Origin: Neisseria animalis
GTDB taxonomy: Bacteria; Pseudomonadota; Gammaproteobacteria; Burkholderiales; Neisseriaceae
DNA length: 64,000 nt
NCBI RefSeq assembly: GCF_900636515.1
Contig: NZ_LR134287.1
Span: forward strand, 2,046,001-2,110,000
Reading direction: 5' to 3'
Shown here: positions 1 through 64,000 of the stretch, piece by piece
Position numbering within the stretch: the first letter of the stretch is position 1
How the letters are laid out: the number at the start of each line of letters is the position of its first letter
Notes under the pieces: generated by a model
The model's input: the letters and a program-made list of their open reading frames with translations, nothing else
The model's database searches: none
Told to the model about the DNA's origin: nothing
Translations under genes and position numbers: made by a program

Positions 1-184
1 AACGGTGCTTCCAAACCGCGCGGACAAGTAATAAATAAACTGTATTGGGTCATGTTTCGTGACTTTCCGGATAAAGGCAGGCTTACCCTGCAAGCGGACT
101 GTCCGAACGCAGCATACGCTTTTTTGCAGACGGCATTTCAAGCCCAAAGGCCGTCTGCAAATCGGATATGCGGCCGGACAAAAA
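1..184. other. Window edge, no gene assigned
   Basis: The first 30 bases could be the tail of a plus-strand gene, since one frame ends in TAA at 29-31 and another stays open to about 189. Neither gives a recognisable protein. The rest holds a DUS hairpin and the left edge of a CREE. Confidence 0.3.
121..162. terminator. Inverted DUS pair, probable terminator
   Basis: Two opposed copies of GCCGTCTGCAAA form a stem with a short loop. It would end transcription from a gene left of the window. Confidence 0.6.
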
Positions 185-291
185 TATAGTCATTTAAAAT
201 AAGAATGATACAGCGTTGCTTTGCCTTGCCGTACTATGTGTACTGTCTGCGGCTTCGCTGCCTTGTCTCATTCTTATTTTATTCGACTATA
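185..291 (-). repeat. Short Correia-type element (CREE), 107 bp
   Basis: The ends are TATAGTCATTT and its partner AATAAAATAAGAATGAGAC in inverted form. The interior carries the Correia core GCCGCAGACAGTAC on the minus strand. No transposase is present. It lies 59 bp beyond the 3' end of pdxJ. Strand is given as the orientation in which the GAATA-type end comes first. Confidence 0.9.
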
Positions 292-350
292 AAAAACCAA
301 GCAAACCGCAATGTCTGATGGTGAACCACGGCAAACGGCCGCGGAGCATA

Positions 351-1082
351 CTATTCGGATAAAAGGCGTGCTTTAAACATCGCGTCTTTCATCTGGCGGA
401 CGGCTTCGGGCAAGCCCAAAAATACCGCTTGGGAAATCAGCGAATGGCCGATGTTCAATTCCTTAATGGCAGGAATTTTGGCAATCGGCGCAACATTGTG
501 TATCGTCAGACCGTGCCCCGCGTTGACCACCAAGCCCAAGCCGTCTGCAAAATCCGCACCCTCTTCAATCCGGCGCAACTGCCGCGCGCGCTCTTCGTGG
601 TTCGGCGCATCGGCATACGCGCCGGTATGCAGCTCAATCACCGGCGCACCGACTTCTTTTGCCGCGCGGATTTGCGCTTCATCGGCATCGATAAACAAAG
701 ACACCCGAATCCCGGCGCGGGTAAGGGTTTGCGTAAATTCGGCAATTTTCTCCTGCTGCGCCAATACGTCCAAACCGCCTTCCGTGGTAACTTCCTGACG
801 TTTTTCCGGCACAATGCAGACATCTTGCGGCTGCACGGCAAGCGCGTTGTCCAGCATTTCTTCTGTTAATGCCATTTCCAGATTCAAACGTGTGCGGATC
901 GCGTTTTTCACCGCAAACACATCGGCATCTTTGATGTGGCGGCGGTCTTCGCGCAAATGCAGGGTAATCAGATCCGCACCGTGGGTTTCCGCAATCAGCG
1001 CGGCCTCAACCGGGCTGGGATAAGTGGTTCCGCGTGCATTACGCAGGGTGGCGACATGGTCGATATTGACACCTAACAGCAT
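351..1082 (-). CDS. pdxJ: Pyridoxine 5'-phosphate synthase PdxJ
   Basis: This 243-residue cytoplasmic enzyme makes pyridoxine 5'-phosphate from 3-amino-2-oxopropyl phosphate and deoxyxylulose 5-phosphate, the last ring-forming step of DXP-dependent vitamin B6 synthesis. Family motifs are visible: [10 protein letters not shown] at 6-15, [10 protein letters not shown] at 41-50 and NAGHGL at 187-192. H42, E69 and H190 match the E. coli catalytic His45, Glu72 and His193. The ATG at 1082 is chosen because AAGGA lies just upstream and the family begins [16 protein letters not shown] longer reading into the CREE to 1244 would add only repeat-encoded residues. The gene stands alone, with a nested CREE pair starting 77 bp upstream of its start. 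Confidence 0.96.
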
Positions 1083-1158
1083 GGCTTGTCCTTTCCATAA
1101 AATCCAATGCCCGTATTGTGGCACAAAAGCCGTCTGCAAATACAGCCGTTTCCGCCAA

Positions 1159-1370
1159 TATAGTCGAATAAAATATAGTCGAATAAAATAAGAATGAGAC
1201 AAGGCAGCGAAGCCGCAGACAGTACACATAGTACGGCAAGGCAAAGCAACGATGTATCATTCTTATTTTAAATGACTATAAAAATGATACAAGGCAGCAA
1301 AGCCGCAGACAGTACAAATAGTACGGCAAGGCGAAGCAACGCTGTATCATTTTTATTTTAAATGACTATA
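1159..1370 (+). repeat. Older CREE interrupted by a younger CREE
   Basis: Bases 1159-1173 are the left end of one CREE and 1281-1370 are its remaining 90 bp, diverged from the consensus. Between them sits an intact CREE. Left end (15) plus one TA (2) plus right part (90) equals 107 bp, exactly the family length. This shows insertion at TA with TA duplication. Confidence 0.88.
1174..1280 (+). repeat. CREE, 107 bp, nested inside another CREE
   Basis: An intact copy running from TATAGTCGAATAAAATAAG to the inverted ATTT-type end. It differs from consensus by one visible base (AACGATGTATC instead of AACGCTGTATC). It lies within the split older copy at 1159-1370. Confidence 0.92.
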
Positions 1371-1403
1371 AAACACCAAACAGCCAAACAAACACCGCCC
1401 ACG

Positions 1404-3575
1404 CTACATTTCCTGCGGATCGACATCGACACTCCAGCGGATATGACGGTCGCTGTCCTGCTTCAAAACCTGAAGCCACAAATCCAACGCATAATGCAGG
1501 TTTTTCCGCGAAGAAGATTCCAAGAAAATTTGGGCGCGTTCCCGCTCGGCAAGGCGCACCATCAGCATGGGCGCGGCACCAAACTGGGTAACGCCTTCGG
1601 GCAGCAGCGGCTCGACAAGGGCTTTGATACCGTTCAGAAAATCCATGGCCTGAGCCACATTCGGCGCATCGGCGCGAATGGCGGTCTGAAAGCCGAACGG
1701 CGGCATGTCGAACAATTTGCGTTCTGCCAGCTCCCTGTCGGCAAACAGGCGGTAGTCCTGCATCTTCACCGCTGAAAATACGGGGTGTTCGGGAAGCTGG
1801 GTCTGAATCAGCACCCTGCCGGCTTTATCGGCACGCCCCGCCCTGCCCGATACCTGCATCAGCTCGGCAAACAGGCGTTCCGGCGCGCGGAAGTCAGAAC
1901 TGTACAAACTGCCGTCTGCATTTAACACCACCACCAGATTCAGGCGCGCGAAATCATGCCCTTTGGCAATCATCTGCGTACCGACCAATATATCCACGCC
2001 GCCTTCGCGGATACGGCGGTACAGCTCCGCCCAATCGTCTTTGTGGGCGGTACTGTCCCTGTCCACGCGCACCACTGCCGCCTGCGGCAACAGGTTTCTC
2101 AACATTTCTTCGACACGCTGCGTACCCTGCCCGACGGCGGTCAAATCCTGATTGCCGCAATCGGGACATTTATACGGCACGGGTTCGCGGTGGTCGCAAT
2201 GGTGGCAGCGTAATTGGCGCACGCGGCGGTGCAACACCATTTTGGCAGAGCAGTTCGGGCAGCCGAAAGTATATCCGCAATCTCCGCAAAACAGCGCGGG
2301 CGAAAAACCGCGCCGGTTCAGATACACCAAGGTCATGCCGCCGTTGCGGTAGTTTTCCTGAATCAGCGACAATGCCTGCGGCGAAAAACCGTTGTCCAAT
2401 TGCAGACGGCCTACATTCAGAATATCCACCTGCGGCAGCTTGGCGGCGGTGTGGGCGCGCTGCGGCAACTCCAGTAAACGGTATGCGCCGTTCTGCGCCT
2501 TGTGCCAGCTTTCCAAACTCGGCGTAGCGCTGCCCAAAACAATCGGGCAGGCTGCCTGCTTCGCCCGCCAAACAGCCAAATCCCGCGCATGATAACGCAA
2601 TTCGTTGTCCTGCTTGAACGAAGAATCGTGTTCCTCGTCTACCACAACCAGCCCGACATCGGGCAGCGGCGCAAATACGGACAAGCGCGTGCCGATAATC
2701 AGCTTCGCCTGCCCCAACATGGCGCGCAAATAATCCTGCGTGCGCCGGCCGGCCGCGGTCTGGCTGTGCAGCACGGCAGTCGGCACATCGGCAAACCGCG
2801 CTTCCACGCGTTTGAGCAGTTGCGGCGTCAGATTGATTTCGGGCAGCAAAAACAAGACCTGCCGGCCTGCTGCCAAAACCTTTGCCATCACATCAAAATA
2901 AACTTCGGTTTTGCCGCTGCCGGTTACGCCGTACAGCAAAAACGGTTGGAAACGCCCGAATGCCGTCTGTATTTCGGCCGATGCGTTTTGTTGCGCTTCG
3001 TTCAGGCAATATGCAGACGGCCTGAGCAAGGGTTTGGCCGCCGATTGGGCGGTTATCCACCCCTGCTGCGCCCATTCTTCCAACAGTTTTCCCGCTTGGC
3101 TGTTAATCTGTTTCAGCGCGGGCAGCGGCAGGCCGTCCGTATCGGCCAACGCCTGCCACAACGCGGATTTTTTATGGAAACGTGCGGGCGGCGGCGTTTG
3201 CATTCTGCCCGTTTCGCTCAAACCGTAAAACAGCGGCGGCTCGGGCAGCACAACAGGCTTGGCGTCTTTCAAGCCCTGCGGCAGCGCGGCGGCAACCGCC
3301 TGCCCGAGCGGATAATGATAATAACGCGCCGCAAAAGCCATCAGCTTGCGCCAAGCCTCCGGCAACGGCGGTTCGGCGGTAAAGGCCGTCTGTATTTTTC
3401 GGATTTTCGCCGTATCGATGTCGGGCGTTACGCCGGTCGCCCAAACGATGCCTGTCTGCGGTTTGCCGCGAAACGGTACGACCACGCGCACGCCTTCGGC
3501 CAACGCCGTGTCGTGTGCGTAGGTCAAGATACCGTCCGAAAGCGGTACGTTCAAAGCGATATGGTGGTAAATCAT
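1404..3575 (-). CDS. priA: Primosomal replication helicase PriA
   Basis: PriA (723 residues) is the 3'-5' DNA helicase that recognises stalled forks and reloads the replisome. An N-terminal DNA-binding region is followed by a helicase core with Walker A GVTGSGKT at 216-223 and the DEEH box at 313-316. Eight zinc-binding cysteines lie at 430, 433, 439, 442, 457, 460, 470 and 473. Length and architecture match the full-length family (E. coli about 732). The start is the ATG at 3575, giving MIYHHIALNVPLSDG. The gene is monocistronic in this window. The track upstream (3576-4290) carries repeats and no clear partner gene. Confidence 0.97.
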   Translation of the reverse strand: MIYHHIALNVPLSDGILTYAHDTALAEGVRVVVPFRGKPQTGIVWATGVTPDIDTAKIRKIQTAFTAEPPLPEAWRKLMAFAARYYHYPLGQAVAAALPQGLKDAKPVVLPEPPLFYGLSETGRMQTPPPARFHKKSALWQALADTDGLPLPALKQINSQAGKLLEEWAQQGWITAQSAAKPLLRPSAYCLNEAQQNASAEIQTAFGRFQPFLLYGVTGSGKTEVYFDVMAKVLAAGRQVLFLLPEINLTPQLLKRVEARFADVPTAVLHSQTAAGRRTQDYLRAMLGQAKLIIGTRLSVFAPLPDVGLVVVDEEHDSSFKQDNELRYHARDLAVWRAKQAACPIVLGSATPSLESWHKAQNGAYRLLELPQRAHTAAKLPQVDILNVGRLQLDNGFSPQALSLIQENYRNGGMTLVYLNRRGFSPALFCGDCGYTFGCPNCSAKMVLHRRVRQLRCHHCDHREPVPYKCPDCGNQDLTAVGQGTQRVEEMLRNLLPQAAVVRVDRDSTAHKDDWAELYRRIREGGVDILVGTQMIAKGHDFARLNLVVVLNADGSLYSSDFRAPERLFAELMQVSGRAGRADKAGRVLIQTQLPEHPVFSAVKMQDYRLFADRELAERKLFDMPPFGFQTAIRADAPNVAQAMDFLNGIKALVEPLLPEGVTQFGAAPMLMVRLAERERAQIFLESSSRKNLHYALDLWLQVLKQDSDRHIRWSVDVDPQEM

Positions 3576-3841
3576 AAAATACGGCCAATGTTCTGAGGGG
3601 AAACGTCAATCATGCCCATGATACGGCAACGCGTGCCGATAAGGTATGGTTGCTCCGCGTGAGTGTGGAACGGCATTGCCGCGCTTTGCGGTACGGTTTG
3701 TGCCGTCTGCGGTTTGCCGCCCTGCCCCGGTATTCGTGGAAATTGTTCTATATTTTTCCGCGCTCCGGCTGGTTTCGGCAATATCGTCATTAAACTCTGC
3801 ATGATACGGTGTTGCCGCACTTGGTTCAAAGGTGGAGTCAC

Positions 3842-3948
3842 TATAGTCATTTAAAATAAGAATGATACAGCGTTGCTTTGCCTTGCCGTACTATGTGTAC
3901 TGTCTGCGGCTTCGCTGCCTTGTCTCATTCTTATTTTATTCGACTATA
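3842..3948 (-). repeat. CREE, 107 bp
   Basis: Intact copy flanked by TA on both sides, in the orientation with the TATAGTCATTT end first. It lies between priA and dsbC, whose 5' and 3' ends face it. Confidence 0.92.
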
Positions 3949-4095
3949 AAATGCCGAAGCAGCACACCCGCAGCCCGTACGCCCGCACCGTCTTCGGCTT
4001 TGCTGCTTTGTTTCATGCGGCGGTTCGACAATGCGATACACGCGCCTCAAATACACATTTCAAAACACAAACCCCAAAACACTCATTCCAATATT

Positions 4096-4161
4096 TCAGG
4101 CCGTCTGAAAACAGGCTGGCGGAACCGGCGGTTTCCTTGCAACCTTTTTCAGACGGCCTGA
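4096..4161 (-). terminator. Canonical-DUS hairpin, terminator of dsbC
   Basis: The two arms are the gonococcal-type AGGCCGTCTGAA and its complement, not the locally dominant GCCGTCTGCAA form. It lies about 130 bp past the dsbC stop. Confidence 0.6.
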
Positions 4162-4290
4162 ACGGTAAAATCTGCCGATATTGCCTAGCGCGGCGGTTGC
4201 CCATCTCAAGCAAATCATGCCTGATAATCGGCCATTCCGGTGCGGCACCGGCAGACTGTTCGGACGGCAAGTGTCTTACCTGCTGTCGGC

Positions 4291-5082
4291 TTATTGGTTT
4301 TTCTCGATGATTTCCTGCAACATCGGCATCGGGCTGTAACCGCTTTGGGTACGTCCGTTCGGGAACACCAGCGTCGGCGTGCCGTTGAAGCCCAGCTGCT
4401 CGCCCAAAGAAGTGGTTTCCGCTACCGGATTTTCGCAATTTGCTTCGCCTTGCGGCATTTTGCCGCCTCGCATCCAGTCGGTCCATGCTTTGGTCGGATC
4501 AGGCTGACACCAAATGATTTCCGCTTTGCGCGCCGCATCGGGGTGCAGGCTGGCAATCGGCATCATGAAGGTATAGATGGTTACGTCGGTCATCTTGGCA
4601 AATTCAGCCTCCAAACGGCGGCAGAACGGGCAATCGGGGTCGGAGAACACGGCGATTTTCAAGTTGCCGTTGCCACGCACTTCTTTAATGGCCTTATCCA
4701 GCGGCAGGCTGGAAAAATCGATTTTGTTCAATTCGGCAGCACGCTCGTCGGTCAGGCTTTTTTGGCTGTTGATGTCGATTAAGTCGCCCACCAGCATATA
4801 ATTGCCCGCCGCATCGGTATAGACAATCTGTTTGCCGCTCACCACCACTTCATACAGTCCGCCAACCGGCGTTTCGCCTACGCTGATGACTTTCAAACCC
4901 TGACTTTCATAGGTTTTTTCCAGCTTGGCTTTCAGCGATTCGGCGACGCTTTTGTCGGCTGCCTTGCCCGAAACGGCGGCGGTTTGCGCGGCGGGGGCGG
5001 CAGCCGGCTTGCCTTCATTGCCGCAGGCGGCCAGCGGCAGCAGAAGCAGGGAGAGTGCGGTGCGTGTAAGGATTTTATTCAT
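4291..5082 (-). CDS. dsbC: DsbC-type thiol:disulfide interchange lipoprotein
   Basis: A 263-residue periplasmic disulfide isomerase that corrects wrong disulfides in exported proteins. The N-terminus is a signal peptide ending in a lipobox (LPLAAC, Cys20), so lipid anchoring is predicted. A low-complexity Ala-rich linker follows to about residue 45, then the DsbC dimerisation domain and a thioredoxin fold with CPFC at 151-154 and a cis-proline motif (GTPTLVF). Two further cysteines (in IIWCQPD and GEANCEN) match the family's structural pair. The ATG at 5082 is chosen because it gives the signal peptide at the terminus. The divergent AEC transporter begins about 170 bp away. Confidence 0.92.
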   Translation of the reverse strand: MNKILTRTALSLLLLPLAACGNEGKPAAAPAAQTAAVSGKAADKSVAESLKAKLEKTYESQGLKVISVGETPVGGLYEVVVSGKQIVYTDAAGNYMLVGDLIDINSQKSLTDERAAELNKIDFSSLPLDKAIKEVRGNGNLKIAVFSDPDCPFCRRLEAEFAKMTDVTIYTFMMPIASLHPDAARKAEIIWCQPDPTKAWTDWMRGGKMPQGEANCENPVAETTSLGEQLGFNGTPTLVFPNGRTQSGYSPMPMLQEIIEKNQ

Positions 5083-5253
5083 GTTTGGTTGCGTATATTC
5101 TTGAAAAGCAGTCATTGTATCAAAATTTACTTTTAAAATGGCATAAATGCGGCGTTTTGCAGACGGCCTGACTGTGCAGGATAACGGCACAGGCTTTACC
5201 TGCCCGAAACACGGGGCGTACAATAACCGGCTTTGCCACCACGCTGTGCCGTC

Positions 5254-6186
5254 ATGGAAACTGCTTTTTTGCTCGCCGGAAAAATCGCCGAATTAACTTT
5301 GATTGTGTTGATGGGTTTTACGCTGGTCAAACTCAAACTGCTGAAGTCGGAGCAAAGCTATCCGCTGTCGGTGATTGCGCTGTACCTCATCAGCCCGTCG
5401 GTGATGCTTCATGCGTTCCAAACGGATTATTCGCCTGAAATTGCAGACGGCCTTTGGCTGTCGCTGAAGCTGGCGGTATTGTTCCATATCGTGCTGATAC
5501 TGCTCGGCAGGCTGCTGAAAGCGTTGTTCCGTTTGGACGCTTTGGAACAGGCGGCGATGGTCTATACCAATTCGGGCAATCTGATTATTCCGCTGGTCGC
5601 CGCGATTTTCGGGCCGAAGATGGTTATCTACACCAGCGGTTTTATTATTGTTCAGATGTTTTTGTTTTGGACGCACCTGCGTATCCTGCTGTGCGGCAGC
5701 GGCAAACTTTCGTGGAAAACCGTGCTGACCAATATCAATATCCTCGCCATGCTTGCAGGTGCCGCCATGTTTGTCCTGCATATCAAACTGCCGGCCGCCA
5801 TAGACGGCGCGTTGGCAACGGTGGGCAGCATGATCGGGCCGGTTGCCATGCTGGTTGCCGGCATGCTGATTGCCTCGCTGCCGCTGAAATCCATCGCGCT
5901 ATCGGGACGCATTTACCTGATTGCGCTGCTGCGGCTGGCGGTTATTCCGCTCCTGCTGCTGTTGCTGCTGAAAGCCGGCGGTTTTGCAGACGGCAGCGAA
6001 CTACATTCCACCGTTGTCCTCATCAGTTTCCTTGCCGCCATCAGCCCTGCCGCCGCCACGGTGACGCAAATGGCGTTGGTGTACGGGCAGAATGCAGACA
6101 AAGCCAGTGCGATTTACGGCGTAACCACCCTGCTTTGCGTCATCACCATGCCGCTGATGATTGCGCTGTACCAATGGATTATGTAA
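5254..6186 (+). CDS. AEC-family (auxin efflux carrier) transporter
   Basis: A 310-residue inner-membrane permease of the AEC family, whose bacterial members export or exchange small organic acids such as malonate or malate. About ten hydrophobic segments run through the sequence in two similar halves, with the typical mid-protein helix breaks (NSGNLIIPLVAAIFG near 110 and ISPAAATVTQMALVYG near 270). The start is the ATG at 5254 (METAFLLAGK). It lacks a strong ribosome-binding site, and an in-frame TTG lies at 5233, so the start is uncertain. The substrate cannot be read from the sequence. A DUS hairpin follows the stop. Confidence 0.85.
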   Translation: METAFLLAGKIAELTLIVLMGFTLVKLKLLKSEQSYPLSVIALYLISPSVMLHAFQTDYSPEIADGLWLSLKLAVLFHIVLILLGRLLKALFRLDALEQAAMVYTNSGNLIIPLVAAIFGPKMVIYTSGFIIVQMFLFWTHLRILLCGSGKLSWKTVLTNINILAMLAGAAMFVLHIKLPAAIDGALATVGSMIGPVAMLVAGMLIASLPLKSIALSGRIYLIALLRLAVIPLLLLLLLKAGGFADGSELHSTVVLISFLAAISPAAATVTQMALVYGQNADKASAIYGVTTLLCVITMPLMIALYQWIM

Positions 6187-6257
6187 CGCACGCAGCCCGT
6201 CTCCGTACCATACCGCACAAAGCGGTATCTTTGCAGCCTTCCGTCTTCATGCCGTCA

Positions 6258-6304
6258 AAAGGCCGTCTGCAAAACAACATCTTGCTGTTTTGCAGACGGC
6301 CTTT
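6258..6304 (+). terminator. DUS hairpin terminator
   Basis: AAAGGCCGTCTGCAAAAC pairs with its complement ending GACGGCCTTT. It sits 72 bp past the AEC gene and 91 bp from the convergent nitroreductase gene, so it can serve both. Confidence 0.7.
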
Positions 6305-6394
6305 CGCAGTCGGGCAAAGAATAAAACCGGCAAACGGCAGCAACGCCGTACCGTTTTTATTCTAAGCGGTTCTATCCTGCACCATGCGTTCGGA

Positions 6395-7000
6395 TTATGC
6401 GCCGAATACTTTAAAACGCTCTTCCAGCGGTGCAAACTCTTTTTCTCCGGCCGGAGCGGCAATACCGCCGATTACCATTTGCGCGCGCAGTTTCCAGCTT
6501 GCCGGCAGACCGTATTCCTGAGCAATCGCAGCGTCCGGCAGCGGGTTGTAGTGTTGCAGGTTCGCGCCGACACCGGCAGCCGCCAAAGTCGTCCACACGG
6601 CGTATTGGGTCATTGCATTGGCATGATCCGCCCAAACAGGGAAGTTTTCGGCATAAGAAGGGAACTGTTCCTGCAAGCCTTTTACAACATCTTGGTCTTC
6701 AAAAAACAAAACCGTTGCGGCAGCGGCTTTGAACATCGCCAATTTTTGGGCAGTCGGCTCGAATTTGTCGGCAGACACAATGGCGCGCAGAGCTTCTTCT
6801 ACAAAACCCCATACTTTCTCATGCTCGGCACCAAACAGGGCAACCACGCGGGTAGATTGGGAATTGAACGAAGACGGCGTGTGCAGTACGGCGTGTTCGA
6901 TGATTTTGTTGATTTCCTCGTTGGAAACCGGCAGTTCTTTGTTTAAAGCGTAAATGCTGCGGCGGATTTCGGCAGCCTGCTGTACATCTTGGTAAGCCAT
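6395..7000 (-). CDS. Nitroreductase-family flavoprotein
   Basis: A 201-residue FMN-dependent oxidoreductase of the nitroreductase superfamily, close to the YfkO/HBN-like subgroup that reduces nitro compounds, quinones or aldehydes with NAD(P)H. RRSIYAL at 13-19 is the usual FMN-phosphate-binding start, and HTPSSFNSQSTR near 39-50 is the FMN-ring segment. AAGGA lies upstream of the ATG at 7000. It is followed 47 bp upstream by doxX on the same strand and probably shares its transcript. The divergent LysR gene is a likely controller. The natural substrate is unknown. Confidence 0.9.
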   Translation of the reverse strand: MAYQDVQQAAEIRRSIYALNKELPVSNEEINKIIEHAVLHTPSSFNSQSTRVVALFGAEHEKVWGFVEEALRAIVSADKFEPTAQKLAMFKAAAATVLFFEDQDVVKGLQEQFPSYAENFPVWADHANAMTQYAVWTTLAAAGVGANLQHYNPLPDAAIAQEYGLPASWKLRAQMVIGGIAAPAGEKEFAPLEERFKVFGA

Positions 7001-7047
7001 GATTTTTCCTTTTCTGTTAACGGACTTGCTGAATACAGTCAGCCAGT

Positions 7048-7443
7048 TTACTGTTTATTGAATTTATTGTCCAACGCCCACGCGCCTGCGCCGGCGGCGG
7101 CAATATACAAGAAAATAAAGCTGAACAGCGCGGCAGCTTCACCGCCGTTCATAAACGGTACCAACGGCGTGGTGGCTGCATGGCCGATAAAATAAGCTGC
7201 CGCCATCTGGCCGGACAAAATAAAGGCAACCGGGCGGGTAAACAGCCCCAACAGCAGCAGCAAACCGCCGAAGACTTCCAAAATACCGGCAACGCCGTAC
7301 ATCGAAGCCAGTTGCAGACCGTCGAACATTTCCACATAAGGAATGCCGAACAGCTTTGCCGTACCGTGCTGGACAAACATATAGGCAGCGGCAACCCGCA
7401 ATACCGACAACAAGACAGGTTGGAATTTGTTTAAAAAGTTCAT
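7048..7443 (-). CDS. DoxX-family membrane protein
   Basis: A 131-residue DoxX/SURF4-type integral membrane protein with four hydrophobic segments. Family hallmarks are the first-helix motif YMFVQHGTAKLFG (21-33) and the GILEVFGGLLLLLGLFTRP segment. Members often sit beside oxidoreductases and are linked to thiol or quinone redox stress, as here with the nitroreductase gene 47 bp downstream. The ATG at 7443 faces the divergent lysR gene across about 100 bp that contains an AT-rich dyad. Exact activity is unknown. Confidence 0.88.
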   Translation of the reverse strand: MNFLNKFQPVLLSVLRVAAAYMFVQHGTAKLFGIPYVEMFDGLQLASMYGVAGILEVFGGLLLLLGLFTRPVAFILSGQMAAAYFIGHAATTPLVPFMNGGEAAALFSFIFLYIAAAGAGAWALDNKFNKQ

Positions 7444-7478
7444 GAGTGAATCTGATTTATGAATTCGGGAATGTGTGC

Positions 7479-7511
7479 AGTATAGATAGTTTCCATCAGT
7501 TAATATATACT
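7479..7511. promoter_or_regulatory. Candidate LysR operator in divergent promoter
   Basis: AGTATAGATA at 7479-7488 and AATATATACT at 7502-7511 form an imperfect inverted repeat in the doxX/lysR gap. LysR regulators usually bind such a dyad upstream of the divergent operon. The assignment rests on position and symmetry only. Confidence 0.4.
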
Positions 7512-7546
7512 GTTTTTATTGATACAACTTTTCCTGACAGGAAATC

Positions 7547-8443
7547 ATGGATACCCTCTTCAGCCTGAAAGTCTTCCGCCAAGTGGTGCAAAACGGCAGT
7601 TTTACCCGCGCTGCCGAACAGTTGGGCATTTCCACCGCTATGGCAAGCAAGCACGTCAGCCATTTGGAAAATTCCATTCAGGCCAAACTGCTGCACCGCA
7701 ACAGCCGCAACCTGCACCTGACCGAAGCAGGCGAAGAATATTACCGCCAATGCAGCTACGCGCTCGACACGCTTGATACCGCCGCACAAGTGGCCGCCGG
7801 CGGCACCGACATACCGCAGGGAACTTTGCGCGTTACCATGCCTTTATGGTTTGCCAACAGCCTGCTCAGCCGCTGGCTGGTCGAATACCGCCGCCGTTAT
7901 CCCGAAGTGACCCTCGATTTGGTACTCGACAACCGCCACATCGATTTGATTGCCGAAGGTTTCGACCTTGCCTTGCGCGTTGCCCGCACTCCCTCGCCGT
8001 CGCTGATTATCAAGCCTCTGGCGAAAATCGAATTTGTCTTGGTCGCCTCGCCCGACTATCTTGCCGAGTACGGCACGCCTGCCACACCCGAAGAAGTCAT
8101 GAACCATCAGGCCGTATTGCCCACCTACACCGATATGCGCCATTTGAATGCCGTCTGCAAATCCAGCGGCGAAACCACCGTTATCGACCTGCAGCCCGTT
8201 ATGCAGACCGACAATACTTTAATGATACGTTCGCTGGTCAAAGCGGGCGGCGGTATCGGCTGCCAGCCGGTGTGGGCGGTACAGAAAGATTTGGAAGAAG
8301 GCAGTCTGGTACGCCTTCTGCCCGACTACACCATGATGTGCGAGCAGCTCAACGCCGCCTATATCGACCGCACTTTCCTCAGCGCGAAAGTCCGCAGTTT
8401 CATTGATTTTCTCAACGAAAAAATCAGCCAAAGCCACTTGTAG
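7547..8443 (+). CDS. LysR-family transcriptional regulator
   Basis: A 298-residue LysR-type regulator. The N-terminal winged helix-turn-helix spans about residues 1-60 ([20 protein letters not shown], then [12 protein letters not shown]). A periplasmic-binding-protein-like effector domain follows (about 90-298). It is transcribed away from doxX-nitroreductase and likely controls them and itself. The overall pattern is that of the CrgA/DsdC-like LysR branch common in Neisseria and Pseudomonas, many of which respond to aldehydes or quinones, but the inducer is not deducible. The ATG is at 7547. Confidence 0.9.
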
Positions 8444-8568
8444 CCGACAGAATACCCAAGCGCGTACAAAGGCCGTCTGCAAAAAGGCCAAACGGCACAA
8501 ACGCTTGCGGGAAAACCTCTATTGCCTTATCATTCATATATATATTTCAAATAGATAACGATACAATC

Positions 8569-9630
8569 ATGAAAAAAATCCTCGTTACCGGCGGCGCCGG
8601 TTTTATCGGTTCGGCAGTTGTCCGCCACATCATCAACGATACGCAAGACAGCGTGGTCAATGTTGACAAGCTGACTTACGCCGGTAATTTGGAAAGCCTG
8701 AACAGTGTTTCAGGCAATCCCCGTTATGCTTTCGAGCAAGTGGATATTTGCGACCGCGCAGAGCTTGACCGCGTATTTGCACAACACCAGCCCGATTTGG
8801 TGATGCACTTGGCAGCGGAAAGCCATGTCGATCGCTCCATCGACGGTCCTGCGGCGTTTATCGAAACCAACATCGTCGGCACTTACACGCTCTTGGAAGC
8901 CGCGCGCGCCTATTGGCAATCCATGCCGTCTGCAAAACAGGCCGCCTTCCGTTTCCACCATATTTCCACCGATGAAGTGTACGGTGATTTGCACGGCACC
9001 GACGATTTGTTTACCGAAACCACGCCCTACGCGCCGTCCAGCCCCTACTCCGCCTCCAAAGCGGGCAGCGACCATTTGGTGCGCGCATGGCTGCGTACTT
9101 TCAGCCTGCCGACGATTGTCACCAACTGCTCCAACAACTACGGCCCTTACCACTTCCCCGAAAAACTGATTCCGCTGATGATTCTGAACGCACTCGACGG
9201 CAAACCGCTGCCCGTTTACGGCGACGGCATGCAGATTCGCGACTGGCTGTTTGTCGAAGACCATGCGCGCGCGCTTTATCAAGTCGTTACCGAAGGCAAG
9301 ATCGGCGAAACCTACAATATCGGCGGACACAATGAAAAAGCCAATATCGAAGTGGTAAAAACCATTTGCGCGCTGCTGGAAGAGCTGCGCCCCGAAAAAC
9401 CGGCCGGCGTAGCGAAATACGAAGACTTGATTACCTTTGTCAAAGACCGTCCGGGGCACGACGTGCGTTACGCCATCGATGCAGCGAAAATCGGCCGCGA
9501 GTTGGGCTGGAAGCCGCAGGAAACCTTTGAAAGCGGCATCCGCAAAACCGTGCAATGGTATTTGGACAACACCGAATGGTGGCAGCACGTACTCGACGGC
9601 TCCTACAACCGCGAGCGTTTAGGCGCGTAA
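8569..9630 (+). CDS. rfbB: dTDP-glucose 4,6-dehydratase
   Basis: RfbB/RmlB (353 residues) is a cytoplasmic short-chain dehydrogenase/reductase that converts dTDP-glucose to dTDP-4-keto-6-deoxyglucose. The NAD-binding loop GGAGFIG lies at 8-14. The catalytic set is T134-D135-E136 with Y160 and K164 (YSASK). A complete family length is present. It is the first of three dTDP-sugar genes but is separated from rfbA by 412 bp containing a DUS hairpin, a CREE and a CREE relic, so it may be transcribed on its own. Confidence 0.97.
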
Positions 9631-9640
9631 ACATTCCAAC

Positions 9641-9686
9641 CGTTTTGCAGACGGCATCACCGCTCATCAGGCCGTCTGCAAAACCG
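9641..9686 (+). terminator. DUS hairpin terminator after rfbB
   Basis: CGTTTTGCAGACGGC pairs with GCCGTCTGCAAAACCG across a short loop, starting 11 bp after the rfbB stop. Confidence 0.65.
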
Positions 9687-9798
9687 ATACCGCAGCCAAA
9701 ACAACAAGCGGCACAAGGCGGATTTCAAACGGCATACCGCCCTGCCAAGGCCGTCTGCAAATCAAACCGTGAGAAATATATAATCGGATAACACAAAA

Positions 9799-9905
9799 TA
9801 TAGTCGAATAAAATAAGAATGAGACAAGGCAGCGAAGCCGCAGACAGTACACATAGTACGGCAAGGCAAAGCAACGCTGTATCATTCTTATTTTAAATGA
9901 CTATA
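9799..9905 (+). repeat. CREE, 107 bp, between rfbB and rfbA
   Basis: Intact consensus copy with terminal TA on both sides. It separates rfbB from rfbA. Confidence 0.92.
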
Positions 9906-9906
9906 A

Positions 9907-10012
9907 AACCATGCCGCAAAGCCGCAGGCAGTACGAATCGGCAAACTTACGTTCAACAGTTTAATCAAGCCCTCTCTTTAAGTAAGGCAAAGCAGCACGG
10001 TATCATTTTGTG
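9907..10012 (+). repeat. Degenerate long-form CREE relic
   Basis: It starts with a CREE-like word (GCAAAGCCGCAGGCAGTAC), has about 60 bp of extra core, then CTCTCTTTAAGTAAGGCAAAG and CGGTATCATTTTG. The extra core resembles the internal segment of the classical full-length Correia element as I recall it. The ends have decayed. Confidence 0.55.
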
Positions 10013-10042
10013 TTCCACCACGATAAAAATAAAGGAAGAAAC

Positions 10043-10942
10043 ATGAAAGGCATCATACTCGCCGGCGGCAGCGGCACGCGCCTCTACCCGATTACCCGAG
10101 GCGTATCCAAACAGCTCCTGCCCGTTTACAACAAACCGATGATTTATTACCCCCTGTCGGTACTCATGCTGGCGGGTATCCGTGACGTTTTGGTCATCAC
10201 CACCCCCGAAGACAACGAAAGTTTCAAACGGCTGCTCGGCGACGGTTCAGACTTCGGCATCAACCTTTCCTACGCCGTCCAGCCCAGCCCCGACGGTTTG
10301 GCGCAGGCATTCTTAATCGGCGAAGAATTTATCGGCAACGATTCGGTTTGTCTGGTATTGGGCGATAATATTTTCTACGGCCAACACTTCTCCCAATCGC
10401 TGAAAGCAGCGGCAGAGTTTGTGGAAAACGGCGGCGCCACCGTATTCGGCTATCAGGTGAAAGGCCCCGAGCGTTTCGGCGTGGTGGAATTTGACGAACA
10501 CTTCAAAGCACTTTCCATCGAAGAAAAACCCAAAGTGCCGAAATCCGATTGGGCGGTCACCGGCCTGTATTTCTACGACAAACGCGTGGTGGAATTTGCC
10601 AAACAAGTCAAGCCCTCCGAACGCGGCGAGCTGGAAATCACCAGCATCAACCAAATGTATCTCGAAGACGGCAGCCTGAACGTGCAGCTTTTGGGGCACG
10701 GTTTCGCTTGGCTGGATACCGGTACGCACGACAGCCTGCACGAAGCGGCCTCTTTTGTGAAAACCATCGAACACGTCCAAAACCTGCAAGTGGCGTGTCT
10801 CGAAGAAATCGCTTGGCGGCAGGGCTGGCTGAGTTCCGAACAAGTTGCAGCCTTGGCAAAACCCATGTGCAAAAACGAATACGGCCGATATCTGCTGAAA
10901 CTCGTTGAAAAACACAATATGCCGTCTGCAAACCGCGCATAA
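10043..10942 (+). CDS. rfbA: Glucose-1-phosphate thymidylyltransferase
   Basis: RfbA/RmlA (299 residues) joins glucose-1-phosphate to dTTP to make dTDP-glucose, the substrate of RfbB. The nucleotide-binding motif GGSGTRLYP is at 8-16, followed by [12 protein letters not shown], and the catalytic-site GDNIFYG lies near 110. The ATG at 10043 follows AAAGGAAG. An in-frame upstream start at 10010 would add 11 residues with no support. It is followed 87 bp later by rfbC, and the two probably form one transcript. Feedback control by dTDP-sugars is typical of the family. Confidence 0.97.
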
Positions 10943-11029
10943 AGTGTCCGATACACACCCTGTCCGACACCAAAATCCGCAACCCGACACCATTTACCCC
11001 GCAGGCCGTCTGCAAAAACAAGGAACACC

Positions 11030-11569
11030 ATGAACATCATCGACACCCGAATCCCCGAAGTCAAACTGCTCGAACCCAAAGTATTCGGCGACGAGCGCGG
11101 CTTTTTTATGGAAACCTTCCGCGATGAATGGTTTAAAACCCATGTTGCCGAGCGTACTTTTGTGCAGGAAAACCATTCCAAATCCACCAAAGGCGTATTG
11201 CGCGGCCTGCACTATCAAACGGAAAACACCCAAGGCAAACTGGTGCGCGTGGTGTCTGGCGCAGTATTCGATGTTGCCGTCGATATGCGTAAAGACTCGC
11301 CCACTTTCGGGCAATGGGCAGGCGAAATCCTCTCGGCCGAAAACAAACGCCAACTGTGGGTACCTGAAGGTTTTGCCCACGGATTCTATGTCTTGAGCGA
11401 TGAAGCGGAGTTTGTCTACAAATGCACCGATTATTACAATCCGCAAGCCGAGCATTCGCTGATTTGGAACGATGAAACCGTCGGTATCGAATGGCCGCTG
11501 GAAGGCGAACCTTCCTTGTCCGCCAAAGATTCAGCAGGCAAAATCCTTGCCGAAGCCGCCGTGTTTTAA
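11030..11569 (+). CDS. rfbC: dTDP-4-dehydrorhamnose 3,5-epimerase
   Basis: RfbC/RmlC (179 residues) epimerises dTDP-4-keto-6-deoxyglucose at C3 and C5. It is a cupin-fold dimer. The RGLHYQ motif places the catalytic base at H61, with K70 nearby and the tyrosine pair around 130-136. AAGGAACACC precedes the ATG at 11030. No rfbD (dTDP-4-keto-rhamnose reductase) gene follows, and the next gene is a flavoprotein. The pathway encoded here therefore stops at the keto sugar unless rfbD lies elsewhere. Meningococcal cps region D has the same rfbBAC set. Confidence 0.96.
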   Translation: MNIIDTRIPEVKLLEPKVFGDERGFFMETFRDEWFKTHVAERTFVQENHSKSTKGVLRGLHYQTENTQGKLVRVVSGAVFDVAVDMRKDSPTFGQWAGEILSAENKRQLWVPEGFAHGFYVLSDEAEFVYKCTDYYNPQAEHSLIWNDETVGIEWPLEGEPSLSAKDSAGKILAEAAVF

Positions 11570-11585
11570 TCCTTAACCTTTCCCC

Positions 11586-11632
11586 AAAGCCGTCTGCAAA
11601 ATGCGACAATGCCGTATTTGCAGACGGCTTTC
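11586..11632 (+). terminator. DUS hairpin terminator after rfbC
   Basis: AAAGCCGTCTGCAAAATG pairs with ATTTGCAGACGGCTTTC 17 bp downstream of rfbC. It also overlaps the immediate upstream region of the next gene. Confidence 0.7.
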
Positions 11633-11644
11633 AGCATATTATCC

Positions 11645-12910
11645 ATGACACATTCTTCCTTCCATTCCCTGATTATCGGAGCGGGCGCGGCCGGCATGAT
11701 GGCGGCAGCGCGTATCGGACAGCGCGGCTTTTCCGTTGCCCTGATAGACCATGCAAGCAAAATCGGAGAAAAAATCCGCATCTCCGGCGGCGGGCGCTGC
11801 AACTTTACCAATCTCAACCTCAACGGCAACGACGGTTCCTCATATTACGTTTCGCAGCAGCCGCGCTTCGTCCGCCATGCCCTGTCGCGGTTTTGCGCCC
11901 ACGATTTCGTCCGCATGGTCGAAGCACACGGCATCGCCTATCATGAAAAACACAAAGGACAACTGTTCTGCAACGGCAGCGCTCAGGAAATCATCTCCAT
12001 GCTGCAACGCGAATGCGACCAAGGCAGCGTTTCTTGGCATACCGGCTGCACCGTCCAAGCCGTAACCGCCCTTTGCACACCGCCGGAACACAACGCCGAG
12101 CGCTTTGAAATCCGCACCACACAAGGCACATTCCGCTGCCGTCATTTAATCGTTGCCACCGGCGGGCTTGCTGTTCCCGCCATCGGCGCCACCGCGTTCG
12201 GCTATGAAACCGCCAAGCAGTTCGGGCACAGCATTGTGCCGCCGGAAGCCGCCCTCGTTCCCCTGCGTTTCGCACATTGGGCAGACAACGGTTTCGACGC
12301 GCTCTCCGGTATCGCCTTGCCCGTCCGCATCAGTACCGGCACAGGCAGGCAGTGCGTGTCGTTTGATGAAGACTTGCTGTTCCGCCATAAAGGTTTGAGC
12401 GGCCCTGCGGTATTGCAGATTTCCAGCTACTGGCAGCCGGGCAACAGCCTGACCGTCAACCTCGTTCCCGATACCGATTTGTCGGCAGCATTGTGCAGCG
12501 GCAAATCCGGTCAGAAAATCCAACTCAATACCGCTCTGAAACAGCTCTGCCCCGCCCTGCCCGACCGCCTGCTGGATTTCTGGCTGGCACAGCCCGAATT
12601 TTCCGCCCACGCTGCACAAAAATGGGCAGATGTTCCAAACGCTTTGCTGCATCAACTGGGCAACAGCCTGAACGCTTGGACGCTGCTGCCCAGCGGTTCG
12701 GACGGCCACAAAAAAGCCGAAGCCACGCGCGGCGGTGTCAATGTTAAAGAAATCAACCCGAAAACCATGGAAAGCCGTCTGCAAAACGGGCTGTACTTCA
12801 TCGGCGAAGTCATGGACATTACCGGCTGGCTCGGCGGCTATAATTTCCAATGGGCATGGGCTTCGGCGGTCTGCGCGGCAGAAGCGGTTGCATCAGACGG
12901 CGCGGCATAA
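11645..12910 (+). CDS. YhiN/HI0933-family NAD(P)/FAD-dependent oxidoreductase
   Basis: A 421-residue flavoprotein of the HI0933 (YhiN/BaiN) family. The FAD-binding Rossmann loop GAGAAGMMAA is at 12-21, and GEKIRISGGGRCNFTN near 40-55 is the family signature. A conserved C-terminal FIGEVMDITGWLGGYNFQWAWASA segment closes the flavin site. The physiological substrate of most members is unknown, and some reduce steroid or thiol compounds. The ATG at 11645 is preferred over an in-frame codon at 11609, which lies inside the DUS hairpin. It stands alone between two terminator-like structures. Confidence 0.9.
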   Translation: MTHSSFHSLIIGAGAAGMMAAARIGQRGFSVALIDHASKIGEKIRISGGGRCNFTNLNLNGNDGSSYYVSQQPRFVRHALSRFCAHDFVRMVEAHGIAYHEKHKGQLFCNGSAQEIISMLQRECDQGSVSWHTGCTVQAVTALCTPPEHNAERFEIRTTQGTFRCRHLIVATGGLAVPAIGATAFGYETAKQFGHSIVPPEAALVPLRFAHWADNGFDALSGIALPVRISTGTGRQCVSFDEDLLFRHKGLSGPAVLQISSYWQPGNSLTVNLVPDTDLSAALCSGKSGQKIQLNTALKQLCPALPDRLLDFWLAQPEFSAHAAQKWADVPNALLHQLGNSLNAWTLLPSGSDGHKKAEATRGGVNVKEINPKTMESRLQNGLYFIGEVMDITGWLGGYNFQWAWASAVCAAEAVASDGAA

Positions 12911-12921
12911 CCAAACAAGCC

Positions 12922-13193
12922 GAGACCTTTGCCAAAACAGGAAACGAAGCAAAACTGATGGCAGGGACGGGTTTACGCCTGCCCGAAAATCGAATAAATA
13001 TAGTCATTTAAAATAAGAATGATACAGCGTTGCTTTGCCTTGCCGTACTATGTGTACTGTCTGCGGCTTCGCTGCCTTGTCTCATTCTTATTTTATTCGA
13101 CTATACCTTGAAAAGTTACCACGTCAAAAAGCCCAAGTGGTCGGGGGCAAAACCCGCCCTGCAAGCCCTTGTCATGATTTTTGCACAGCTCTC
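12922..13193 (+). mobile_element. MITE-like repeat (167-bp family) split by a CREE
   Basis: The left end GAGACCTTTGC and the right end TTGCACAGCTCTC are imperfect inverted repeats. The interior matches the copy at 38969-39135 (AACAGGAAACGAA, AAACTGATGGCAGGG, CAAAAAGCCCAAG, CCCTTGTCATGA). A CREE sits at 12999-13105. Without it about 165 bp remain, the family length. No coding capacity. Confidence 0.75.
12999..13105 (-). repeat. CREE, 107 bp, inside a MITE-like repeat
   Basis: Intact copy in the TATAGTCATTT-first orientation, inserted between the GAAAAT and CCTTGAAAA blocks of the host repeat. Confidence 0.92.
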
Positions 13194-13287
13194 AAGCTGC
13201 CGTTTTTTCAAAATTTTTTGGCAATTTTGCTGCTTTTCTCCGCATTTTCCATAAATATCCCGATTTTAACGCCAAACACCAAAGCAA

Positions 13288-13326
13288 AAGCCGTCTGCAA
13301 AACGATGTTTCAGACGGCTGTTTTTT
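13288..13326 (+). terminator. DUS hairpin followed by T run
   Basis: AAGCCGTCTGCAAAAC pairs with GTTTCAGACGGCT and is followed by TTTTTT. It would block readthrough into the BASS gene from the left. Confidence 0.65.
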
Positions 13327-13485
13327 CTTGAACATTTTATTCCAAAAAGATAATCCGAACGCCGTTTTATTGCGCCTGAAAGTATCGTTCCGCTGCCCGA
13401 TTGCCCATATTCTCTTTGCACAAACGTCTCAACTTCTGTAAAAATAAGCCCTGTTTCCATTAAAAAAAGAAAAGGATAATTCATT

Positions 13486-14439
13486 ATGTCGTTTCTCGCT
13501 TCACTCAGCGCGCAGTTGACCCGTTTTACCGCTGCTGTAATTATCCTTGCCGCCGTGGTCGCCATGATTGAGCCGGCCTCTTTCGCTTGGGTAAAAGGCG
13601 ATACGCAGATTATCGTACTGGGGATTATCATGCTCGGCATGGGCATGACTCTGGGTAAGGAAGACTATCTGATTTTGGCACAACGCCCGCTGGATATTTT
13701 CATCGGCGCGGCGGCGCAATACACCATTATGCCGCTGGTAGCGATTGCGATTGCCAAGGTCTTCAACCTTTCTCCCGGGCTGACTTTGGGCTTGGTTCTG
13801 GTCGGCACCTGCCCCGGCGGTGTCTCCTCCAACATCATGAGTTTTCTGGCAAAAGGCGATGTGGCATACTCGGTAGGCATGACCACTGTTTCCACCCTAC
13901 TCGCGCCGGTAATGACTCCGCTGTGGTTGATGTATCTGGTCGGCGAAACAGTAGATATGGACGGCTGGGCGATGTTCAAATTCATGCTGCTGGTTACGCT
14001 GCTGCCTGTTGTCATCGGTTCGGCCGCCAATATGTTGTGGCACAACAAACACTGGTTTGCCGAAGTACGCGCCACCATGCCGGGCGTAGCGGTGTTGGCG
14101 TTTGCCTGCATCGTCGGCGGCGTAGCGGCGGTACACGGACACCGCTTCATGGAATCCGCGCTGGTGATGGTGTTGGCGATTGCGGCACACAATATCTGCG
14201 GTTATGTATTGGGCTTTTATTCGGGCGCATTATTCGGTATGTCCACCGCCAAAAAACGGACTTTATCGATTGAAGTGGGCGTACAAAATGCAGGTTTGGC
14301 CACCGGATTAAGCGCAAAATTCTTCCCTGCCAACGCCGAATCCGCCGTAGCCACCGCCGTTGCCTGCGTCTGGCATTCGGTATCGGGTACGGTTCTCGGC
14401 AACCTGTTTGCTTGGTGGGACAAACGCAAAGCCGGTTAA
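13486..14439 (+). CDS. BASS-family sodium:organic anion symporter (ASBT-NM-like)
   Basis: A 317-residue inner-membrane symporter of the bile acid:sodium (BASS) family, close in pattern to the structurally studied N. meningitidis ASBT homologue. About ten hydrophobic segments include the two crossover motifs: GTCPGGVSSN at 107-116 and EVGVQNAGLATGL at 263-275. Residues corresponding to both sodium sites are kept: Q78, S115, N116, S129, T133, E263 and Q267. AAAGGATAATTC precedes the ATG at 13486. The physiological substrate is not evident, and organic acids such as pantoate or other carboxylates are as likely as bile acids. Monocistronic, ended by a DUS hairpin. Confidence 0.93.
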   Translation: MSFLASLSAQLTRFTAAVIILAAVVAMIEPASFAWVKGDTQIIVLGIIMLGMGMTLGKEDYLILAQRPLDIFIGAAAQYTIMPLVAIAIAKVFNLSPGLTLGLVLVGTCPGGVSSNIMSFLAKGDVAYSVGMTTVSTLLAPVMTPLWLMYLVGETVDMDGWAMFKFMLLVTLLPVVIGSAANMLWHNKHWFAEVRATMPGVAVLAFACIVGGVAAVHGHRFMESALVMVLAIAAHNICGYVLGFYSGALFGMSTAKKRTLSIEVGVQNAGLATGLSAKFFPANAESAVATAVACVWHSVSGTVLGNLFAWWDKRKAG

Positions 14440-14751
14440 AACTGCCTGTTTCTGAAACGTACAAGCCGTCTGCAAAACAGCCGAATCGCCATCATGCTGT
14501 TTTACAGACGGCTTTTTCAGGCTACGGGCGAATCTGACTGTGCCGCCGCCGTACAAACCGCAACTGCTGCGGCATTTTCCTGCCGCCATCACAACCCGGC
14601 ACGGCACGATGGCGCACGGCAGTATCGGATTTGCAAACAGCAGACGGCCAAACCATCGAAACCGCAAAGCTGCCGCTCTGCACAGCCTGCCCTCTTGGCG
14701 GGTTCTGTATCATCTGCTTATGTTTAGCGCACCCAAATCGGGTTGCTCATT
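14440..14751. other. Intergenic region after BASS transporter
   Basis: Only a DUS hairpin and degenerate GC-rich sequence. No start codon with a ribosome-binding site leads to a recognisable protein. Confidence 0.6.
14463..14517 (+). terminator. DUS hairpin terminator after BASS gene
   Basis: AAGCCGTCTGCAAAACAG pairs with CTGTTTTACAGACGGCTT and is followed by TTT, 24 bp past the stop. Confidence 0.72.
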
Positions 14752-14858
14752 TATAGTTATTTAAAATAAGAATGATACAGCGTTGCTTTGCCTTGCCGTA
14801 CTATGTGTACTGTCTGCGGCTTCGCTGCCTTGTCTCATTCTTATTTTATTCGACTATA
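14752..14858 (-). repeat. CREE, 107 bp, overlapping the 3' end of the TPR gene
   Basis: The left end reads TATAGTTATTT, one base from consensus. The right end overlaps the next gene's last codons and stop. Together with the copy at 16350-16456, in opposite orientation, it brackets that gene. Confidence 0.92.
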
Positions 14859-16334
14859 TTTTCCCCGATACGGCAAACACTTGCGCGCCATTTCTTGCGC
14901 CAATTCCCGCCATACTGACGACCAGTCGTCAAACGTCTGCTTGCGGAACAATCTTGCGGCGCTGTACCACGGACTGTCGTGCCGATCGAGCAACCAACGG
15001 AAATCAGCATGATAACCGAGCAAAATCCATGTTTCCTTACCCATACCCGCCGCCAAATGCGCGACGCTGGTATCGACGCTGATTACCCAATCCATCTGCG
15101 CCGTCAAACCGGCGGTTTCGGCAAACGAGTGCAGCGGATAGTGGTGCAGATTGGCCACCGCAGCAGCGGCAGACTGTTCCTCAGTCGGGATGACCTGCTG
15201 CAAACAGAAAAAATCGGCAGGATAGTCAAACAAAAAAGCAATGTCCGACAACGCCACATTCCGCTGATGCTCGATATTGGCACGGGCGGAAGTCCAAACC
15301 AAACCGATTTTGGGGCGGCTGCCGAAGCCGTCTGCCGATAATTTGTGCTGCCAAGCTGTCCGAATATCGGGCGGTGCGTGCAAATAGCCTTGCGGATACG
15401 GAATATCGTTGAGTGTCGGCGTAAACACCTGCGGCAAATCCATAACGGAAATCTGCGCTTCGACACCCGCAGGCGGCAGGCCGTCTGTAAAAATATGCAC
15501 ACCCGGATAGCTGGCACGAAACAAGTCTTCCAAGCAGGCATCGCACTTGAAAACCACATCAAATCCGTATGCCTGCAATAGCGGGATATAACGCGAAAAA
15601 TGCAGCGTATCGCCCCAACCTTGTTCTTCATACACCATCAGACGGCAAGGGCGGCGCACATCACGATTCCACAGCGGTACGGCGGCATCTTGATAACGCT
15701 CCAACTCGGGCATGGCCGCGGCGCGGTGTGCATAATACTGCCAGCCCTGCCGGTAATCGCCCTCGCGCAACAGCAAAATGCCTTTGGAAGCCAATGCGCC
15801 GGACAAATCCGGTTCGATAGATAAGGCGGTTTCGACATCGGCACGCGCTTCAGCGTACCGTTTCAACACCTGATAAATCATGGCACGGTTTTGATAAGCG
15901 CGCGCCTTGCTTTGGTCTTGCGCCAAATAGCGGTCGTACCATGCCAGCGAGCGCAAGAAGTCCTGCAGACTGCCACTCTGCTTCGCCATTTGAAAAGAAG
16001 CGATACAGAGTTTTTCCAGCATGGCCAAATGCGTGGGCGCAAAACGGCAGCCCGTTTCATAACTGACAACCGCTTCTTCCAAGCGCGCCAGCTCTTCCAA
16101 AATCACACCTTGTACATAATACGACTGCCCGTAGCTGCCGTCCTGCGCCAGCGACCGTTTTACCAGTATCAACGCCGATTCCGGCCGGACAAACGCGCAG
16201 GCCAACGCCATCATGGTCAGCAATTCCGCGTCATTGGGATTTTCAGGCAAAGCCGCCTCCAGCAGCATCAATGCCTGTTCATACTGCTGATTATTGATGA
16301 GACTGCTGCTCTGTTGCCATAATTCGTCGTGCAT
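14841..16334 (-). CDS. TPR-containing glycosyltransferase-like protein
   Basis: A 497-residue protein. Residues about 1-215 form tetratricopeptide repeats (for example NPNDAELLTMMALACAF and ARAYQNRAMIYQVLKRYAEA). The C-terminal half looks like a GT-B fold of the heptosyltransferase type, with VYEEQGWGDTLHFSRYIPLL, then PKIGLVWTSA and VISVDTSVAHLAAGMGKETWILL. Such proteins are annotated as TPR glycosyltransferases, but donor and acceptor are unknown. The ATG at 16334 lies 16 bp from a CREE. The final residues (YSRIK) and the TAA stop are supplied by the other CREE, so the native C-terminus was probably altered. The gene sits alone between inverted CREEs. Confidence 0.85.
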   Translation of the reverse strand: MHDELWQQSSSLINNQQYEQALMLLEAALPENPNDAELLTMMALACAFVRPESALILVKRSLAQDGSYGQSYYVQGVILEELARLEEAVVSYETGCRFAPTHLAMLEKLCIASFQMAKQSGSLQDFLRSLAWYDRYLAQDQSKARAYQNRAMIYQVLKRYAEARADVETALSIEPDLSGALASKGILLLREGDYRQGWQYYAHRAAAMPELERYQDAAVPLWNRDVRRPCRLMVYEEQGWGDTLHFSRYIPLLQAYGFDVVFKCDACLEDLFRASYPGVHIFTDGLPPAGVEAQISVMDLPQVFTPTLNDIPYPQGYLHAPPDIRTAWQHKLSADGFGSRPKIGLVWTSARANIEHQRNVALSDIAFLFDYPADFFCLQQVIPTEEQSAAAAVANLHHYPLHSFAETAGLTAQMDWVISVDTSVAHLAAGMGKETWILLGYHADFRWLLDRHDSPWYSAARLFRKQTFDDWSSVWRELAQEMARKCLPYRGKYSRIK

Positions 16335-16349
16335 GGTGTGCTTTCTCTT

Positions 16350-16456
16350 TATAGTCGAATAAAATAAGAATGAGACAAGGCAGCGAAGCCGCAGACAGTA
16401 CACATAGTACGGCAAGGCAAAGCAACGCTGTATCATTCTTATTTTAAATGACTATA
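16350..16456 (+). repeat. CREE, 107 bp, directly upstream of TPR gene
   Basis: Intact copy ending 16 bp before the start codon of the leftward TPR gene. Reading leftward, its end offers TTGTCT and then TATAAA with 19 bp between, similar to the promoter reported for some Correia ends. Confidence 0.92.
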
Positions 16457-16511
16457 CCAACTGCCGTAAGGAAGAGGATATGCCGTCTGCTTTTCGGACA
16501 TACGGACACCC

Positions 16512-16548
16512 AAAAGCCGCCTGAAACCTGATTTCAGACGGCTTTTCA
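16512..16548 (-). terminator. DUS-like hairpin terminator of hslO
   Basis: AAAAGCCGCCTGAAA (one mismatch to DUS) pairs with TTTCAGACGGCTTTT, just past the hslO stop. Confidence 0.72.
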
Positions 16549-16559
16549 AGATTCCGTGA

Positions 16560-17474
16560 TTATTGCAAACGCTGCGCTTCCTGACGAACGGCATTGACGA
16601 CATCTGCACCGAACAATGCGTTGACATCGGTTTCATCGAAAACGTATTTCTCATGGCAGAAATCGCAATCGACGGCCACGCTGCCCTGCTCGGCCACCAC
16701 GCTGCCTACCTCTTGCCCGCCCAACATCAGCAGCATATCGCTCACTTTGCCGCGCGAGCAGGTACAGGCAAATTCAATGGTTTCCGGCTCGAATACGCGC
16801 GGCGGCGTTTCATGGAACAAGCGGTAAAGCAGATGTTGGGCGTCCAAACCGGTCAGCTCTTCGGCAGTAACCGTCTGCGCCAGCGTGCTGACGTGTTCCC
16901 ATGCTTCCTCACCCAGCTCTTCTTCCGGCAGACGCTGTACCAGCAATCCGCCGCAAGCCTCATCAGAAGCCGCCAATACAATATGCGTATCCAACTGTTC
17001 GGAGCGTTTCATATAGTTCACCAGCATTTGTGCGATGCTGTCTCCCTCCAGCGGCACAACACCCTGCCACGGCTCGGCATCTTTCGGCTGCAACGTTAAC
17101 ACAAACACGCTGTTTTCTCCCAACAGCTCCGCAAGACTCTCGTTGTCACCGATTTCGGCAGTTTCGTCCCAACGGGCAGTGGCTCGGACGGTTTGTTCGG
17201 ACGTGGCTTCGACAACCAGCATTTTCAGACGGCCTTGCCCCTGAACCTGAACAATCAATGTTCCGTCGATTTTCAAATTGCTCGACAACAGCGCACCTGC
17301 TGCCAGCAATTCGCCCAATGCACGGCGAATCGCGGCAGGATAGTGCTTCTGCCGTACAATGTGCTGCCATACGTTTTCCAAACGGACGTGCAGGCCGCGT
17401 ACCGGCATATCGTCAAAAATAAAACGGGTACGGCAGTCGGCGCGGTTGACGGCTGCCGGAGTATGTTGTGTCAT
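16560..17474 (-). CDS. hslO: Redox-regulated chaperone Hsp33
   Basis: A 304-residue cytoplasmic holdase that is activated by oxidation. The C-terminal zinc switch has the CxC (CTCS) and CxxC (CDFC) cysteine pairs typical of the family. The N-terminal substrate-binding domain is complete, with GLLVQRLP near 190. The ATG at 17474 (MTQHTPAAVNRADCRTRF) is preferred. An in-frame codon at 17507 would add 11 residues, with no ribosome-binding-site support. It is divergent from murU with about 150 bp between, and ended by a DUS-like hairpin. Confidence 0.95.
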   Translation of the reverse strand: MTQHTPAAVNRADCRTRFIFDDMPVRGLHVRLENVWQHIVRQKHYPAAIRRALGELLAAGALLSSNLKIDGTLIVQVQGQGRLKMLVVEATSEQTVRATARWDETAEIGDNESLAELLGENSVFVLTLQPKDAEPWQGVVPLEGDSIAQMLVNYMKRSEQLDTHIVLAASDEACGGLLVQRLPEEELGEEAWEHVSTLAQTVTAEELTGLDAQHLLYRLFHETPPRVFEPETIEFACTCSRGKVSDMLLMLGGQEVGSVVAEQGSVAVDCDFCHEKYVFDETDVNALFGADVVNAVRQEAQRLQ

Positions 17475-17623
17475 GTTATTCCCAATCAAATCAATAACGG
17501 TTTTCACGCTAATATGGTTGCTTAGGCAAATAAATCAAGACTACAGACGGCATTGCCGCACCATGCCTTGCCCGCTGCCGCCATCGGCTATACAATTCCA
17601 TCATCTTACCGACGGATAATCCC

Positions 17624-18319
17624 ATGAAAGCTATGATTTTGGCCGCCGGGCGCGGCGAACGGATGCGCCCGCTTACGGACACCTGCCCCAAACCGCTGCT
17701 GCGTGTCGGCAGCGAACCGCTTATCGGTTGGCATTTGCGCCGCCTGAAAAATGCAGGCATTACCGAAATCGTCATCAACCATGCTTGGCTGGGCGGGCAG
17801 ATTGAAGCAGAGCTGGGCAACGGCGCTCGTTACGGCGTTCACATTGCTTACTCTCCCGAACGCTCCGGCGGTTTGGAAACTGCGGGCGGTATTGCCACCG
17901 CCCTGCCGCTGTTGGGCGAACAGCCGTTTTTGGTGATCAACGGCGATGTTCTGACCGATATTGATTTTCAGACGGCCTTTACCGCGGCAGACGGCTTATC
18001 CGAACAAGGTCTGCTGGCTCATCTTTGGCTGGTGGACAATCCTCCGCATCACCCCGAGGGCGATTTCGGTCTGCTGCCCGACGGTCTGGCTGCTGCCGAC
18101 AACAAACAGGGAGAGGCGCTGACCTTCAGCGGTATGGGCGTGTACCATCCGTCGCTGCTCAAGCACACGCCTGCACATCAAGCCGCCAAACTCGCGCCGC
18201 TGCTGCGCGCAGCCATGGACAACCGCCAAGTCCGTGCGGAAAAACACCACGGTTTGTGGCTGGACGTAGGTACGGTCGAGCGGCTGGAAGAAGCCAACCG
18301 TCTTGCTGCCTCTTGGTAA
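17624..18319 (+). CDS. murU: N-acetylmuramate alpha-1-phosphate uridylyltransferase
   Basis: A 231-residue nucleotidyltransferase with the signature AAGRGERMRPLTDTCPKPLL at 7-26 and the metal-binding INGDVLTDIDF near 105-115. These features match MurU, which converts MurNAc-1-phosphate to UDP-MurNAc in the peptidoglycan recycling route that bypasses MurA/MurB. The partner kinase AmgK is encoded 25 kb away at 42986-43990, which supports the call. In Pseudomonas amgK and murU are adjacent. The alternative is a general sugar-phosphate nucleotidyltransferase. The ATG is at 17624. Confidence 0.9.
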   Translation: MKAMILAAGRGERMRPLTDTCPKPLLRVGSEPLIGWHLRRLKNAGITEIVINHAWLGGQIEAELGNGARYGVHIAYSPERSGGLETAGGIATALPLLGEQPFLVINGDVLTDIDFQTAFTAADGLSEQGLLAHLWLVDNPPHHPEGDFGLLPDGLAAADNKQGEALTFSGMGVYHPSLLKHTPAHQAAKLAPLLRAAMDNRQVRAEKHHGLWLDVGTVERLEEANRLAASW

Positions 18320-18637
18320 TCGATCCGACAGCCATTATCTGCACATCATTCCAATGGCGGCACATCGAAAGCTGCACACGCCGTGTATTTCAGATAAAAC
18401 GCTCTTATTCTCTTCACTCAGCCTTATTCTTTTGAAGATACACCGTTTTTGCGGCTGATGTCCAAAACCGCCATTCCGACCAAACGGCAGAAGCCGATAC
18501 TGCTGCCGCCTGCTCAGTCAGTATATGTTCAAACAATCTGCCAAACCGTGATGAAAACTGAATTACCGTCGCCGGCACCTGCCATGTTGTCGGCGGTTTC
18601 GCGGATTTATTCCACTTTTCCACATGCAAAAACACCT

Positions 18638-18702
18638 ATGCCGTCTGCAAAATACGGCATTGACTGTAATCGGGTCAAACACCGCATTTTGCAGACGGCA
18701 TA
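18638..18702. terminator. Inverted DUS pair
   Basis: TATGCCGTCTGCAAAAT and ATTTTGCAGACGGCATA face each other with a loop of about 30 bases. It lies 320 bp past murU, so the termination role is tentative. Confidence 0.45.
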
Positions 18703-18704
18703 AA

Positions 18705-18811
18705 TATAGTCGAATAAAATAAGAATGAGACAAGGCAGCGAAGCCGCAGACAGTAGACATAGTACGGCAAGGCAAAGCAACGCTGTATCATTCTTATTTT
18801 AAATGACTATA
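18705..18811 (+). repeat. CREE, 107 bp
   Basis: Intact copy with one internal change (CAGTAGACATAG instead of CAGTACACATAG). It starts two bases past a DUS hairpin. Confidence 0.92.
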
Positions 18812-18825
18812 TCATCGGCATCACG

Positions 18826-19035
18826 CAAAATAAAACAAAGCAGCAAAACCGCAGACAGTACAACAGCGGATTGGCTGCTTTGGCAGCTTAAATATAGTCG
18901 AATAAAATAAGAATGAGACAAGGCAGCGAAGCCGCAGACAGTACACATAGTACGGCAAGGCAAAGCAACGCTGTATCATTCTTATTTTAAATGACTATAG
19001 CCCTTTTCTTTGAGCAAGGACGCATCATTCCGTAT
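18826..19035 (+). repeat. Long-form CREE relic split by an intact CREE
   Basis: AACAAAGCAGCAAAACCGCAG followed by GCAGTA-type core and GGCAGCTT lies left of the CREE at 18893. GCCCTTTTCTTTGAGCAAGG and GCATCATT lie right of it. The two halves together match the relics at 9907 and 39141. Confidence 0.5.
18893..18999 (+). repeat. CREE, 107 bp, inside a CREE relic
   Basis: Intact consensus copy inserted in the decayed long-form element. Confidence 0.92.
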
Positions 19036-19049
19036 GGAACAGCCATAAC

Positions 19050-19077
19050 AAAAAAGCCTGCATACGCAGGCTTTTTT
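19050..19077 (-). terminator. Intrinsic terminator of ftsZ
   Basis: A GCCTGC stem with loop ATAC, flanked by six A and six T. It starts 5 bp past the ftsZ stop and works in either direction. It is not DUS-based, unlike most terminators here. Confidence 0.88.
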
Positions 19078-19081
19078 CAAA

Positions 19082-20257
19082 TTACTGTTCGGTATTTTGA
19101 TGGCGGCGCAAAATAGCGGGCACTTCAAAATCGTCCAAAACAGCTTGGTTGCCGAAGTCGGCAGCGGTCAGGTTCATACCGCGCGTACCGCGACCTGAAC
19201 GTACCAGACCTTCAATATTGCCCTGTTGCTGGATTTGCTCCGGCACGGTTTTTACCGCATTGGAAACCACCGCCGCAGGACTGCCGCTTTCTTTCAAACC
19301 GGTAGCGATGATGGTAACGCGAATAGCATCTTCGCTCATGTTTTCATCTTCCGCCGTACCGACTTTGCATTCCGCATCAGGATGGGCATTGGAGTTGACC
19401 GCTTTCATGATTTCGCGGTATTCGGACATTTTCAGACAGCCCGGTGCAGTAGTGATGTTCACCAAAATGCCGCGTGCGCCGTCTAAGGTTACATCATCCA
19501 AGAACGGGCTGGAAATCGCTTGTTCGGTTGCCAGACGCGCACGATCGATACCTTGTGCGAAACCCGAACCCATCATGGCCATGCCTTTGATACCCATCAC
19601 ATTTTTTACATCGGCAAAGTCCAAGTTCATAAAGCCCGGACGGGTAACGACTTCCGAAATACCGGCCACGGCATCGCGCAATACGGTATCTGCCAAACGG
19701 AACACTTCGCGCATATTGGCATCTTCGCCCAATACGTCGAACAATTTGTCATTCGGGATAACAATCAGCGAGTCAACATTGGCTTTCAACTGCTCCAAGC
19801 CTGCTGCGGCAACATTGACACGTTTGTTACCTTCCAAACCGAACGGACGGCTCACGACTGCTACGGTCAGGATACCCATTTCTTTGGCAATTTCAGCCAC
19901 TACCGGAGCAGAACCGGTACCGGTACCGCCACCCATGCCGGTGGTAATGAACAGCAGGTTTGCGCCGCGGATGGCATCTTCAATCACTTCGCGCTCTTCT
20001 TGCGCTGCCGCACGGCCGATTTCGGGATTTGCGCCCGCACCCAAACCTTTGGTCAGGTTTGTACCCAACTGGATACGCTTGGCGGCTTTGTTTTGACCCA
20101 AAGACTGCGCATCGGTATTGGCACTGATTAAATCTACGCCTTGAATAGTGTTTTCCACCATATTGTTGATGGCATTACAGCCACCGCCGCCCAAACCGAT
20201 TACTTTAATTACCACTGGGCCGGTAACTGACTCGGCTACATCGTAAACAAAATCCAT
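19082..20257 (-). CDS. ftsZ: Cell division protein FtsZ
   Basis: FtsZ (391 residues) is the tubulin-like GTPase that forms the division ring at midcell. The GTP-binding signature GGGTGTGS is at 109-116, with the earlier GLGGGGCNAINNM at 21-33. A variable linker leads to the C-terminal peptide DFEVPAILRR that binds FtsA and ZipA. A strong ribosome-binding site (GGAGGAG) precedes the ATG at 20257. It is the last gene of the leftward murC-ddl-ftsQ-ftsA-ftsZ block. A stem at 20361-20390 between ftsA and ftsZ may adjust their relative expression. Confidence 0.99.
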   Translation of the reverse strand: MDFVYDVAESVTGPVVIKVIGLGGGGCNAINNMVENTIQGVDLISANTDAQSLGQNKAAKRIQLGTNLTKGLGAGANPEIGRAAAQEEREVIEDAIRGANLLFITTGMGGGTGTGSAPVVAEIAKEMGILTVAVVSRPFGLEGNKRVNVAAAGLEQLKANVDSLIVIPNDKLFDVLGEDANMREVFRLADTVLRDAVAGISEVVTRPGFMNLDFADVKNVMGIKGMAMMGSGFAQGIDRARLATEQAISSPFLDDVTLDGARGILVNITTAPGCLKMSEYREIMKAVNSNAHPDAECKVGTAEDENMSEDAIRVTIIATGLKESGSPAAVVSNAVKTVPEQIQQQGNIEGLVRSGRGTRGMNLTAADFGNQAVLDDFEVPAILRRHQNTEQ

Positions 20258-20360
20258 TCGTATGCTCCTCCGCGCTCTGTTTTGAGGACGGTTTATTCAT
20301 TCAACAATCTTTTACATTATATAAGAAGTATCTGCACGCTGGCAAAATACTTCTTATTAT

Positions 20361-20390
20361 CAGGCCGTCATGACTTTTACAGACGGCCTG
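20361..20390 (-). terminator. DUS-like stem between ftsA and ftsZ
   Basis: CAGGCCGTC and GACGGCCTG arms with a 12-base loop, 36 bp past the ftsA stop and followed by TTTT. Partial attenuation before ftsZ is an inference. Confidence 0.55.
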
Positions 20391-20425
20391 TTTTGGTAAA
20401 AATCAGACAGTTTCCGGTTTTACGC

Positions 20426-21670
20426 TTAGAAAGTATCGCTCAACCATTTTTTGATTCTTGCCCATACGCCCATCTGGTCGCCATGATCGCCGACCACTAC
20501 CGCGCCGCTTACCGGACTGCCGTCTTCTTCGCCGCGCGCGGCTTCCAACAAGCCGATGGCCGTGGCGTAACGGGGATTGCGGACACGCTCGGAAACTCCG
20601 CCGATTTCATGAGGAATACCGATACGCGCCGGCAGGTTGAAAATTTCTTCTGCCAATTCGACAATACCGTTGAGCATGGACGCTCCGCCGGTCAGCACGA
20701 TGCCCGAAGTCAGCACTTCTTCCGGGAAACCTGCACGGCGCAGTTCGTTCAGCGTCAGTTCCAAAATTTCTTCCACGCGCGGCCCGATGACGCTGGCCAA
20801 CACGCGGCGCGAGATTTGGCGCGGATTCCGATCGCCCACGCTCGGCACTTCTACCATTTCATCTAAATCTTCCATGGTCGGAATGGCCGCGCCATAGTGG
20901 ATTTTGATGTATTCGGCGGCATTTTGCGGGGTACGCAGTGCTTGAGCCAAATCTTTGGTAATCAAATCGCCGGCCACGGGAATGACGGCAGTATGGCGGA
21001 TAGCGCCGTTGGTGTAAACGGCGATGTCGGTTGTTCCGCCGCCGATGTCGATAACGCACACGCCCAAATCTTTTTCATCTTCGGTCAGCACCGCTTGGCT
21101 GCTTGCCAGCGGCTGAAGCATAATCTGCTCCATTTGCAAGCCGCAGCGGTGGATACATTTTTGGATATTCTGTAAGGCGGTATTCGCGCCGGTAATGATG
21201 TGCACGCGGGTTTCCAAACGCACGCCGCTCATGCCGATAGGCTCTTTAACGCCCGGCTGGTTATCGATGATGTATTCCTGAACCACAGTATGCAGGATAT
21301 TGTGCTCGGAAGGAATTTTAACGGCTTTGGCGCTTTCGATGGTGCGGTCGATGTCTGCTTGCGACACTTCGCCGTTGGTGATTTTTACCACGCCTTCGGA
21401 ATTAATGCTGCGAATATGGTTGCCGGCAATACCGGTGGTAACATGGGTAATTTTGGTATCGGCCATCAACTCGGCTTCGTGCACCGCCTGCTGAATTGCC
21501 TGTGCGGTAGCGTCGATATTGGTAACCATACCGGCTTTCAGGCCGCGCGACGGTGCCTGACCCAAACCGACGATATGGATTTCATTATCTTCCTGCACTT
21601 CGCCGATAAGCGCGATAACTTTGGACGTACCGATATCTAACGCGCTGATGTATTTGTTTTGCTGTTCCAT
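20426..21670 (-). CDS. ftsA: Cell division protein FtsA
   Basis: FtsA (414 residues) is the actin-fold ATPase that tethers FtsZ to the membrane and recruits later divisome proteins. The phosphate-binding motif SALDIGTSKVIALIGE is at 9-24, and the second motif VIDIGGGTTDIAVY lies near 205. The SHS2 (1C) insertion typical of FtsA is present, and the C-terminus ends in an amphipathic membrane-targeting helix (WARIKKWLSDTF). The ATG is at 21670. It follows ftsQ by 58 bp and precedes ftsZ. Confidence 0.98.
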   Translation of the reverse strand: MEQQNKYISALDIGTSKVIALIGEVQEDNEIHIVGLGQAPSRGLKAGMVTNIDATAQAIQQAVHEAELMADTKITHVTTGIAGNHIRSINSEGVVKITNGEVSQADIDRTIESAKAVKIPSEHNILHTVVQEYIIDNQPGVKEPIGMSGVRLETRVHIITGANTALQNIQKCIHRCGLQMEQIMLQPLASSQAVLTEDEKDLGVCVIDIGGGTTDIAVYTNGAIRHTAVIPVAGDLITKDLAQALRTPQNAAEYIKIHYGAAIPTMEDLDEMVEVPSVGDRNPRQISRRVLASVIGPRVEEILELTLNELRRAGFPEEVLTSGIVLTGGASMLNGIVELAEEIFNLPARIGIPHEIGGVSERVRNPRYATAIGLLEAARGEEDGSPVSGAVVVGDHGDQMGVWARIKKWLSDTF

Positions 21671-21713
21671 AAATTCCCATTCATTTCGCTAAATGTTATC
21701 TGTTTTGTTCTGT

Positions 21714-21743
21714 CAGGCCGTCTGCAAATTATTCGGACGGCCT
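21714..21743 (-). terminator. DUS stem at the 3' end of ftsQ
   Basis: CAGGCCGTC pairs with GACGGCCTG, overlapping the last ftsQ codons. It lies within the operon, so it more likely stabilises or attenuates the transcript than ends it fully. Confidence 0.45.
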
Positions 21744-22445
21744 GTCTGAGGTAGGTTTGTGACGCACGGAAAATCCGTCTTTATAACGCATATCTACATA
21801 AAGCAGGCTGTCGCGCTGTTTTTCCAGCAAGGCAGGCCATGCTTCGGCAAAATGCCGGAGGCGTTGTGTCTCGTTTTCCCTGCCCAGCCGCACGGTAATG
21901 CCGTTGTCCAGCACAACCTGCCATGCCGAGCGGGGCGTATAAATCAGTTTGTTGATGGTCAGACCTAGGGAATCCAAAATATCGGCAAACTCCCGATAAT
22001 GTCTGACCATGTCTTTGCCGGTATTCGGCTCGCCTGAAAACAGTGGCAAATTTTCTTCAACTTCGGCTTGGAAAACATTGCCTTTGGTGTCCAGCAAACC
22101 GCCGCTCTGCCATCGGGCAAGCGGGATACGTTCTTCCAAGATAATCTCTACCGTATCCGGCAGACGGCGGCGCACCAAAACGGAATCCGTCCATGCCAGC
22201 TTTTGAAAAGCCTCGCCCGCACCATGTACGTCGGCACGGAAAATGTTGCCACGCATATATTGTTGGGCAATATTTTGCAGCTCTTTGCCGTCTGAATATT
22301 TCAGCTTACCTTGAATGGCTACCTGTTTCACCGGAAAGTGGTCGGAATTGTATACCCATGCCACGCCCGTACCGATCAGCAGCAACACCATCAGCACCAT
22401 CAGCCAGCGGGTCAGCCGCCCCATTGCAGTTGCATCATCCCACAT
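21729..22445 (-). CDS. ftsQ: Cell division protein FtsQ
   Basis: A 238-residue single-pass inner-membrane divisome protein. A short cytoplasmic tail is followed by one transmembrane helix (about 11-31), a POTRA domain (FPVKQVAIQGKLKYSDG onward) and the FtsQ beta domain. It links early ring proteins to FtsB/FtsL and FtsW/FtsI. The ATG at 22445 overlaps the end of ddl by 11 bp, suggesting translational coupling. The C-terminal residues are encoded within a DUS stem. Confidence 0.94.
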   Translation of the reverse strand: MWDDATAMGRLTRWLMVLMVLLLIGTGVAWVYNSDHFPVKQVAIQGKLKYSDGKELQNIAQQYMRGNIFRADVHGAGEAFQKLAWTDSVLVRRRLPDTVEIILEERIPLARWQSGGLLDTKGNVFQAEVEENLPLFSGEPNTGKDMVRHYREFADILDSLGLTINKLIYTPRSAWQVVLDNGITVRLGRENETQRLRHFAEAWPALLEKQRDSLLYVDMRYKDGFSVRHKPTSDRPSE

Positions 22446-23346
22446 GAGCAGTTTTCAAAATTTCAATACATAAATCGGCGAAATCCATGCCTACCTGTGC
22501 TGCGGACTTCGGTACCAAACTGTGATCGGTCATACCCGGCAGGGTGTTGATTTCCAACAAATATAATTTGCCGTCTGTATCTTTCAGAAAATCCACACGC
22601 GAGCAGCCTTGTGCGCCGACTGCCTGCGCGCCGCGCACAGCCAATTCGCGCATGAGCTGCTCGTCTGCTTCGCTCAAATCGGACGGACATTGGTAAACGG
22701 TATCGTTGCGGTTGTATTTGGCTTCGTAATCGTAAAATTCAGTAGCCGGAATGATGCGGATACTCGGCAAAGCGTGGCCGCACAATACCGGACAGGAATA
22801 CTCTCCGCCACCGACAAAGCGTTCGGCGATGATTTCGCCCTGCAGGTGTTTCAATTCCTGATATACCGTTTGCAGACGGCCTGCTTCTTTGACTTTGACC
22901 ACCCCTACGCTGCTGCCTTCCGCTGCGGGCTTCACAAACATCGGCAAACCCAGCTTGCGCTCAATTTCGGCAAAATCGCTGTCATCGTGCAAGACGGCAA
23001 ATTCCGGCACGGGCAGACCCAAAGCCTGCCAAATCAGCTTGCTGCGGTATTTGTCCATACCGATGGCAGAGGCAGTCACACCACTGCCGGTGTAGGGAAT
23101 ACCCAGCAGCTCCAATGCGCCCTGCACGGCGCCGTCTTCGCCGTAAGTGCCATGCAGGATATTGAATGCCGTCTGAAAGCCCTGTGCTTTCAGCTCGCCC
23201 AGCGGCGTTTCTTTAGGATCGAACGTGTGCGCGTCTATACCCTTGCTCCGCAAGGCTGCCACAATCGCTGCGCCGCTTGCCAGCGACACTTCACGCTCAC
23301 TGGAGAAGCCGCCTGCCAATACGGCAACTTTACCAAAATTTTGCAT
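22435..23346 (-). CDS. ddl: D-alanine--D-alanine ligase
   Basis: Ddl (303 residues) is an ATP-grasp enzyme that makes D-Ala-D-Ala for addition by MurF. The N-terminal VLAGGFSSEREVSLASG (9-25), the glycine-rich EGSSVGVVKV ATP loop and the C-terminal LLEINTLPGMTDHSLVP metal/phosphate motif are all intact. The size fits DdlB. The ATG at 23346 is chosen (MQNFGKVAVLAGG); an in-frame extension to 23403 lacks support. It lies 154 bp downstream of murC and overlaps ftsQ. Confidence 0.97.
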   Translation of the reverse strand: MQNFGKVAVLAGGFSSEREVSLASGAAIVAALRSKGIDAHTFDPKETPLGELKAQGFQTAFNILHGTYGEDGAVQGALELLGIPYTGSGVTASAIGMDKYRSKLIWQALGLPVPEFAVLHDDSDFAEIERKLGLPMFVKPAAEGSSVGVVKVKEAGRLQTVYQELKHLQGEIIAERFVGGGEYSCPVLCGHALPSIRIIPATEFYDYEAKYNRNDTVYQCPSDLSEADEQLMRELAVRGAQAVGAQGCSRVDFLKDTDGKLYLLEINTLPGMTDHSLVPKSAAQVGMDFADLCIEILKTAHVG

Positions 23347-23450
23347 ATTGTCTTTCTGTATTTTATTTTGTTGCAGACTGCCGTCCCATATCGGGAAGTG
23401 CAATCTGCTTTTATTATCATTATATGTTAATTGTATAACAAATACGCACT

Positions 23451-23490
23451 TTTGCAGACGGCTTTCAGCGTTTCATGCCGTCTGCAAAAT
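23451..23490 (-). terminator. Inverted DUS pair between murC and ddl
   Basis: TTTTGCAGACGGC and GCCGTCTGCAAAAT in a head-to-head stem. Its position inside the operon suggests attenuation or a DUS for uptake only. Confidence 0.45.
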
Positions 23491-23500
23491 GCCTTACTGA

Positions 23501-24907
23501 TTATTTGGCGGTCATATCCACCAATGCCTGAGGCACACGATTGATACTGCCCGCGCCCATGTTCAGCAACACATCTCCGTCTTTGAGAATATCCAGCAGC
23601 ATTTGCGGCAAATCGCCCACTTCCGCACAATACAGCGGTTCGACTTTACCGTATGCCCGGATACTGCGCGCCAATGCGCGGCTGTCTGCTTCGGCAATCG
23701 GCGCTTCTCCTGCGGCATACACTTCGGTCAGCACCAGCGCGTCCACCGTGTTCAACACTTTGGTAAAATCTTCAAACAAATCGCGTGTACGGCTGTAACG
23801 GTGCGGCTGGAAGGCCAGTACCAAACGTTTTTCGGGATATGCGCCGCGCGCCGCCGATAAGGTTGCCGCCATTTCTACGGGGTGGTGTCCGTAATCGTCC
23901 ACCACCAATGCGGTTCCGCCGTTCGGCAAAGCGATATCGCCGTATTTTTGGAAACGGCGGCCGACACCTTCAAAGCCCAACAAGCCTGCCTGAATAGCTT
24001 CTACCGATGCACCCACTTCCAATGCCACACTGATGGCAGCGAGTGCGTTTAAGACATTGTGGCGACCGGGCATATTCAATACCACTTCAAACGGCTCTTG
24101 CTCGTGGCCTTTCATGTTCACGTGCACCGTAAACTTCATTTGTGCGCCGATATTTTCGATGTCTGTCGCGTAAACATCGGCGGTATCTTCCAAGCCGTAA
24201 GTGGCATAAGGTTTGCTGACTTTCGGCAAAATCGCACGGACGTGTTCGCTGTCGATACACAAGAACGCTTTACCGTAAAACGGCATACGGTGGATAAAAT
24301 CGATAAACGCCTGATGCAGCTTATCCACACTGTGTCCGTAAGTATCCATGTGGTCTTCGTCGATATTGGTCACCACCGACATAATCGGAGTCAGGTGCAG
24401 GAACGAAGCATCGGATTCGTCCGCCTCAGCCACAATATATTCGCCTTTACCCAAGCGGGCGTTTGTTCCCGCCGCATTCAATTTACCGCCGATGACGAAA
24501 GTCGGATCAAGACCTGCCGCGCCCAAAATCGAAGCCGTCAGGCTGGTGGTCGTGGTTTTGCCGTGCGTACCGGCAATGGCAATGCCGTCGCGGAAGCGCA
24601 TCAATTCGGCCAGCATCAGCGCACGCGGGATAACCGGAATCTGCTGTTCCTGAGCCGCCACCACTTCGGGATTGTCTTTTTGCACCGCAGTGGAAGTCAC
24701 CACCACATCTGCACCATTAACATGCTCTGCAGTATGGCCGGGATAGACTTGAATGCCCAAGCTGCTCAAATGTTCAGTCATTGCGCTGCGTGCCTGATCC
24801 GAACCGGAAACCTTAAAGCCCAAATTGTGCAACACTTCGGCAATGCCGCTCATACCCGAGCCGCCGATGCCGACAAAGTGAATATTGGTTACTCGATTTT
24901 TCATCAT
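23501..24907 (-). CDS. murC: UDP-N-acetylmuramate--L-alanine ligase
   Basis: MurC (468 residues) is a cytoplasmic Mur ligase that adds L-Ala to UDP-MurNAc. The N-terminal Rossmann motif [17 protein letters not shown] is at 10-26, the ATP loop GTHGKTTTT lies near 115, and the Mur-ligase histidine/asparagine segment is present ([13 protein letters not shown]). GGGA precedes the tandem ATG at 24907, the same [16 protein letters not shown] start as in meningococcus. In other neisseriae murC directly follows murG. Here it heads a separate block about 23 kb from murG, with a candidate promoter of its own at about 24978-25000. Confidence 0.97.
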
Positions 24908-24977
24908 GGCTGCTATCCCGAAAATTCTACATAAAACTGCTATTTTAAAGGGCTGCGGCAATCTGCGCCATTGTTTT

Positions 24978-25006
24978 ATTGTAAAGGATTTTTAACAAAT
25001 CAAAAC
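24978..25006 (-). promoter_or_regulatory. Candidate murC promoter
   Basis: Reading leftward, TACAAT at 24983-24978 is a good -10 box. The -35 region is weak (GGTTTT or TTGATT). The -10 lies about 70 bp from the murC start. It would supply the block that has been separated from the mraZ promoter. Confidence 0.4.
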
Positions 25007-25370
25007 CGATTATATTCAAGTTTGCCACACGTTGTTTTTCATGCCTGCAAACCGCCTGCCACGCCGCTTTCATGCCGTCTGCAAAACAGAAAAACGCAAA
25101 GCGGAAGCACAGCCCTTGTTACCCGCAAGCACCTTGCAAACCATCACTTCTTTCCAAGCCGGAAAGGCCGTCTGCAAAACCGTTACAGTGGTTTCGATTC
25201 CGATGCGGCAAGACCGTAACAAGTTATGCAGCAAAACCCGCCAAGCCGTATCAAACCAAATAGGAAAAAACTGTACCACTTGGCCACACCACACTTCCCA
25301 ACGGCAATCCATTTTCATAATTTTCACATCGATTACACAGTCGGCAGCTATAACCGCTCACAGCCGAACA

Positions 25371-25438
25371 AAAGGCCGTCTGCATTTTGGCTTGCCGCAA
25401 CATGATTGATGCGAAACCAATATACAGACGGCCTTTTA
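25371..25438 (-). terminator. DUS hairpin terminator after sspB
   Basis: AAAGGCCGTCTGCAT and ATACAGACGGCCTTTT with a loop of about 40 bases, 13 bp past the sspB stop. Confidence 0.6.
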
Positions 25439-25450
25439 TTCTTTTTGCCA

Positions 25451-25876
25451 CTATTTGACCAGCTTCAAACCCTTCTTCGGCGAGGCCGGTTCAGATTGCA
25501 CCGCTGCTTTTTCATCTGTATCCGCCAATTCGGATTGTGCGGTGGCGGTTTGCTCGTCAGGCCGGTATTCTTCCAATTCAAAACCCAAGCCCTCGCCGCT
25601 CTCCCGGGCAAAAATATGGACAACATGCCCGACCGGAATCCAAATATCGTGAGACACCCCGCTGAAACGGGCCGCGAAATGAACCCAATCATTATCAATC
25701 GTCAGATTCGAACTGGCTACCGGGCCGATATTTAGCACGATTTGCCCGTCTTTCACATATTGTCCCGGCACGCGCGTATGCTCGTTTACCCATGCGAGAA
25801 TATGCGGTGTTTGATTGTTATCCAAACACCATTCATACATCGCACGCAAAAAATAAGGCTTGGTCGAAGTTGTCAT
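25451..25876 (-). CDS. sspB: ClpXP protease specificity-enhancing factor SspB
   Basis: A 141-residue adaptor that binds ssrA-tagged proteins and delivers them to ClpXP. The conserved tag-binding domain covers about 1-110 (TKPYFLRAMYEWCLDNNQTP, then HFAARFSGVSHDIWIPVGHV). A flexible acidic linker follows, then a short C-terminal ClpX-binding tail (GLKLVK). The start is the ATG at 25876; a TTG one codon upstream is less likely. It lies 13 bp downstream of sspA on the same strand, as the usual sspAB pair. Confidence 0.96.
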   Translation of the reverse strand: MTTSTKPYFLRAMYEWCLDNNQTPHILAWVNEHTRVPGQYVKDGQIVLNIGPVASSNLTIDNDWVHFAARFSGVSHDIWIPVGHVVHIFARESGEGLGFELEEYRPDEQTATAQSELADTDEKAAVQSEPASPKKGLKLVK

Positions 25877-25889
25877 CAATCACTCCGGC

Positions 25890-26495
25890 TTAACGGCGCA
25901 TGGCTTTTTCAGCAGGGGTCAGCGCCTCGATAAAGGCTTCACGCTGAAAAATACGTTCGGCATATTTCAATAAAGGCGCGGCAGTTTTGCCAAGTTTGAT
26001 GTCGTAATAATCCAAACGCCACAACAACGGTGCCAAGGCAACATCAATCATGGAAAAATCATCGCCCAAAATGTATTTGTTTTTCGCAAAAGCAGGAGCA
26101 AGCATGGTCAAACCGTTGCCGATGGCTTCGCGGGCTTTTGCCTGTTCTTTATTGCTTGCTTCTGGGTTTTCCAAAACCTGCACCAGACTAAACAATTCTT
26201 TTTCCATACGGTGCAGCACCAAGCGACCACGACCGCGCATCACCGGATCGCCCGGCATCAGCTGCGGATGCGGAAAACGCTCATCGATGTATTCATTGAT
26301 AATATTAGACTCATGCAAAACCAAATCACGCTCAACCAGCACCGGCACTTGGTTATACGGATTCATTATCGCCAAATCTTCGGGCTTATTGAAAATATCC
26401 ACGTCTTTAATTTCAAAATCCATGCCTTTTTCATATAACACAAAACGGCAACGCTGACTGAACGGGCAAGTAATGCCTGAATATAATGTCATCAT
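25890..26495 (-). CDS. sspA: Stringent starvation protein A
   Basis: A 201-residue glutathione-S-transferase-fold protein that associates with RNA polymerase and influences stress and stationary-phase transcription. The thioredoxin-like N-terminal half starts MMTLYSGITCPFSQRCRFVL, includes the NPYNQVPVL segment, and the helical C-terminal domain is complete. SspA proteins are not normally active transferases. The ATG at 26495 is chosen over an in-frame codon 15 residues upstream, which would fall in a DUS. It is followed by sspB. petABC lies upstream with a hairpin between. Confidence 0.95.
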   Translation of the reverse strand: MMTLYSGITCPFSQRCRFVLYEKGMDFEIKDVDIFNKPEDLAIMNPYNQVPVLVERDLVLHESNIINEYIDERFPHPQLMPGDPVMRGRGRLVLHRMEKELFSLVQVLENPEASNKEQAKAREAIGNGLTMLAPAFAKNKYILGDDFSMIDVALAPLLWRLDYYDIKLGKTAAPLLKYAERIFQREAFIEALTPAEKAMRR

Positions 26496-26683
26496 GGTAT
26501 TTGCTCCTGACAGCCGTTTTTGCAGACGGCCTTTATCCAATATAGAAACTTAATTATGCGATTATAGCCGATTGCGGTTTTTAAATCCAGAAATTCAATA
26601 TAACCATATGATTTTAAATCATATATTTTAATGTTTGCCATAAGCAGCAAGCATCTGTTCTCGCCATATAAAAAGGGTAAATA

Positions 26684-26715
26684 AAAAGAGCAAACCCTTG
26701 CGGATTTGCCCTTTT
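26684..26715. terminator. Hairpin between petC and sspA
   Basis: Imperfect inverted repeat AGAGCAAACCC / GGATTTGCCCTTTT, 18 bp past the petC stop and followed by T residues on either strand. Confidence 0.6.
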
Positions 26716-26732
26716 GTCTGAATCTGAACCGA

Positions 26733-27521
26733 TTAGTGAACATCTTTCCAGAATTCTTTTTTCAGGAAGTACGCCAGCGGCAGCATAACGGCCAACAGGA
26801 AAATCAGCACGATATAGCCGGTACGGTGGCGTTGCAGTTGAGCCGGCTCGCCCATGTATACCAAGAAGTTTACCAAGTCGCGCGCATAGGCATCGTACTC
26901 TTTCTCGATAACATTGCCATTCGGCAGGCGGCGGCTGTGCAGGCCGGTAGATTCCCAGTAGAGCTTAGGCTCTTTTACGCCGTGCTCGTTTTCAACCCAA
27001 ACCGGCTGGCCTTTACTGTCCAGCTCAACGGCTTTCACACCTTGCTGCTCCCACAGCGGGTGCGGCATACCGACTTTATCGAATACGGTGTTGTTCCAAC
27101 CGTTCGGACGGGTCGGATCTTTATAGAAACCACGCATATAGGCATACAGGTAGTCTGCGCCGCGAGAACGGGCAATCAGGGTCAGATCCGGCGGTGCCGC
27201 ACCGAACCATTTTTCACCGTCTTTCGGATTCATCGCCGACAACATGACATCACCCACGTTATCGGTGGTAAACATCATGTTCGCTTTGATTTCGTCGTCA
27301 GTCAAACCGATGTCTTTCAGGCGGTTGAAACGCATACCGGTTGCAGAGTGGCAAGACAGACAGTAGTTGGTGAAAATCTGTGCGCCGCGCTGCAGGCTCA
27401 CTTGGTCTCGCAAATCGATGTCGACTTTTTCATAAGTTGCATGACCACCTGCGGCAACCGCCATGCTCATGGGCGCTGCCAGCAACAAGGCAGCAAACCA
27501 GTTTTTCAAAGTTTGTTTCAT
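26733..27521 (-). CDS. petC: Ubiquinol-cytochrome c reductase cytochrome c1
   Basis: A 262-residue membrane-anchored c-type cytochrome of the bc1 complex that passes electrons from the Rieske protein to periplasmic cytochromes. It has an N-terminal signal peptide (about 1-23), the haem motif CLSCH in a FTNYCLSCHSATGMRFNRL block, and a C-terminal transmembrane anchor (GYIVLIFLLAVMLPLAYFL). GAGGG precedes the ATG at 27521. Another ATG at 27536 overlaps the petB stop but is less well placed. It is the last gene of petA-petB-petC. Confidence 0.97.
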   Translation of the reverse strand: MKQTLKNWFAALLLAAPMSMAVAAGGHATYEKVDIDLRDQVSLQRGAQIFTNYCLSCHSATGMRFNRLKDIGLTDDEIKANMMFTTDNVGDVMLSAMNPKDGEKWFGAAPPDLTLIARSRGADYLYAYMRGFYKDPTRPNGWNNTVFDKVGMPHPLWEQQGVKAVELDSKGQPVWVENEHGVKEPKLYWESTGLHSRRLPNGNVIEKEYDAYARDLVNFLVYMGEPAQLQRHRTGYIVLIFLLAVMLPLAYFLKKEFWKDVH

Positions 27522-27535
27522 TTTCGCTGCCCTCA

Positions 27536-28885
27536 TCAGATATTGGTTGCAAACAGGTAAGCACCGACCACGGTAATGGCAACGTAAACAAAGAACATGA
27601 TTTTTTGTTTCGTGGTGCTCATGGTTACGCGTTCAGGAACCGGCTTGTTGGAATCCAGCTTGGTATAGAACGGCATACCGAGGAAGAAAGCAAAGTAGAT
27701 AACGGTCAGGATACGGGCCACCAGCGTACGGGTATCGGTAGCAACCAACGCACCCAAAATACCCAAGCCGATGAAGGAAATCACAAACAGTACAACGGCT
27801 GTTTTGAAAATCGGACCACGGTAACGGATGGATTTCACTTCGCCTTTATCCAACCACGGCAGCAAAGCAATCAGAACCACTGCCGCGCCCATTGCAATCA
27901 CACCCCAAACTTGAGTACCCATGAAAGAAGGTACGGCACGCAAAATAGCGTAGAACGGAGTAAAGTACCATACCGGTGCAATGTGTGCAGGTGTTTTCAG
28001 CGGGTTGGCCGCATCAAAGTTTGGTGCTTCAAGGAAGTAGCCGCCTCCTTCAGGCGCAAAGAACATCACGGCACAGAAGACAATCAGGAATACCACTACG
28101 CCCAAGATGTCTTTTACGGTGTAGTACGGATGGAACGGGATGCCGTCCAAAGGAACGCCGTTTTCATCTTTGAGTTTTTTGATTTCCACGCCGTCAGGGT
28201 TGTTCGAGCCGACTTCGTGCAGGGCGATGATGTGCGCCACAACCAGACCAATCAACACCAGCGGCACGGCAATTACGTGCAAGGCAAAGAAACGGTTCAG
28301 GGTTGCGTCGGATACGTTGAAGTCACCGCGAATCCAAGTAGACAAGTCCGGACCGATGACCGGAATGGCGGCAAACAGGTTGATAATTACCTGTGCGCCC
28401 CAGAACGACATTTGACCCCAAGGCAACAGGTAGCCCATAAAGGCTTCGGCCATCAGCGCCAAGAAAATCAGCGAGCCGAACACCCACACCAATTCGCGCG
28501 GTTTTTTGTACGAACCGTACACCAAGCCGCGGAACATATGCAGGTAAACAACAATAAAGAAGAATGATGCGCCGGTAGAGTGCATATAGCGGATAATCCA
28601 ACCGCCCGACACGTCGCGCATGATGTATTCTACTGCAGTAAAGGCTGCCGGCAGGTGGTAGGCATTCAGGTTGCCGTCCGGCTTGTAGTTCATGGTCAGG
28701 AAGATGCCGCTGACGATTTGAATCACCAACACGAGCAGCGCCAGCGAACCGAAGTAATACCAGAAGTTGAAGTTTTTCGGTGCGTAGTACTCGCTCAGGT
28801 GCTCTTTCCACATTTTAGACAAGGGGAAACGGTCGTCCACCCAGCCTAACAATGCTTTTGCTTTGTTATTGGTTTGGTTTGCCAT
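27536..28885 (-). CDS. petB: Ubiquinol-cytochrome c reductase cytochrome b
   Basis: Cytochrome b (449 residues) is the quinone-oxidising core of the bc1 complex, with about eight transmembrane helices plus a C-terminal extension. The histidines that bind the two haems lie in HSTGASFFFIVVYLHMFRG (helix B) and FALHVIAVPLVLIGLVVAHI (helix D). The Qo-site element reads PEGGG rather than the common PEWY, as is seen in part of the beta-proteobacteria. The ATG is at 28885, 17 bp downstream of petA. It overlaps the spacer before petC. Confidence 0.97.
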   Translation of the reverse strand: MANQTNNKAKALLGWVDDRFPLSKMWKEHLSEYYAPKNFNFWYYFGSLALLVLVIQIVSGIFLTMNYKPDGNLNAYHLPAAFTAVEYIMRDVSGGWIIRYMHSTGASFFFIVVYLHMFRGLVYGSYKKPRELVWVFGSLIFLALMAEAFMGYLLPWGQMSFWGAQVIINLFAAIPVIGPDLSTWIRGDFNVSDATLNRFFALHVIAVPLVLIGLVVAHIIALHEVGSNNPDGVEIKKLKDENGVPLDGIPFHPYYTVKDILGVVVFLIVFCAVMFFAPEGGGYFLEAPNFDAANPLKTPAHIAPVWYFTPFYAILRAVPSFMGTQVWGVIAMGAAVVLIALLPWLDKGEVKSIRYRGPIFKTAVVLFVISFIGLGILGALVATDTRTLVARILTVIYFAFFLGMPFYTKLDSNKPVPERVTMSTTKQKIMFFVYVAITVVGAYLFATNI

Positions 28886-28902
28886 AGTTCAATTCCTTAT
28901 TA

Positions 28903-29484
28903 TCAGTCTTCGCCTACCAAAATAGTGGTATCGCTCAGATATTTATAAGGCGGTACGACCAAGTTGGTCGGTGCGGGAACACCTTTGTACACGCGGCCGG
29001 CAATGTCGAATTTCGAACCGTGGCAAGGACAGAAAAAGCCGCCTTTCCAATCCGCGCCCAAATCTGCCGGAGCAACATCGGGACGATAGGTCGGCGAGCA
29101 GCCCAAGTGGGTACAGATACCGATTGCGACAAAGATATTCGGCTTAATCGAACGGTTTTCGTTTTTCGCGTATTCGGGCTGTTGATCTGCTTCCGAGTTC
29201 GGATCGGCCATTTCGCCATCAACGGCACGCAAATCTTTGAGCTGCTGCTCCGTACGGTTGAGCACGAAAATAGGTTTGCCCTGCCATTCGGCGGTAATCA
29301 TCTGACCGCTCTCGATTTTGCTGACGTCGACTTCAACGGCAGCACCGGCAGCTTTGGCTTTTTCCGAGGGGAAGAAGCTGGCTACGAAAGGCGTTGCTAC
29401 GCCCAAGGCCGCAACACCGCCCGCGCCGCAGGTTGCGAGCGTCAGGAAACGGCGGCGGCCGTTGTTGATTTCTTGATTATCCAT
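28903..29484 (-). CDS. petA: Ubiquinol-cytochrome c reductase Rieske subunit
   Basis: A 193-residue Rieske iron-sulfur protein that takes electrons from ubiquinol. A twin-arginine-type N-terminus (NGRRRFLTLATCG) also serves as the membrane anchor. The [2Fe-2S] ligands lie in CTHLGC and CPCHGS in the C-terminal domain, with the two extra cysteines of the disulfide included. AGGAC precedes the ATG at 29484. It is the first gene of petABC. Confidence 0.97.
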   Translation of the reverse strand: MDNQEINNGRRRFLTLATCGAGGVAALGVATPFVASFFPSEKAKAAGAAVEVDVSKIESGQMITAEWQGKPIFVLNRTEQQLKDLRAVDGEMADPNSEADQQPEYAKNENRSIKPNIFVAIGICTHLGCSPTYRPDVAPADLGADWKGGFFCPCHGSKFDIAGRVYKGVPAPTNLVVPPYKYLSDTTILVGED

Positions 29485-29614
29485 ATATTCAGTCGTCCTA
29501 ATGTTGGGAATACCGAGCCATTAAACAATGTAATTCTACCTATTTTGTCGTGATACTCAAAGCATTATTTAAAATAAGGTAAAGATTTTGTGATATTTCT
29601 CAATGTTATTGTCG

Positions 29615-29663
29615 CAAAAGCCGTCTGCAAAACCGATTTATCCGATTTTGCAGACGGCCTTTG
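29615..29663 (-). terminator. DUS hairpin terminator of the Nif3-family gene
   Basis: AAAAGCCGTCTGCAAAACCG pairs with CCGATTTTGCAGACGGCCTTT immediately past the stop at 29668. Confidence 0.72.
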
Positions 29664-29667
29664 AGCG

Positions 29668-30417
29668 TTACACCGGATTGTTTTCATCAAAATGACACAC
29701 CTGCACGCCGAACCGGTGCGCCAGCGCGTCGCCCAAGACGCGCACGCCGTAACGCTCGGTTGCGTGGTGTCCTGCTCCGACAAAGGCAACGCCGGTTTCA
29801 TTGGACAAATGGTATTGCGCTTCGGAAACTTCGCCGGTTACATACACATCGGCTCCTGCCTCAATGGCTTCTTGGAAAAAGCCTTGCGCGCCGCCCGTGC
29901 ACCACGCCACCCGCTTAATCTGCTTATCCAAATCACCGATAACCAAGGGTTTGCGGCGCAATACACTTTCAAGGCCGTCTGCAAATTGCGCCAACGTCTG
30001 CACTTGGGCGGTGCTGCCGATATTCAACAGATTCTGTTCGCCGAAACACGCCTCCGTCTGCCAGCCCAACTGTTTGGCAAGCTGCGCGTTGTTGCCCAAC
30101 TCCGCATGGCCGTCCAATGGTAGATGGTAGCCGACCATATTGATTTGGTGTTTCAACAAGGTTTCAATCCGCGCTTTTTTCCAGCCGGTAATGGTCAGCG
30201 GTTCGCTTTTCCAAAACATACCGTGATGCACCAGCAACATATCCGCATGTTCGGCAACCGCAAAATCAATCGCGGCTTTGCTGGCGGTAACCGAGGTTAC
30301 GATTTTGGCAACCTCTTCCCTGCCCTCGACTTGCAGACCGTTGGGCGCATAATCTTTATAGGCGGCGGCCTGCAGCGTTTCATCACACCAAGCCAGTATT
30401 TCCTGACGGGTTGTCAT
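29668..30417 (-). CDS. Nif3-like dinuclear metal-centre protein (YbgI family)
   Basis: A 249-residue protein of the Nif3/YbgI family, often labelled GTP cyclohydrolase 1 type 2. It shows NGLQVEG (26-32), the metal ligand motif LLVHHGMFW (62-70), YHLPLDGH near 97 and the C-terminal GAGHHATERYGVR that completes the di-metal site. These form toroidal hexamers with an open catalytic question, and roles in DNA or cofactor metabolism have been proposed. The ATG is at 30417. It is divergent from metR across about 240 bp. Confidence 0.9.
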   Translation of the reverse strand: MTTRQEILAWCDETLQAAAYKDYAPNGLQVEGREEVAKIVTSVTASKAAIDFAVAEHADMLLVHHGMFWKSEPLTITGWKKARIETLLKHQINMVGYHLPLDGHAELGNNAQLAKQLGWQTEACFGEQNLLNIGSTAQVQTLAQFADGLESVLRRKPLVIGDLDKQIKRVAWCTGGAQGFFQEAIEAGADVYVTGEVSEAQYHLSNETGVAFVGAGHHATERYGVRVLGDALAHRFGVQVCHFDENNPV

Positions 30418-30655
30418 AACAGTTCCCTCAATAAAGTTTGCATTGTTTGAAATTTACCGAACCGGTTATTTTATTATGAAAACTGCCGCAGCGGTGGATA
30501 TTTCCCCATCGAGCGGTTTCATGAGCAGTTTGGCGGCAAAAAACCGCTACTTCTCAATTTGCAGACGGCATTTTATTCAGAATTTGCATATCAACATGAA
30601 TTATTTTAATATTGTCGCATTTTTACATACCCGTGCTGTCTGAAAGATTGCTTTT

Positions 30656-31588
30656 ATGGATTCCTTTATCGAACTGCGCCACCTCAAAACTTTACTGGCA
30701 TTGGAAGAAACGGGCAGCGTTTCTCTTGCCGCCAAACGGGTATTTCTCACCCAATCCGCCCTTTCCCACCAAATCCGCGCTTTAGAAAATTATTACGACA
30801 CACCACTGTTTGAGCGCAAGTCCACGCCGTTTCGCTTTACTCCTGCCGGTATGCGGCTGCTGCAACTGGCACACGACCTGTTGCCGCAAGTGGCAGCGGC
30901 GGAACGTGATTTGGCGCAAATTATCGAAGGAGAGGCAGGCGAATTGCGCGTAGCAGTAGAATGCCATACCTGTTTCGACTGGCTGATGCCGGCAATGGGA
31001 GAGTTCCGCCCGTTGTGGCCGCAAGTGGAATTGGACATCGTTTCCGGTTTCCATGCCGATCCGGTCGGACTGCTGCTGCAACACCGTGCCGACATTGCCA
31101 TTGTTTCCGAAGCGGAACCGCAAACCGGTATTACCTATTTCCCGCTGTTTTCCTATGAAATGGTCGGCATATGCGCCAAAGATCACCCCTTGGCGGCAAA
31201 ACAGGTTTGGCAGGCAGAAGACTTTGCCGATGAAACGCTGATTACCTACCCCGTACCCGATGATATGCTCGACCTGCTGAAAAAAGTCCTCCTTCCGCGC
31301 GGCATCAATCCCCAACGCCGCCACAGCGAGCTGACCATCGCGATTATCCAACTGGTGGCCAGCCGTAGGGGCGTTGCCGCGCTGCCGTATTGGACGGTTA
31401 TGCCTTATCTGGAAAAAGACTACGTGATTGCCCGTCCGATTACTGCAGACGGCCTGCGTAGCGAATTGTATGCCGCCATGCGTAGCGAAGATGCCGGTAA
31501 AAGCTATCTGGACAATTTCTGCCAAATCGTCCGCGACCGCAGCTTTGCCGACTTGGAAGGTCTGAGCGTTTTGGAAATGAAAAATTAA
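30656..31588 (+). CDS. metR: LysR-family regulator MetR
   Basis: A 310-residue LysR-type activator. The N-terminal helix-turn-helix is LEETGSVSLAAKRVFLTQSALSHQIRALE in register with MetR, and the effector-domain line VAVECHTCFDWLMPAMGEFR closely follows E. coli MetR (AIECHSCIQWLTPALENF). MetR uses homocysteine as co-regulator and controls methionine-synthesis genes. No metE, metF or metH is in this window, so its targets lie elsewhere. The ATG is at 30656, with a long AT-rich leader containing a lone DUS. Confidence 0.88.
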   Translation: MDSFIELRHLKTLLALEETGSVSLAAKRVFLTQSALSHQIRALENYYDTPLFERKSTPFRFTPAGMRLLQLAHDLLPQVAAAERDLAQIIEGEAGELRVAVECHTCFDWLMPAMGEFRPLWPQVELDIVSGFHADPVGLLLQHRADIAIVSEAEPQTGITYFPLFSYEMVGICAKDHPLAAKQVWQAEDFADETLITYPVPDDMLDLLKKVLLPRGINPQRRHSELTIAIIQLVASRRGVAALPYWTVMPYLEKDYVIARPITADGLRSELYAAMRSEDAGKSYLDNFCQIVRDRSFADLEGLSVLEMKN

Positions 31589-31640
31589 TTTGGGCAGAGG
31601 TGCAAACCGAACCGTCATTGCCCGTACCACACAACAGGCC

Positions 31641-31811
31641 GAGACCTTTTGCAAAACTCATGACAAGGGCTTGCAGAGGCAGGGTTTACGCCCTCCCGCT
31701 TGCTTGGGCTTTTTGAAATTGTGAATTTTCCAAGGTATTCAATTTTCGGGCAGGTGTAAAACCCGCTCCCAGCATCGGTTTTGGTTTGTTTCCTGTTTTT
31801 ACAAAGGTATC
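31641..31811 (-). mobile_element. MITE-like repeat (167-bp family), reverse copy
   Basis: The ends are GAGACCTTTTGCAAAA and ACAAAGGTATC, imperfectly inverted. The interior is the reverse complement of the 38969-39135 copy, with CTCATGACAAGGGCTTGCAG, CTTGGGCTTTTTGAA and TTTGTTTCCTGTTTTT. About 171 bp, with no open frame of note. Confidence 0.72.
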
Positions 31812-31876
31812 AGGCCGTCTGCAAAATGCCTGAAAACAGGGTTTCCCGTTTCAGCCATTTTGCAGACGGCCTTTTT
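31811..31876 (+). terminator. DUS hairpin with T run
   Basis: CAGGCCGTCTGCAAAATG pairs with CATTTTGCAGACGGCC, then TTTTT, which also forms the insertion point of the next CREE. Confidence 0.6.
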
Positions 31877-31982
31877 ATAGTCGAATAAAATAAGAATGAG
31901 GCAAGGCAGCGAAGCCGCAGACAGTACACATAGTACGGCAAGGCAAAGCAACGCTGTATCATTCTTATTTTAAATGACTATA
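31876..31982 (+). repeat. CREE, 107 bp, abutting a DUS hairpin
   Basis: Intact copy with one change (GAGGCAAGG for GAGACAAGG). Its first base is the last T of the preceding T run. Confidence 0.92.
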
Positions 31983-32160
31983 CAACTGTTTCTCTTTGCA
32001 TGGAAACCAAGCGGCAAACCGCAGGCGGTACAAACACGCACAACACATTGCAGCCACACCGCCCAAACCGAATTGGCGCAACTGCCGCCGTTTCCTGCCC
32101 GTTGCCCTCCCTATCCCTTCAGCCGTATCCGATGCGGGATTTATCGAAATCCCGATATTG

Positions 32161-32664
32161 CTAGCGTTCGCAATCGCTCAAAATTTTCCGATATACGGCT
32201 TCCGGCACATAGCGGCCGATGGTATCGCGCCAGCCTTCCGGCCCGACCAATCCTTTCACCATTGTTGAAGACACCTCGGCGATTTCGCGCGGCGGCATCA
32301 ACAATACCGTTGTGATTTCAGGCGCAAGATCGCTGTTGATGTAGCGCATCGTCCGCTCGTATTCGTAATCGCTGCCGCTGCGTATGCCGCGCACCACAAA
32401 ACGCGCACCGACTTCACGGGCGAAATGTACCAAAAAACGGTTTTCAAATACGCGGATTTTTACATTCGGCAAATCAGCGGTTACAGCCTCCAGCATTTCC
32501 TGCCGCTCTTCTATGGTGTAGGTACTGCGTTTTTCAGGATTAACGCCGAGGGCAACGACCAATTCGTCAAAGAGTGCGGCGGCTTCGCGTATCATCCACA
32601 AATGTCCGTTGGTCGGAGGATCGAAACTGCCGGCATAAACGGCGCGGCGTATGGTGGTATTCAT
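32161..32664 (-). CDS. coaD: Phosphopantetheine adenylyltransferase
   Basis: CoaD (167 residues) adenylates 4'-phosphopantetheine to dephospho-CoA, the penultimate step of coenzyme A synthesis. The nucleotidyltransferase motif [11 protein letters not shown] (12-22) supplies the (T/H)xGH signature. [15 protein letters not shown] and the C-terminal STMVKGLV segment are typical. The ATG at 32664 ([16 protein letters not shown]) matches family length; a longer in-frame form to 32772 adds unsupported residues. The ribosome-binding site is weak. Confidence 0.97.
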
Positions 32665-32807
32665 GAACGGTTGTCTGTCGGAGAAAACGACCAGCATAAC
32701 GGCACACAGGAAAAGTGTCAAAGAAAAGCCGCCCGAACACGGTTTCAACGCGAAATCGGCGATTTCCGTCAAACCCCGTCCGGACGGCTTGGGTGTTCCG
32801 ACAATTC

Positions 32808-33494
32808 TTAGTCGTCGTTATTGAACGCCAGCAGAATGTTCAACAGGCTGCTGAAAATATTGTAAATCGAGATAAAGATGGTCAATGCCGCGCTGATGTG
32901 GCTGTCTTCGCCGCCGTCAATCACTTGGCGCACTTGGAACATAATCAGCAGCGAACTGAACAGCACGAAACCTGCGGAAATGGTCAGGCTCAGCGCCGGA
33001 ATGTTCAAAAACAGATTGGCAACCACCGCCATCATCAAAATGACCACGCCGACAGTCAGGAAGCGGCCCAAAGAGCTCATATTGATGTTGGTGCGGCGCG
33101 CCATGGCAGCCATGGTAAAGAATACGGCTGCCGTCATCGCCGCAGCGATACCGACGATTTGCGCGCCGTTGCTGATGCTCAAGGCATATTGCAGCAGCGG
33201 GCTGATCATCACGCCCATACCGAAAGTGAACACCATCAGCAATGCCACGCCGGTATTGCTGTAACGGTTGCGCTCAATCATGAAACACATACCGTAGAAA
33301 AAGGCGAATACGGCGATAATGCCCATCCAGCCGCCGCCCAACGCGGCCATGATATTGAAACCGCTCTGGCCGCTGATGTACGCGCCTGCCACCGCCGGCA
33401 GGAAAGACAGAGCCAGCAGGTTGTAGGTTTTACGCAGTACTTCGTTCTGTTGAACCGCGCCGGTTTGAGTGTAGTCGTAAACGTCGTTTTGCAT
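32808..33494 (-). CDS. Bax inhibitor-1/YccA-family membrane protein
   Basis: A 228-residue integral inner-membrane protein of the BI-1/YccA/YbhL family with about seven hydrophobic helices. The N-terminal [17 protein letters not shown] segment is typical, and the last helix carries the usual acidic region before [17 protein letters not shown]. Homologues are linked to calcium leak or control of FtsH proteolysis; the function here is inferred only from family. GGAG precedes the ATG at 33494. The gene lies upstream of coaD with 144 bp between. Confidence 0.92.
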
Positions 33495-33773
33495 GGCGTT
33501 TGCTCCAATAAGTGTGTGTTTAAAGTAAATAGACTAAACGAACGGGGATTTTAACAGCAAATCATGCTCGTTGGGTAAAATTTCGCATATTTTTGCTGCT
33601 TTTTCATGCATCTGCTCAATACAGACGGCCTTGCGCCACCCATATACTCCTGCGTTTACAATATTTCCTGCCTCATACTGCTTTACAAGCGGTTGCCGTT
33701 TTGCCCGATATGCTGTCGGGCGCATCAGGAAAACCGTTTGCAAAACAATTTCATATTCTATGTTTCCCCTTAG

Positions 33774-33880
33774 TATAGTCGAATAAAATAAGAATGAGAC
33801 AAGGCAGCGAAGCCGCAGACAGTACACATAGTACGGCAAGGCAAAGCAACGCCGTATCATTCTTATTTTAAATGACTATA
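33774..33880 (+). repeat. CREE, 107 bp
   Basis: Intact copy with one change (AACGCCGTATC for AACGCTGTATC). Confidence 0.92.
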
Positions 33881-33925
33881 TAACCACGTTGGGGCGTTTA
33901 TCCCGCTTTCAACTTTCCCAAACCG

Positions 33926-33994
33926 AAAAAGGCCGTCTGCAAAACGGCTAACACGCAAATTTGCGGTTTTACCATTTTGCAGACGGCCTTTTTT
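33926..33994 (-). terminator. DUS hairpin terminator after yggX
   Basis: AAAAAGGCCGTCTGCAAAAC pairs with CATTTTGCAGACGGCCTTTTT, about 40 bp past the yggX stop. Confidence 0.7.
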
Positions 33995-34032
33995 CGGCAA
34001 ATCATGCTGCCGACAGCCTGATTGATTCCTGT

Positions 34033-34302
34033 TTATTCTTGGGGAACGTAACCTTGCACCGCATCCGCACCGTCGCCGAAGAAATAATTTTCCATCTGCT
34101 GTGCCAGATATTCGCGGGCGCGCGGGTCGGCCAAGCTCAAGCGGTTTTCATTAATCAGCATGGTTTGGTGGCGCGTCCATGCGTTCCATGCTTCTTGCGA
34201 TACGTTTTCAAAAATGCGTTTGCCCAATTCGTTGGGCAGCGGCGCGAATTTCATGCCTTCGGCTTCTTTGCCGAGCTTGACACACTGAACCATACGGGTC
34301 AT
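34033..34302 (-). CDS. yggX: Fe(2+)-trafficking protein YggX
   Basis: An 89-residue cytoplasmic protein linked to protection and repair of iron-sulfur clusters under oxidative stress. It starts [19 protein letters not shown] with the single conserved Cys7 and continues with the family block [31 protein letters not shown] immediately precedes the ATG at 34302. A longer frame upstream is not supported. It stands alone. Confidence 0.95.
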
Positions 34303-34417
34303 GACTTTTCCTTTTGATAGCGGTTTCAAACAGCGTTTATTGTAGCCGATTGTTCCATACGGCGAAAGTCTGAGCGGCAAACTCGGTTATTGGCCGGCAA
34401 ACTGCGGCGGAATACAC

Positions 34418-34597
34418 AAAAAGGCCGTCTGCAAAAAGACTTCGGAACATCATAATCGGCGTTCCCTGCTTTTTATAGTCATTTAAAATAAGAATGATAC
34501 AGCGTTGCTTTGCCTTGCCGTACTATGTGTACTGTCTGCGGCTTCGCTGCCTTGTCTCATTCTTATTTTATTCGACTATACAGACGGCCTTTCTGCG
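34418..34597. terminator. DUS hairpin split by a CREE
   Basis: AAAAAGGCCGTCTGCAAA at 34418-34435 and CAGACGGCCTTT from 34581 are the two arms. A CREE lies between them, beginning and ending in TA where an uninterrupted arm would read TTTTACAGACGGCC. Its termination activity is now doubtful. Confidence 0.6.
34474..34580 (-). repeat. CREE, 107 bp, inside a DUS hairpin
   Basis: Intact copy in TATAGTCATTT-first orientation, inserted at the TA next to the right arm of the hairpin. Confidence 0.92.
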
Positions 34598-34607
34598 GCT
34601 TTCCGGC

Positions 34608-34868
34608 TTAATTGGTGCCTTCAGGATTCATGCGGGCATGAGTGTCGTTGTGGCCGATACCGTTGGGCGTACGTACGCCGGTCGGGGCAACGGTGTATTT
34701 CACGCGGTCGTCGTATTTGGCCGAATGGATAGTGGTATCGTATTTTACTTCAGTCAAACCGACAATTTCGCCGTGGTCGTTGGCGTGATCCCATTTGGGC
34801 ATGGGAGAATCCGCGGCAGCAATGGAAGCGGCGGTAGCGATGGCGGCGAAGAATGCGAATTTTTTCAT
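34608..34868 (-). CDS. Small predicted periplasmic protein, unknown function
   Basis: An 86-residue protein. Residues 1-19 are a signal peptide (MKKFAFFAAIATAASIAAA) with an AxA-type cleavage site. The mature 67 residues are polar, rich in His and Asp, and cysteine-free (PKWDHANDHGEIVGLTEV, GIGHNDTHARMNPEG). GAAAGGAAACTAC precedes the ATG at 34868. I do not recognise the family. The His/Asp content might suit metal binding, but that is a guess. It lies alone between argA and a CREE-interrupted hairpin. Confidence 0.7.
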   Translation of the reverse strand: MKKFAFFAAIATAASIAAADSPMPKWDHANDHGEIVGLTEVKYDTTIHSAKYDDRVKYTVAPTGVRTPNGIGHNDTHARMNPEGTN

Positions 34869-35054
34869 GATGTAGTTTCCTTTCAAACTTATTGTTTCAG
34901 AGACACTGAATGGGTTGTTTGTGTCGATGGAGTGCATTCTATGCCTGCATTTTTGGCAGATAAACCACCGTTTGGTTAATACAACTTCAACAAATAGGAA
35001 ACAATTCATTTGGAATATTGGCTTATTCAATAACTTTCAGAAACTTACCCCGAT

Positions 35055-35095
35055 AAAAAGGCCGTCTGCATATTGCGGTTTTGCAGACGGCTTTT
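35055..35095 (-). terminator. DUS hairpin terminator after argA
   Basis: AAAAAGGCCGTCTGCATA pairs with TTTTGCAGACGGCTTTT, 20 bp beyond the argA stop. Confidence 0.72.
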
Positions 35096-35114
35096 ACGTT
35101 TTTATCCGCTTATC

Positions 35115-36428
35115 TTACAAAATGTAAACAAAAATCTGCGAGTTCCGACCGTTTTCCAAATAATCGCGGCGGCGTTCTTCGGGCAAATCCGCCAACGATG
35201 CCGTCTGAAAACCGCGTTCGGCAAACCATTCTCCGGTATGGGTGGACAAGGCAAACAGTTTTTTCATGCCGCGCGCGCGCGCTTCGGCAAATAAATGAGA
35301 CAGCAGCTTTTCGCCGTAGCCGCCCTCCTGCGCGTCGGGCGAAACCACCAAACACGCCAGCTCGCCGCAATCGGCTTCTTCAAAGGTTTTTAATGCCACA
35401 CAACCGTAAATATGCCGGTCGTGTTCCAATACCGAAAAGCTGTGAATTTGGTTTTCCAAATACTCTCGGCTGCGGCGCAGCAAAATGCCTTGCTCCTCCA
35501 GCGGGCGGATTAACGCCATGATGGTGGGAATGTCAGCATTGTGCGCCTGCCGGATTTTCACGAAAGAATCGCGGGCAATGGAAGTTCCCGCACCGTGGCG
35601 GGTAAACAGCTCGCGAATCAGTGCGCCGTCGTCGCGGCCGCTGAGTACCTGCGTGCGGCTGACGCCATGCTCCACCGCATGGACGGCATAATGGAGCAGG
35701 CGGTTTTGCTGCGTTTGCACCTGCCCGTTTTCAAGCAGTTTGCGCGCCTCTGCGGAAGAAAGATTGGTTTGCAGACGGCCTGCTTCGTCTAAAATACCTT
35801 CCTGTTCAATCAAATAAACCAATTTTTCCGCTTGAAGGGCGATGGCGGCGGCTTCCGCAATATCGCCCATGCTCAAATTGAAGGTTTTGCCGCTGGGTGA
35901 ATGACCGATGGGGCTGATGAGCACCAATGCGCCGTTGTCCAGACGCTGGCGGACGGCCTCAGTGTCGATTTTGCGGACCACGCCGGTATAGCCCATGTCG
36001 ATGCCGTCGATCACTCCCAACGGTCGGGCAGAAAGAAAATTACCGCCCGCCACCGCCAACGGCTTACTGCGCTGCGGAAATTGGGCAATGCTGCTGCCGA
36101 GTGCAGCTTCGATGTCGCAACGAATCATGCCTGCGGCTTGTTTGGCGTATTGCAGCGTGGTTTCATCGGTAATGCGGCGGTTTTGATGGTATTGCGGTAC
36201 GCTTCCGGCAGCCGCGGCCAAACCGTCTATCTGCTTGCGCGAACCGTGTACCAGCACCAAACGCACGCCGAGACTGGCCAGCAGGTTCAAATCGGCTGCC
36301 AACCGCTTGAGCGCATCTCCCTCCAGCAGGCTGCCCGCCACACCGATCACCAGCGTTTTACCGCGAAGATAATTGATGTAAGGCGCAGCTTCACGGAAAT
36401 CACCGACAAAACCGACAGATGTATTCAT
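35115..36428 (-). CDS. argA: Amino-acid N-acetyltransferase (NAGS)
   Basis: ArgA (437 residues) acetylates glutamate in the first step of arginine synthesis. The N-terminal amino-acid-kinase-like domain (about 1-280, with LVLVHGSRKQIDGL) binds arginine for feedback inhibition. The C-terminal GNAT domain (about 290-437) carries the acetyl-CoA-binding segment LACLVVSPDAQEGGYGEKLL. Length matches the classical two-domain enzyme. The ATG is at 36428. It follows pyrE by 27 bp on the same strand, with a single DUS between, so the two may be co-transcribed. Confidence 0.96.
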   Translation of the reverse strand: MNTSVGFVGDFREAAPYINYLRGKTLVIGVAGSLLEGDALKRLAADLNLLASLGVRLVLVHGSRKQIDGLAAAAGSVPQYHQNRRITDETTLQYAKQAAGMIRCDIEAALGSSIAQFPQRSKPLAVAGGNFLSARPLGVIDGIDMGYTGVVRKIDTEAVRQRLDNGALVLISPIGHSPSGKTFNLSMGDIAEAAAIALQAEKLVYLIEQEGILDEAGRLQTNLSSAEARKLLENGQVQTQQNRLLHYAVHAVEHGVSRTQVLSGRDDGALIRELFTRHGAGTSIARDSFVKIRQAHNADIPTIMALIRPLEEQGILLRRSREYLENQIHSFSVLEHDRHIYGCVALKTFEEADCGELACLVVSPDAQEGGYGEKLLSHLFAEARARGMKKLFALSTHTGEWFAERGFQTASLADLPEERRRDYLENGRNSQIFVYIL

Positions 36429-36455
36429 GGTTTCTCTAGATGGCCGTCTGCAAAA

Positions 36456-37097
36456 TCACGCTACGCCGTAGCGTTCGCGGTAGGCTTTGACCGGCTCGAA
36501 ATAGCCGCCAAATTCGCTGTTGTTTTGCAACAGCGTAAACAAATCATTCAAGTTGGCAATTGATACCACCGGCAGACCGTATTGCTGCTCGACTTCCTGC
36601 ACGGCAGATAATTCGCCCGTACCTTTTTCCATGCGGTCGAGTGCGATGGCGACGGCAGCGGGAACAGCACCTTCCGCTTCAATCAGCTTCACCGACTCGC
36701 GCACGGAAGTACCGGCGGAAATCACATCGTCGATAATCAGCACGCGGCCTTTGAGCGGCGCACCGACCAACACACCGCCTTCGCCGTGGTCTTTGGCTTC
36801 TTTGCGGTTGTAGGCAAACGGCACGTTGACGCCTTTTTCCGCCAGCATCATCGCCGTTGCCGCCGCCAAAATAATGCCTTTGTAGGCCGGGCCGAACAGC
36901 ATATCAAATTCGATTTTGCTTTCGATAATCGCCTGTGCGTAAAACTTGGCCAGTTGCAGGGTAGAGGCACCGTCGTTAAACAGTCCGGCATTGAAAAAAT
37001 ACGGCGACTGACGGCCGGCTTTGGTGGTGAACTCGCCGAACTTCAACACATTTTGCGACAGGGAGAATTTCAAAAAATCTTGGCGGAAATCAGACAT
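36456..37097 (-). CDS. pyrE: Orotate phosphoribosyltransferase
   Basis: PyrE (213 residues) joins orotate to PRPP to make OMP in pyrimidine synthesis. The PRPP-binding motif VLIIDDVISAGTSVRE is near 120-135. The flexible loop KEAKDHGEGG and the FKFGEFTTKAGRQSPYFFNAG-type N-terminal block fit the family. The ATG at 37097 (MSDFRQDFLKFSLSQN) is chosen; upstream in-frame codons to 37193 run into a DUS hairpin. Divergent from xth. Confidence 0.97.
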   Translation of the reverse strand: MSDFRQDFLKFSLSQNVLKFGEFTTKAGRQSPYFFNAGLFNDGASTLQLAKFYAQAIIESKIEFDMLFGPAYKGIILAAATAMMLAEKGVNVPFAYNRKEAKDHGEGGVLVGAPLKGRVLIIDDVISAGTSVRESVKLIEAEGAVPAAVAIALDRMEKGTGELSAVQEVEQQYGLPVVSIANLNDLFTLLQNNSEFGGYFEPVKAYRERYGVA

Positions 37098-37162
37098 GTT
37101 CGAGCTTTCCAGAATAAAAAGTTTCCAATACCGGCGATTATAAAGGATAGTAAAGAAAAGGT

Positions 37163-37210
37163 TAAGCCGTCTGCAAAAGCCGTACCGCCGCAAGGTTTTT
37201 CAGACGGCTT
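37163..37210. terminator. Mixed-dialect DUS hairpin
   Basis: The left arm is AAGCCGTCTGCAAAAG and the right arm is TTTTTCAGACGGCTT, so one arm has the variant DUS and the other the canonical one. It lies between the divergent pyrE and xth starts. Confidence 0.5.
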
Positions 37211-37264
37211 GGCGGGCAAATTTCAGTTACAATACCGCTTTACCATTACTTTGTACCAAACATC

Positions 37265-38044
37265 ATGCTGAAAATCATCTCCGCCAACGTCAACGGCATC
37301 CGCTCCGCCTATCGAAAAGGTTTTCTCGAATACATCGCCGAATCAGGCGCGGACATTGTCTGCGTGCAGGAACTCAAAGCACAGGAAGCGGATTTATCGG
37401 ACGACATGAAAAATCCGCACGGCATGCACGGCCATTGGCATTGCGCCGAAAAGCGCGGTTACAGCGGCGTGGCGGTGTACAGCAAACAGCAGCCCGACCG
37501 CGTGCAAGTGGGCATGGGCATCGAGGAGTTCGACCGCGAAGGGCGCTTTGTGCGCTGCGATTTCGGCAAATTGAGCGTGATTTCGCTGTATCTGCCCAGC
37601 GGCACCAGCGCGCCGGAACGCCAAGAATTGAAATACCGTTTTTTAGATGCGTTTTACCCCATGCTCGAAGCCATGAAAGCGGAAGGGCGAGATGTGGTGG
37701 TGTGCGGCGACTGGAACATCGCCCACCAAAACATCGATTTGAAAAACTGGAAAGGCAACCAGAAAAACTCAGGCTTCCTGCCCGAAGAGCGCGAGTGGAT
37801 CGGCAAAGTCATCAGCCGGCTCGGTTGGGTGGATATGTGGCGCACGCTCTATCCCGAAATCCCCGGCTATACTTGGTGGAGCAACCGCGGGCAGGCGTAT
37901 GCGAAAGACGTAGGGTGGCGTATCGATTATCAGATGGTTACGCCCGAGCTGGCGCAAAAAGCCGTCTCTGCCCATGTTTATAAAGACGTGAAATTTTCCG
38001 ACCATGCGCCCTTGGTGGTGGAGTATGACTATGCCGTCAAATAA
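37265..38044 (+). CDS. xth: Exodeoxyribonuclease III-type AP endonuclease (NApe-like)
   Basis: A 259-residue exonuclease III/APE1-family base-excision-repair enzyme that cleaves DNA at abasic sites. It shows the metal-binding motif LKIISANVNGIRSAY (2-16), the active-site line VCVQELKAQEADL, GDWNIAHQNIDLKN (the catalytic Asp-Asn pair), and the final SDHAPLVVEY. It closely resembles the meningococcal AP endonuclease NApe as I recall it. The ATG is at 37265. The 3' end overlaps a small membrane-protein gene, suggesting coupling. Confidence 0.96.
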   Translation: MLKIISANVNGIRSAYRKGFLEYIAESGADIVCVQELKAQEADLSDDMKNPHGMHGHWHCAEKRGYSGVAVYSKQQPDRVQVGMGIEEFDREGRFVRCDFGKLSVISLYLPSGTSAPERQELKYRFLDAFYPMLEAMKAEGRDVVVCGDWNIAHQNIDLKNWKGNQKNSGFLPEEREWIGKVISRLGWVDMWRTLYPEIPGYTWWSNRGQAYAKDVGWRIDYQMVTPELAQKAVSAHVYKDVKFSDHAPLVVEYDYAVK

Positions 38045-38375
38045 AATATTCGGCCGCTACGCTTGGAATGAAAACGGACGTACCGGTATCGGTGCGGCTT
38101 GGATTATGACGGCATTGCTGCTGCCGATGGCCGTATGGGCTGTCTTCATGTATGCCCGCATTTCCGGTATGCTGCCGCCCACCAAAGCCGACTGGACTTG
38201 GGCAGCGGTATGGCTGCTGCTCTGCCTGCCCTGCCTGCTGGTTGCCGCAAAATATTTCGGCTGGAAAGGTTGGCGGCTGTTCGGCAATACGGCTGTCTGC
38301 CTGCTGATTTGCGCTCTGCTGAATGCGTTGGGCGGATTACTGATTGCGCTGACTTTGGCAGATTGGCTGCGTTAG
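38031..38375 (+). CDS. Small membrane protein, unknown function
   Basis: A 114-residue predicted inner-membrane protein with three hydrophobic segments (about 20-42, 57-73 and 88-110) and a short basic N-terminus. It overlaps the last 14 bp of xth, so translation may depend on it. The ATG at 38031 is preferred, but one at 38025 is equally in frame. It resembles no family I can name. It lies just upstream of a RBBP9-like gene with a DUS in the 23-bp gap. Confidence 0.6.
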   Translation: MPSNKIFGRYAWNENGRTGIGAAWIMTALLLPMAVWAVFMYARISGMLPPTKADWTWAAVWLLLCLPCLLVAAKYFGWKGWRLFGNTAVCLLICALLNALGGLLIALTLADWLR

Positions 38376-38398
38376 GCCGTCTGCAAAAAGGGCTTGCC

Positions 38399-38932
38399 AT
38401 GAACACTTCAAACCTCGAAGATTTAACCCTGCTGCTGATTGATGACGGCGACATCCCTGCCGCATGGCTGGAGCGTTGGGCGGTCAGCTATCCTGTGAGC
38501 GTACAAACCGCCGCTTCACGCAATCAAAGCATTCACTGCTGGCAGGAAAATATGCAGACGGCCTTTAACGGCATTGCGGCACAACACATCGCCGTAGTCG
38601 CCTACGGTGCGGGCGTATCGGCGTTTTTGGCTTGGCTTTATCAGGCAGACATCAACGCACAGCGGCGCCTCTGCAACATTATTTTGGTTTCGCCCCGAGC
38701 GGACGCATTGCCCGACGATACCGAACACACTCTGATACGCGCCCGCTGCCCCTGCCGTACGGCGTTGGTTATCGGTCAATCCAAACCGGCATACCGCGAA
38801 TGGGCAGCCAAACAGGCAGCACTCTGGCAAGCCCGATTGCTGGTTTCCCCCTACCCTGCTCCGCTGGATTCCGTTTCCGGCGGCTGGCAATGGGGTATGA
38901 AGCTGATGCAGGAAATGTTGTTGAGCCCTTAG
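38399..38932 (+). CDS. RBBP9/YdeN-like alpha/beta hydrolase fold protein, nucleophile absent
   Basis: A 177-residue protein with the layout of the small RBBP9/YdeN serine-hydrolase family: an early LLLIDDGDIPAAWLERWA segment, a nucleophile-elbow line IAVVAYGAGVSAFLAWLY, and a C-terminal PAPLDSVSGGWQWGMKLM. In active members the elbow reads GHSLG. Here it is AYGAG, with Gly at the serine position, so catalysis by the usual mechanism is not expected. AAAAGGGCTTGCC precedes the ATG at 38399. It may be a binding protein or a decaying gene. Confidence 0.65.
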   Translation: MNTSNLEDLTLLLIDDGDIPAAWLERWAVSYPVSVQTAASRNQSIHCWQENMQTAFNGIAAQHIAVVAYGAGVSAFLAWLYQADINAQRRLCNIILVSPRADALPDDTEHTLIRARCPCRTALVIGQSKPAYREWAAKQAALWQARLLVSPYPAPLDSVSGGWQWGMKLMQEMLLSP

Positions 38933-38968
38933 CTGTCAGGCGGTTGTGATGATCGGTTCACACAGATT

Positions 38969-39135
38969 GAGACCTGTGCAAACAAAACAGGAAACGAATC
39001 AAAACTGATGGCAGGGGCAGGTTTTACACCCACCCGAAAATTGAACGCCTTGAAAAACGGAGAACTTCAAAAAGCCCAAGCAGGCAGGTGTAAACCCGCC
39101 CTACCAGCCCTTGTCATGAATGTTGCAAAGGTCTC
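38969..39135 (+). mobile_element. MITE-like repeat, 167 bp, best-preserved copy
   Basis: Starts GAGACCTGTGCAA and ends TTGCAAAGGTCTC, near-perfect inverted termini. No transposase. Two other copies lie at 12922-13193 and 31641-31811. The termini resemble the GAGACCTTTGCAAAA ends I recall from neisserial IS5-family (IS1106-like) elements. Confidence 0.78.
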
Positions 39136-39140
39136 GGATT

Positions 39141-39270
39141 GAAACAAAGCAGCAAAGCCGCAAGCAGTACTGATGATACGGATTACGGAGCGGCAGACTT
39201 GCATTTCGGCAGCTTGGTTAAGTACCCTCTCCAAGCAACACTCAACAAGGCTGTATCTTTTTGCATGGGA
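39141..39270 (+). repeat. Long-form CREE relic
   Basis: AACAAAGCAGCAAAGCCGCA then CAGTAC, about 70 bp of core (with CGGCAGCTTGGTTAAG and CCCTCTCCAAGCAA), then AAGGCTGTATCTTTTTG. Shares its plan with the relics at 9907 and 18826. Confidence 0.55.
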
Positions 39271-39286
39271 TAACAATGGATAACAC

Positions 39287-39393
39287 TATAGTCATTTAAA
39301 ATAAGAATGATACAGCGTTGCTTTGCCTTGCCGTACTATGTGTACTGTCTGCGGCTTCGCTGCCTTGTCTCATTCTTATTTTATTCGACTATA
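39287..39393 (-). repeat. CREE, 107 bp, abutting a DUS hairpin
   Basis: Intact consensus copy, TATAGTCATTT end first. Its last base joins the AAAGGCCGTCTG arm of the next hairpin. Confidence 0.92.
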
Positions 39394-39447
39394 AAAGGCC
39401 GTCTGCAAAATCCTGATTGGTTTGGATTTTGCAGACGGCCTTTTTAA
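39393..39447 (-). terminator. DUS hairpin terminator after surA
   Basis: AAAAGGCCGTCTGCAAAATC pairs with GATTTTGCAGACGGCCTTTT, 21 bp past the surA stop. Confidence 0.75.
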
Positions 39448-39467
39448 TGATTTCTGCCAAACATCAA

Positions 39468-40382
39468 TCAGCGCACATCGACAAACGCGCTATTGTGCAA
39501 ATCGCGCAGCAGGTCGGTAGTGGCTTGTTGTGCTTTTTGCTGCGACAGGTATTGGCGCACGGAATTGCGGCGGCGTTCTTCCGGCGTACCGGCATCGCGC
39601 ACTTCGTTCAGCTTGATGATGTGCCAGCCAAACTCGGTACGCACCGGCGCGCTGATTTGTCCGGGTTTGAGTTTGTGCACGGCATCTTCAAATTGAGCAA
39701 CCATCATGCCGTCTGCAAACCAGCCCAAATCGCCGCCGTTGCCCGCGCTGACATCTTGCGAATACTGCTGTGCCAATGATGAGAAATCCGCGCCGCTGCG
39801 GGCTTGGGTATGGATTTTCCGTATGCTGCTTTCGGCGGCGGCAGCGGCGTTATCGTTGTCAGCTTTCAGCAAGATGTGTTGCGCGCGGTATTGGCGCATC
39901 GGCTCGCCTTCCGGCAAGGCTACGCCCTGCTGTTCGGCTTGGGCGATGAAATGGTCGATTTCAGACTCGCTCACACGGCTGTTCTGCATGACTGCCTGCT
40001 GGCGTACTTTTTCCATGATGATATTGTCGGCAATACTGCGGCGCACGGCTTTGGAAGCGTTTTTCAAAGACGGATTGGCGGCAATCACGGCATCGATTTC
40101 GGCTTCGCTGGCACGGATATTGCGGCGTTTGCCTGCCTGAACAATCAGAGATTGGTTAATCATCTGCGCCAAAACCTGACGGCGCAAATCTTCATCGTTG
40201 ATTTTCTCGCCCTTGGGCAAATCACGGCGGGCATCGGCAACCGCTTGGGCAACCTGCCGTTGGGTGATAACTTCGTTGTCCACAACGGCGGCAATGCTGT
40301 CGGACGGTTTGATGTCGGCTGCCAATGCAGTATTCAGGCCGGCACCGATTGCGGCGGCTAAAATCAGTTTTTTCACATTCAT
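39468..40382 (-). CDS. surA: Periplasmic chaperone/peptidyl-prolyl isomerase SurA
   Basis: A 304-residue periplasmic chaperone for outer-membrane protein folding. The signal peptide covers 1-22 (KKLILAAAIGAGLNTALAA). An N-terminal chaperone domain is followed by a single parvulin domain (about 165-270: QYRAQHILLKADND, GADFSSLAQQYSQD, GGDLGWFADGMM). E. coli SurA has two parvulin domains, so this is a short form. Its ATGA overlap with lptD shows translational coupling, which fits the need of LptD for SurA. Confidence 0.93.
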   Translation of the reverse strand: MNVKKLILAAAIGAGLNTALAADIKPSDSIAAVVDNEVITQRQVAQAVADARRDLPKGEKINDEDLRRQVLAQMINQSLIVQAGKRRNIRASEAEIDAVIAANPSLKNASKAVRRSIADNIIMEKVRQQAVMQNSRVSESEIDHFIAQAEQQGVALPEGEPMRQYRAQHILLKADNDNAAAAAESSIRKIHTQARSGADFSSLAQQYSQDVSAGNGGDLGWFADGMMVAQFEDAVHKLKPGQISAPVRTEFGWHIIKLNEVRDAGTPEERRRNSVRQYLSQQKAQQATTDLLRDLHNSAFVDVR

Positions 40383-42916
40383 GGTTTGACTATCTCATTG
40401 GTTTTGCGGTAGCCGGGAATGGCAAGCCGCAGTGTTTCAAATGGGTTTTGACCGATGTTGCTCAGGTCTTTAAGCTGAAGGTTGAATAAAACGGCGTTTT
40501 TACGGCTGTGTTCGCCGGTAACATAGCGTTGAGCAACGATGCTGGCACTCCAACAGCCGCAGTTACTTTTGTATTCTGCGCCAACCAGCATATCCAGCGG
40601 ACGTTTGGCTTGGAGTTCGTAGTTGAATCGTGCCACGCCGTAGAGGTTTTTGGCAAGCGGCCATTGTGCGGCCACGTCTATCTGCTTCAGTTTGTCGTAG
40701 TAATAGCTGCCGTTGCTTTGCAGGTATTGCTGCTCGTTGCGCCCGTATTTGTAACGCGCACTCAAAACTTTGCCCGGCTCGGGGTTGTAGATAATGCCGG
40801 CGGCGTAGCTCTCGAAACGCTCTTCGTTTTGGTTGTAGTGTGCGTCCGTATGCAGGCGCACGCTGTCGGTCAGGTTGCCGTGTGCGAAGGCCACCCAATC
40901 GGAGCGGTTGCGCGTGTATTCGCCGACACGCCCGTCAAGCATGACGTTGTCGTTGGTGAAGTAAAACTTCTGCCCGATACCCGCCCGAAACAGTTCCGCA
41001 CCGTTTTTCGGGTTCAATAAGCGGCTCTGTACGGCAGTCGACAGGCTGTTGGCCGAATTGACTCGGTCGTAGCCGGAGTAAATGTTGTCGCGGAACAACT
41101 GGGCGTATTTGAAGCTGTTTTCCGACGTATCGAAATTAGGCAGGTTGCTTTGCGATTTGGTCGGAATATAGTTGTAAAACAGGCGCGGTTCGAGCGTTTG
41201 GATAAATGATTTGCCAAAAAACTCCGCATTACGTTCAAACGTCATACCGGAATCAACGCTGAACATCGGCAGGGTCAGGCTGGCATGCCGCCCCGCTTCG
41301 CCGTTGAAACTGTCCAAATCGTAACGGGCATAATGCAGGCTTGCTTTTGGACGGATATAGCCCCATTCGTTATGAAAGTCCCATTTTACAGACGGCGAAA
41401 CAATCAAGCGGTTGCCGCTTTGTTTGCTGTCGTGGTCGAAACGGGTAAACTGCCCGAACAGGTTGATTTGGGCATTGCCGGTATTTTTGCTCCAGCTGGC
41501 CGACAGACGCGGCAGAATGGCATACGGCTCGTCTTTATAACCGTTTTCATTGGCCAGTGTTTGGTATTTCTGCGCCATCAGCGAGCTGCCGAACTGCCCG
41601 CCCCATATGCTGCGGTTGTAGTTCAACCATGCTTGGCGGTTGAGGTTGACGTTATCGGCAATATCGCCCTGACTGTAAAAATCACGGTAATAATCGTTGT
41701 CGGAAACATGATTGAAGTCCACACCGCCGCTCAAATGGTCGCTGAAAGTGTGGTTGTGCTGCCACAGCACTTGGGAGCGGTTGTTGCGGTCGCTCTTCTT
41801 ATCATGCGGCATCCAGTTGCCTTCGAGTTTGCCGGAATACGCCGGCTCAAGATAGCGCACCTGCCCGCCCAAGCGCACGCCGCGCCTGCTGATGACACCG
41901 GGGGTAACGGTTGCATCGAGATTGGGCTTGAGGTTCAGATAATACGGCAGCGACAATTCGAAGCCGTCCGAACCGGTGGAGATGTTCGGCACGAGAAAAC
42001 CGCTCTTACGGCTGCCGTTAAGCGGGAAATCCGCCCACGGCGTGTACAAAACGGGTACGCCGCCGAACACCAGCGCGGCATTTTTGGCCACACCGATTCC
42101 GCTTGCTTCGTCCGCCTCTACGCTTTTGGCTTTGATGTACCAAGACGCATCGCCCGGCGAACAGGTGTTGAATTTGGTATTGACCAGATGATACAGCCCC
42201 GGCCCTTTCATTTCTGCTTTTTCGCTGACGCTTTGCAGACGGCGGCCTTCGCGTTCGGTAGCCATGCGGACGTTTTCGCTGATGCCCGTGCGGTCGGTTA
42301 AGTTGTAAGTCAGCTCTTTACCGCTGACCACCGAGCCGTTTTGATACAGCTTGTATTGATCGCCTGCGGTAACAGTATCGCTGGCTTGGTCGTATTCCGC
42401 CCAATCCGCATTCAAGATTTCCTGATTGCGTTCGATAACCACATCGCCTTCGGCACGGACTTTGGCGATTGTACCGCCTTGCCCGTCGTCTTGGTTCTGA
42501 CCCTGTATGTAATCAGCGGTTACACGGGTATAGTCGGGCGGCAGCGGGTCTTCGCCGCTGCGCATAATGTCTTCTCCCGCCTGCTCCCGCGCCAATGCGT
42601 GTGCTTGGGCGGCGACGGTTTCATCACTGCAAAACAAACAGGTTTCGCCCAGCGACAGTGCTTCTTCCCCGCCGGCAGGCAGATTTTCCGCCGTACTTTC
42701 CGCTGCGCTTTCTGCCGTATTTGCAGACGGCCTTTCGGCAACTTCGGCGGCTTTTTTTGCCTCTGCTTTGGCTTCGTCTGCAAACGCGGCGGTTTCTACC
42801 GGCACATAATCCGCCACATCGGGAACAAACGATGCTGCCTCCTGAGCCGCCGCAGCCGTACTGAAGCCGACGCTCAGGGCAAATACCAGAGGTTTGAGTG
42901 AAAATAAACGAGCCAA
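40379..42916 (-). CDS. lptD: LPS-assembly outer membrane protein LptD
   Basis: LptD (845 residues) is the beta-barrel that inserts lipooligosaccharide into the outer leaflet. It has a signal peptide (to about residue 24), an Ala/Glu-rich segment (about 40-85) containing a DUS-encoded RPSAN, and a periplasmic OstA domain (about 120-250: VRAEGDVVIERNQEILNADW). A long barrel domain follows. Cysteines for the inter-domain disulfides are seen as CLFC at 93-96 and CGC near the C-terminus, the meningococcal arrangement. The start is TTG at 42916, preceded by AAGGGG. Followed by surA with a 4-bp overlap. Confidence 0.96.
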   Translation of the reverse strand: MARLFSLKPLVFALSVGFSTAAAAQEAASFVPDVADYVPVETAAFADEAKAEAKKAAEVAERPSANTAESAAESTAENLPAGGEEALSLGETCLFCSDETVAAQAHALAREQAGEDIMRSGEDPLPPDYTRVTADYIQGQNQDDGQGGTIAKVRAEGDVVIERNQEILNADWAEYDQASDTVTAGDQYKLYQNGSVVSGKELTYNLTDRTGISENVRMATEREGRRLQSVSEKAEMKGPGLYHLVNTKFNTCSPGDASWYIKAKSVEADEASGIGVAKNAALVFGGVPVLYTPWADFPLNGSRKSGFLVPNISTGSDGFELSLPYYLNLKPNLDATVTPGVISRRGVRLGGQVRYLEPAYSGKLEGNWMPHDKKSDRNNRSQVLWQHNHTFSDHLSGGVDFNHVSDNDYYRDFYSQGDIADNVNLNRQAWLNYNRSIWGGQFGSSLMAQKYQTLANENGYKDEPYAILPRLSASWSKNTGNAQINLFGQFTRFDHDSKQSGNRLIVSPSVKWDFHNEWGYIRPKASLHYARYDLDSFNGEAGRHASLTLPMFSVDSGMTFERNAEFFGKSFIQTLEPRLFYNYIPTKSQSNLPNFDTSENSFKYAQLFRDNIYSGYDRVNSANSLSTAVQSRLLNPKNGAELFRAGIGQKFYFTNDNVMLDGRVGEYTRNRSDWVAFAHGNLTDSVRLHTDAHYNQNEERFESYAAGIIYNPEPGKVLSARYKYGRNEQQYLQSNGSYYYDKLKQIDVAAQWPLAKNLYGVARFNYELQAKRPLDMLVGAEYKSNCGCWSASIVAQRYVTGEHSRKNAVLFNLQLKDLSNIGQNPFETLRLAIPGYRKTNEIVKP

Positions 42917-42985
42917 AGTTGCCCCTTAAAACGGTTTGCCAGTTAGAATAGCGTTTATTTTAACCTGAAAAATAACGAAACTGCT

Positions 42986-43990
42986 ATGCAACGACAAATT
43001 GAATTGAAAAATTGGCTGGAAAGCGTTTACCCCGGCCGGCCTTTCGAGTTGAGTTTTGCGGCGGCCGATGCCGATTTCCGCCGCTATTTCCGCGCCGCTT
43101 TTGCAGACGGCCATACGGTGGTCTGTATGGACGCGCCGCCCGATAAGATGAGTGTTGCGCCGTATTTGAAAGTGCAGAAGCTGTTTGACATGGTGAATGT
43201 GCCGCAAGTTCTGCACGTTGACGAAACGTTGGGCTTTATGGTACTCAACGATTTGGGCAGCACGACTTTCCTGACCGCCATGCAGCAGGAAACTTCCGAA
43301 GCGGCACACAAAGCATTGCTGCTGGAAGCGGTTGACGAACTGGTCGAACTGCAGAAAGCCAGCCGCCCCGAAGTGCTGCCCGAATACGATTATGCCGTCA
43401 TGCTGCGCGAAATCAATTTGTTCCCCGAATGGTTTGTAGCCAAAGAATTGGGTAAAACTTTGAATTTCAAACAACGCCAACTCTGGCAGCAAACTGTCGA
43501 CACCCTGCTGCCGCCCCTGTTGGCGCAGCCCAAGGTATATGTCCACCGCGATTACATCGTGCGCAACCTGATGCTGCAAAACGGCCGCCCCGGGGTGCTC
43601 GATTTCCAAGATGCGCTTTACGGCCCGATTTCCTATGACTTGGTGTCATTGTTGCGCGATGCGTTTATCGAGTGGGAAGAGGAATTTGTTTTGGATTTGG
43701 TTATCCGCTACTGGGAAAAAGCACGCGCCGCCGGTTTGCCCGTGCCTGCCGAGTTCGACGAATTTTACCGCTGGTTCGAGTGGATGGGCGTGCAGCGGCA
43801 TCTCAAAGTAGCCGGCATCTTCGCCCGTCTCTACTACCGCGACGGCAAAGACAAATACCGCCCCGAAATCCCGCGCTTTTTGAACTATCTGCGCCGCGCC
43901 TCCCGCCGCTACATCGACCTCGCACCGCTTTACGCACTCTTGGTCGAACTAGTGGGCGATGAGGATTTGGAAACGGGTTTTACGTTTTAA
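42986..43990 (+). CDS. amgK: N-acetylmuramate/N-acetylglucosamine anomeric kinase AmgK
   Basis: A 334-residue aminoglycoside-phosphotransferase-fold kinase. The catalytic loop is VHRDYIVRNLMLQ (near 185-197) and the metal-binding DFQ element is GVLDFQDALYGP (near 205-216). AmgK phosphorylates MurNAc at C1 in the peptidoglycan recycling pathway used by Pseudomonas and Neisseria. MurU (17624-18319) would take the product. The gene is divergent from lptD with 69 bp between, a position AmgK genes commonly hold. The ATG is at 42986. Confidence 0.93.
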   Translation: MQRQIELKNWLESVYPGRPFELSFAAADADFRRYFRAAFADGHTVVCMDAPPDKMSVAPYLKVQKLFDMVNVPQVLHVDETLGFMVLNDLGSTTFLTAMQQETSEAAHKALLLEAVDELVELQKASRPEVLPEYDYAVMLREINLFPEWFVAKELGKTLNFKQRQLWQQTVDTLLPPLLAQPKVYVHRDYIVRNLMLQNGRPGVLDFQDALYGPISYDLVSLLRDAFIEWEEEFVLDLVIRYWEKARAAGLPVPAEFDEFYRWFEWMGVQRHLKVAGIFARLYYRDGKDKYRPEIPRFLNYLRRASRRYIDLAPLYALLVELVGDEDLETGFTF

Positions 43991-44005
43991 TCCGAATTCC
44001 GGCTG

Positions 44006-44047
44006 AAAGGCCGTCTGCAAAATCACGTTTTTGCAGACGGCCTTTTA
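44006..44047 (+). terminator. DUS hairpin terminator after amgK
   Basis: AAAGGCCGTCTGCAAAATC pairs with GTTTTTGCAGACGGCCTTTT, 16 bp after the amgK stop. The CREE starts within its T run. Confidence 0.78.
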
Positions 44048-44152
44048 TAGTCGAATAAAATAAGAATGAGACAAGGCAGCGAAGCCGCAGACAGTACACA
44101 TAGTACGGCAAGGCAAAGCAACGCTGTATCATTCTTATTTTAAATGACTATA
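44046..44152 (+). repeat. CREE, 107 bp, abutting a DUS hairpin
   Basis: Intact consensus copy beginning directly at the T run of the amgK terminator. Confidence 0.92.
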
Positions 44153-44153
44153 A

Positions 44154-44186
44154 CGTCAAACCACAGCCTGATACCGCACCGGCGGC
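44154..44186 (+). repeat. Direct repeat, copy 1
   Basis: CGTCAAACCACAGCCTGAT followed by ACCGCACCGG. A near-identical word occurs at 44404-44437. It begins 2 bp after a CREE. Confidence 0.55.
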
Positions 44187-44358
44187 ACAGCGCGGTTTAT
44201 CCCTTTCCGTTACAACCAAACCGGCCGATACCTCTGATTTTTTAATTTGATTTGGTTCACTCTTTCCCATCGTGAAAACCAAAGCAGCCATGCGGTATAT
44301 TTCAAGCACGCGGTTTTACAGACGGCATAAGCGTTTGTTTGCTGATTGGCGGTCATGG

Positions 44359-44404
44359 TAAAAAGGCCGTCTGTAAAATGCCCGATTTGCAGACGGCCTT
44401 TTAA
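44359..44404. terminator. DUS hairpin
   Basis: AAAAAGGCCGTCTGTAAAATG (one changed base) pairs with GATTTGCAGACGGCCTTTT. No gene ends nearby, so it may be a displaced terminator. Confidence 0.5.
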
Positions 44405-44461
44405 GGTCAAGCCACAGCCTGATGCCGCACCGCCGTATCAGGCTTATTTAAAATGACTATA
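44404..44461 (+). repeat. Direct repeat, copy 2, plus a lone CREE end
   Basis: GGTCAAGCCACAGCCTGAT with GCCGCACCG repeats copy 1. It is followed by TTATTTAAAATGACTATA, the right end of a CREE with no left end. Confidence 0.5.
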
Positions 44462-44535
44462 TATTCTTGCCTAAATCGCTGTAATTGTTCACAATCCATG
44501 CCGTCTGCAAACAGCTTTTTTATTTACCGCACCGT

Positions 44536-47500
44536 ATGGCTTTATTCTTTATCCGTCGCCCTGTATTTGCTTGGGTGTTATCGATTTTCATCACATTGGC
44601 GGGCGCGTTGTCTGTTTTCAAGCTGCCGCTGGAACAGTATCCCGATATTGCACCGCCGCAGGTTTCTGTGGTGGCGCGCTATACCGGCGCATCGGCGGAA
44701 ACGGTCAATGACTCTGTGGCTCAAGTCATCGAGCAGCGCATGACCGGTTTGGACGGGCTGATGTACATGAGTTCGACTTCCGATTCTTCCGGCCTCTCGC
44801 GCACCACCATTACCTTTGAACCGGGCACGGACATCGATGTGGCACAGGTACAAGTGCAAAATGCGCTCCAGCAGGCATTGTCGCGCCTGCCCGAAGCGGT
44901 ACAGCAGCGCGGCGTAACCGTTACGCGCGGCGGACAAGACAATCTGGTTACTTGGATGTTTTACACCGAAGACCCAAGCGTGCCGCGCGTGGCGGTAACG
45001 GACTACCTCTCCAGCAATCTGGTGGACGTACTGGGTCGAGTCGACGGCGTGGCGGAAGTACAGCTTTACGGCAGCCCTTATGCCATGAGAATCTGGCTCG
45101 ATCCGCACAAGCTGGAGCAATACCGACTGATGCCGTCTGATGTCCGCGCTGCCTTAGACAGCCAAAACACGCAGGTATCCGCCGGCCAGCTCGGACAACT
45201 GCCTTCCGTGGAAAACCAAATGCTGAATGTGCCGATACGCGCGCGCAGCAAACTGCAAACGGTTGAGCAATTTGAAAATATTATTCTGAAAAGCGACGGC
45301 AGCGGCGCGGCGGTATTCTTGAAAGATGTGGCACGGGTGGAACTGGGCGCGGAAAGCAGCGATGTGAACACGCGCTTCAACGGACACACCGGCGGGGCAT
45401 TGGGCATTATTCTGGCAGACGGTGCCAACGCTTTGGAAACGGCGGCGGCGGTTGAACAGAAAATCCGCGAGATTGAGCCGTCTTTCCCTTACGGCCTCAA
45501 AGCAGTTACCAGCCAAGACAGCGTACCGTTTGTGAAGGCTTCGCTGAAAGAAGTGCTGAAAACGCTGGCGGAGGCGGTGGTCTTGGTGGTGCTGGTGATG
45601 TATCTGTTTTTACAGAGCTGGCGCGCTACCCTGATTCCGGCAATCGCCGTACCGGTGGTGCTGATGGGAACGCTGGGGATTTTGGCGGTATCGGGCTACT
45701 CAATCAATATGCTGACCATGTTTGCGCTGGTACTGGCCATCGGCTTGCTGGTGGACGATGCGATTGTGGTGGTGGAAAATGTCGAGCGTGTGATGCACGA
45801 CGAGGGTTTGGACGCGCCTGCCGCCACGGAAAAATCCATGCGGGAAATTTCTTCCGCGCTGGTAGGCGTAGGCTTGGTGCTGTCGGCGGTATTCGTACCG
45901 ATGGCATTTTTCCCGGGTACGACCGGCGTGATTTACCGCCAATTTGCCGTTACCCTGATTGCAGCGATGGGCTTTTCGGTGATTGTTGCCTTAACCTTAT
46001 CACCGGCTTTGTGCGCGCAGTTTTTAAAACCCAAAGCCCGCAACAAACCGGCCAAAGGGCTGTTTCGCGGGTTGTTTGCCGCATTCAACCATCGCTTTGA
46101 TGCGCTTTCCGCCCGCTACGGTACGCTGTCGCACAAATTATTTGAGCGCGGCAGGCTGATGGCGGCGGCATTCTTGGCGGTTATCGCTGCTTGTGCCGTA
46201 CTGTTCTACACATTACCGACTTCGTTTCTGCCCGAAGAAGATCAGGGATTTCTGCAAGTCAACGTTACTCTGCCGCCCGGTGCTACCGATGCCCGCTTGC
46301 GCGAAACGCTGGCACCCTTGGAACAATATTTCCACGACCAGCCCGAAGTCGCTACGGTGATGACGTTGACCGGCATTCGCGGCAATCAGGGTTTCGGCTT
46401 GCTGACCGTCCGCCTCAAGCCTTGGGAAGGGCGCAGTCCGGAACAATCCGCTGCCGCCCTCGAATCACGCGCCGCCCAAGCGTTCCGACAATATAAAAAC
46501 GCTAAAATTTTTGTCAATATGCCGCCTGTTGTACGCGGTTTGGGCTCTGCCGGCGGGTTGAGCTTCGTATTGAAAGATACAGACGGCAAAGGTTATGATG
46601 AACTGAATGCGACCAAAGACCGCTTAATCGGACTGGCAGAACAAAGCAAGCTGATTCGCAGCGTCCGCGCCAACAACCAAGAACCGCGCAGCCAGTTGGT
46701 TGTAGAAGTAGATGACCGCGCCGCAGTTGCCCATCAAGTTGCGCTCGGCGATGTCAACACGCTTTTGTCTCACGCGCTCGGCGGTGCATACGTCAACGAT
46801 TTTATCCACAACGGCCGTGTCAAACGCGTCTATATCCAAGCCGATGCGCCTTTCCGTATGCAGCCGCAAGACATCGGCCAATGGAAAGTGCGTAACGCAC
46901 AAGGTGAAATGATACCTTTGTCTTCATTCAGCGCTTTACGCTGGGAAGTCGCCCCGCCGCAACTTATCCGTTTCTCCGGCAGTCTGGCCATGAATATGCA
47001 GGCTGCCGCCGCCGACGGCATCAGCTCGGGCGAGGCCATGGCAGAATTGCAGCGGCTGGTCGAAGCCCTGCCCCACGGCTATCAAATCGAATGGACGGGC
47101 GCATCTTTGCAGGAACAGCGCGCCGGCGCGCTCGCACCGCTGCTGTATGTATTGTCGGTATTATTCGTTTTCCTGTGTCTTGCCGCCTTGTATGAAAGCT
47201 GGAGTGTGCCGCTGGCTGTAATGTTGTCAGCGGTATCGGGCGTACTCGGCGCATTGCTGTTTACCGGTTTGCGCGGTTTGGAAAACGATGTATTTTTCCA
47301 AGTCGGCCTGCTCGCCACCATCGGGCTGGCTGCCAAAAATGCGATTTTGATTGTCGAATTTGCCGTACAACTGCAAGCGCGCGGACATTCGCTGCGGCAG
47401 GCTGCCGCCGAAGCCGCCCGTCTGCGGCTGCGCCCGATTGTGATGACTTCGCTGGCATTCGGCTTCGGTGTGATACCGCTGGCTTTGGGAACAGGGGCAG

Positions 47501-47634
47501 GAGCGGCTTCAAGGGTTGCCATCGGTACGGCAGTATTGGGCGGCACGGTGGTTTCTACCATTTTAGGCTTGTTGTTCGTACCATTGTTTTTTGTTTGGAT
47601 ACGCGCGTGGTTTGCACGGAAAAAAGCCGTTTGA
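44536..47634 (+). CDS. RND-family multidrug efflux transporter (HAE1 type)
   Basis: A 1032-residue inner-membrane proton-driven RND pump of the hydrophobe/amphiphile efflux class. The first helix (MALFFIRRPVFAWVLSIFI), two large periplasmic loops and 12 helices are all there. The TM4 proton-relay motif GLLVDDAIVVVENVERV lies at about 402-418 (two Asp near 406-407), and the last helix block reads MTSLAFGFGVIPLALGTG. It is not MtrD, from which it differs widely. No membrane-fusion or outer-membrane partner gene is adjacent, so it must borrow these. The ATG at 44536 fits the family; an in-frame TTG/ATG region from 44485 adds 17 residues from a DUS. Confidence 0.93.
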   Translation: MALFFIRRPVFAWVLSIFITLAGALSVFKLPLEQYPDIAPPQVSVVARYTGASAETVNDSVAQVIEQRMTGLDGLMYMSSTSDSSGLSRTTITFEPGTDIDVAQVQVQNALQQALSRLPEAVQQRGVTVTRGGQDNLVTWMFYTEDPSVPRVAVTDYLSSNLVDVLGRVDGVAEVQLYGSPYAMRIWLDPHKLEQYRLMPSDVRAALDSQNTQVSAGQLGQLPSVENQMLNVPIRARSKLQTVEQFENIILKSDGSGAAVFLKDVARVELGAESSDVNTRFNGHTGGALGIILADGANALETAAAVEQKIREIEPSFPYGLKAVTSQDSVPFVKASLKEVLKTLAEAVVLVVLVMYLFLQSWRATLIPAIAVPVVLMGTLGILAVSGYSINMLTMFALVLAIGLLVDDAIVVVENVERVMHDEGLDAPAATEKSMREISSALVGVGLVLSAVFVPMAFFPGTTGVIYRQFAVTLIAAMGFSVIVALTLSPALCAQFLKPKARNKPAKGLFRGLFAAFNHRFDALSARYGTLSHKLFERGRLMAAAFLAVIAACAVLFYTLPTSFLPEEDQGFLQVNVTLPPGATDARLRETLAPLEQYFHDQPEVATVMTLTGIRGNQGFGLLTVRLKPWEGRSPEQSAAALESRAAQAFRQYKNAKIFVNMPPVVRGLGSAGGLSFVLKDTDGKGYDELNATKDRLIGLAEQSKLIRSVRANNQEPRSQLVVEVDDRAAVAHQVALGDVNTLLSHALGGAYVNDFIHNGRVKRVYIQADAPFRMQPQDIGQWKVRNAQGEMIPLSSFSALRWEVAPPQLIRFSGSLAMNMQAAAADGISSGEAMAELQRLVEALPHGYQIEWTGASLQEQRAGALAPLLYVLSVLFVFLCLAALYESWSVPLAVMLSAVSGVLGALLFTGLRGLENDVFFQVGLLATIGLAAKNAILIVEFAVQLQARGHSLRQAAAEAARLRLRPIVMTSLAFGFGVIPLALGTGAGAASRVAIGTAVLGGTVVSTILGLLFVPLFFVWIRAWFARKKAV

Positions 47635-47660
47635 AAAACCACTTCCAAGCTGCCAAACCC

Positions 47661-47702
47661 ATAAAGGCCGTCTGCAAATTGAATTTTGCAGACGGCCTTA
47701 TG
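47661..47702 (+). terminator. DUS hairpin terminator after RND gene
   Basis: AAAGGCCGTCTGCAAATTG pairs with AATTTTGCAGACGGCCTTA, 26 bp past the stop. Confidence 0.75.
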
Positions 47703-47727
47703 TTTCCTTATACCTTACTACGCCTTA

Positions 47728-47834
47728 TATAGTCGAATAAAATAAGAATGAGACAAGGCAGCGAAGCCGCAGACAGTACACATAGTACGGCAAGGCAAAG
47801 CAACGCTGTATCATTCTTATTTTAAATGACTATA
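47728..47834 (+). repeat. CREE, 107 bp, at the end of the proximal dcw block
   Basis: Intact consensus copy lying 24 bp past the stop of the PHP gene, the last gene attached to murG. It is the rightmost CREE in the window. Confidence 0.92.
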
Positions 47835-47857
47835 CCTTAACGATGTACCCGCTTCGA

Positions 47858-48700
47858 TTAACATTTCGCTTGCTGGAACATCTGCCACACCGGCCGGCAA
47901 GATTCGGGCAACTCGGGGCATGCGCCCAGCACGCCTCCGGAAAAATCGTTCGGACGGTGGAAATCGCTGCCTGCCGAGGCCAGCAGACCATAACGCTCGG
48001 CAAGCAGCGCGTAGTTCAGGCGGTCGTTTTTGCTGCAGTTTCCGCTATGTACTTCAATCGCCGCTCCGCCTGCCGCCTTAAATTCTTCAAACAAATTGCG
48101 CTTGGCGGTGGCAGACAAGTCGTAGCGCATCGGGTGGGCAATCACGGCGATCCCGCCCGCTGCGGTAATGGCGGCCACGCATTCCGCCAAATCCGCCCAC
48201 TCGTGCTTCACGGAACAGGATTTGCCGTCGCCGAGATATTTGGTAAACGCCTGCTGCTTGTTGCGGACATGACCTTCCTGAATTAAAAATTCGGCAATAT
48301 GTGTCCGGCTGGCCATTTCAAGATTTGCCGCCAATGCCAGCGCGCCTTCGTATGCGCCGTTTATGCCTTTTTTCGCCAGCTTTGTGGCAATATTTTCCAG
48401 TCTTTGCAGACGGCCTTGCCGCACGCGAACCAGCAGGTTTTGCAGGCTTTCATTATGCTCGTCAAAATCCAAACCGACAATATGCACGGTTCTGCCGCGC
48501 CAAGTTACGGAAACTTCTACGCCGTTGACAAAAGCCAAACCCAAGCGTTCCGCTTCCGCACGCGCCTCGGCCAGCCCGCCCGTGTGGTCGTGATCGGTCA
48601 GAGACAACAGGGTGCAACCGTTGCTTTTTGCCAAGCGCACCACTTCTGCAGGCGGCAGCTTGCCGTCTGAAACCGTAGAATGGCAATGCAAATCTATCAT
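47858..48700 (-). CDS. PHP-domain phosphoesterase (YciV/TrpH-like)
   Basis: A 280-residue PHP-domain metal phosphoesterase. Metal-binding motifs are HCHSTVSDG (5-13), LTDHDHTGG (34-42), NGVEVSV near 60, a mid-protein HP (VIAHPMRY near 190) and GSDFHR near 250. Family members hydrolyse 3',5'-nucleoside bisphosphates (pAp) or trim RNA 5' ends. The start ATG overlaps the murG stop by 4 bp (ATGA), so it is coupled to murG. I find no clear reason for a peptidoglycan role. Confidence 0.88.
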   Translation of the reverse strand: MIDLHCHSTVSDGKLPPAEVVRLAKSNGCTLLSLTDHDHTGGLAEARAEAERLGLAFVNGVEVSVTWRGRTVHIVGLDFDEHNESLQNLLVRVRQGRLQRLENIATKLAKKGINGAYEGALALAANLEMASRTHIAEFLIQEGHVRNKQQAFTKYLGDGKSCSVKHEWADLAECVAAITAAGGIAVIAHPMRYDLSATAKRNLFEEFKAAGGAAIEVHSGNCSKNDRLNYALLAERYGLLASAGSDFHRPNDFSGGVLGACPELPESCRPVWQMFQQAKC

Positions 48701-49776
48701 TTACCGCTGAGCCTTACTGTTTCGACGGCAATTTCCGCCACATCGTCCGCGCTGTGCGGCAAAGCCAGCGACCGCGCATTTTCCGCCCATGCCAAGCATT
48801 TTTCCCTGTCCAGTCCGCCTAAAACTTCTGCCAGCCTTTCCGCCGTCAGCTGGGGCTGCGGCAGCAGCAGACCCGCCTGCGCATGAATCATAAACCGCGC
48901 ATTGGCAGTTTGGTGGTCGTCCACCGCATGGGGATAAGGAACCAACAGCGCGCCCACACCCGCTGCCGTCAATTCTGCAATGGTCAATGCTCCGGCACGG
49001 CAAACCACCAAATCCGCATCACGATAGGCGGAAACCATATCGGTAATAAACTCGACACACTCCGCTTCAACGCCCAATTTGTCGTATTCCCCTTGGAGGC
49101 TGCCCAATTTATTGCGTCCGGACTGATGGTAAATTTGCGGACGCTGCGCCTCAGGCAGCAAGGCCAAGGCTTTCGGAAGTGTCTGGTTCAGAATATCCGC
49201 CCCCAAACTGCCCCCCATTACCAACACTTTCAGGCGGCCTGCCCTTCCGGCAAACCGCTCTGCCGGCGGCGGCAGGTTGGCAATATCCGCACGCACCGGA
49301 TTTCCGACCAATCCGTTTTCATGATTAAATGCCTTCGGAAACGCATACAACACCCGCTCCGCCCAACGGGAAAGCTGCCTGTTGGACAAACCGGCCACAG
49401 CATTTTGCTCGTGAATCACAATCGGAACGCCCGACAGCTTGGCCGCCACACCGCCGGGGAAGGTGACGAAACCGCCAAACCCGATAACGCAGGCCACCCT
49501 GTGCTTTTTGATAATCCGAACCGCCTCGCGCACGGTTTTAAACAAGGTAAAAGGCAGCATCAGCTTACGCTTCAAGCCGTTGCCGCGCACGCCTTTAATC
49601 GCCAGCGTTTCCAACAAAATATCGTATTGGGGCACGATGCGTGTTTCCATCGCCCCCTCGCTGCCCAGCCAAATCACATGATGCCCCCGCGCACGCAAAG
49701 CGTCCGCCACAGCCAGCGCAGGAAAGATATGGCCGCCGGTACCGCCTGCCATCACCATAAAAGTCTTGCCGCTCAT
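48697..49776 (-). CDS. murG: UDP-GlcNAc:undecaprenyl-PP-MurNAc-pentapeptide transferase
   Basis: MurG (359 residues) turns lipid I into lipid II at the inner membrane. It is a GT-B fold enzyme. The N-terminal MAGGTGGHIFPALAVADAL (9-27) glycine loop binds lipid phosphate; the second glycine loop GGSLGADILN and the UDP-binding HEQNAVAGLSNR and VCRAGALTIAEL segments are all present. The ATG is at 49776, 4 bp from the ftsW stop. In other neisseriae murC follows; here a PHP gene does. Confidence 0.97.
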   Translation of the reverse strand: MSGKTFMVMAGGTGGHIFPALAVADALRARGHHVIWLGSEGAMETRIVPQYDILLETLAIKGVRGNGLKRKLMLPFTLFKTVREAVRIIKKHRVACVIGFGGFVTFPGGVAAKLSGVPIVIHEQNAVAGLSNRQLSRWAERVLYAFPKAFNHENGLVGNPVRADIANLPPPAERFAGRAGRLKVLVMGGSLGADILNQTLPKALALLPEAQRPQIYHQSGRNKLGSLQGEYDKLGVEAECVEFITDMVSAYRDADLVVCRAGALTIAELTAAGVGALLVPYPHAVDDHQTANARFMIHAQAGLLLPQPQLTAERLAEVLGGLDREKCLAWAENARSLALPHSADDVAEIAVETVRLSGK

Positions 49777-49780
49777 CGGT

Positions 49781-50989
49781 TTATTCCTCTACTTGGTAAC
49801 CGCGCATCTTGCGGCGGTTTTCAAAATCAATCCGCAACAGCAGCGTCATGCACACCAGCATCACCAACGCCGCCGAACCTCCGTAAGACATCAGCGGCAG
49901 CGGCAGCCCTTTTGTCGGCAGCATACCGATGTTCACGCCGATGTTGAAAAAACTCTGAATGCCCAGCCAAACGGCAATACCGTTGGCCACATACGCGCTG
50001 AACGTCAATTCCAAATCCCTCGCCTGCTTGCCGATAGACAAGGCTCTCAAGACCAGCCAGCCGTAGCAAAATACCAGCAGCAGCATACCGAAAAAACCAA
50101 ATTCTTCGCCGATAATCGCAAAGATGAAATCGGTATGCGCTTCAGGCAGATAGAAACGCTTTTCCAAACTTGCCCCCAAGCCCACACCGAACCACTCGCC
50201 GCGTGCAATCGCCATCAAAGAATGGGTCAGCTGATAGCCTTTATCCAGCGGGTCGCTCCACGGATCGAGAAAACCCGTTACCCGCGCCATACGGTAAGGA
50301 GCAGCCATAATCAGGGCGGCAATACCCAGCAACACCATACTCAGCATGACGCCGAAATACCGCCACGGAAACCCTGCCAAAAACAGCATGCCCGTCACAA
50401 TCACCACCACCACGACTGCCGATCCCAAATCAGGCTGCAACAACATCAGCAAAACACCGAAACCGATCAGCGCACCGGGACGCAGAATTTTCGTCCACTT
50501 CTGCAACACTTCCGCTTTACGCATAAACAGGCTGGCCAGATACAGCACCGCCGCCAATTTGAACATTTCAGACGGCTGCACGTTGAACGGGCCGATATGC
50601 AGCCAGCGCGTTGCACCGTTGATTTCGCGCCCGAATCCCAGCACGGCCATCAACAACAGCAGGCACAGCACGAAATACCACGGCATCATGCGTTTCCACA
50701 TATTCATGCTGACAAACGACAAACCGACGCAAGCCACCACGCCCAAGAAGATAAACAATGCCTGCCTTGTCAAAAAGAAATACGGATCGCCGCTGCCTGC
50801 CGCTGCATAGGCAATCGAAGCCGAATAAATCATCAGCAGACTAAACGCCGTCATCAAAGTCACCATCCACAGCAGCGACACATCGAATTTCTGTCCGCTG
50901 CGGACAATCGGACGGTCGAGCAACTGCGCCGCCCCCGTGCGGAACCGGCGGACGGGGCGGAGGTCGGAAAGTTGGGAAAAGATATTCAT
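49781..50989 (-). CDS. ftsW: SEDS-family glycan polymerase FtsW
   Basis: FtsW (402 residues) is the polytopic peptidoglycan polymerase that works with FtsI at the septum. About ten transmembrane helices are seen. The SEDS signature segments are clear: a large extracellular loop with EAHTDFIFAIIGEEFGFFG and the end segment GLPLPLMSYGGSAALVMLVCM. The ATG is at 50989. It lies between murD and murG on the same strand, about 100 bp after murD with a DUS pair between. Confidence 0.97.
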   Translation of the reverse strand: MNIFSQLSDLRPVRRFRTGAAQLLDRPIVRSGQKFDVSLLWMVTLMTAFSLLMIYSASIAYAAAGSGDPYFFLTRQALFIFLGVVACVGLSFVSMNMWKRMMPWYFVLCLLLLMAVLGFGREINGATRWLHIGPFNVQPSEMFKLAAVLYLASLFMRKAEVLQKWTKILRPGALIGFGVLLMLLQPDLGSAVVVVVIVTGMLFLAGFPWRYFGVMLSMVLLGIAALIMAAPYRMARVTGFLDPWSDPLDKGYQLTHSLMAIARGEWFGVGLGASLEKRFYLPEAHTDFIFAIIGEEFGFFGMLLLVFCYGWLVLRALSIGKQARDLELTFSAYVANGIAVWLGIQSFFNIGVNIGMLPTKGLPLPLMSYGGSAALVMLVCMTLLLRIDFENRRKMRGYQVEE

Positions 50990-51012
50990 GGGTTGCTTTT
51001 ATTCGTTTTTTA

Positions 51013-51053
51013 TTTTGCAGACGGCCTTTGAGCGGTTATGCCGTCTGCAAAAC
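51013..51053 (-). terminator. Inverted DUS pair between murD and ftsW
   Basis: ATTTTGCAGACGGCC and GCCGTCTGCAAAAC in head-to-head orientation. As it is internal to the operon, a weak attenuator or an uptake site is more likely than a full stop. Confidence 0.4.
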
Positions 51054-51087
51054 CGCCGAAACGGGCATACAGACGGCTTCAAACACC

Positions 51088-52425
51088 TCACAACGCCTTA
51101 AACGCCTCGACAAACACTTCGGCGCGGTGGGCGTAACCTTTAAACATATCGAAGCTGGCACAGGCCGGGCTGAGCAAAACAATATCGCCCGCCTCTGCTT
51201 GGGCGTAGGCGGTTTGCACGGCCTCGTCCATACCGGCGCAATCGGTCAGTGCCACGCCGCAGCCTTCCAAATCGCGGCGGATTTGCGGCGCATCCGTGCC
51301 GATCAGCAGCACGCCTTTGGCCTTGCCTTTCAAGGCTTCGCGCAAAGGCGTGAAGTCCTGTCCTTTGCCCATGCCGCCGAGAATCACCCACAGCGGGCTT
51401 TGCAAACCGGCAATCGCGGCGGCGGTCGCCCCGACGTTGGTGCCTTTGCTGTCGTCGATAAAGGTAACGCCGTTTTTCTCGCCGACCTTTTCCACACGGT
51501 GCGGCAGGCCTTGGAAGGTTTTCACATGCGCCAGCAGCTCCTCCCTCGGCAGGCCGACGGCTTCGCACAGGGCAACGGCCGCCAGAACATTGGCGGCATT
51601 GTGCAGCCCCTGCAGCGGAATATCTGCCGCCGCAAGCAAATCGCTGCCGCCGTTTTTCAGACGGCCTGAAGCGCGGTCAAACCAATATTCGGCTTCGCGC
51701 TCCAACGAAAACCACTGCACATTGCGGCCGCTGCGTTTCATGGCGCGGCAGAATACGTCATCGGCATTCAATACCTGTACGCCTTCTCCGCGGAAAATTT
51801 TGTCTTTGGCGTGTGCATAATCCAGCAAATCGTCGTAGCGGTCGAGGTGGTCTTCGGAAATGTTCAACACTGTTGCCGCGCTCGGGCGCAGGCTTTCGGT
51901 GTTTTCAAGCTGGAAACTCGACAATTCCAACACCCATACATCGGCCTTCCTGCCGCCCCGCTGCAATTCGGCTTCCAACACGGGCGTGCCGATATTGCCT
52001 GCGACAACGGTATCGAGGCCGCATTTGATACACAGATAACCGACCAGGCTGGTGACGGTGGTTTTGCCGTTGCTGCCGGTGATGGCGATGACTTTGTCGC
52101 CGCGCCCTTCCAACACGCCCGCCAAAATCTCAATATCGCCGATGACGCGCCCGCCGCGCTGCTTAAACGCCTCAATTTCGGGCGTGCGCTCGGAAATGCC
52201 GGGACTCAGGGCGAGGATGTCGAAACCGTTGTCCAGTGCCTCTTTCAGACGGCCTGTATAGAAAACCAGCCCTTCGAACATTTTACCGATTTGCGATACG
52301 CGCTCTGCTTTCAATTCCGCATCGTAAGCGGAAACCTGCGCCCCTGCACGACGCAGAAACGCAATCATGGAGATGCCCGTACCGCCGAGGCCTGCAACTA
52401 AGATTTTTTTGTTTTGCCAATTCAT
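51088..52425 (-). CDS. murD: UDP-N-acetylmuramoyl-L-alanine--D-glutamate ligase
   Basis: MurD (445 residues) adds D-Glu to UDP-MurNAc-L-Ala. It shows an N-terminal Rossmann motif ([19 protein letters not shown]), the Mur-ligase ATP loop [18 protein letters not shown] near 112-129, and the [17 protein letters not shown] segment. The ATG at 52425 ([12 protein letters not shown]) is chosen over in-frame codons up to 52452. It lies upstream of ftsW. An inverted DUS pair separates it from the truncated-haemoglobin gene. Confidence 0.96.
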
Positions 52426-52458
52426 TTTATTTAACCGTATCGGGTGCGGCATGAATCG

Positions 52459-52500
52459 TTTGCAGACGGCCTGCCGCTATCAAAGGCCGTCTGCAAAATC
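52459..52500 (-). terminator. Inverted DUS pair after truncated haemoglobin gene
   Basis: TTTGCAGACGGCC and GGCCGTCTGCAAAATC face each other, a few bases past the haemoglobin stop. Possible weak terminator within the operon. Confidence 0.45.
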
Positions 52501-52506
52501 ATGCCC

Positions 52507-52992
52507 TTATTCAAAAAAGCCTTCAATGCCGTATTCCGCCAATACCGCTTTTAATTCGGGTATCCGTGCTTCGGGCTTGCCCGCCATCGGCGGTTGCGGC
52601 GGCGGATAATCCGGTTCGTGCCGGTTGCGCATCCAGTCGCCCAAAGCAAACAGGCGGATTAAAACGGCTTCGGCGTAATCGGTTTGCACCGCCAATTCGC
52701 GCAAGGCTTGGGCGAAGCAGGCAATCCACTGGTTGCGCGTCTGCATATCCACTTCAAACGGCATATGCCGCTGACGCAGGCGCGGATGGCCGTGTGCCTC
52801 TTCATATAAAGGCGGCCCGCCGAGCCAGCCGCTTAAAAATTTAAACAGGCGGTCGCGGGCATAGTCCAAGGTTTCGCCGTGGGTTTGGCGCAGTTCGGCG
52901 TATTGCGGCTCCAAATCCATCAGGTCGTAAAAGCGGGTGACGATTTCGTCCACGCCCTTATCCGCACCGAGCAGATTGTAAAGAGTGGTCAT
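52507..52992 (-). CDS. Group II truncated haemoglobin
   Basis: A 161-residue 2-on-2 globin of group II (YjbI-like). The family line HPRLRQRHMPFEV (69-81) places the proximal histidine at H76, and W89 is the conserved Trp-G8. A Pro-rich tail with the family's usual QPPMAGKPE-type extension closes it. Such globins bind oxygen or nitric oxide and protect against nitrosative stress. Its place between mraY and murD in the dcw cluster is unusual; the other neisseriae I know have an unrelated or no gene here. The ATG is at 52992, 42 bp from the mraY stop. Confidence 0.93.
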   Translation of the reverse strand: MTTLYNLLGADKGVDEIVTRFYDLMDLEPQYAELRQTHGETLDYARDRLFKFLSGWLGGPPLYEEAHGHPRLRQRHMPFEVDMQTRNQWIACFAQALRELAVQTDYAEAVLIRLFALGDWMRNRHEPDYPPPQPPMAGKPEARIPELKAVLAEYGIEGFFE

Positions 52993-53034
52993 TTTTCAGA
53001 CGGCCTCTGTCTTCATCAAGACGGTGTTTGTCGG

Positions 53035-54117
53035 TTAACGCAATTTCAGGCTGCTCAAGCCGACCAGCACCAGCACGATTGTGATAATCCAAAACCGCAC
53101 GACAACCTGCGTTTCTTTCCAGCCTTTTTGCTCGTAATGGTGGTGGATTGGCGCCATCAGGAAGATGCGTTTTTTAGTCCGCTTGTACCAACCGACCTGC
53201 AACATGACAGAAACGGCCTCCACGACAAACAAACCGCCCATGATGACCAACACAAATTCCTGACGGATAATCACCGCCACCGTACCCAATGCCGCGCCCA
53301 AAGCCAATGCGCCCACATCGCCCATAAATACTTGTGCGGGATAGGCATTGAACCATAAAAAGCCCAGACACGCACCACACATGGCGGCACAGAACACCAC
53401 AACCTCGTTTGCGCCGCTGACATAAGGAAGCTGGAGATAGCGCGCAAATTCGGCGTGCCCCGTCGCATAAGCGAATACCGCCAAACCGCCGGCAACCAGC
53501 ACCACGGGAAACGCAGCCAAGCCGTCCAAGCCGTCGGTCAGGTTGACCGCGTTGGACGTGCCGACGATGGTCAGGTAGCTCAATACCAAAAAGCCGAAAA
53601 ATCCCAAAGGCAGGGCAATTTGTTTGAAAAACGGAACAATCAGAATATCGTTGGCACTGCCGCTGGCAAGGAAAAACAATGCCAAACCCGCACCGAGGGC
53701 AACGGCGGTCTGCCACACCATCTTGAAGCGCGCCGATACGCCGTTCGGGTCTTTATAAACGACTTTGCGCCAGTCGTCGTAAAAACCGAGTGCGCCGGTC
53801 GCCAGTAACACGCCCAATAAAATCCAAATATAAGGATTCGCCCAGTTGCCCCACAACAAGGTCGATACGGCAATCGCGGTCAGAATCAGCGAGCCGCCCA
53901 TGGTCGGCGTACCGTTTTTCACCAAATGTGTCTGCGGCCCGTCGGTACGCACGGCTTGGCCGACTTTCAACGCGGTCAGCTTGCGGATGGTCCACGGCCC
54001 CAAAAGCAGAGAAAACGCCAATGCGGTCAATGCCGCCATGACCGCGCGGAATGTGGTGTACTGGAATACGTTCAGCGCGGAAAACCAGTCGCTGAAATGG
54101 GCAAGCCATAAAAACAT
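53035..54117 (-). CDS. mraY: Phospho-MurNAc-pentapeptide transferase MraY
   Basis: MraY (360 residues) transfers phospho-MurNAc-pentapeptide to undecaprenyl phosphate, giving lipid I. It has ten transmembrane helices. The active-site motifs are intact: TPTMGGSL (68-75), the DDxxK-type [13 protein letters not shown] (near 115), [10 protein letters not shown] (the metal-binding aspartates, near 188-197) and HHHYEQKG near the C-terminus. The ATG at 54117 ([12 protein letters not shown]) fits; a longer frame to 54258 is unsupported. Followed by the truncated-haemoglobin gene. Confidence 0.97.
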
Positions 54118-54424
54118 AAAAGGTCTTTCTTTTTGGTTGTTATGTGTTTGGTTAAAAGCCGTCTGCAAACCCTGTATCGGATGGGGTTGCTTTCGACACG
54201 TTATACTTTTTGTGTTGAAAAATCGGAGGTATGATCGGCGGCAGTTGCTCAAGAGCAACCGTACTCAAGTTTATTCCGCCAGCTGCCAACAGTTATTTTT
54301 TCATATCTTTCTTCCCGAAAAATCCTGTTATACGCTCGGAAATCCTCTGCGCCTTTCCATAGGGATATGATAGAAAATTAATGCCCGCTCTGTATGCTTC
54401 CGCCTGCTGATTTTACAGACGGCC
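54118..54424. other. mraY-murF gap
   Basis: About 300 bp without a recognisable gene. Only a lone DUS near 54159 and another beside the murF stop. Possible leader for mraY. Confidence 0.6.
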
Positions 54425-55783
54425 TTACTGTACCAGCAGTGCTTCGACCACTTCTTCCATCTTCATAAAGCGCGAACCTTTTACCAATATGTTCGCACCT
54501 TCGGGCAAATCGTGGCTCATCACTTGTACCAGAGGATCTTTATCAACAAACCACAAACCGGCCGCACCGAAAGTTTCCGCCGCTTCCACGCTGTTATCGC
54601 CGACAAAATAGGCAGATTCAATACCTTTGCCGCGTGCATATGCGCCGACTTCGGCGTGCATGGCGGCGGCTTCCGTTTCACCCAACTCGCCCATATCGCC
54701 CATCACAAACACGCGCGGGGCAGGCAGCGCGGCCAATACATCAATGGCGGCTTTCATGCTGTCGGGGTTGGCATTGTAGGTATCATCGATAACCGTTGCG
54801 CCTTTGATGCCTTGTTTGATTTGCAGACGGCCTTTGATGTTGCTGAAATCTTTGAGGCCGTCTGAAATCTGTTGCAAACTCAATCCGGCGGCGCGTGCCA
54901 GCGCGGCGGCGGCACAGGCATTGGCAACATTGTGGCGTCCCGGCACAGGCAGCACGGCTGCCGCGCGTTCATCGCCGCACACCAAATCAAATCCGCACGA
55001 CAACGGTTCCAACACAATATGTTCGGCATGTACATCGCCGCGCTCCGCACCGAAAGTCTGCGTTTTCAGACGGCCTGCCGCCGCTTTGAAGGTGTCGGCA
55101 TTCGCATCTTCCGCCGGAATCAGGGCGAGGCCGTCTGAAGACAGGCCTTCGTAAATTTCACTTTTCGCCTTGGCAATATCGCCCACACCGTCGAAGCCGC
55201 AGCCGACATGGGCGCGCAAGGCATTGTTGACCAGCGCCGCATCGGGGCGGGCGATTCGGGTCAATACCGATAATTCGCCGAAATGGTTCATTCCCATCTC
55301 AATCACGGCGTAGCGGTGTTTTTCGTTTAACTTCAACAGAGTGAGCGGCAGCCCGATGTGGTTGTTGAAATTACCCGCCGTCGCCAATACCGCTTCTCCG
55401 CCAAAGGCGTGGCGCAATACGCCCGACAGCATTTCCTTCACCGTGGTCTTGCCGCTGGAACCGGTAATGCCGAACACAAACGGGTTTACATTGTCGCGCC
55501 ATGCCGCCGCCAGCGTTTGCAGCGCAGCCAAGGTATCGTCTACTTTCAGCGTACCTGCCAAACCTGCACAGTCTTCACGCGACACTACTGCCGCCAGCGC
55601 ACCGCGCGCCAACACGTCTCCAACAAAATCATGCGCGTCAAACCGCTCACCCGCCAATGCAAAAAACACATCACCGGCCTGAATATCGCGGCTGTCGGTC
55701 ACAATGCGGTTTACCGCGTGATTTGCAGACGGCATGGGCAGATTGAGGGTTTGGCAGATGAAGGCGAGATCTAGGGGTTTCAT
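54425..55783 (-). CDS. murF: UDP-MurNAc-tripeptide--D-Ala-D-Ala ligase
   Basis: MurF (452 residues) adds D-Ala-D-Ala to the tripeptide precursor. The ATP loop GITGSSGKTTVKEMLSGV is near 105-122, EMGMNHFGEL near 155 and the Mur-ligase NVANACAAAALA block near 285. It ends with a KGSRFMKMEEV segment common to MurF. Several canonical-type DUS are embedded in the coding region. The ATG is at 55783. It lies upstream of mraY in the proximal dcw block. Confidence 0.97.
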   Translation of the reverse strand: MKPLDLAFICQTLNLPMPSANHAVNRIVTDSRDIQAGDVFFALAGERFDAHDFVGDVLARGALAAVVSREDCAGLAGTLKVDDTLAALQTLAAAWRDNVNPFVFGITGSSGKTTVKEMLSGVLRHAFGGEAVLATAGNFNNHIGLPLTLLKLNEKHRYAVIEMGMNHFGELSVLTRIARPDAALVNNALRAHVGCGFDGVGDIAKAKSEIYEGLSSDGLALIPAEDANADTFKAAAGRLKTQTFGAERGDVHAEHIVLEPLSCGFDLVCGDERAAAVLPVPGRHNVANACAAAALARAAGLSLQQISDGLKDFSNIKGRLQIKQGIKGATVIDDTYNANPDSMKAAIDVLAALPAPRVFVMGDMGELGETEAAAMHAEVGAYARGKGIESAYFVGDNSVEAAETFGAAGLWFVDKDPLVQVMSHDLPEGANILVKGSRFMKMEEVVEALLVQ

Positions 55784-56068
55784 AATGGGTTTCGTTTATA
55801 TTACTTTTAAATCAAGGAAATATGCACGACAACATTTCATCGCGCATATCCGTTTATTCACGCAAATCTAGGCTGTGCGGCAAATCTGTCTCAACCATCA
55901 ATCCGTCTCGACAATCAAACGGACAAGCGCAGCAATAACCGCTTAAACAAAGCAACTGTTCCCAATATTGCCGCTTTGGGCTGCTTAACTGCTTTCAGGC
56001 TGTTTCCGACAATCGGCAAGCTGCTGTGCCACCGTTCCGCTCACACCCTTCCTGCTTTTGCAGACGGC
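55784..56068. other. murF-M23 gap
   Basis: About 285 bp, no gene seen. A lone DUS (ATTTTGCAGACGGCTTATCG-like) lies beside the M23 stop. Confidence 0.6.
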
Positions 56069-56584
56069 TTATCGGTTTTGGTCTATCAAAGGATAAGGAT
56101 TGACTGCGCCGCCGAGGGTCGGATACACGCCGTAATGCAGGTGCGGCTGAGTGCGTTTGGCGTTGCCGGTGTTGCCGACCGTGCCGATTTTCTGCCCTGC
56201 TTTGACTTTTTCATACAGGCGGACGCGTATGCTGTCGAGGTGTGCATAATAATGCCATGCGCCCGCGCCCTGTATGCCGACGACTTTACCGCCGAGTTTG
56301 TTTTTGCCGGCTTTGGTCACGATGCCGTCTGTGGTGCTGCGTACTGCCGTGCCTTTCTTGGCAAAAATATCGACGCCTTCGTGTTTGCGTCCGCCGCTGC
56401 GGGCGGCCTGCCAAGTGTCTTGGAAATACTGCCCGCGCACGGGATTGGGCAGACTCATCATTTCCGGCGGAGCGGCGTTGCGTAATTGGTTGATTTCGGC
56501 ATGAGGGCGTTTGGGTGTACCACAACCGGACAGCAATATGAGAAAAATACCGGAAAATACGGTAACAATCAGATTTTTCTTCAT
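56069..56584 (-). CDS. M23-family peptidase lipoprotein (LytM domain)
   Basis: A 171-residue predicted lipoprotein. The signal peptide ends with a lipobox (LLSGC, Cys near 21), then a short linker and a LytM/M23 zinc-peptidase domain. Zinc-site motifs are HEGVDIF (H and D) near 68 and HLHYG near 146, with HYYAHLD between. These features suggest a peptidoglycan DD-endopeptidase or, if inactive, an amidase activator. It sits inside the proximal dcw block, which links it to cell-wall growth. The ATG at 56584 gives the signal peptide; an in-frame codon at 56605 adds seven residues. Confidence 0.88.
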   Translation of the reverse strand: MKKNLIVTVFSGIFLILLSGCGTPKRPHAEINQLRNAAPPEMMSLPNPVRGQYFQDTWQAARSGGRKHEGVDIFAKKGTAVRSTTDGIVTKAGKNKLGGKVVGIQGAGAWHYYAHLDSIRVRLYEKVKAGQKIGTVGNTGNAKRTQPHLHYGVYPTLGGAVNPYPLIDQNR

Positions 56585-56634
56585 ATTTATCCCTATTTGC
56601 AGCAACCATACCGAAGTATCTTGACCCGCATTGG

Positions 56635-56676
56635 ATTTGCAGACGGCCTTTTCAAGCGTTTAGGCCGTCTGCTTTT
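56635..56676 (-). terminator. Inverted DUS pair upstream of the M23 gene
   Basis: ATTTGCAGACGGCC pairs with GGCCGTCTGCTTTTT, 65 bp past the end of the murE-linked lipoprotein gene. Confidence 0.5.
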
Positions 56677-56740
56677 TTAATCGGCCAGTGCTAAGTTACT
56701 GTAACAACCCATGCGTACTTTCTTACATGGTTGCGAGGCG

Positions 56741-57139
56741 CTATTTAGCCTCTTTCTTTTGCTGCTCTGTTTTTAAAATCACTTGATACTGCTCCATTGC
56801 AACTCTGAAGTCGGTATCGGCAGCTTCCGCATCGCCTGCTTGGAAAGCAGTTTCCGCACGGCCGAAATGCTCTTCGGCCGTTTTCCATTGCTCGGGATAG
56901 TTCTCGGCATACTTTTCGGCGTAGGAGCGGTTGTCCATCACTAAATGGCGCAGTCCGTGCAAGGTGTATTGCGGATTGACGCTGTGGCTGGTTTTATCGA
57001 ATTTGAATGTACCGTCTTCGGCGGTAGTTTGTGCGGTTTGCGGTAAACCTTTGCCCTCTCCGCCGCAGGCTGCCAATACGAAGGCTGCCAATACGAAGGC
57101 TGCCAGCACTAAGGCAACAGGGGATTTCCATTTGCTCAC
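56741..57139 (-). CDS. Small lipoprotein between murE and the M23 gene
   Basis: A 132-residue predicted lipoprotein of unknown function. The signal peptide contains a repeated LAAFV unit (LAAFVLAAFVLAAC), with the lipobox Cys near 24. The mature part is polar and helical (EKYAENYPEQWKTAEEHFGRAETAFQAGDAEAAD). The start is GTG at 57139, overlapping the murE TGA (GTGA), so it is coupled to murE. This position corresponds to the hypothetical gene between murE and murF described in gonococcus. Confidence 0.78.
   Translation of the reverse strand: MSKWKSPVALVLAAFVLAAFVLAACGGEGKGLPQTAQTTAEDGTFKFDKTSHSVNPQYTLHGLRHLVMDNRSYAEKYAENYPEQWKTAEEHFGRAETAFQAGDAEAADTDFRVAMEQYQVILKTEQQKKEAK
57072..57116 (-). 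repeat. 15-bp tandem repeat in lipoprotein signal peptide
   Basis: The unit CTGCCAATACGAAGG occurs twice, followed by the variant CTGCCAGCACTAAGG. Each unit adds five residues, so copy-number change keeps the frame and lengthens the hydrophobic core. Confidence 0.7.
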
Positions 57140-58620
57140 GCCTTATCTCTTTCTGCCAACGCGCGTTCGGCAATTTCAAAATCGGAAAAGTGGTGTTTTA
57201 CGCCTTTGATGTCCTGATAGGTTTCATGGCCTTTGCCTGCAATCAGGATAATGTCGTGCGAAGCGGCGTTTGCCACAGCATATTCGATGGCGGCTTTCCG
57301 GTCGCTTTCGATTTTTTCGGGATTGGGTACGGCCGGCAGAATATCGTTAATGATGTCTTGCGGCTCTTCCAGCCGGGGGTTGTCGCTGGTCACAACGACT
57401 TTGTCCGCGCCTGCTGCCGCCGCTGCACCCATCAACGGGCGTTTGCCCCGGTCGCGGTTGCCGCCGCAGCCGAATACGCACCACAAATCCGCACCCTCGG
57501 GCTTGATTTCCTGCAAGGTGGACAATGCTTTTTCCAAAGCATCCGAAGTGTGGGCGTAGTCCACTACCACCAGCGGCTTGCCTTCGTTCATCATACAGTC
57601 CATGCGGCCGGTTGCCGGACGGATTTGCGCCAATGCTTCCAATACTTTATCCAAAGGATAACCTTCGGCACACAACACGCCGACACAGGCGGCAAGGTTT
57701 TGTGCGTTAAACCGGCCAAGCAGACGGGTTTTGCATTCGCCCCTGCCCCACGGTGTTTCCAAAACAACTTTCATGCCATCTGAAGATGCGGCAAATCCGG
57801 CAATACGAATGGCTGCCGTTTCTCCGAAACCATAACCGTACACAGCCAAATCAGGGCACTCTTTTTGCAGACGGCCTGCCAATGCCGAACCGTATTCGTC
57901 GTCAACATTGATGACTGCATTTTTCAAGCCGTTCCAATAAAACAGCCGTGCTTTGATTTCGCCGTAGGCCGCCATCGTGCCGTGATAATCCAGATGATCC
58001 CGGGTCAGATTGGTGAATACGGCCGTCTGAAAAGGTACGCCGTTGACCCGGCATTGATCCAAACCATGACTGGATACTTCCATGGCGGCAGAGGTTGCGC
58101 CCTGCTGCTTGAAACGGTGCAGCAGGGTCTGTACGGTGACCGGATCGGGCGTGGTATGGCTGGTTTCTTCCAGTTGCCCCCAAAAGCCGTTACCGACCGT
58201 ACCGATAACGGCGCACTTCCCGCCCAGCAAATCGGCGGCCTGAGCAAGCCATTGCGTGATGGAAGTTTTACCGTTGGTTCCGGTAACACCCCAGATTTTC
58301 AGGCCGTCTGCAATATTGTTGTAAACTTGCGCTGCCAAAATGCCTGCACGGTGTTTTAAATCACGGATGCCTTGATTGGGAACCGCCCAATCTTCATTCC
58401 AAACGAAACTGCCGTCATCGTCCCAAAATACAAAAGCCGCGCCATTTTGAATGGCAGCCGGAATATAGCTGCGGCCGTCTGCATATTCGCCTTGGCAGGC
58501 AATGAAAATATCGCCGTTTTGAATCCGGCGGCTGTCCGAAAGCAACAACCGCCCTGCTGCGTTTTCACACAGCAGAGCAGGCAAATCGGTTTCAGCCAAA
58601 GGACATAATTTGCTGAACAT
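57136..58620 (-). CDS. murE: UDP-MurNAc-L-Ala-D-Glu:meso-DAP ligase
   Basis: MurE (494 residues) adds meso-diaminopimelate to the peptidoglycan precursor. The ATP loop GVTGTNGKTSITQWL is near 110-124, and the DAP-specific DNPR motif (TSDNPRLEEP) is near 405, so DAP not lysine is the substrate. The ATG at 58620 (MFSKLCPLAETDLPAL) matches the meningococcal start; four extra codons upstream are in frame. Overlaps the downstream lipoprotein gene by 4 bp and follows ftsI by 46 bp. Confidence 0.97.
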   Translation of the reverse strand: MFSKLCPLAETDLPALLCENAAGRLLLSDSRRIQNGDIFIACQGEYADGRSYIPAAIQNGAAFVFWDDDGSFVWNEDWAVPNQGIRDLKHRAGILAAQVYNNIADGLKIWGVTGTNGKTSITQWLAQAADLLGGKCAVIGTVGNGFWGQLEETSHTTPDPVTVQTLLHRFKQQGATSAAMEVSSHGLDQCRVNGVPFQTAVFTNLTRDHLDYHGTMAAYGEIKARLFYWNGLKNAVINVDDEYGSALAGRLQKECPDLAVYGYGFGETAAIRIAGFAASSDGMKVVLETPWGRGECKTRLLGRFNAQNLAACVGVLCAEGYPLDKVLEALAQIRPATGRMDCMMNEGKPLVVVDYAHTSDALEKALSTLQEIKPEGADLWCVFGCGGNRDRGKRPLMGAAAAAGADKVVVTSDNPRLEEPQDIINDILPAVPNPEKIESDRKAAIEYAVANAASHDIILIAGKGHETYQDIKGVKHHFSDFEIAERALAERDKA

Positions 58621-58666
58621 TGGTTTTCCCAAATCGATAATATGTTGCAGTAATGCTTGGCAGCCG

Positions 58667-60412
58667 TTATTTCGTTGAATTTGCTGCCACGTTTGTCAGC
58701 GGTTTGGTCGGTGATACGCCCAAAACATTCAAGCTGCCCGACATTACGTCTTTAAATAAAGGACCTGCCACCGCACCGCCGTAATAACCGTTGGCACTCG
58801 GCTCGTCTATGCTGACCGCCACAATCACCCGCGGGTTTTTGGCCGGCGCGAAACCGACAAACGAAGCCACATACTTACCGGAGTTATAACTGCGGTTGAT
58901 TAGTTTTTTTGCCGTACCGGTTTTGGCGGCAACATCAAAACCCTCTACCGCACCTGCCGTACCCGTACCGCCTGTTTCGGTAACCGCCACCATCATTTCC
59001 CGAACCTTACGGGCGGTTTCAGGCTTGATGACCTGTTGGCCTTTCGGCGCGACGGCCTGCTTTTCAAAGCTGACCGGCAGCAGCTTGCCGTCTGTTGTCA
59101 GCACCGTGTAGGCACGCGCCATCTGCAGCAGGCTCAACTGCAAGCCGTAGCCGTAAGACATGGTTGCCTGCTCAATCGGCTGCCATTTCCGCCAGCTTCT
59201 CAACAAACCGGCCGTTTCACCCGGGAAACCGGAATGCATTTTCACGCCGATGCCGATTTGATGGTAAAAATCGTACATTTCCTGCGGCTTGAACATGGCG
59301 GACAATTTGCTCGTACCGACGTTGGACGATTTCTGCATGATGCCGCGCAAATCCAAAGTAGGATACAGATGGGTATCTTTTACCGTGGCCGTACCGATTT
59401 TATAAGGCATGGTACCGAACACATCTGTCGGCGACACTTTGCCCGAATCCAATGCTTTGGCAATAATAAACGGCTTGATGATCGAACCCGGTTCAATCAT
59501 ATCGGTTACCGCACGGTTGCGGCGCTGTTCGCTTTTCGCTTTACCCGGCTCGTTCGGATCATAAGCGGGGCTGTTTACCAAAGCCAGAATTTCTCCGGTT
59601 TGTGCATCCAACACCACCACCGTACCGGCTTTGGCTTTATGATGGCTAACAGCTTTATTCAACTCTTCGTAAGCCAGCGTTTGAATGCGTTGATCCAAAG
59701 AAAGCACCATGTCATGGCCGTTTTTCGGATCTTTATTGCGCGGGGAGTCCAAGCCATCCACGATATTGCCTTTTTTATCGCGTAACACGACTTTCGCACC
59801 ATCTTCACCGCGCAGACTTTCTTCACGCGAACGCTCCAAACCTTCTTGGCCGACACCGTCGATATTGGTAAAGCCGATAATATGGGCAAACAGATTACCC
59901 ATAGGATAATGGCGTTTCAGCTCTTTTTGGAAGCCCAAACCCTTGATGTCCAAAGCAGCAATCTCTTCAGCTTTTGCCGGACTCAACTGGCGTTTGAGAT
60001 AAACAAAATTCCGGTCTTTCCTGCCCAAACGCTCACGCAGAGTTTCTTCCGACACACCGGTAATTTCCGACAGCTTCAAAAACTGTTCAGCAGTCGGCAC
60101 TGTTTCCATCGCAGACGGATCGGCATACAGGGATTCGGTAGGTGCGCTCAAAGCCAAAGTTGCCCCATTGCGGTCGGTAATCGTACCGCGCATGGCAGGC
60201 AGGGTCAGCGTACGGACAAGACGCTGGTCACCCTGATTTTTCAAAAACTCATGCTGGGTCGTCTGCAAATACATACCGCGTACCAGCAGCGCACCAAACG
60301 CAACCGCCATCAAGCCCAAAATCAAACAGATACGCCCATCACTGGTGATGGGTCTTTTGACTTTGGACTGCTTGGGCAGCATTTGCGGTTTATATTCGTT
60401 CTTAATCAACAT
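58667..60412 (-). CDS. penA: Penicillin-binding protein 2 (FtsI/PenA)
   Basis: The septal transpeptidase (581 residues) has an N-terminal membrane anchor (about 26-48), a PBP dimerisation domain and a transpeptidase domain. The catalytic motifs stand at the gonococcal numbers: SxxK at 310-313 (SIIK), SxN at 362-364 and KTG at 497-499. Positions linked to reduced cephalosporin susceptibility in gonococcus are mostly of susceptible type: I312, T483, A501, G545 and P551; leucine occurs at 504, and residue 316 is Ile. The ATG is at 60412. It cross-links septal peptidoglycan with FtsW, in the dcw order. Confidence 0.97.
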
Positions 60413-60619
60413 GATTTTCTCTTCGGCGGAGTATCCGAGTAAGCAGCTTACTCCATAACTTATTTATACTTATTAAAACACCTGAATTTGCGCGCCGGGC
60501 AGCCCGACATCCTTAGGATAACGGCCCCGTCTGCCCTGTTGTACGACCGGCTTTTCAATAATAAAGAACAAAACAACGCCATATTCCTGATTCTTGATTA
60601 CTGCCTGCCGCATAAGCGG

Positions 60620-60883
60620 TTATTTTCCGCGCTCGACCATAACCGTATTGTGTGCTGCCGGAGGTTTCAGCTTCTGCTTTTCCGCTGCAACCTTAATCAG
60701 CTTGTGGTTGGCCAGACGCGCCTGCTCCAGCTTCAAGCGGGAAAAATCTTCCTCCAGCTTGATTTCCTGCTTTTGCGCCTTATCCAACTCAATAAAATGC
60801 TGGCGGGACTGATTTTGCACCGTAACCACAAAAAAGCCCGATACAAATGCAGCCAGCAATAAGATAATGTTTAATTTAGTCAT
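60620..60883 (-). CDS. ftsL: Cell division protein FtsL
   Basis: An 87-residue bitopic divisome protein. A short cytoplasmic tail, one transmembrane helix (about 5-24) and a periplasmic coiled coil (SRQHFIELDKAQKQEIKLEE onward) follow the FtsL plan. Sequence conservation in this family is low, so position between rsmH and penA is the main support. It pairs with FtsB to activate FtsW/FtsI. The ATG at 60883 lies 50 bp from the rsmH stop; a 207-bp gap to penA follows without a gene. Confidence 0.9.
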   Translation of the reverse strand: MTKLNIILLLAAFVSGFFVVTVQNQSRQHFIELDKAQKQEIKLEEDFSRLKLEQARLANHKLIKVAAEKQKLKPPAAHNTVMVERGK

Positions 60884-60932
60884 CTTGTTGTTTTTCAGAC
60901 GGCCTTATCGCCTGCCAAAGCCGTCTGCCTGC

Positions 60933-61892
60933 TTATTCTGCTGCAAACTCGCCGCCCGTACGCTCCGCAACCCTCAACACCGCACTCCGCGCCCGCGGAT
61001 TCGCGGCAATTTCCGTGCTGCTCGGCTTGACGGCCTTACCAACCAATGCTAACGGCGGTTGAGGCAAATCGGTCTCTTTAACAGCCGCCCAGCGCGGCAG
61101 CGGCGCATGTTGGGAATGCTTCTTCATAAACTGCTTGACGATGCGGTCTTCCAAAGAATGAAACGCAATCACCACCAAACGCCCCCCTTGCTTCAAACGG
61201 CGCGCCACCTGCGGCAATACTGCCTCTACCTCTTCGAGCTCACGGTTAATAAAGATGCGAACTGCTTGGAAGGTACGTGTCGCCGGATCTTGGCCGCGCT
61301 CGCGAGTACGGACGTTTTGCGCCACGAGCTGCGCCAGCTTGCGGGTTGTATCAATGGGCTGTTCTTGCCGTTGCGCCACAATGGCGCGCGCAATCTGGCG
61401 ACTAAACCGCTCTTCACCATAATTCTTGATTACCTCGTGTAATTCCTGCTCGCCGGCAACGGCAATCCATTCGGCTGCCGACATTCCGCGCGTGGGATCC
61501 ATACGCATATCCAGCGGCGCATCAAAACGGAAACTGAATCCGCGCCCGCCTTCGTCAATCTGCGGCGAAGAAATACCCAAATCAAACAATGCACCGTCGA
61601 TTTCACCGATACCCAGACTATCCAAAGCCGTCTGAAAAGTAGCGAAACCGTCATGCACCACACTCACGCGCTTATCACGGGCAGCCAATTCCTGCGCCAC
61701 CGCAACAGCCTGCGGATCTTTGTCGAACACCACCAAACGCCCCTGCGCGCCCAAACGCGACAGAATCAGACGGGAATGCCCTCCCCTTCCGAACGTACCG
61801 TCAACGTACACGCCGTCTGCTTTGAGTGCCAACGCATCAACGCCCTCATTCAGCAAAACGGTGATATGTTGGTAAGTTTCGTTCGTGCTCAC
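60933..61892 (-). CDS. rsmH: 16S rRNA m4C1402 methyltransferase RsmH
   Basis: RsmH/MraW (319 residues) methylates N4 of C1402 in 16S rRNA with SAM. It has the N-terminal [13 protein letters not shown] block, the SAM-binding [15 protein letters not shown] (31-45), and the family lines [19 protein letters not shown] and [13 protein letters not shown]. The start is GTG at 61892, overlapping the mraZ TGA (GTGA), showing coupling. It is the second gene of the mraZ operon. Confidence 0.96.
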
Positions 61893-62344
61893 AGCTGCAA
61901 ATCCGTTTGGCTTAATTGGAACGCCAGCTCGTCGGCATCGGCATCGAGTGCCTGATTCATCTCATGCTCCCAATGTTCGCGACCCCACAGCTCCATGCGG
62001 TTTGCCCGCCCCACCAGCGTTACTTCTTTTTCAAAATCGACACGGCGGCGCAGGTTTGCAGGCAGCAGCACGCGCCCGGCACTGTCCCACTCCAGCGTAT
62101 CGGCATTGTGCAGCAACAGATTCTGATAGCGCTGCAACATTGGATTGCCCGCCGTTTTCAATGCCAAAAGCTGCTGGGACACCCGCTCCCACTCGGCTTC
62201 GGGATACATCAGTATCTTTTGGCGCGAATCCAGCGTCACCACGACAGCAGGCGTATAACGGCGCAGCAAAAGCTCGCGGAATTTGGCAGGAATCGCCAAC
62301 CGACCTTTGCTGTCTATACTCAATTCATGAGAACCGCCAAACAC
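61889..62344 (-). CDS. mraZ: Transcriptional regulator MraZ
   Basis: MraZ (151 residues) is a double SpoVT/AbrB-like protein that represses its own dcw operon. The two DXXXR motifs are DSKGR (near 11-15) and DSAGR (near 88-92). The start is placed at the GTG at 62344 (encoding [19 protein letters not shown]), because AAAGGG lies just upstream and the length then equals the neisserial protein. An in-frame TTG at 62374 would add ten residues without ribosome-binding-site support. It is the first gene of the proximal dcw block. Confidence 0.95.
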
Positions 62345-62405
62345 ACCGTACCCTTTAAACAATCGTGGAAACAAAAATCCGATTTGATATGAAATTCGGA
62401 GCAGC

Positions 62406-62445
62406 AGATGACACTTTCACCCACTTTACCCCACTATCCGACACT
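62406..62445 (-). promoter_or_regulatory. MraZ-type operator, four 10-bp repeats
   Basis: Read leftward, AGTG starts at 62445, 62435, 62425 and 62415, exactly 10 bp apart. The two central units are AGTGGGG and AGTGGGT; the outer two are AGTGTC. MraZ is known to bind TGGG-type boxes with 10-bp spacing upstream of mraZ. The array begins in the -10 box and covers the transcription start. Confidence 0.8.
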
Positions 62446-62471
62446 ATAAAAAATTTTACTTATTCGGTCAA
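62443..62471 (-). promoter_or_regulatory. mra operon promoter
   Basis: TTGACC at 62471-62466 and TATAGT at 62448-62443 with a 17-bp spacer, a near-consensus sigma70 promoter. Predicted start about 62436, giving a leader of about 90 bases before mraZ. Confidence 0.8.
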
Positions 62472-62716
62472 ATCATGCCGTCTGAAAAACCGACAACCAA
62501 ACCTTGAAAAATGTTCTTTAAATACAATGATATAAACAATTAACCCTACAATACGCAAGGATTAAAAATCCAATATCCCACACTTCAAATACCATATCTT
62601 GTATTTAAACTACAAAAAACATACCAGATATTGTGTTCAAGCCACTTATCCGGCAGCCATTCCGTTCACGTTATAATATGCGGGAAAATCCTTAATTTTT
62701 ACATTATCTAACAGTC

Positions 62717-63868
62717 ATGAAACCCCAAATCCCCACACCTTCCGACGATGCGCTGGCCACAAGCCGTGCGCTAAAACAGCTCATCGCTGCCGAAATCGAA
62801 CGCACAGGCCAGCCGATGGCTTTTTCCCGTTTCATGGAGTTGGCACTGTACGCCCCCAAATACGGCTACTACACCGGCGGCAGCAGCAAAATCGGAGCGC
62901 ACGGGGATTTCATTACCGCCCCTACCCTATCGCCGCTGTTTGGCAAAACTTTGGCCAAACAGCTTGCCGCACTGCTGCCGCAAACCGCCGGAAGCCTTTA
63001 CGAGTTTGGTGCCGGAACGGGCGACTTGGCCGCCGTTTTGCTGGAACAGCTTGCAGACGGCCTTCACCATTACTACATCATCGAAGTATCGCCCGAACTT
63101 GCCGCCCGCCAGCGCGAACAAATCGCCAAACGGGTTTCGCCCGAACTCGCGCAAAAAGTGGTGCATTTGCCCACCCTTCCCGATGCGTTTGACGGCATCA
63201 TCATCGGCAACGAGGTTTTAGATGCCATGCCGGTCGAGCTGGTTTGCCGCCAAAACGGTTCGTTTTCCCGAATATGCGTCGGCCTGCAAAACGGAGAATT
63301 CATCCAAACATCAGAACTGCTTACCGACCCAAACCTGCTGCACGGCGCGGCACAATATTTCCCCGAAACCGAGCCTTACACCAGCGAACTGCACCCTGCC
63401 CAATACGCCCTCCTCCGCACAATCGCTGAGCGTTTGACACGCGGCGCGGCAATCCTGATCGATTACGGCTTCGATGCTGCCCAGTATTACCACCCGCAGC
63501 GCAACAGCGGCACGCTGATCGGCCATTACCGCCACCACACCGTACACGATCCCTTTTTCCACGTCGGGCTGACCGACTTAACCGCCCACATCAACTTTAC
63601 CGACATTGCCCAAGCCGGTACCGACGGCGGTTTGGACTTAATCGGCTACACCACCCAAGCCCATTTCCTGCTCAACCTCGGCATTACCGACTGTCTGGCA
63701 CAAAGCGGCGCCGCCGGCTCCGCAGCGTATTTGCGCGAAGCTGCCGCGGTACAGCAACTCATCAACCAACACGAAATGGGCGAGTTGTTTAAAGTCATCG
63801 CTTTCGGGCGCGGCATCGACATCGATTGGCAGGGCTTTGCTTTTGGCGATATGTGCCACAAACTGTAA
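62717..63868 (+). CDS. MidA/NDUFAF7-family SAM-dependent methyltransferase
   Basis: A 383-residue methyltransferase of the MidA (DUF185) family, whose mitochondrial member NDUFAF7 methylates an arginine of complex I subunit NDUFS2. Family motifs are FMELALYAPKYGYYTGG (near 40-56), the SAM-binding YEFGAGTGDLAAVLL (near 95-109), IIGNEVLDAMPVE near 155-167 and GRGIDIDWQGF near the end. The bacterial target is not known. The ATG is at 62717 and the gene is divergent from mraZ. A DUS hairpin follows the stop. Confidence 0.92.
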   Translation: MKPQIPTPSDDALATSRALKQLIAAEIERTGQPMAFSRFMELALYAPKYGYYTGGSSKIGAHGDFITAPTLSPLFGKTLAKQLAALLPQTAGSLYEFGAGTGDLAAVLLEQLADGLHHYYIIEVSPELAARQREQIAKRVSPELAQKVVHLPTLPDAFDGIIIGNEVLDAMPVELVCRQNGSFSRICVGLQNGEFIQTSELLTDPNLLHGAAQYFPETEPYTSELHPAQYALLRTIAERLTRGAAILIDYGFDAAQYYHPQRNSGTLIGHYRHHTVHDPFFHVGLTDLTAHINFTDIAQAGTDGGLDLIGYTTQAHFLLNLGITDCLAQSGAAGSAAYLREAAAVQQLINQHEMGELFKVIAFGRGIDIDWQGFAFGDMCHKL

Positions 63869-63917
63869 AAAAGGCCGTCTGCAAAATCCGCCCTATCCGT
63901 TTTGCAGACGGCCTTTT
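63869..63917 (+). terminator. DUS hairpin terminator after midA
   Basis: AAAAAGGCCGTCTGCAAAATC pairs with GTTTTGCAGACGGCCTTTTG at the stop of midA. Confidence 0.78.
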
Positions 63918-64000
63918 GCCGTTTAGTTAATATTTTTTCTATTTAAAATCAAAATATAAACAGATTAACTGCAAATAACCCTTGCCATCTGTTCAAAAAA

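Follow-up and report, generated by a model that had tools for sequence, protein, structure and literature searches.

What kind of event produced the 212-bp segment, with non-CREE flanks on both sides, that lies between priA and pdxJ in the window, the 64,000-nt stretch of the Neisseria animalis genome analysed here? The first-pass annotation had described it as the two parts of one Correia element (CREE) around an intact CREE, and this description proved correct to the base (Table 1). It had also read the arrangement as a TA-targeted insertion, with relative ages for the two elements.

Anatomy of the nest and its repeat family

Once the intact element is taken out and a single TA is left, the host parts rejoin as 15 + TA + 90 = 107 bp, exactly as had been claimed. 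In the alignment that the annotation had put forward as a check on the host part, the rejoined host matches the family consensus over its full length, with six substitutions and no gaps. The insert starts with TATAG and finishes with CTATA, and its sole difference from the consensus is C79A, also present in four other copies of the half-genome sample. Host and insert are thus both 107 bp long with TATAG...CTATA bounds, within the 105-107 bp CREE form. Four TATAG...CTATA spans can be drawn at the nest (122, 107, 212 and 197 bp) and only the one that coincides with the insert has the family length.

Table 1. Features of the nest and of the IS630-family copies. Positions are those of the window unless G000, the genome of the window, is given.
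Feature	Position	Strand	Basis
Left part of host CREE, 15 bp	1159..1173	+	sequence; the 15 bases are identical in main and minor subfamilies
Inserted intact 107-bp CREE, main family, one substitution (C79A)	1174..1280	+	sequence and family alignment
Duplicated target TA, two copies	1174-1175 and 1279-1280
Right part of host CREE, 90 bp, with six subfamily bases	1281..1370	+	alignment, subfamily search
pdxJ, downstream of the nest	351..1082	-	Pfam PF03740, E 8.1e-103
priA, upstream of the nest	1404..3575	-	Pfam, PriA domains
IS630 copy, locus L206	G000: 2188389-2191781
IS630 copy, locus L207	G000: 1503728-1507120
IS630 copy, locus L208	G000: 695864-699256
IS630 copy, locus L209	G000: 1930933-1934325
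IS630 copy, locus L210	G000: 639172-642522

The junction pattern TATAGTCNNNTAAAATATAGTC occurs at two places in the whole genome, the nest and position 696892, and its backwards control at none; the one pattern searched in IMG/VR had no matches. At 696892 only the 15-bp CREE-end repeat is present, the 90-bp remainder is absent and an IS630 copy lies within the same CREE end. In one relative (G009), the only genome with directly adjacent pdxJ and priA matches among the matches listed, no CREE stands between the two genes, which makes it an empty locus and not an empty host CREE.

A folding prediction for minus-strand RNA of the nest gives a pair of long hairpins at -69.7 kcal/mol, against a mean of -35.7 for shuffles (z -9.94). 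RNase III processing, published for other Correia-bearing transcripts (PMC10969869), would be possible for such an RNA. Scans of positions 1060-1460 returned no sigma-70-like promoter (0.9 expected) and one terminator-like site (0.7 expected), and no Rfam family reached its cut-off in the window.

We file these repeats as a CREE subfamily on account of their core, length and TA. Allowing up to three mismatches, the core pattern is found 301 times in the genome of the window (2,240,945 bp), and it is present in 38 of the 46 genus genomes searched. The repeats share with the CREEs of pathogenic Neisseria (Correia or NEMIS) the length of 107 bp, the TATAG...CTATA ends, the TA target, the core and a similar copy number, which averages 127 in gonococci and 249 in meningococci (PMC5039591). 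In contrast, their inverted repeat TATAGTCGAATAAAATAAGAATGAGACA differs from the Correia repeat tatagtggattaacaaaaaccggtacgg published for the pathogens (PMC5039591), the tip TATAGT being the same and the remainder different. The core ends of gonococcal CREEs have been given as CCGGTACGG and TCAGGACAA (PMC2649163), and for the 107-bp Neisseria repeat earlier work had described TA termini and an empty site that is shorter by 105 bp (PMC2229807).

Unlike the CREEs of the pathogens, the copies of this genome are much alike. The half-genome sample (1,174,310 bases scanned) held 159 full copies; two were too close to the end of a stretch and eight of the other 157 were not 107 bp long, which left 149 for distances. 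Among these, 82 show no difference from the consensus, 42 have one change (124 of 149 within one base) and 25 have two to eight, a tightness that we read as a recent expansion. At 153 insertion sites A and T predominate among the three bases that flank the TA on either side, and the nest site AAAA[TA]AAAA agrees with this preference. As a separate observation, the flanks of the sample contain inverted GCCGTCTG repeats, which we take to be uptake-sequence-like terminators, and several CREEs begin right behind the T-run of such a repeat.

Host subfamily and origin of the nest

Is the host an old copy? It had been called more diverged than the insert and hence already old. As a distance to the main consensus the first statement holds (six changes against one), and six of the 149 sampled copies equal or exceed the host in this distance. 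As a statement on age it misleads. All six host bases (19A, 25T, 36A, 54A, 70G and 89T) are common to three further copies at other loci of the genome (71030, 519377 and 1528923), whose printed flanks are unrelated. A search for the host-core pattern in the 46 genomes, with up to three mismatches, found ten places, all in the genome of the window. Four of them, the host and these three copies, have at most two mismatches, and in the other six, which have three mismatches, most diagnostic bases are absent. The host is one base away from two of its sister copies and two bases from the third; the three sisters also carry 53G, and the copy at 1528923 has one change more. The spread within this group is about that within the main family. 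Because the six differences recur at unrelated loci, the host is, as judged from shared bases, a member of a four-copy minor subfamily and not a decayed old copy. Aligning the CREE copies, the check proposed at the outset, therefore puts the insert among the young main-family copies, as expected, and the host in the minor subfamily instead of among old copies.

The age of the host copy itself cannot be read from its haplotype. In the inverted repeat, position 19 lies opposite position 89 and the two change jointly, 25T matches the facing end, and the two host ends are identical at 25 of 28 positions, one more than in the consensus (24 of 28). Other species have 54A and 70G in their CREEs too, so some of the host haplotype may go back to an ancestor, and an early split of the host lineage is possible.

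We propose that a 107-bp Correia-type MITE of the minor subfamily was resident between priA and pdxJ, and that a copy of the abundant young subfamily would then have inserted at the TA of host positions 16-17, within the left inverted repeat of the host, duplicating this TA and presumably served by a transposase acting in trans. Nested TA insertion of one CREE into another is very probable because the exact 15 + TA + 90 = 107 bp goes with a gapless full-length alignment, because the three sister copies are uninterrupted and read through the target site with a single TA, because insert and host belong to different subfamilies, because the 153 insertions favour A or T beside the TA as at the nest site, and because similar nests with mixed end types recur in another genome (G034). 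TA duplication is seen when the interrupted host is set against the one-TA form of its three sisters, and again in the G034 nests. The reading as a TA-targeted insertion with TA duplication is thus well supported, as is the relative order claimed for the two elements, host first and insert later.

Some evidence counts against the insertion reading. The left 15 bp of the host fit either subfamily. Length variants of gonococcal CREEs have been attributed to deletions and tandem repeat duplications (PMC2649163), and the nest can indeed be written as a 15-mer twice followed by a 90-mer twice, as if slippage or unequal crossover in one CREE had produced 15-bp and 90-bp duplications side by side, followed by point mutation. 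The locus at 696892, with its 15-bp end repeat and no 90-bp repeat, could be taken for half of such a process, but this form arises equally well from a collapsed nest. Two adjacent duplications would be required against one insertion. The second 90-mer has six bases common to three unrelated loci, whereas the first is the main-family haplotype with C79A, a change that other copies share; two haplotypes mean two sources and not one duplicated element. On the strength of these two subfamily haplotypes we reject tandem duplication, which we hold to be very improbable.

About as improbable is recombination, either between two separate CREEs or as an exchange after nesting, for example by transformation, as the source of the present host haplotype. 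Siddique reportedly described recombinational switching of Correia subtypes in 2011, and one G034 element (L266, see below) resembles the product of a nest collapsed through its core. A crossover between whole CREEs, however, does not by itself give 15-bp and 90-bp parts that bracket a 107-bp element at a TA, and none of the six diagnostic bases is missing from the host haplotype. An assembly artefact of a family with around 300 similar repeats in the genome is the least credible reading of all, since the assembly is a single contig rated 100% complete, the 212-bp nest has non-CREE flanks on both sides and similar nests exist in another genome.

Frequency and forms of nests

Nested insertion, as we read the pdxJ-priA locus, is not confined to it. 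Counting took in elements with clean TATA ends and 200-bp flanks, which kept 153 of 167 full matches in the half-genome sample and 37 of 50 in the sample of the relative G034. When flanks were rejoined, four of the 153 lay inside a CREE-like element: the pdxJ-priA nest and three in degenerate hosts. Two of the four are weak matches (E 0.0059 and 0.0008; cut-off 0.01). The second of these weak matches is also in the window (9780-9960), where a main-family CREE (9799-9905) sits in a degenerate CREE-like element. The G034 sample gave seven nested elements out of 37, with a CREE-like search model that had one empty row and missed three G034 elements intended for it. In all seven, as we read the sequences, the end type of the inner element is not that of the outer one, and the outer element continues across one TA. 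Five of the insertions fall at the central TA of the outer hairpin and two in an inverted repeat. The central TA, in the hairpin loop, is a possible hot spot from these five (L263, L266, L273 and L276).

Do CREEs seek out CREEs? The CREE-like share of TA sites outside long ORFs is 17.4% (2080/11975) in the G000 sample and 24.4% (740/3036) in the G034 sample, a control that is generous in counting young copies as targets. Nest counts are no higher than this TA abundance predicts, and special targeting of CREEs by CREEs is not needed.

Other arrangements accompany the nests. In each of the two samples five further elements stand end to end with a CREE-like element. At G000:1603496-1603812 (L191) three CREEs lie head to tail, neighbours sharing the terminal TA, and at G034:C29:7050-7750 (L256) three CREEs are apparently nested one in another, each with its own end type. 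The 122-bp L266 (G034:C12, reverse strand from 11698) starts with the left end of one CREE type, goes on with a left end and core of a second and closes with a right end of the first; it has the appearance of a nest that collapsed through the core, with the ends of two CREE types joined. We infer that nests collapse via their direct repeats.

In pneumococcus, small repeats within other repeats have been recovered by joining flanks (BOX, RUP and SPRITE; PMC3049150). These nests have the same repeat-in-repeat form, in other families and another organism. No CREE-in-CREE nest was described in the accessible part of the literature searched.

An IS630-family element as candidate mover

Which transposase could have acted in trans? 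An IS630-family insertion sequence lies beside one CREE of this genome and is present in five copies (Table 1), each 905 bp between its ends as cut. Four copies are one to seven bases apart; the fifth lies 307-312 of 905 positions away by ungapped count, and the match to its transposase region is broken in two. The transposase domains lie in two overlapping frames, with PF01710 (helix-turn-helix) and PF13358 (DDE) above their cut-offs; NF033545 stays under its cut-off, at 86.4 and 25 of 100 bits for frames scored apart. The overlap has an A7 run, and frameshifting at such an overlap occurs in IS630 elements.

Two copies touch CREE ends directly. That of L208 splits a CREE end at a TA, with TA duplication (TATAGTCATT[TA]AAATAAG), and another abuts the terminal TA of a CREE. 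The first 28 bases of both IS630 ends match both CREE ends of the genome at 43 of 56 positions, a score reached by none of 2000 shuffles that kept the first six bases. When the 905-bp elements of G000, G006, G018 and G036 are matched to the CREE ends of G000, G028, G006/N. bergeri and G034 type C, zero or one of 2000 shuffles does as well; for a second end type of N. bergeri the number is zero to four. The ends of the 905-bp type carry an inner GGAC on one side and GTAC on the opposite side, which lie as far from the tip as AGGACA and AGTACG do in the CREE ends of N. bergeri. Those of G000, G006 and G036 show no match to G034 type D ends (696-1927 of 2000 shuffles as good), whereas the IS630 element of G038, in two copies, matches seven type D elements, one collapsed chimera included (0-16 of 2000). 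In G043 and G010 the insertion sequences are 914-915 bp long, and their best matches are the G000 and G028 end types. The specificity is nevertheless not clean at the level of these comparisons, because one G038 copy also matches the N. bergeri type (0/2000) and the G000 type (7/2000).

The number of CREEs varies in the same sense. Genomes with a close IS630 match (14) have a median of 44 CREE core matches against 6 in the 32 others (Mann-Whitney p = 0.0014, or 0.0030 without G000, kinship ignored), in a grouping drawn from IS630 match identities in which several of the 14 have fragments only. Against a role as mover stands G043, where many IS630 copies go with a single CREE core match. Profile searches gave no DDE_3 match in G034, G023 and G004, with 384, 129 and 35 CREE core matches; in such genomes the partner may have been lost, or it may be something else.

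Transposase domains, insertion into and abutment on CREE ends, end similarity and the association with CREE number together make the 905-bp element a candidate autonomous partner, a mover acting on CREE ends, that we favour by a narrow margin. With similarly modest confidence, we suggest that CREEs across Neisseria may be mobilised in trans by resident IS630-family elements, with end types that follow the IS630 type and a core that does not change. The precedent is RUP of Streptococcus pneumoniae, a 107-bp non-autonomous repeat with a TA target and ends like those of the resident IS630-family element IS630-Spn1 (PMC2229807), which a 2007 review presents as the exception where a link to an insertion sequence was found (PMC2229807). 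We propose the same relation for CREE, on end similarity, shared target and co-occurrence; unlike in the RUP case, three CREE-bearing relatives have no DDE_3 match. No Correia-IS630 link and no named partner was found in the accessible parts of the literature searched, which included PMC2229807, PMC3049150, PMC9330008, PMC10969869, PMC2581405, PMC2874221, PMC2649163 and PMC5039591.

The nest between priA and pdxJ preserves TA-targeted insertion in clear natural form, and the sister copies of its host serve as the uninterrupted control. It also cautions against reading age from consensus distance, for the supposedly old host forms part of a separate small subfamily. Of greater interest is the putative IS630 link: given an IS630-family element that has matching ends and the same target, what moves CREEs can be put to a direct test. 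If CREEs are indeed mobilised by IS630 types, the nest in the window would be one product of that system.
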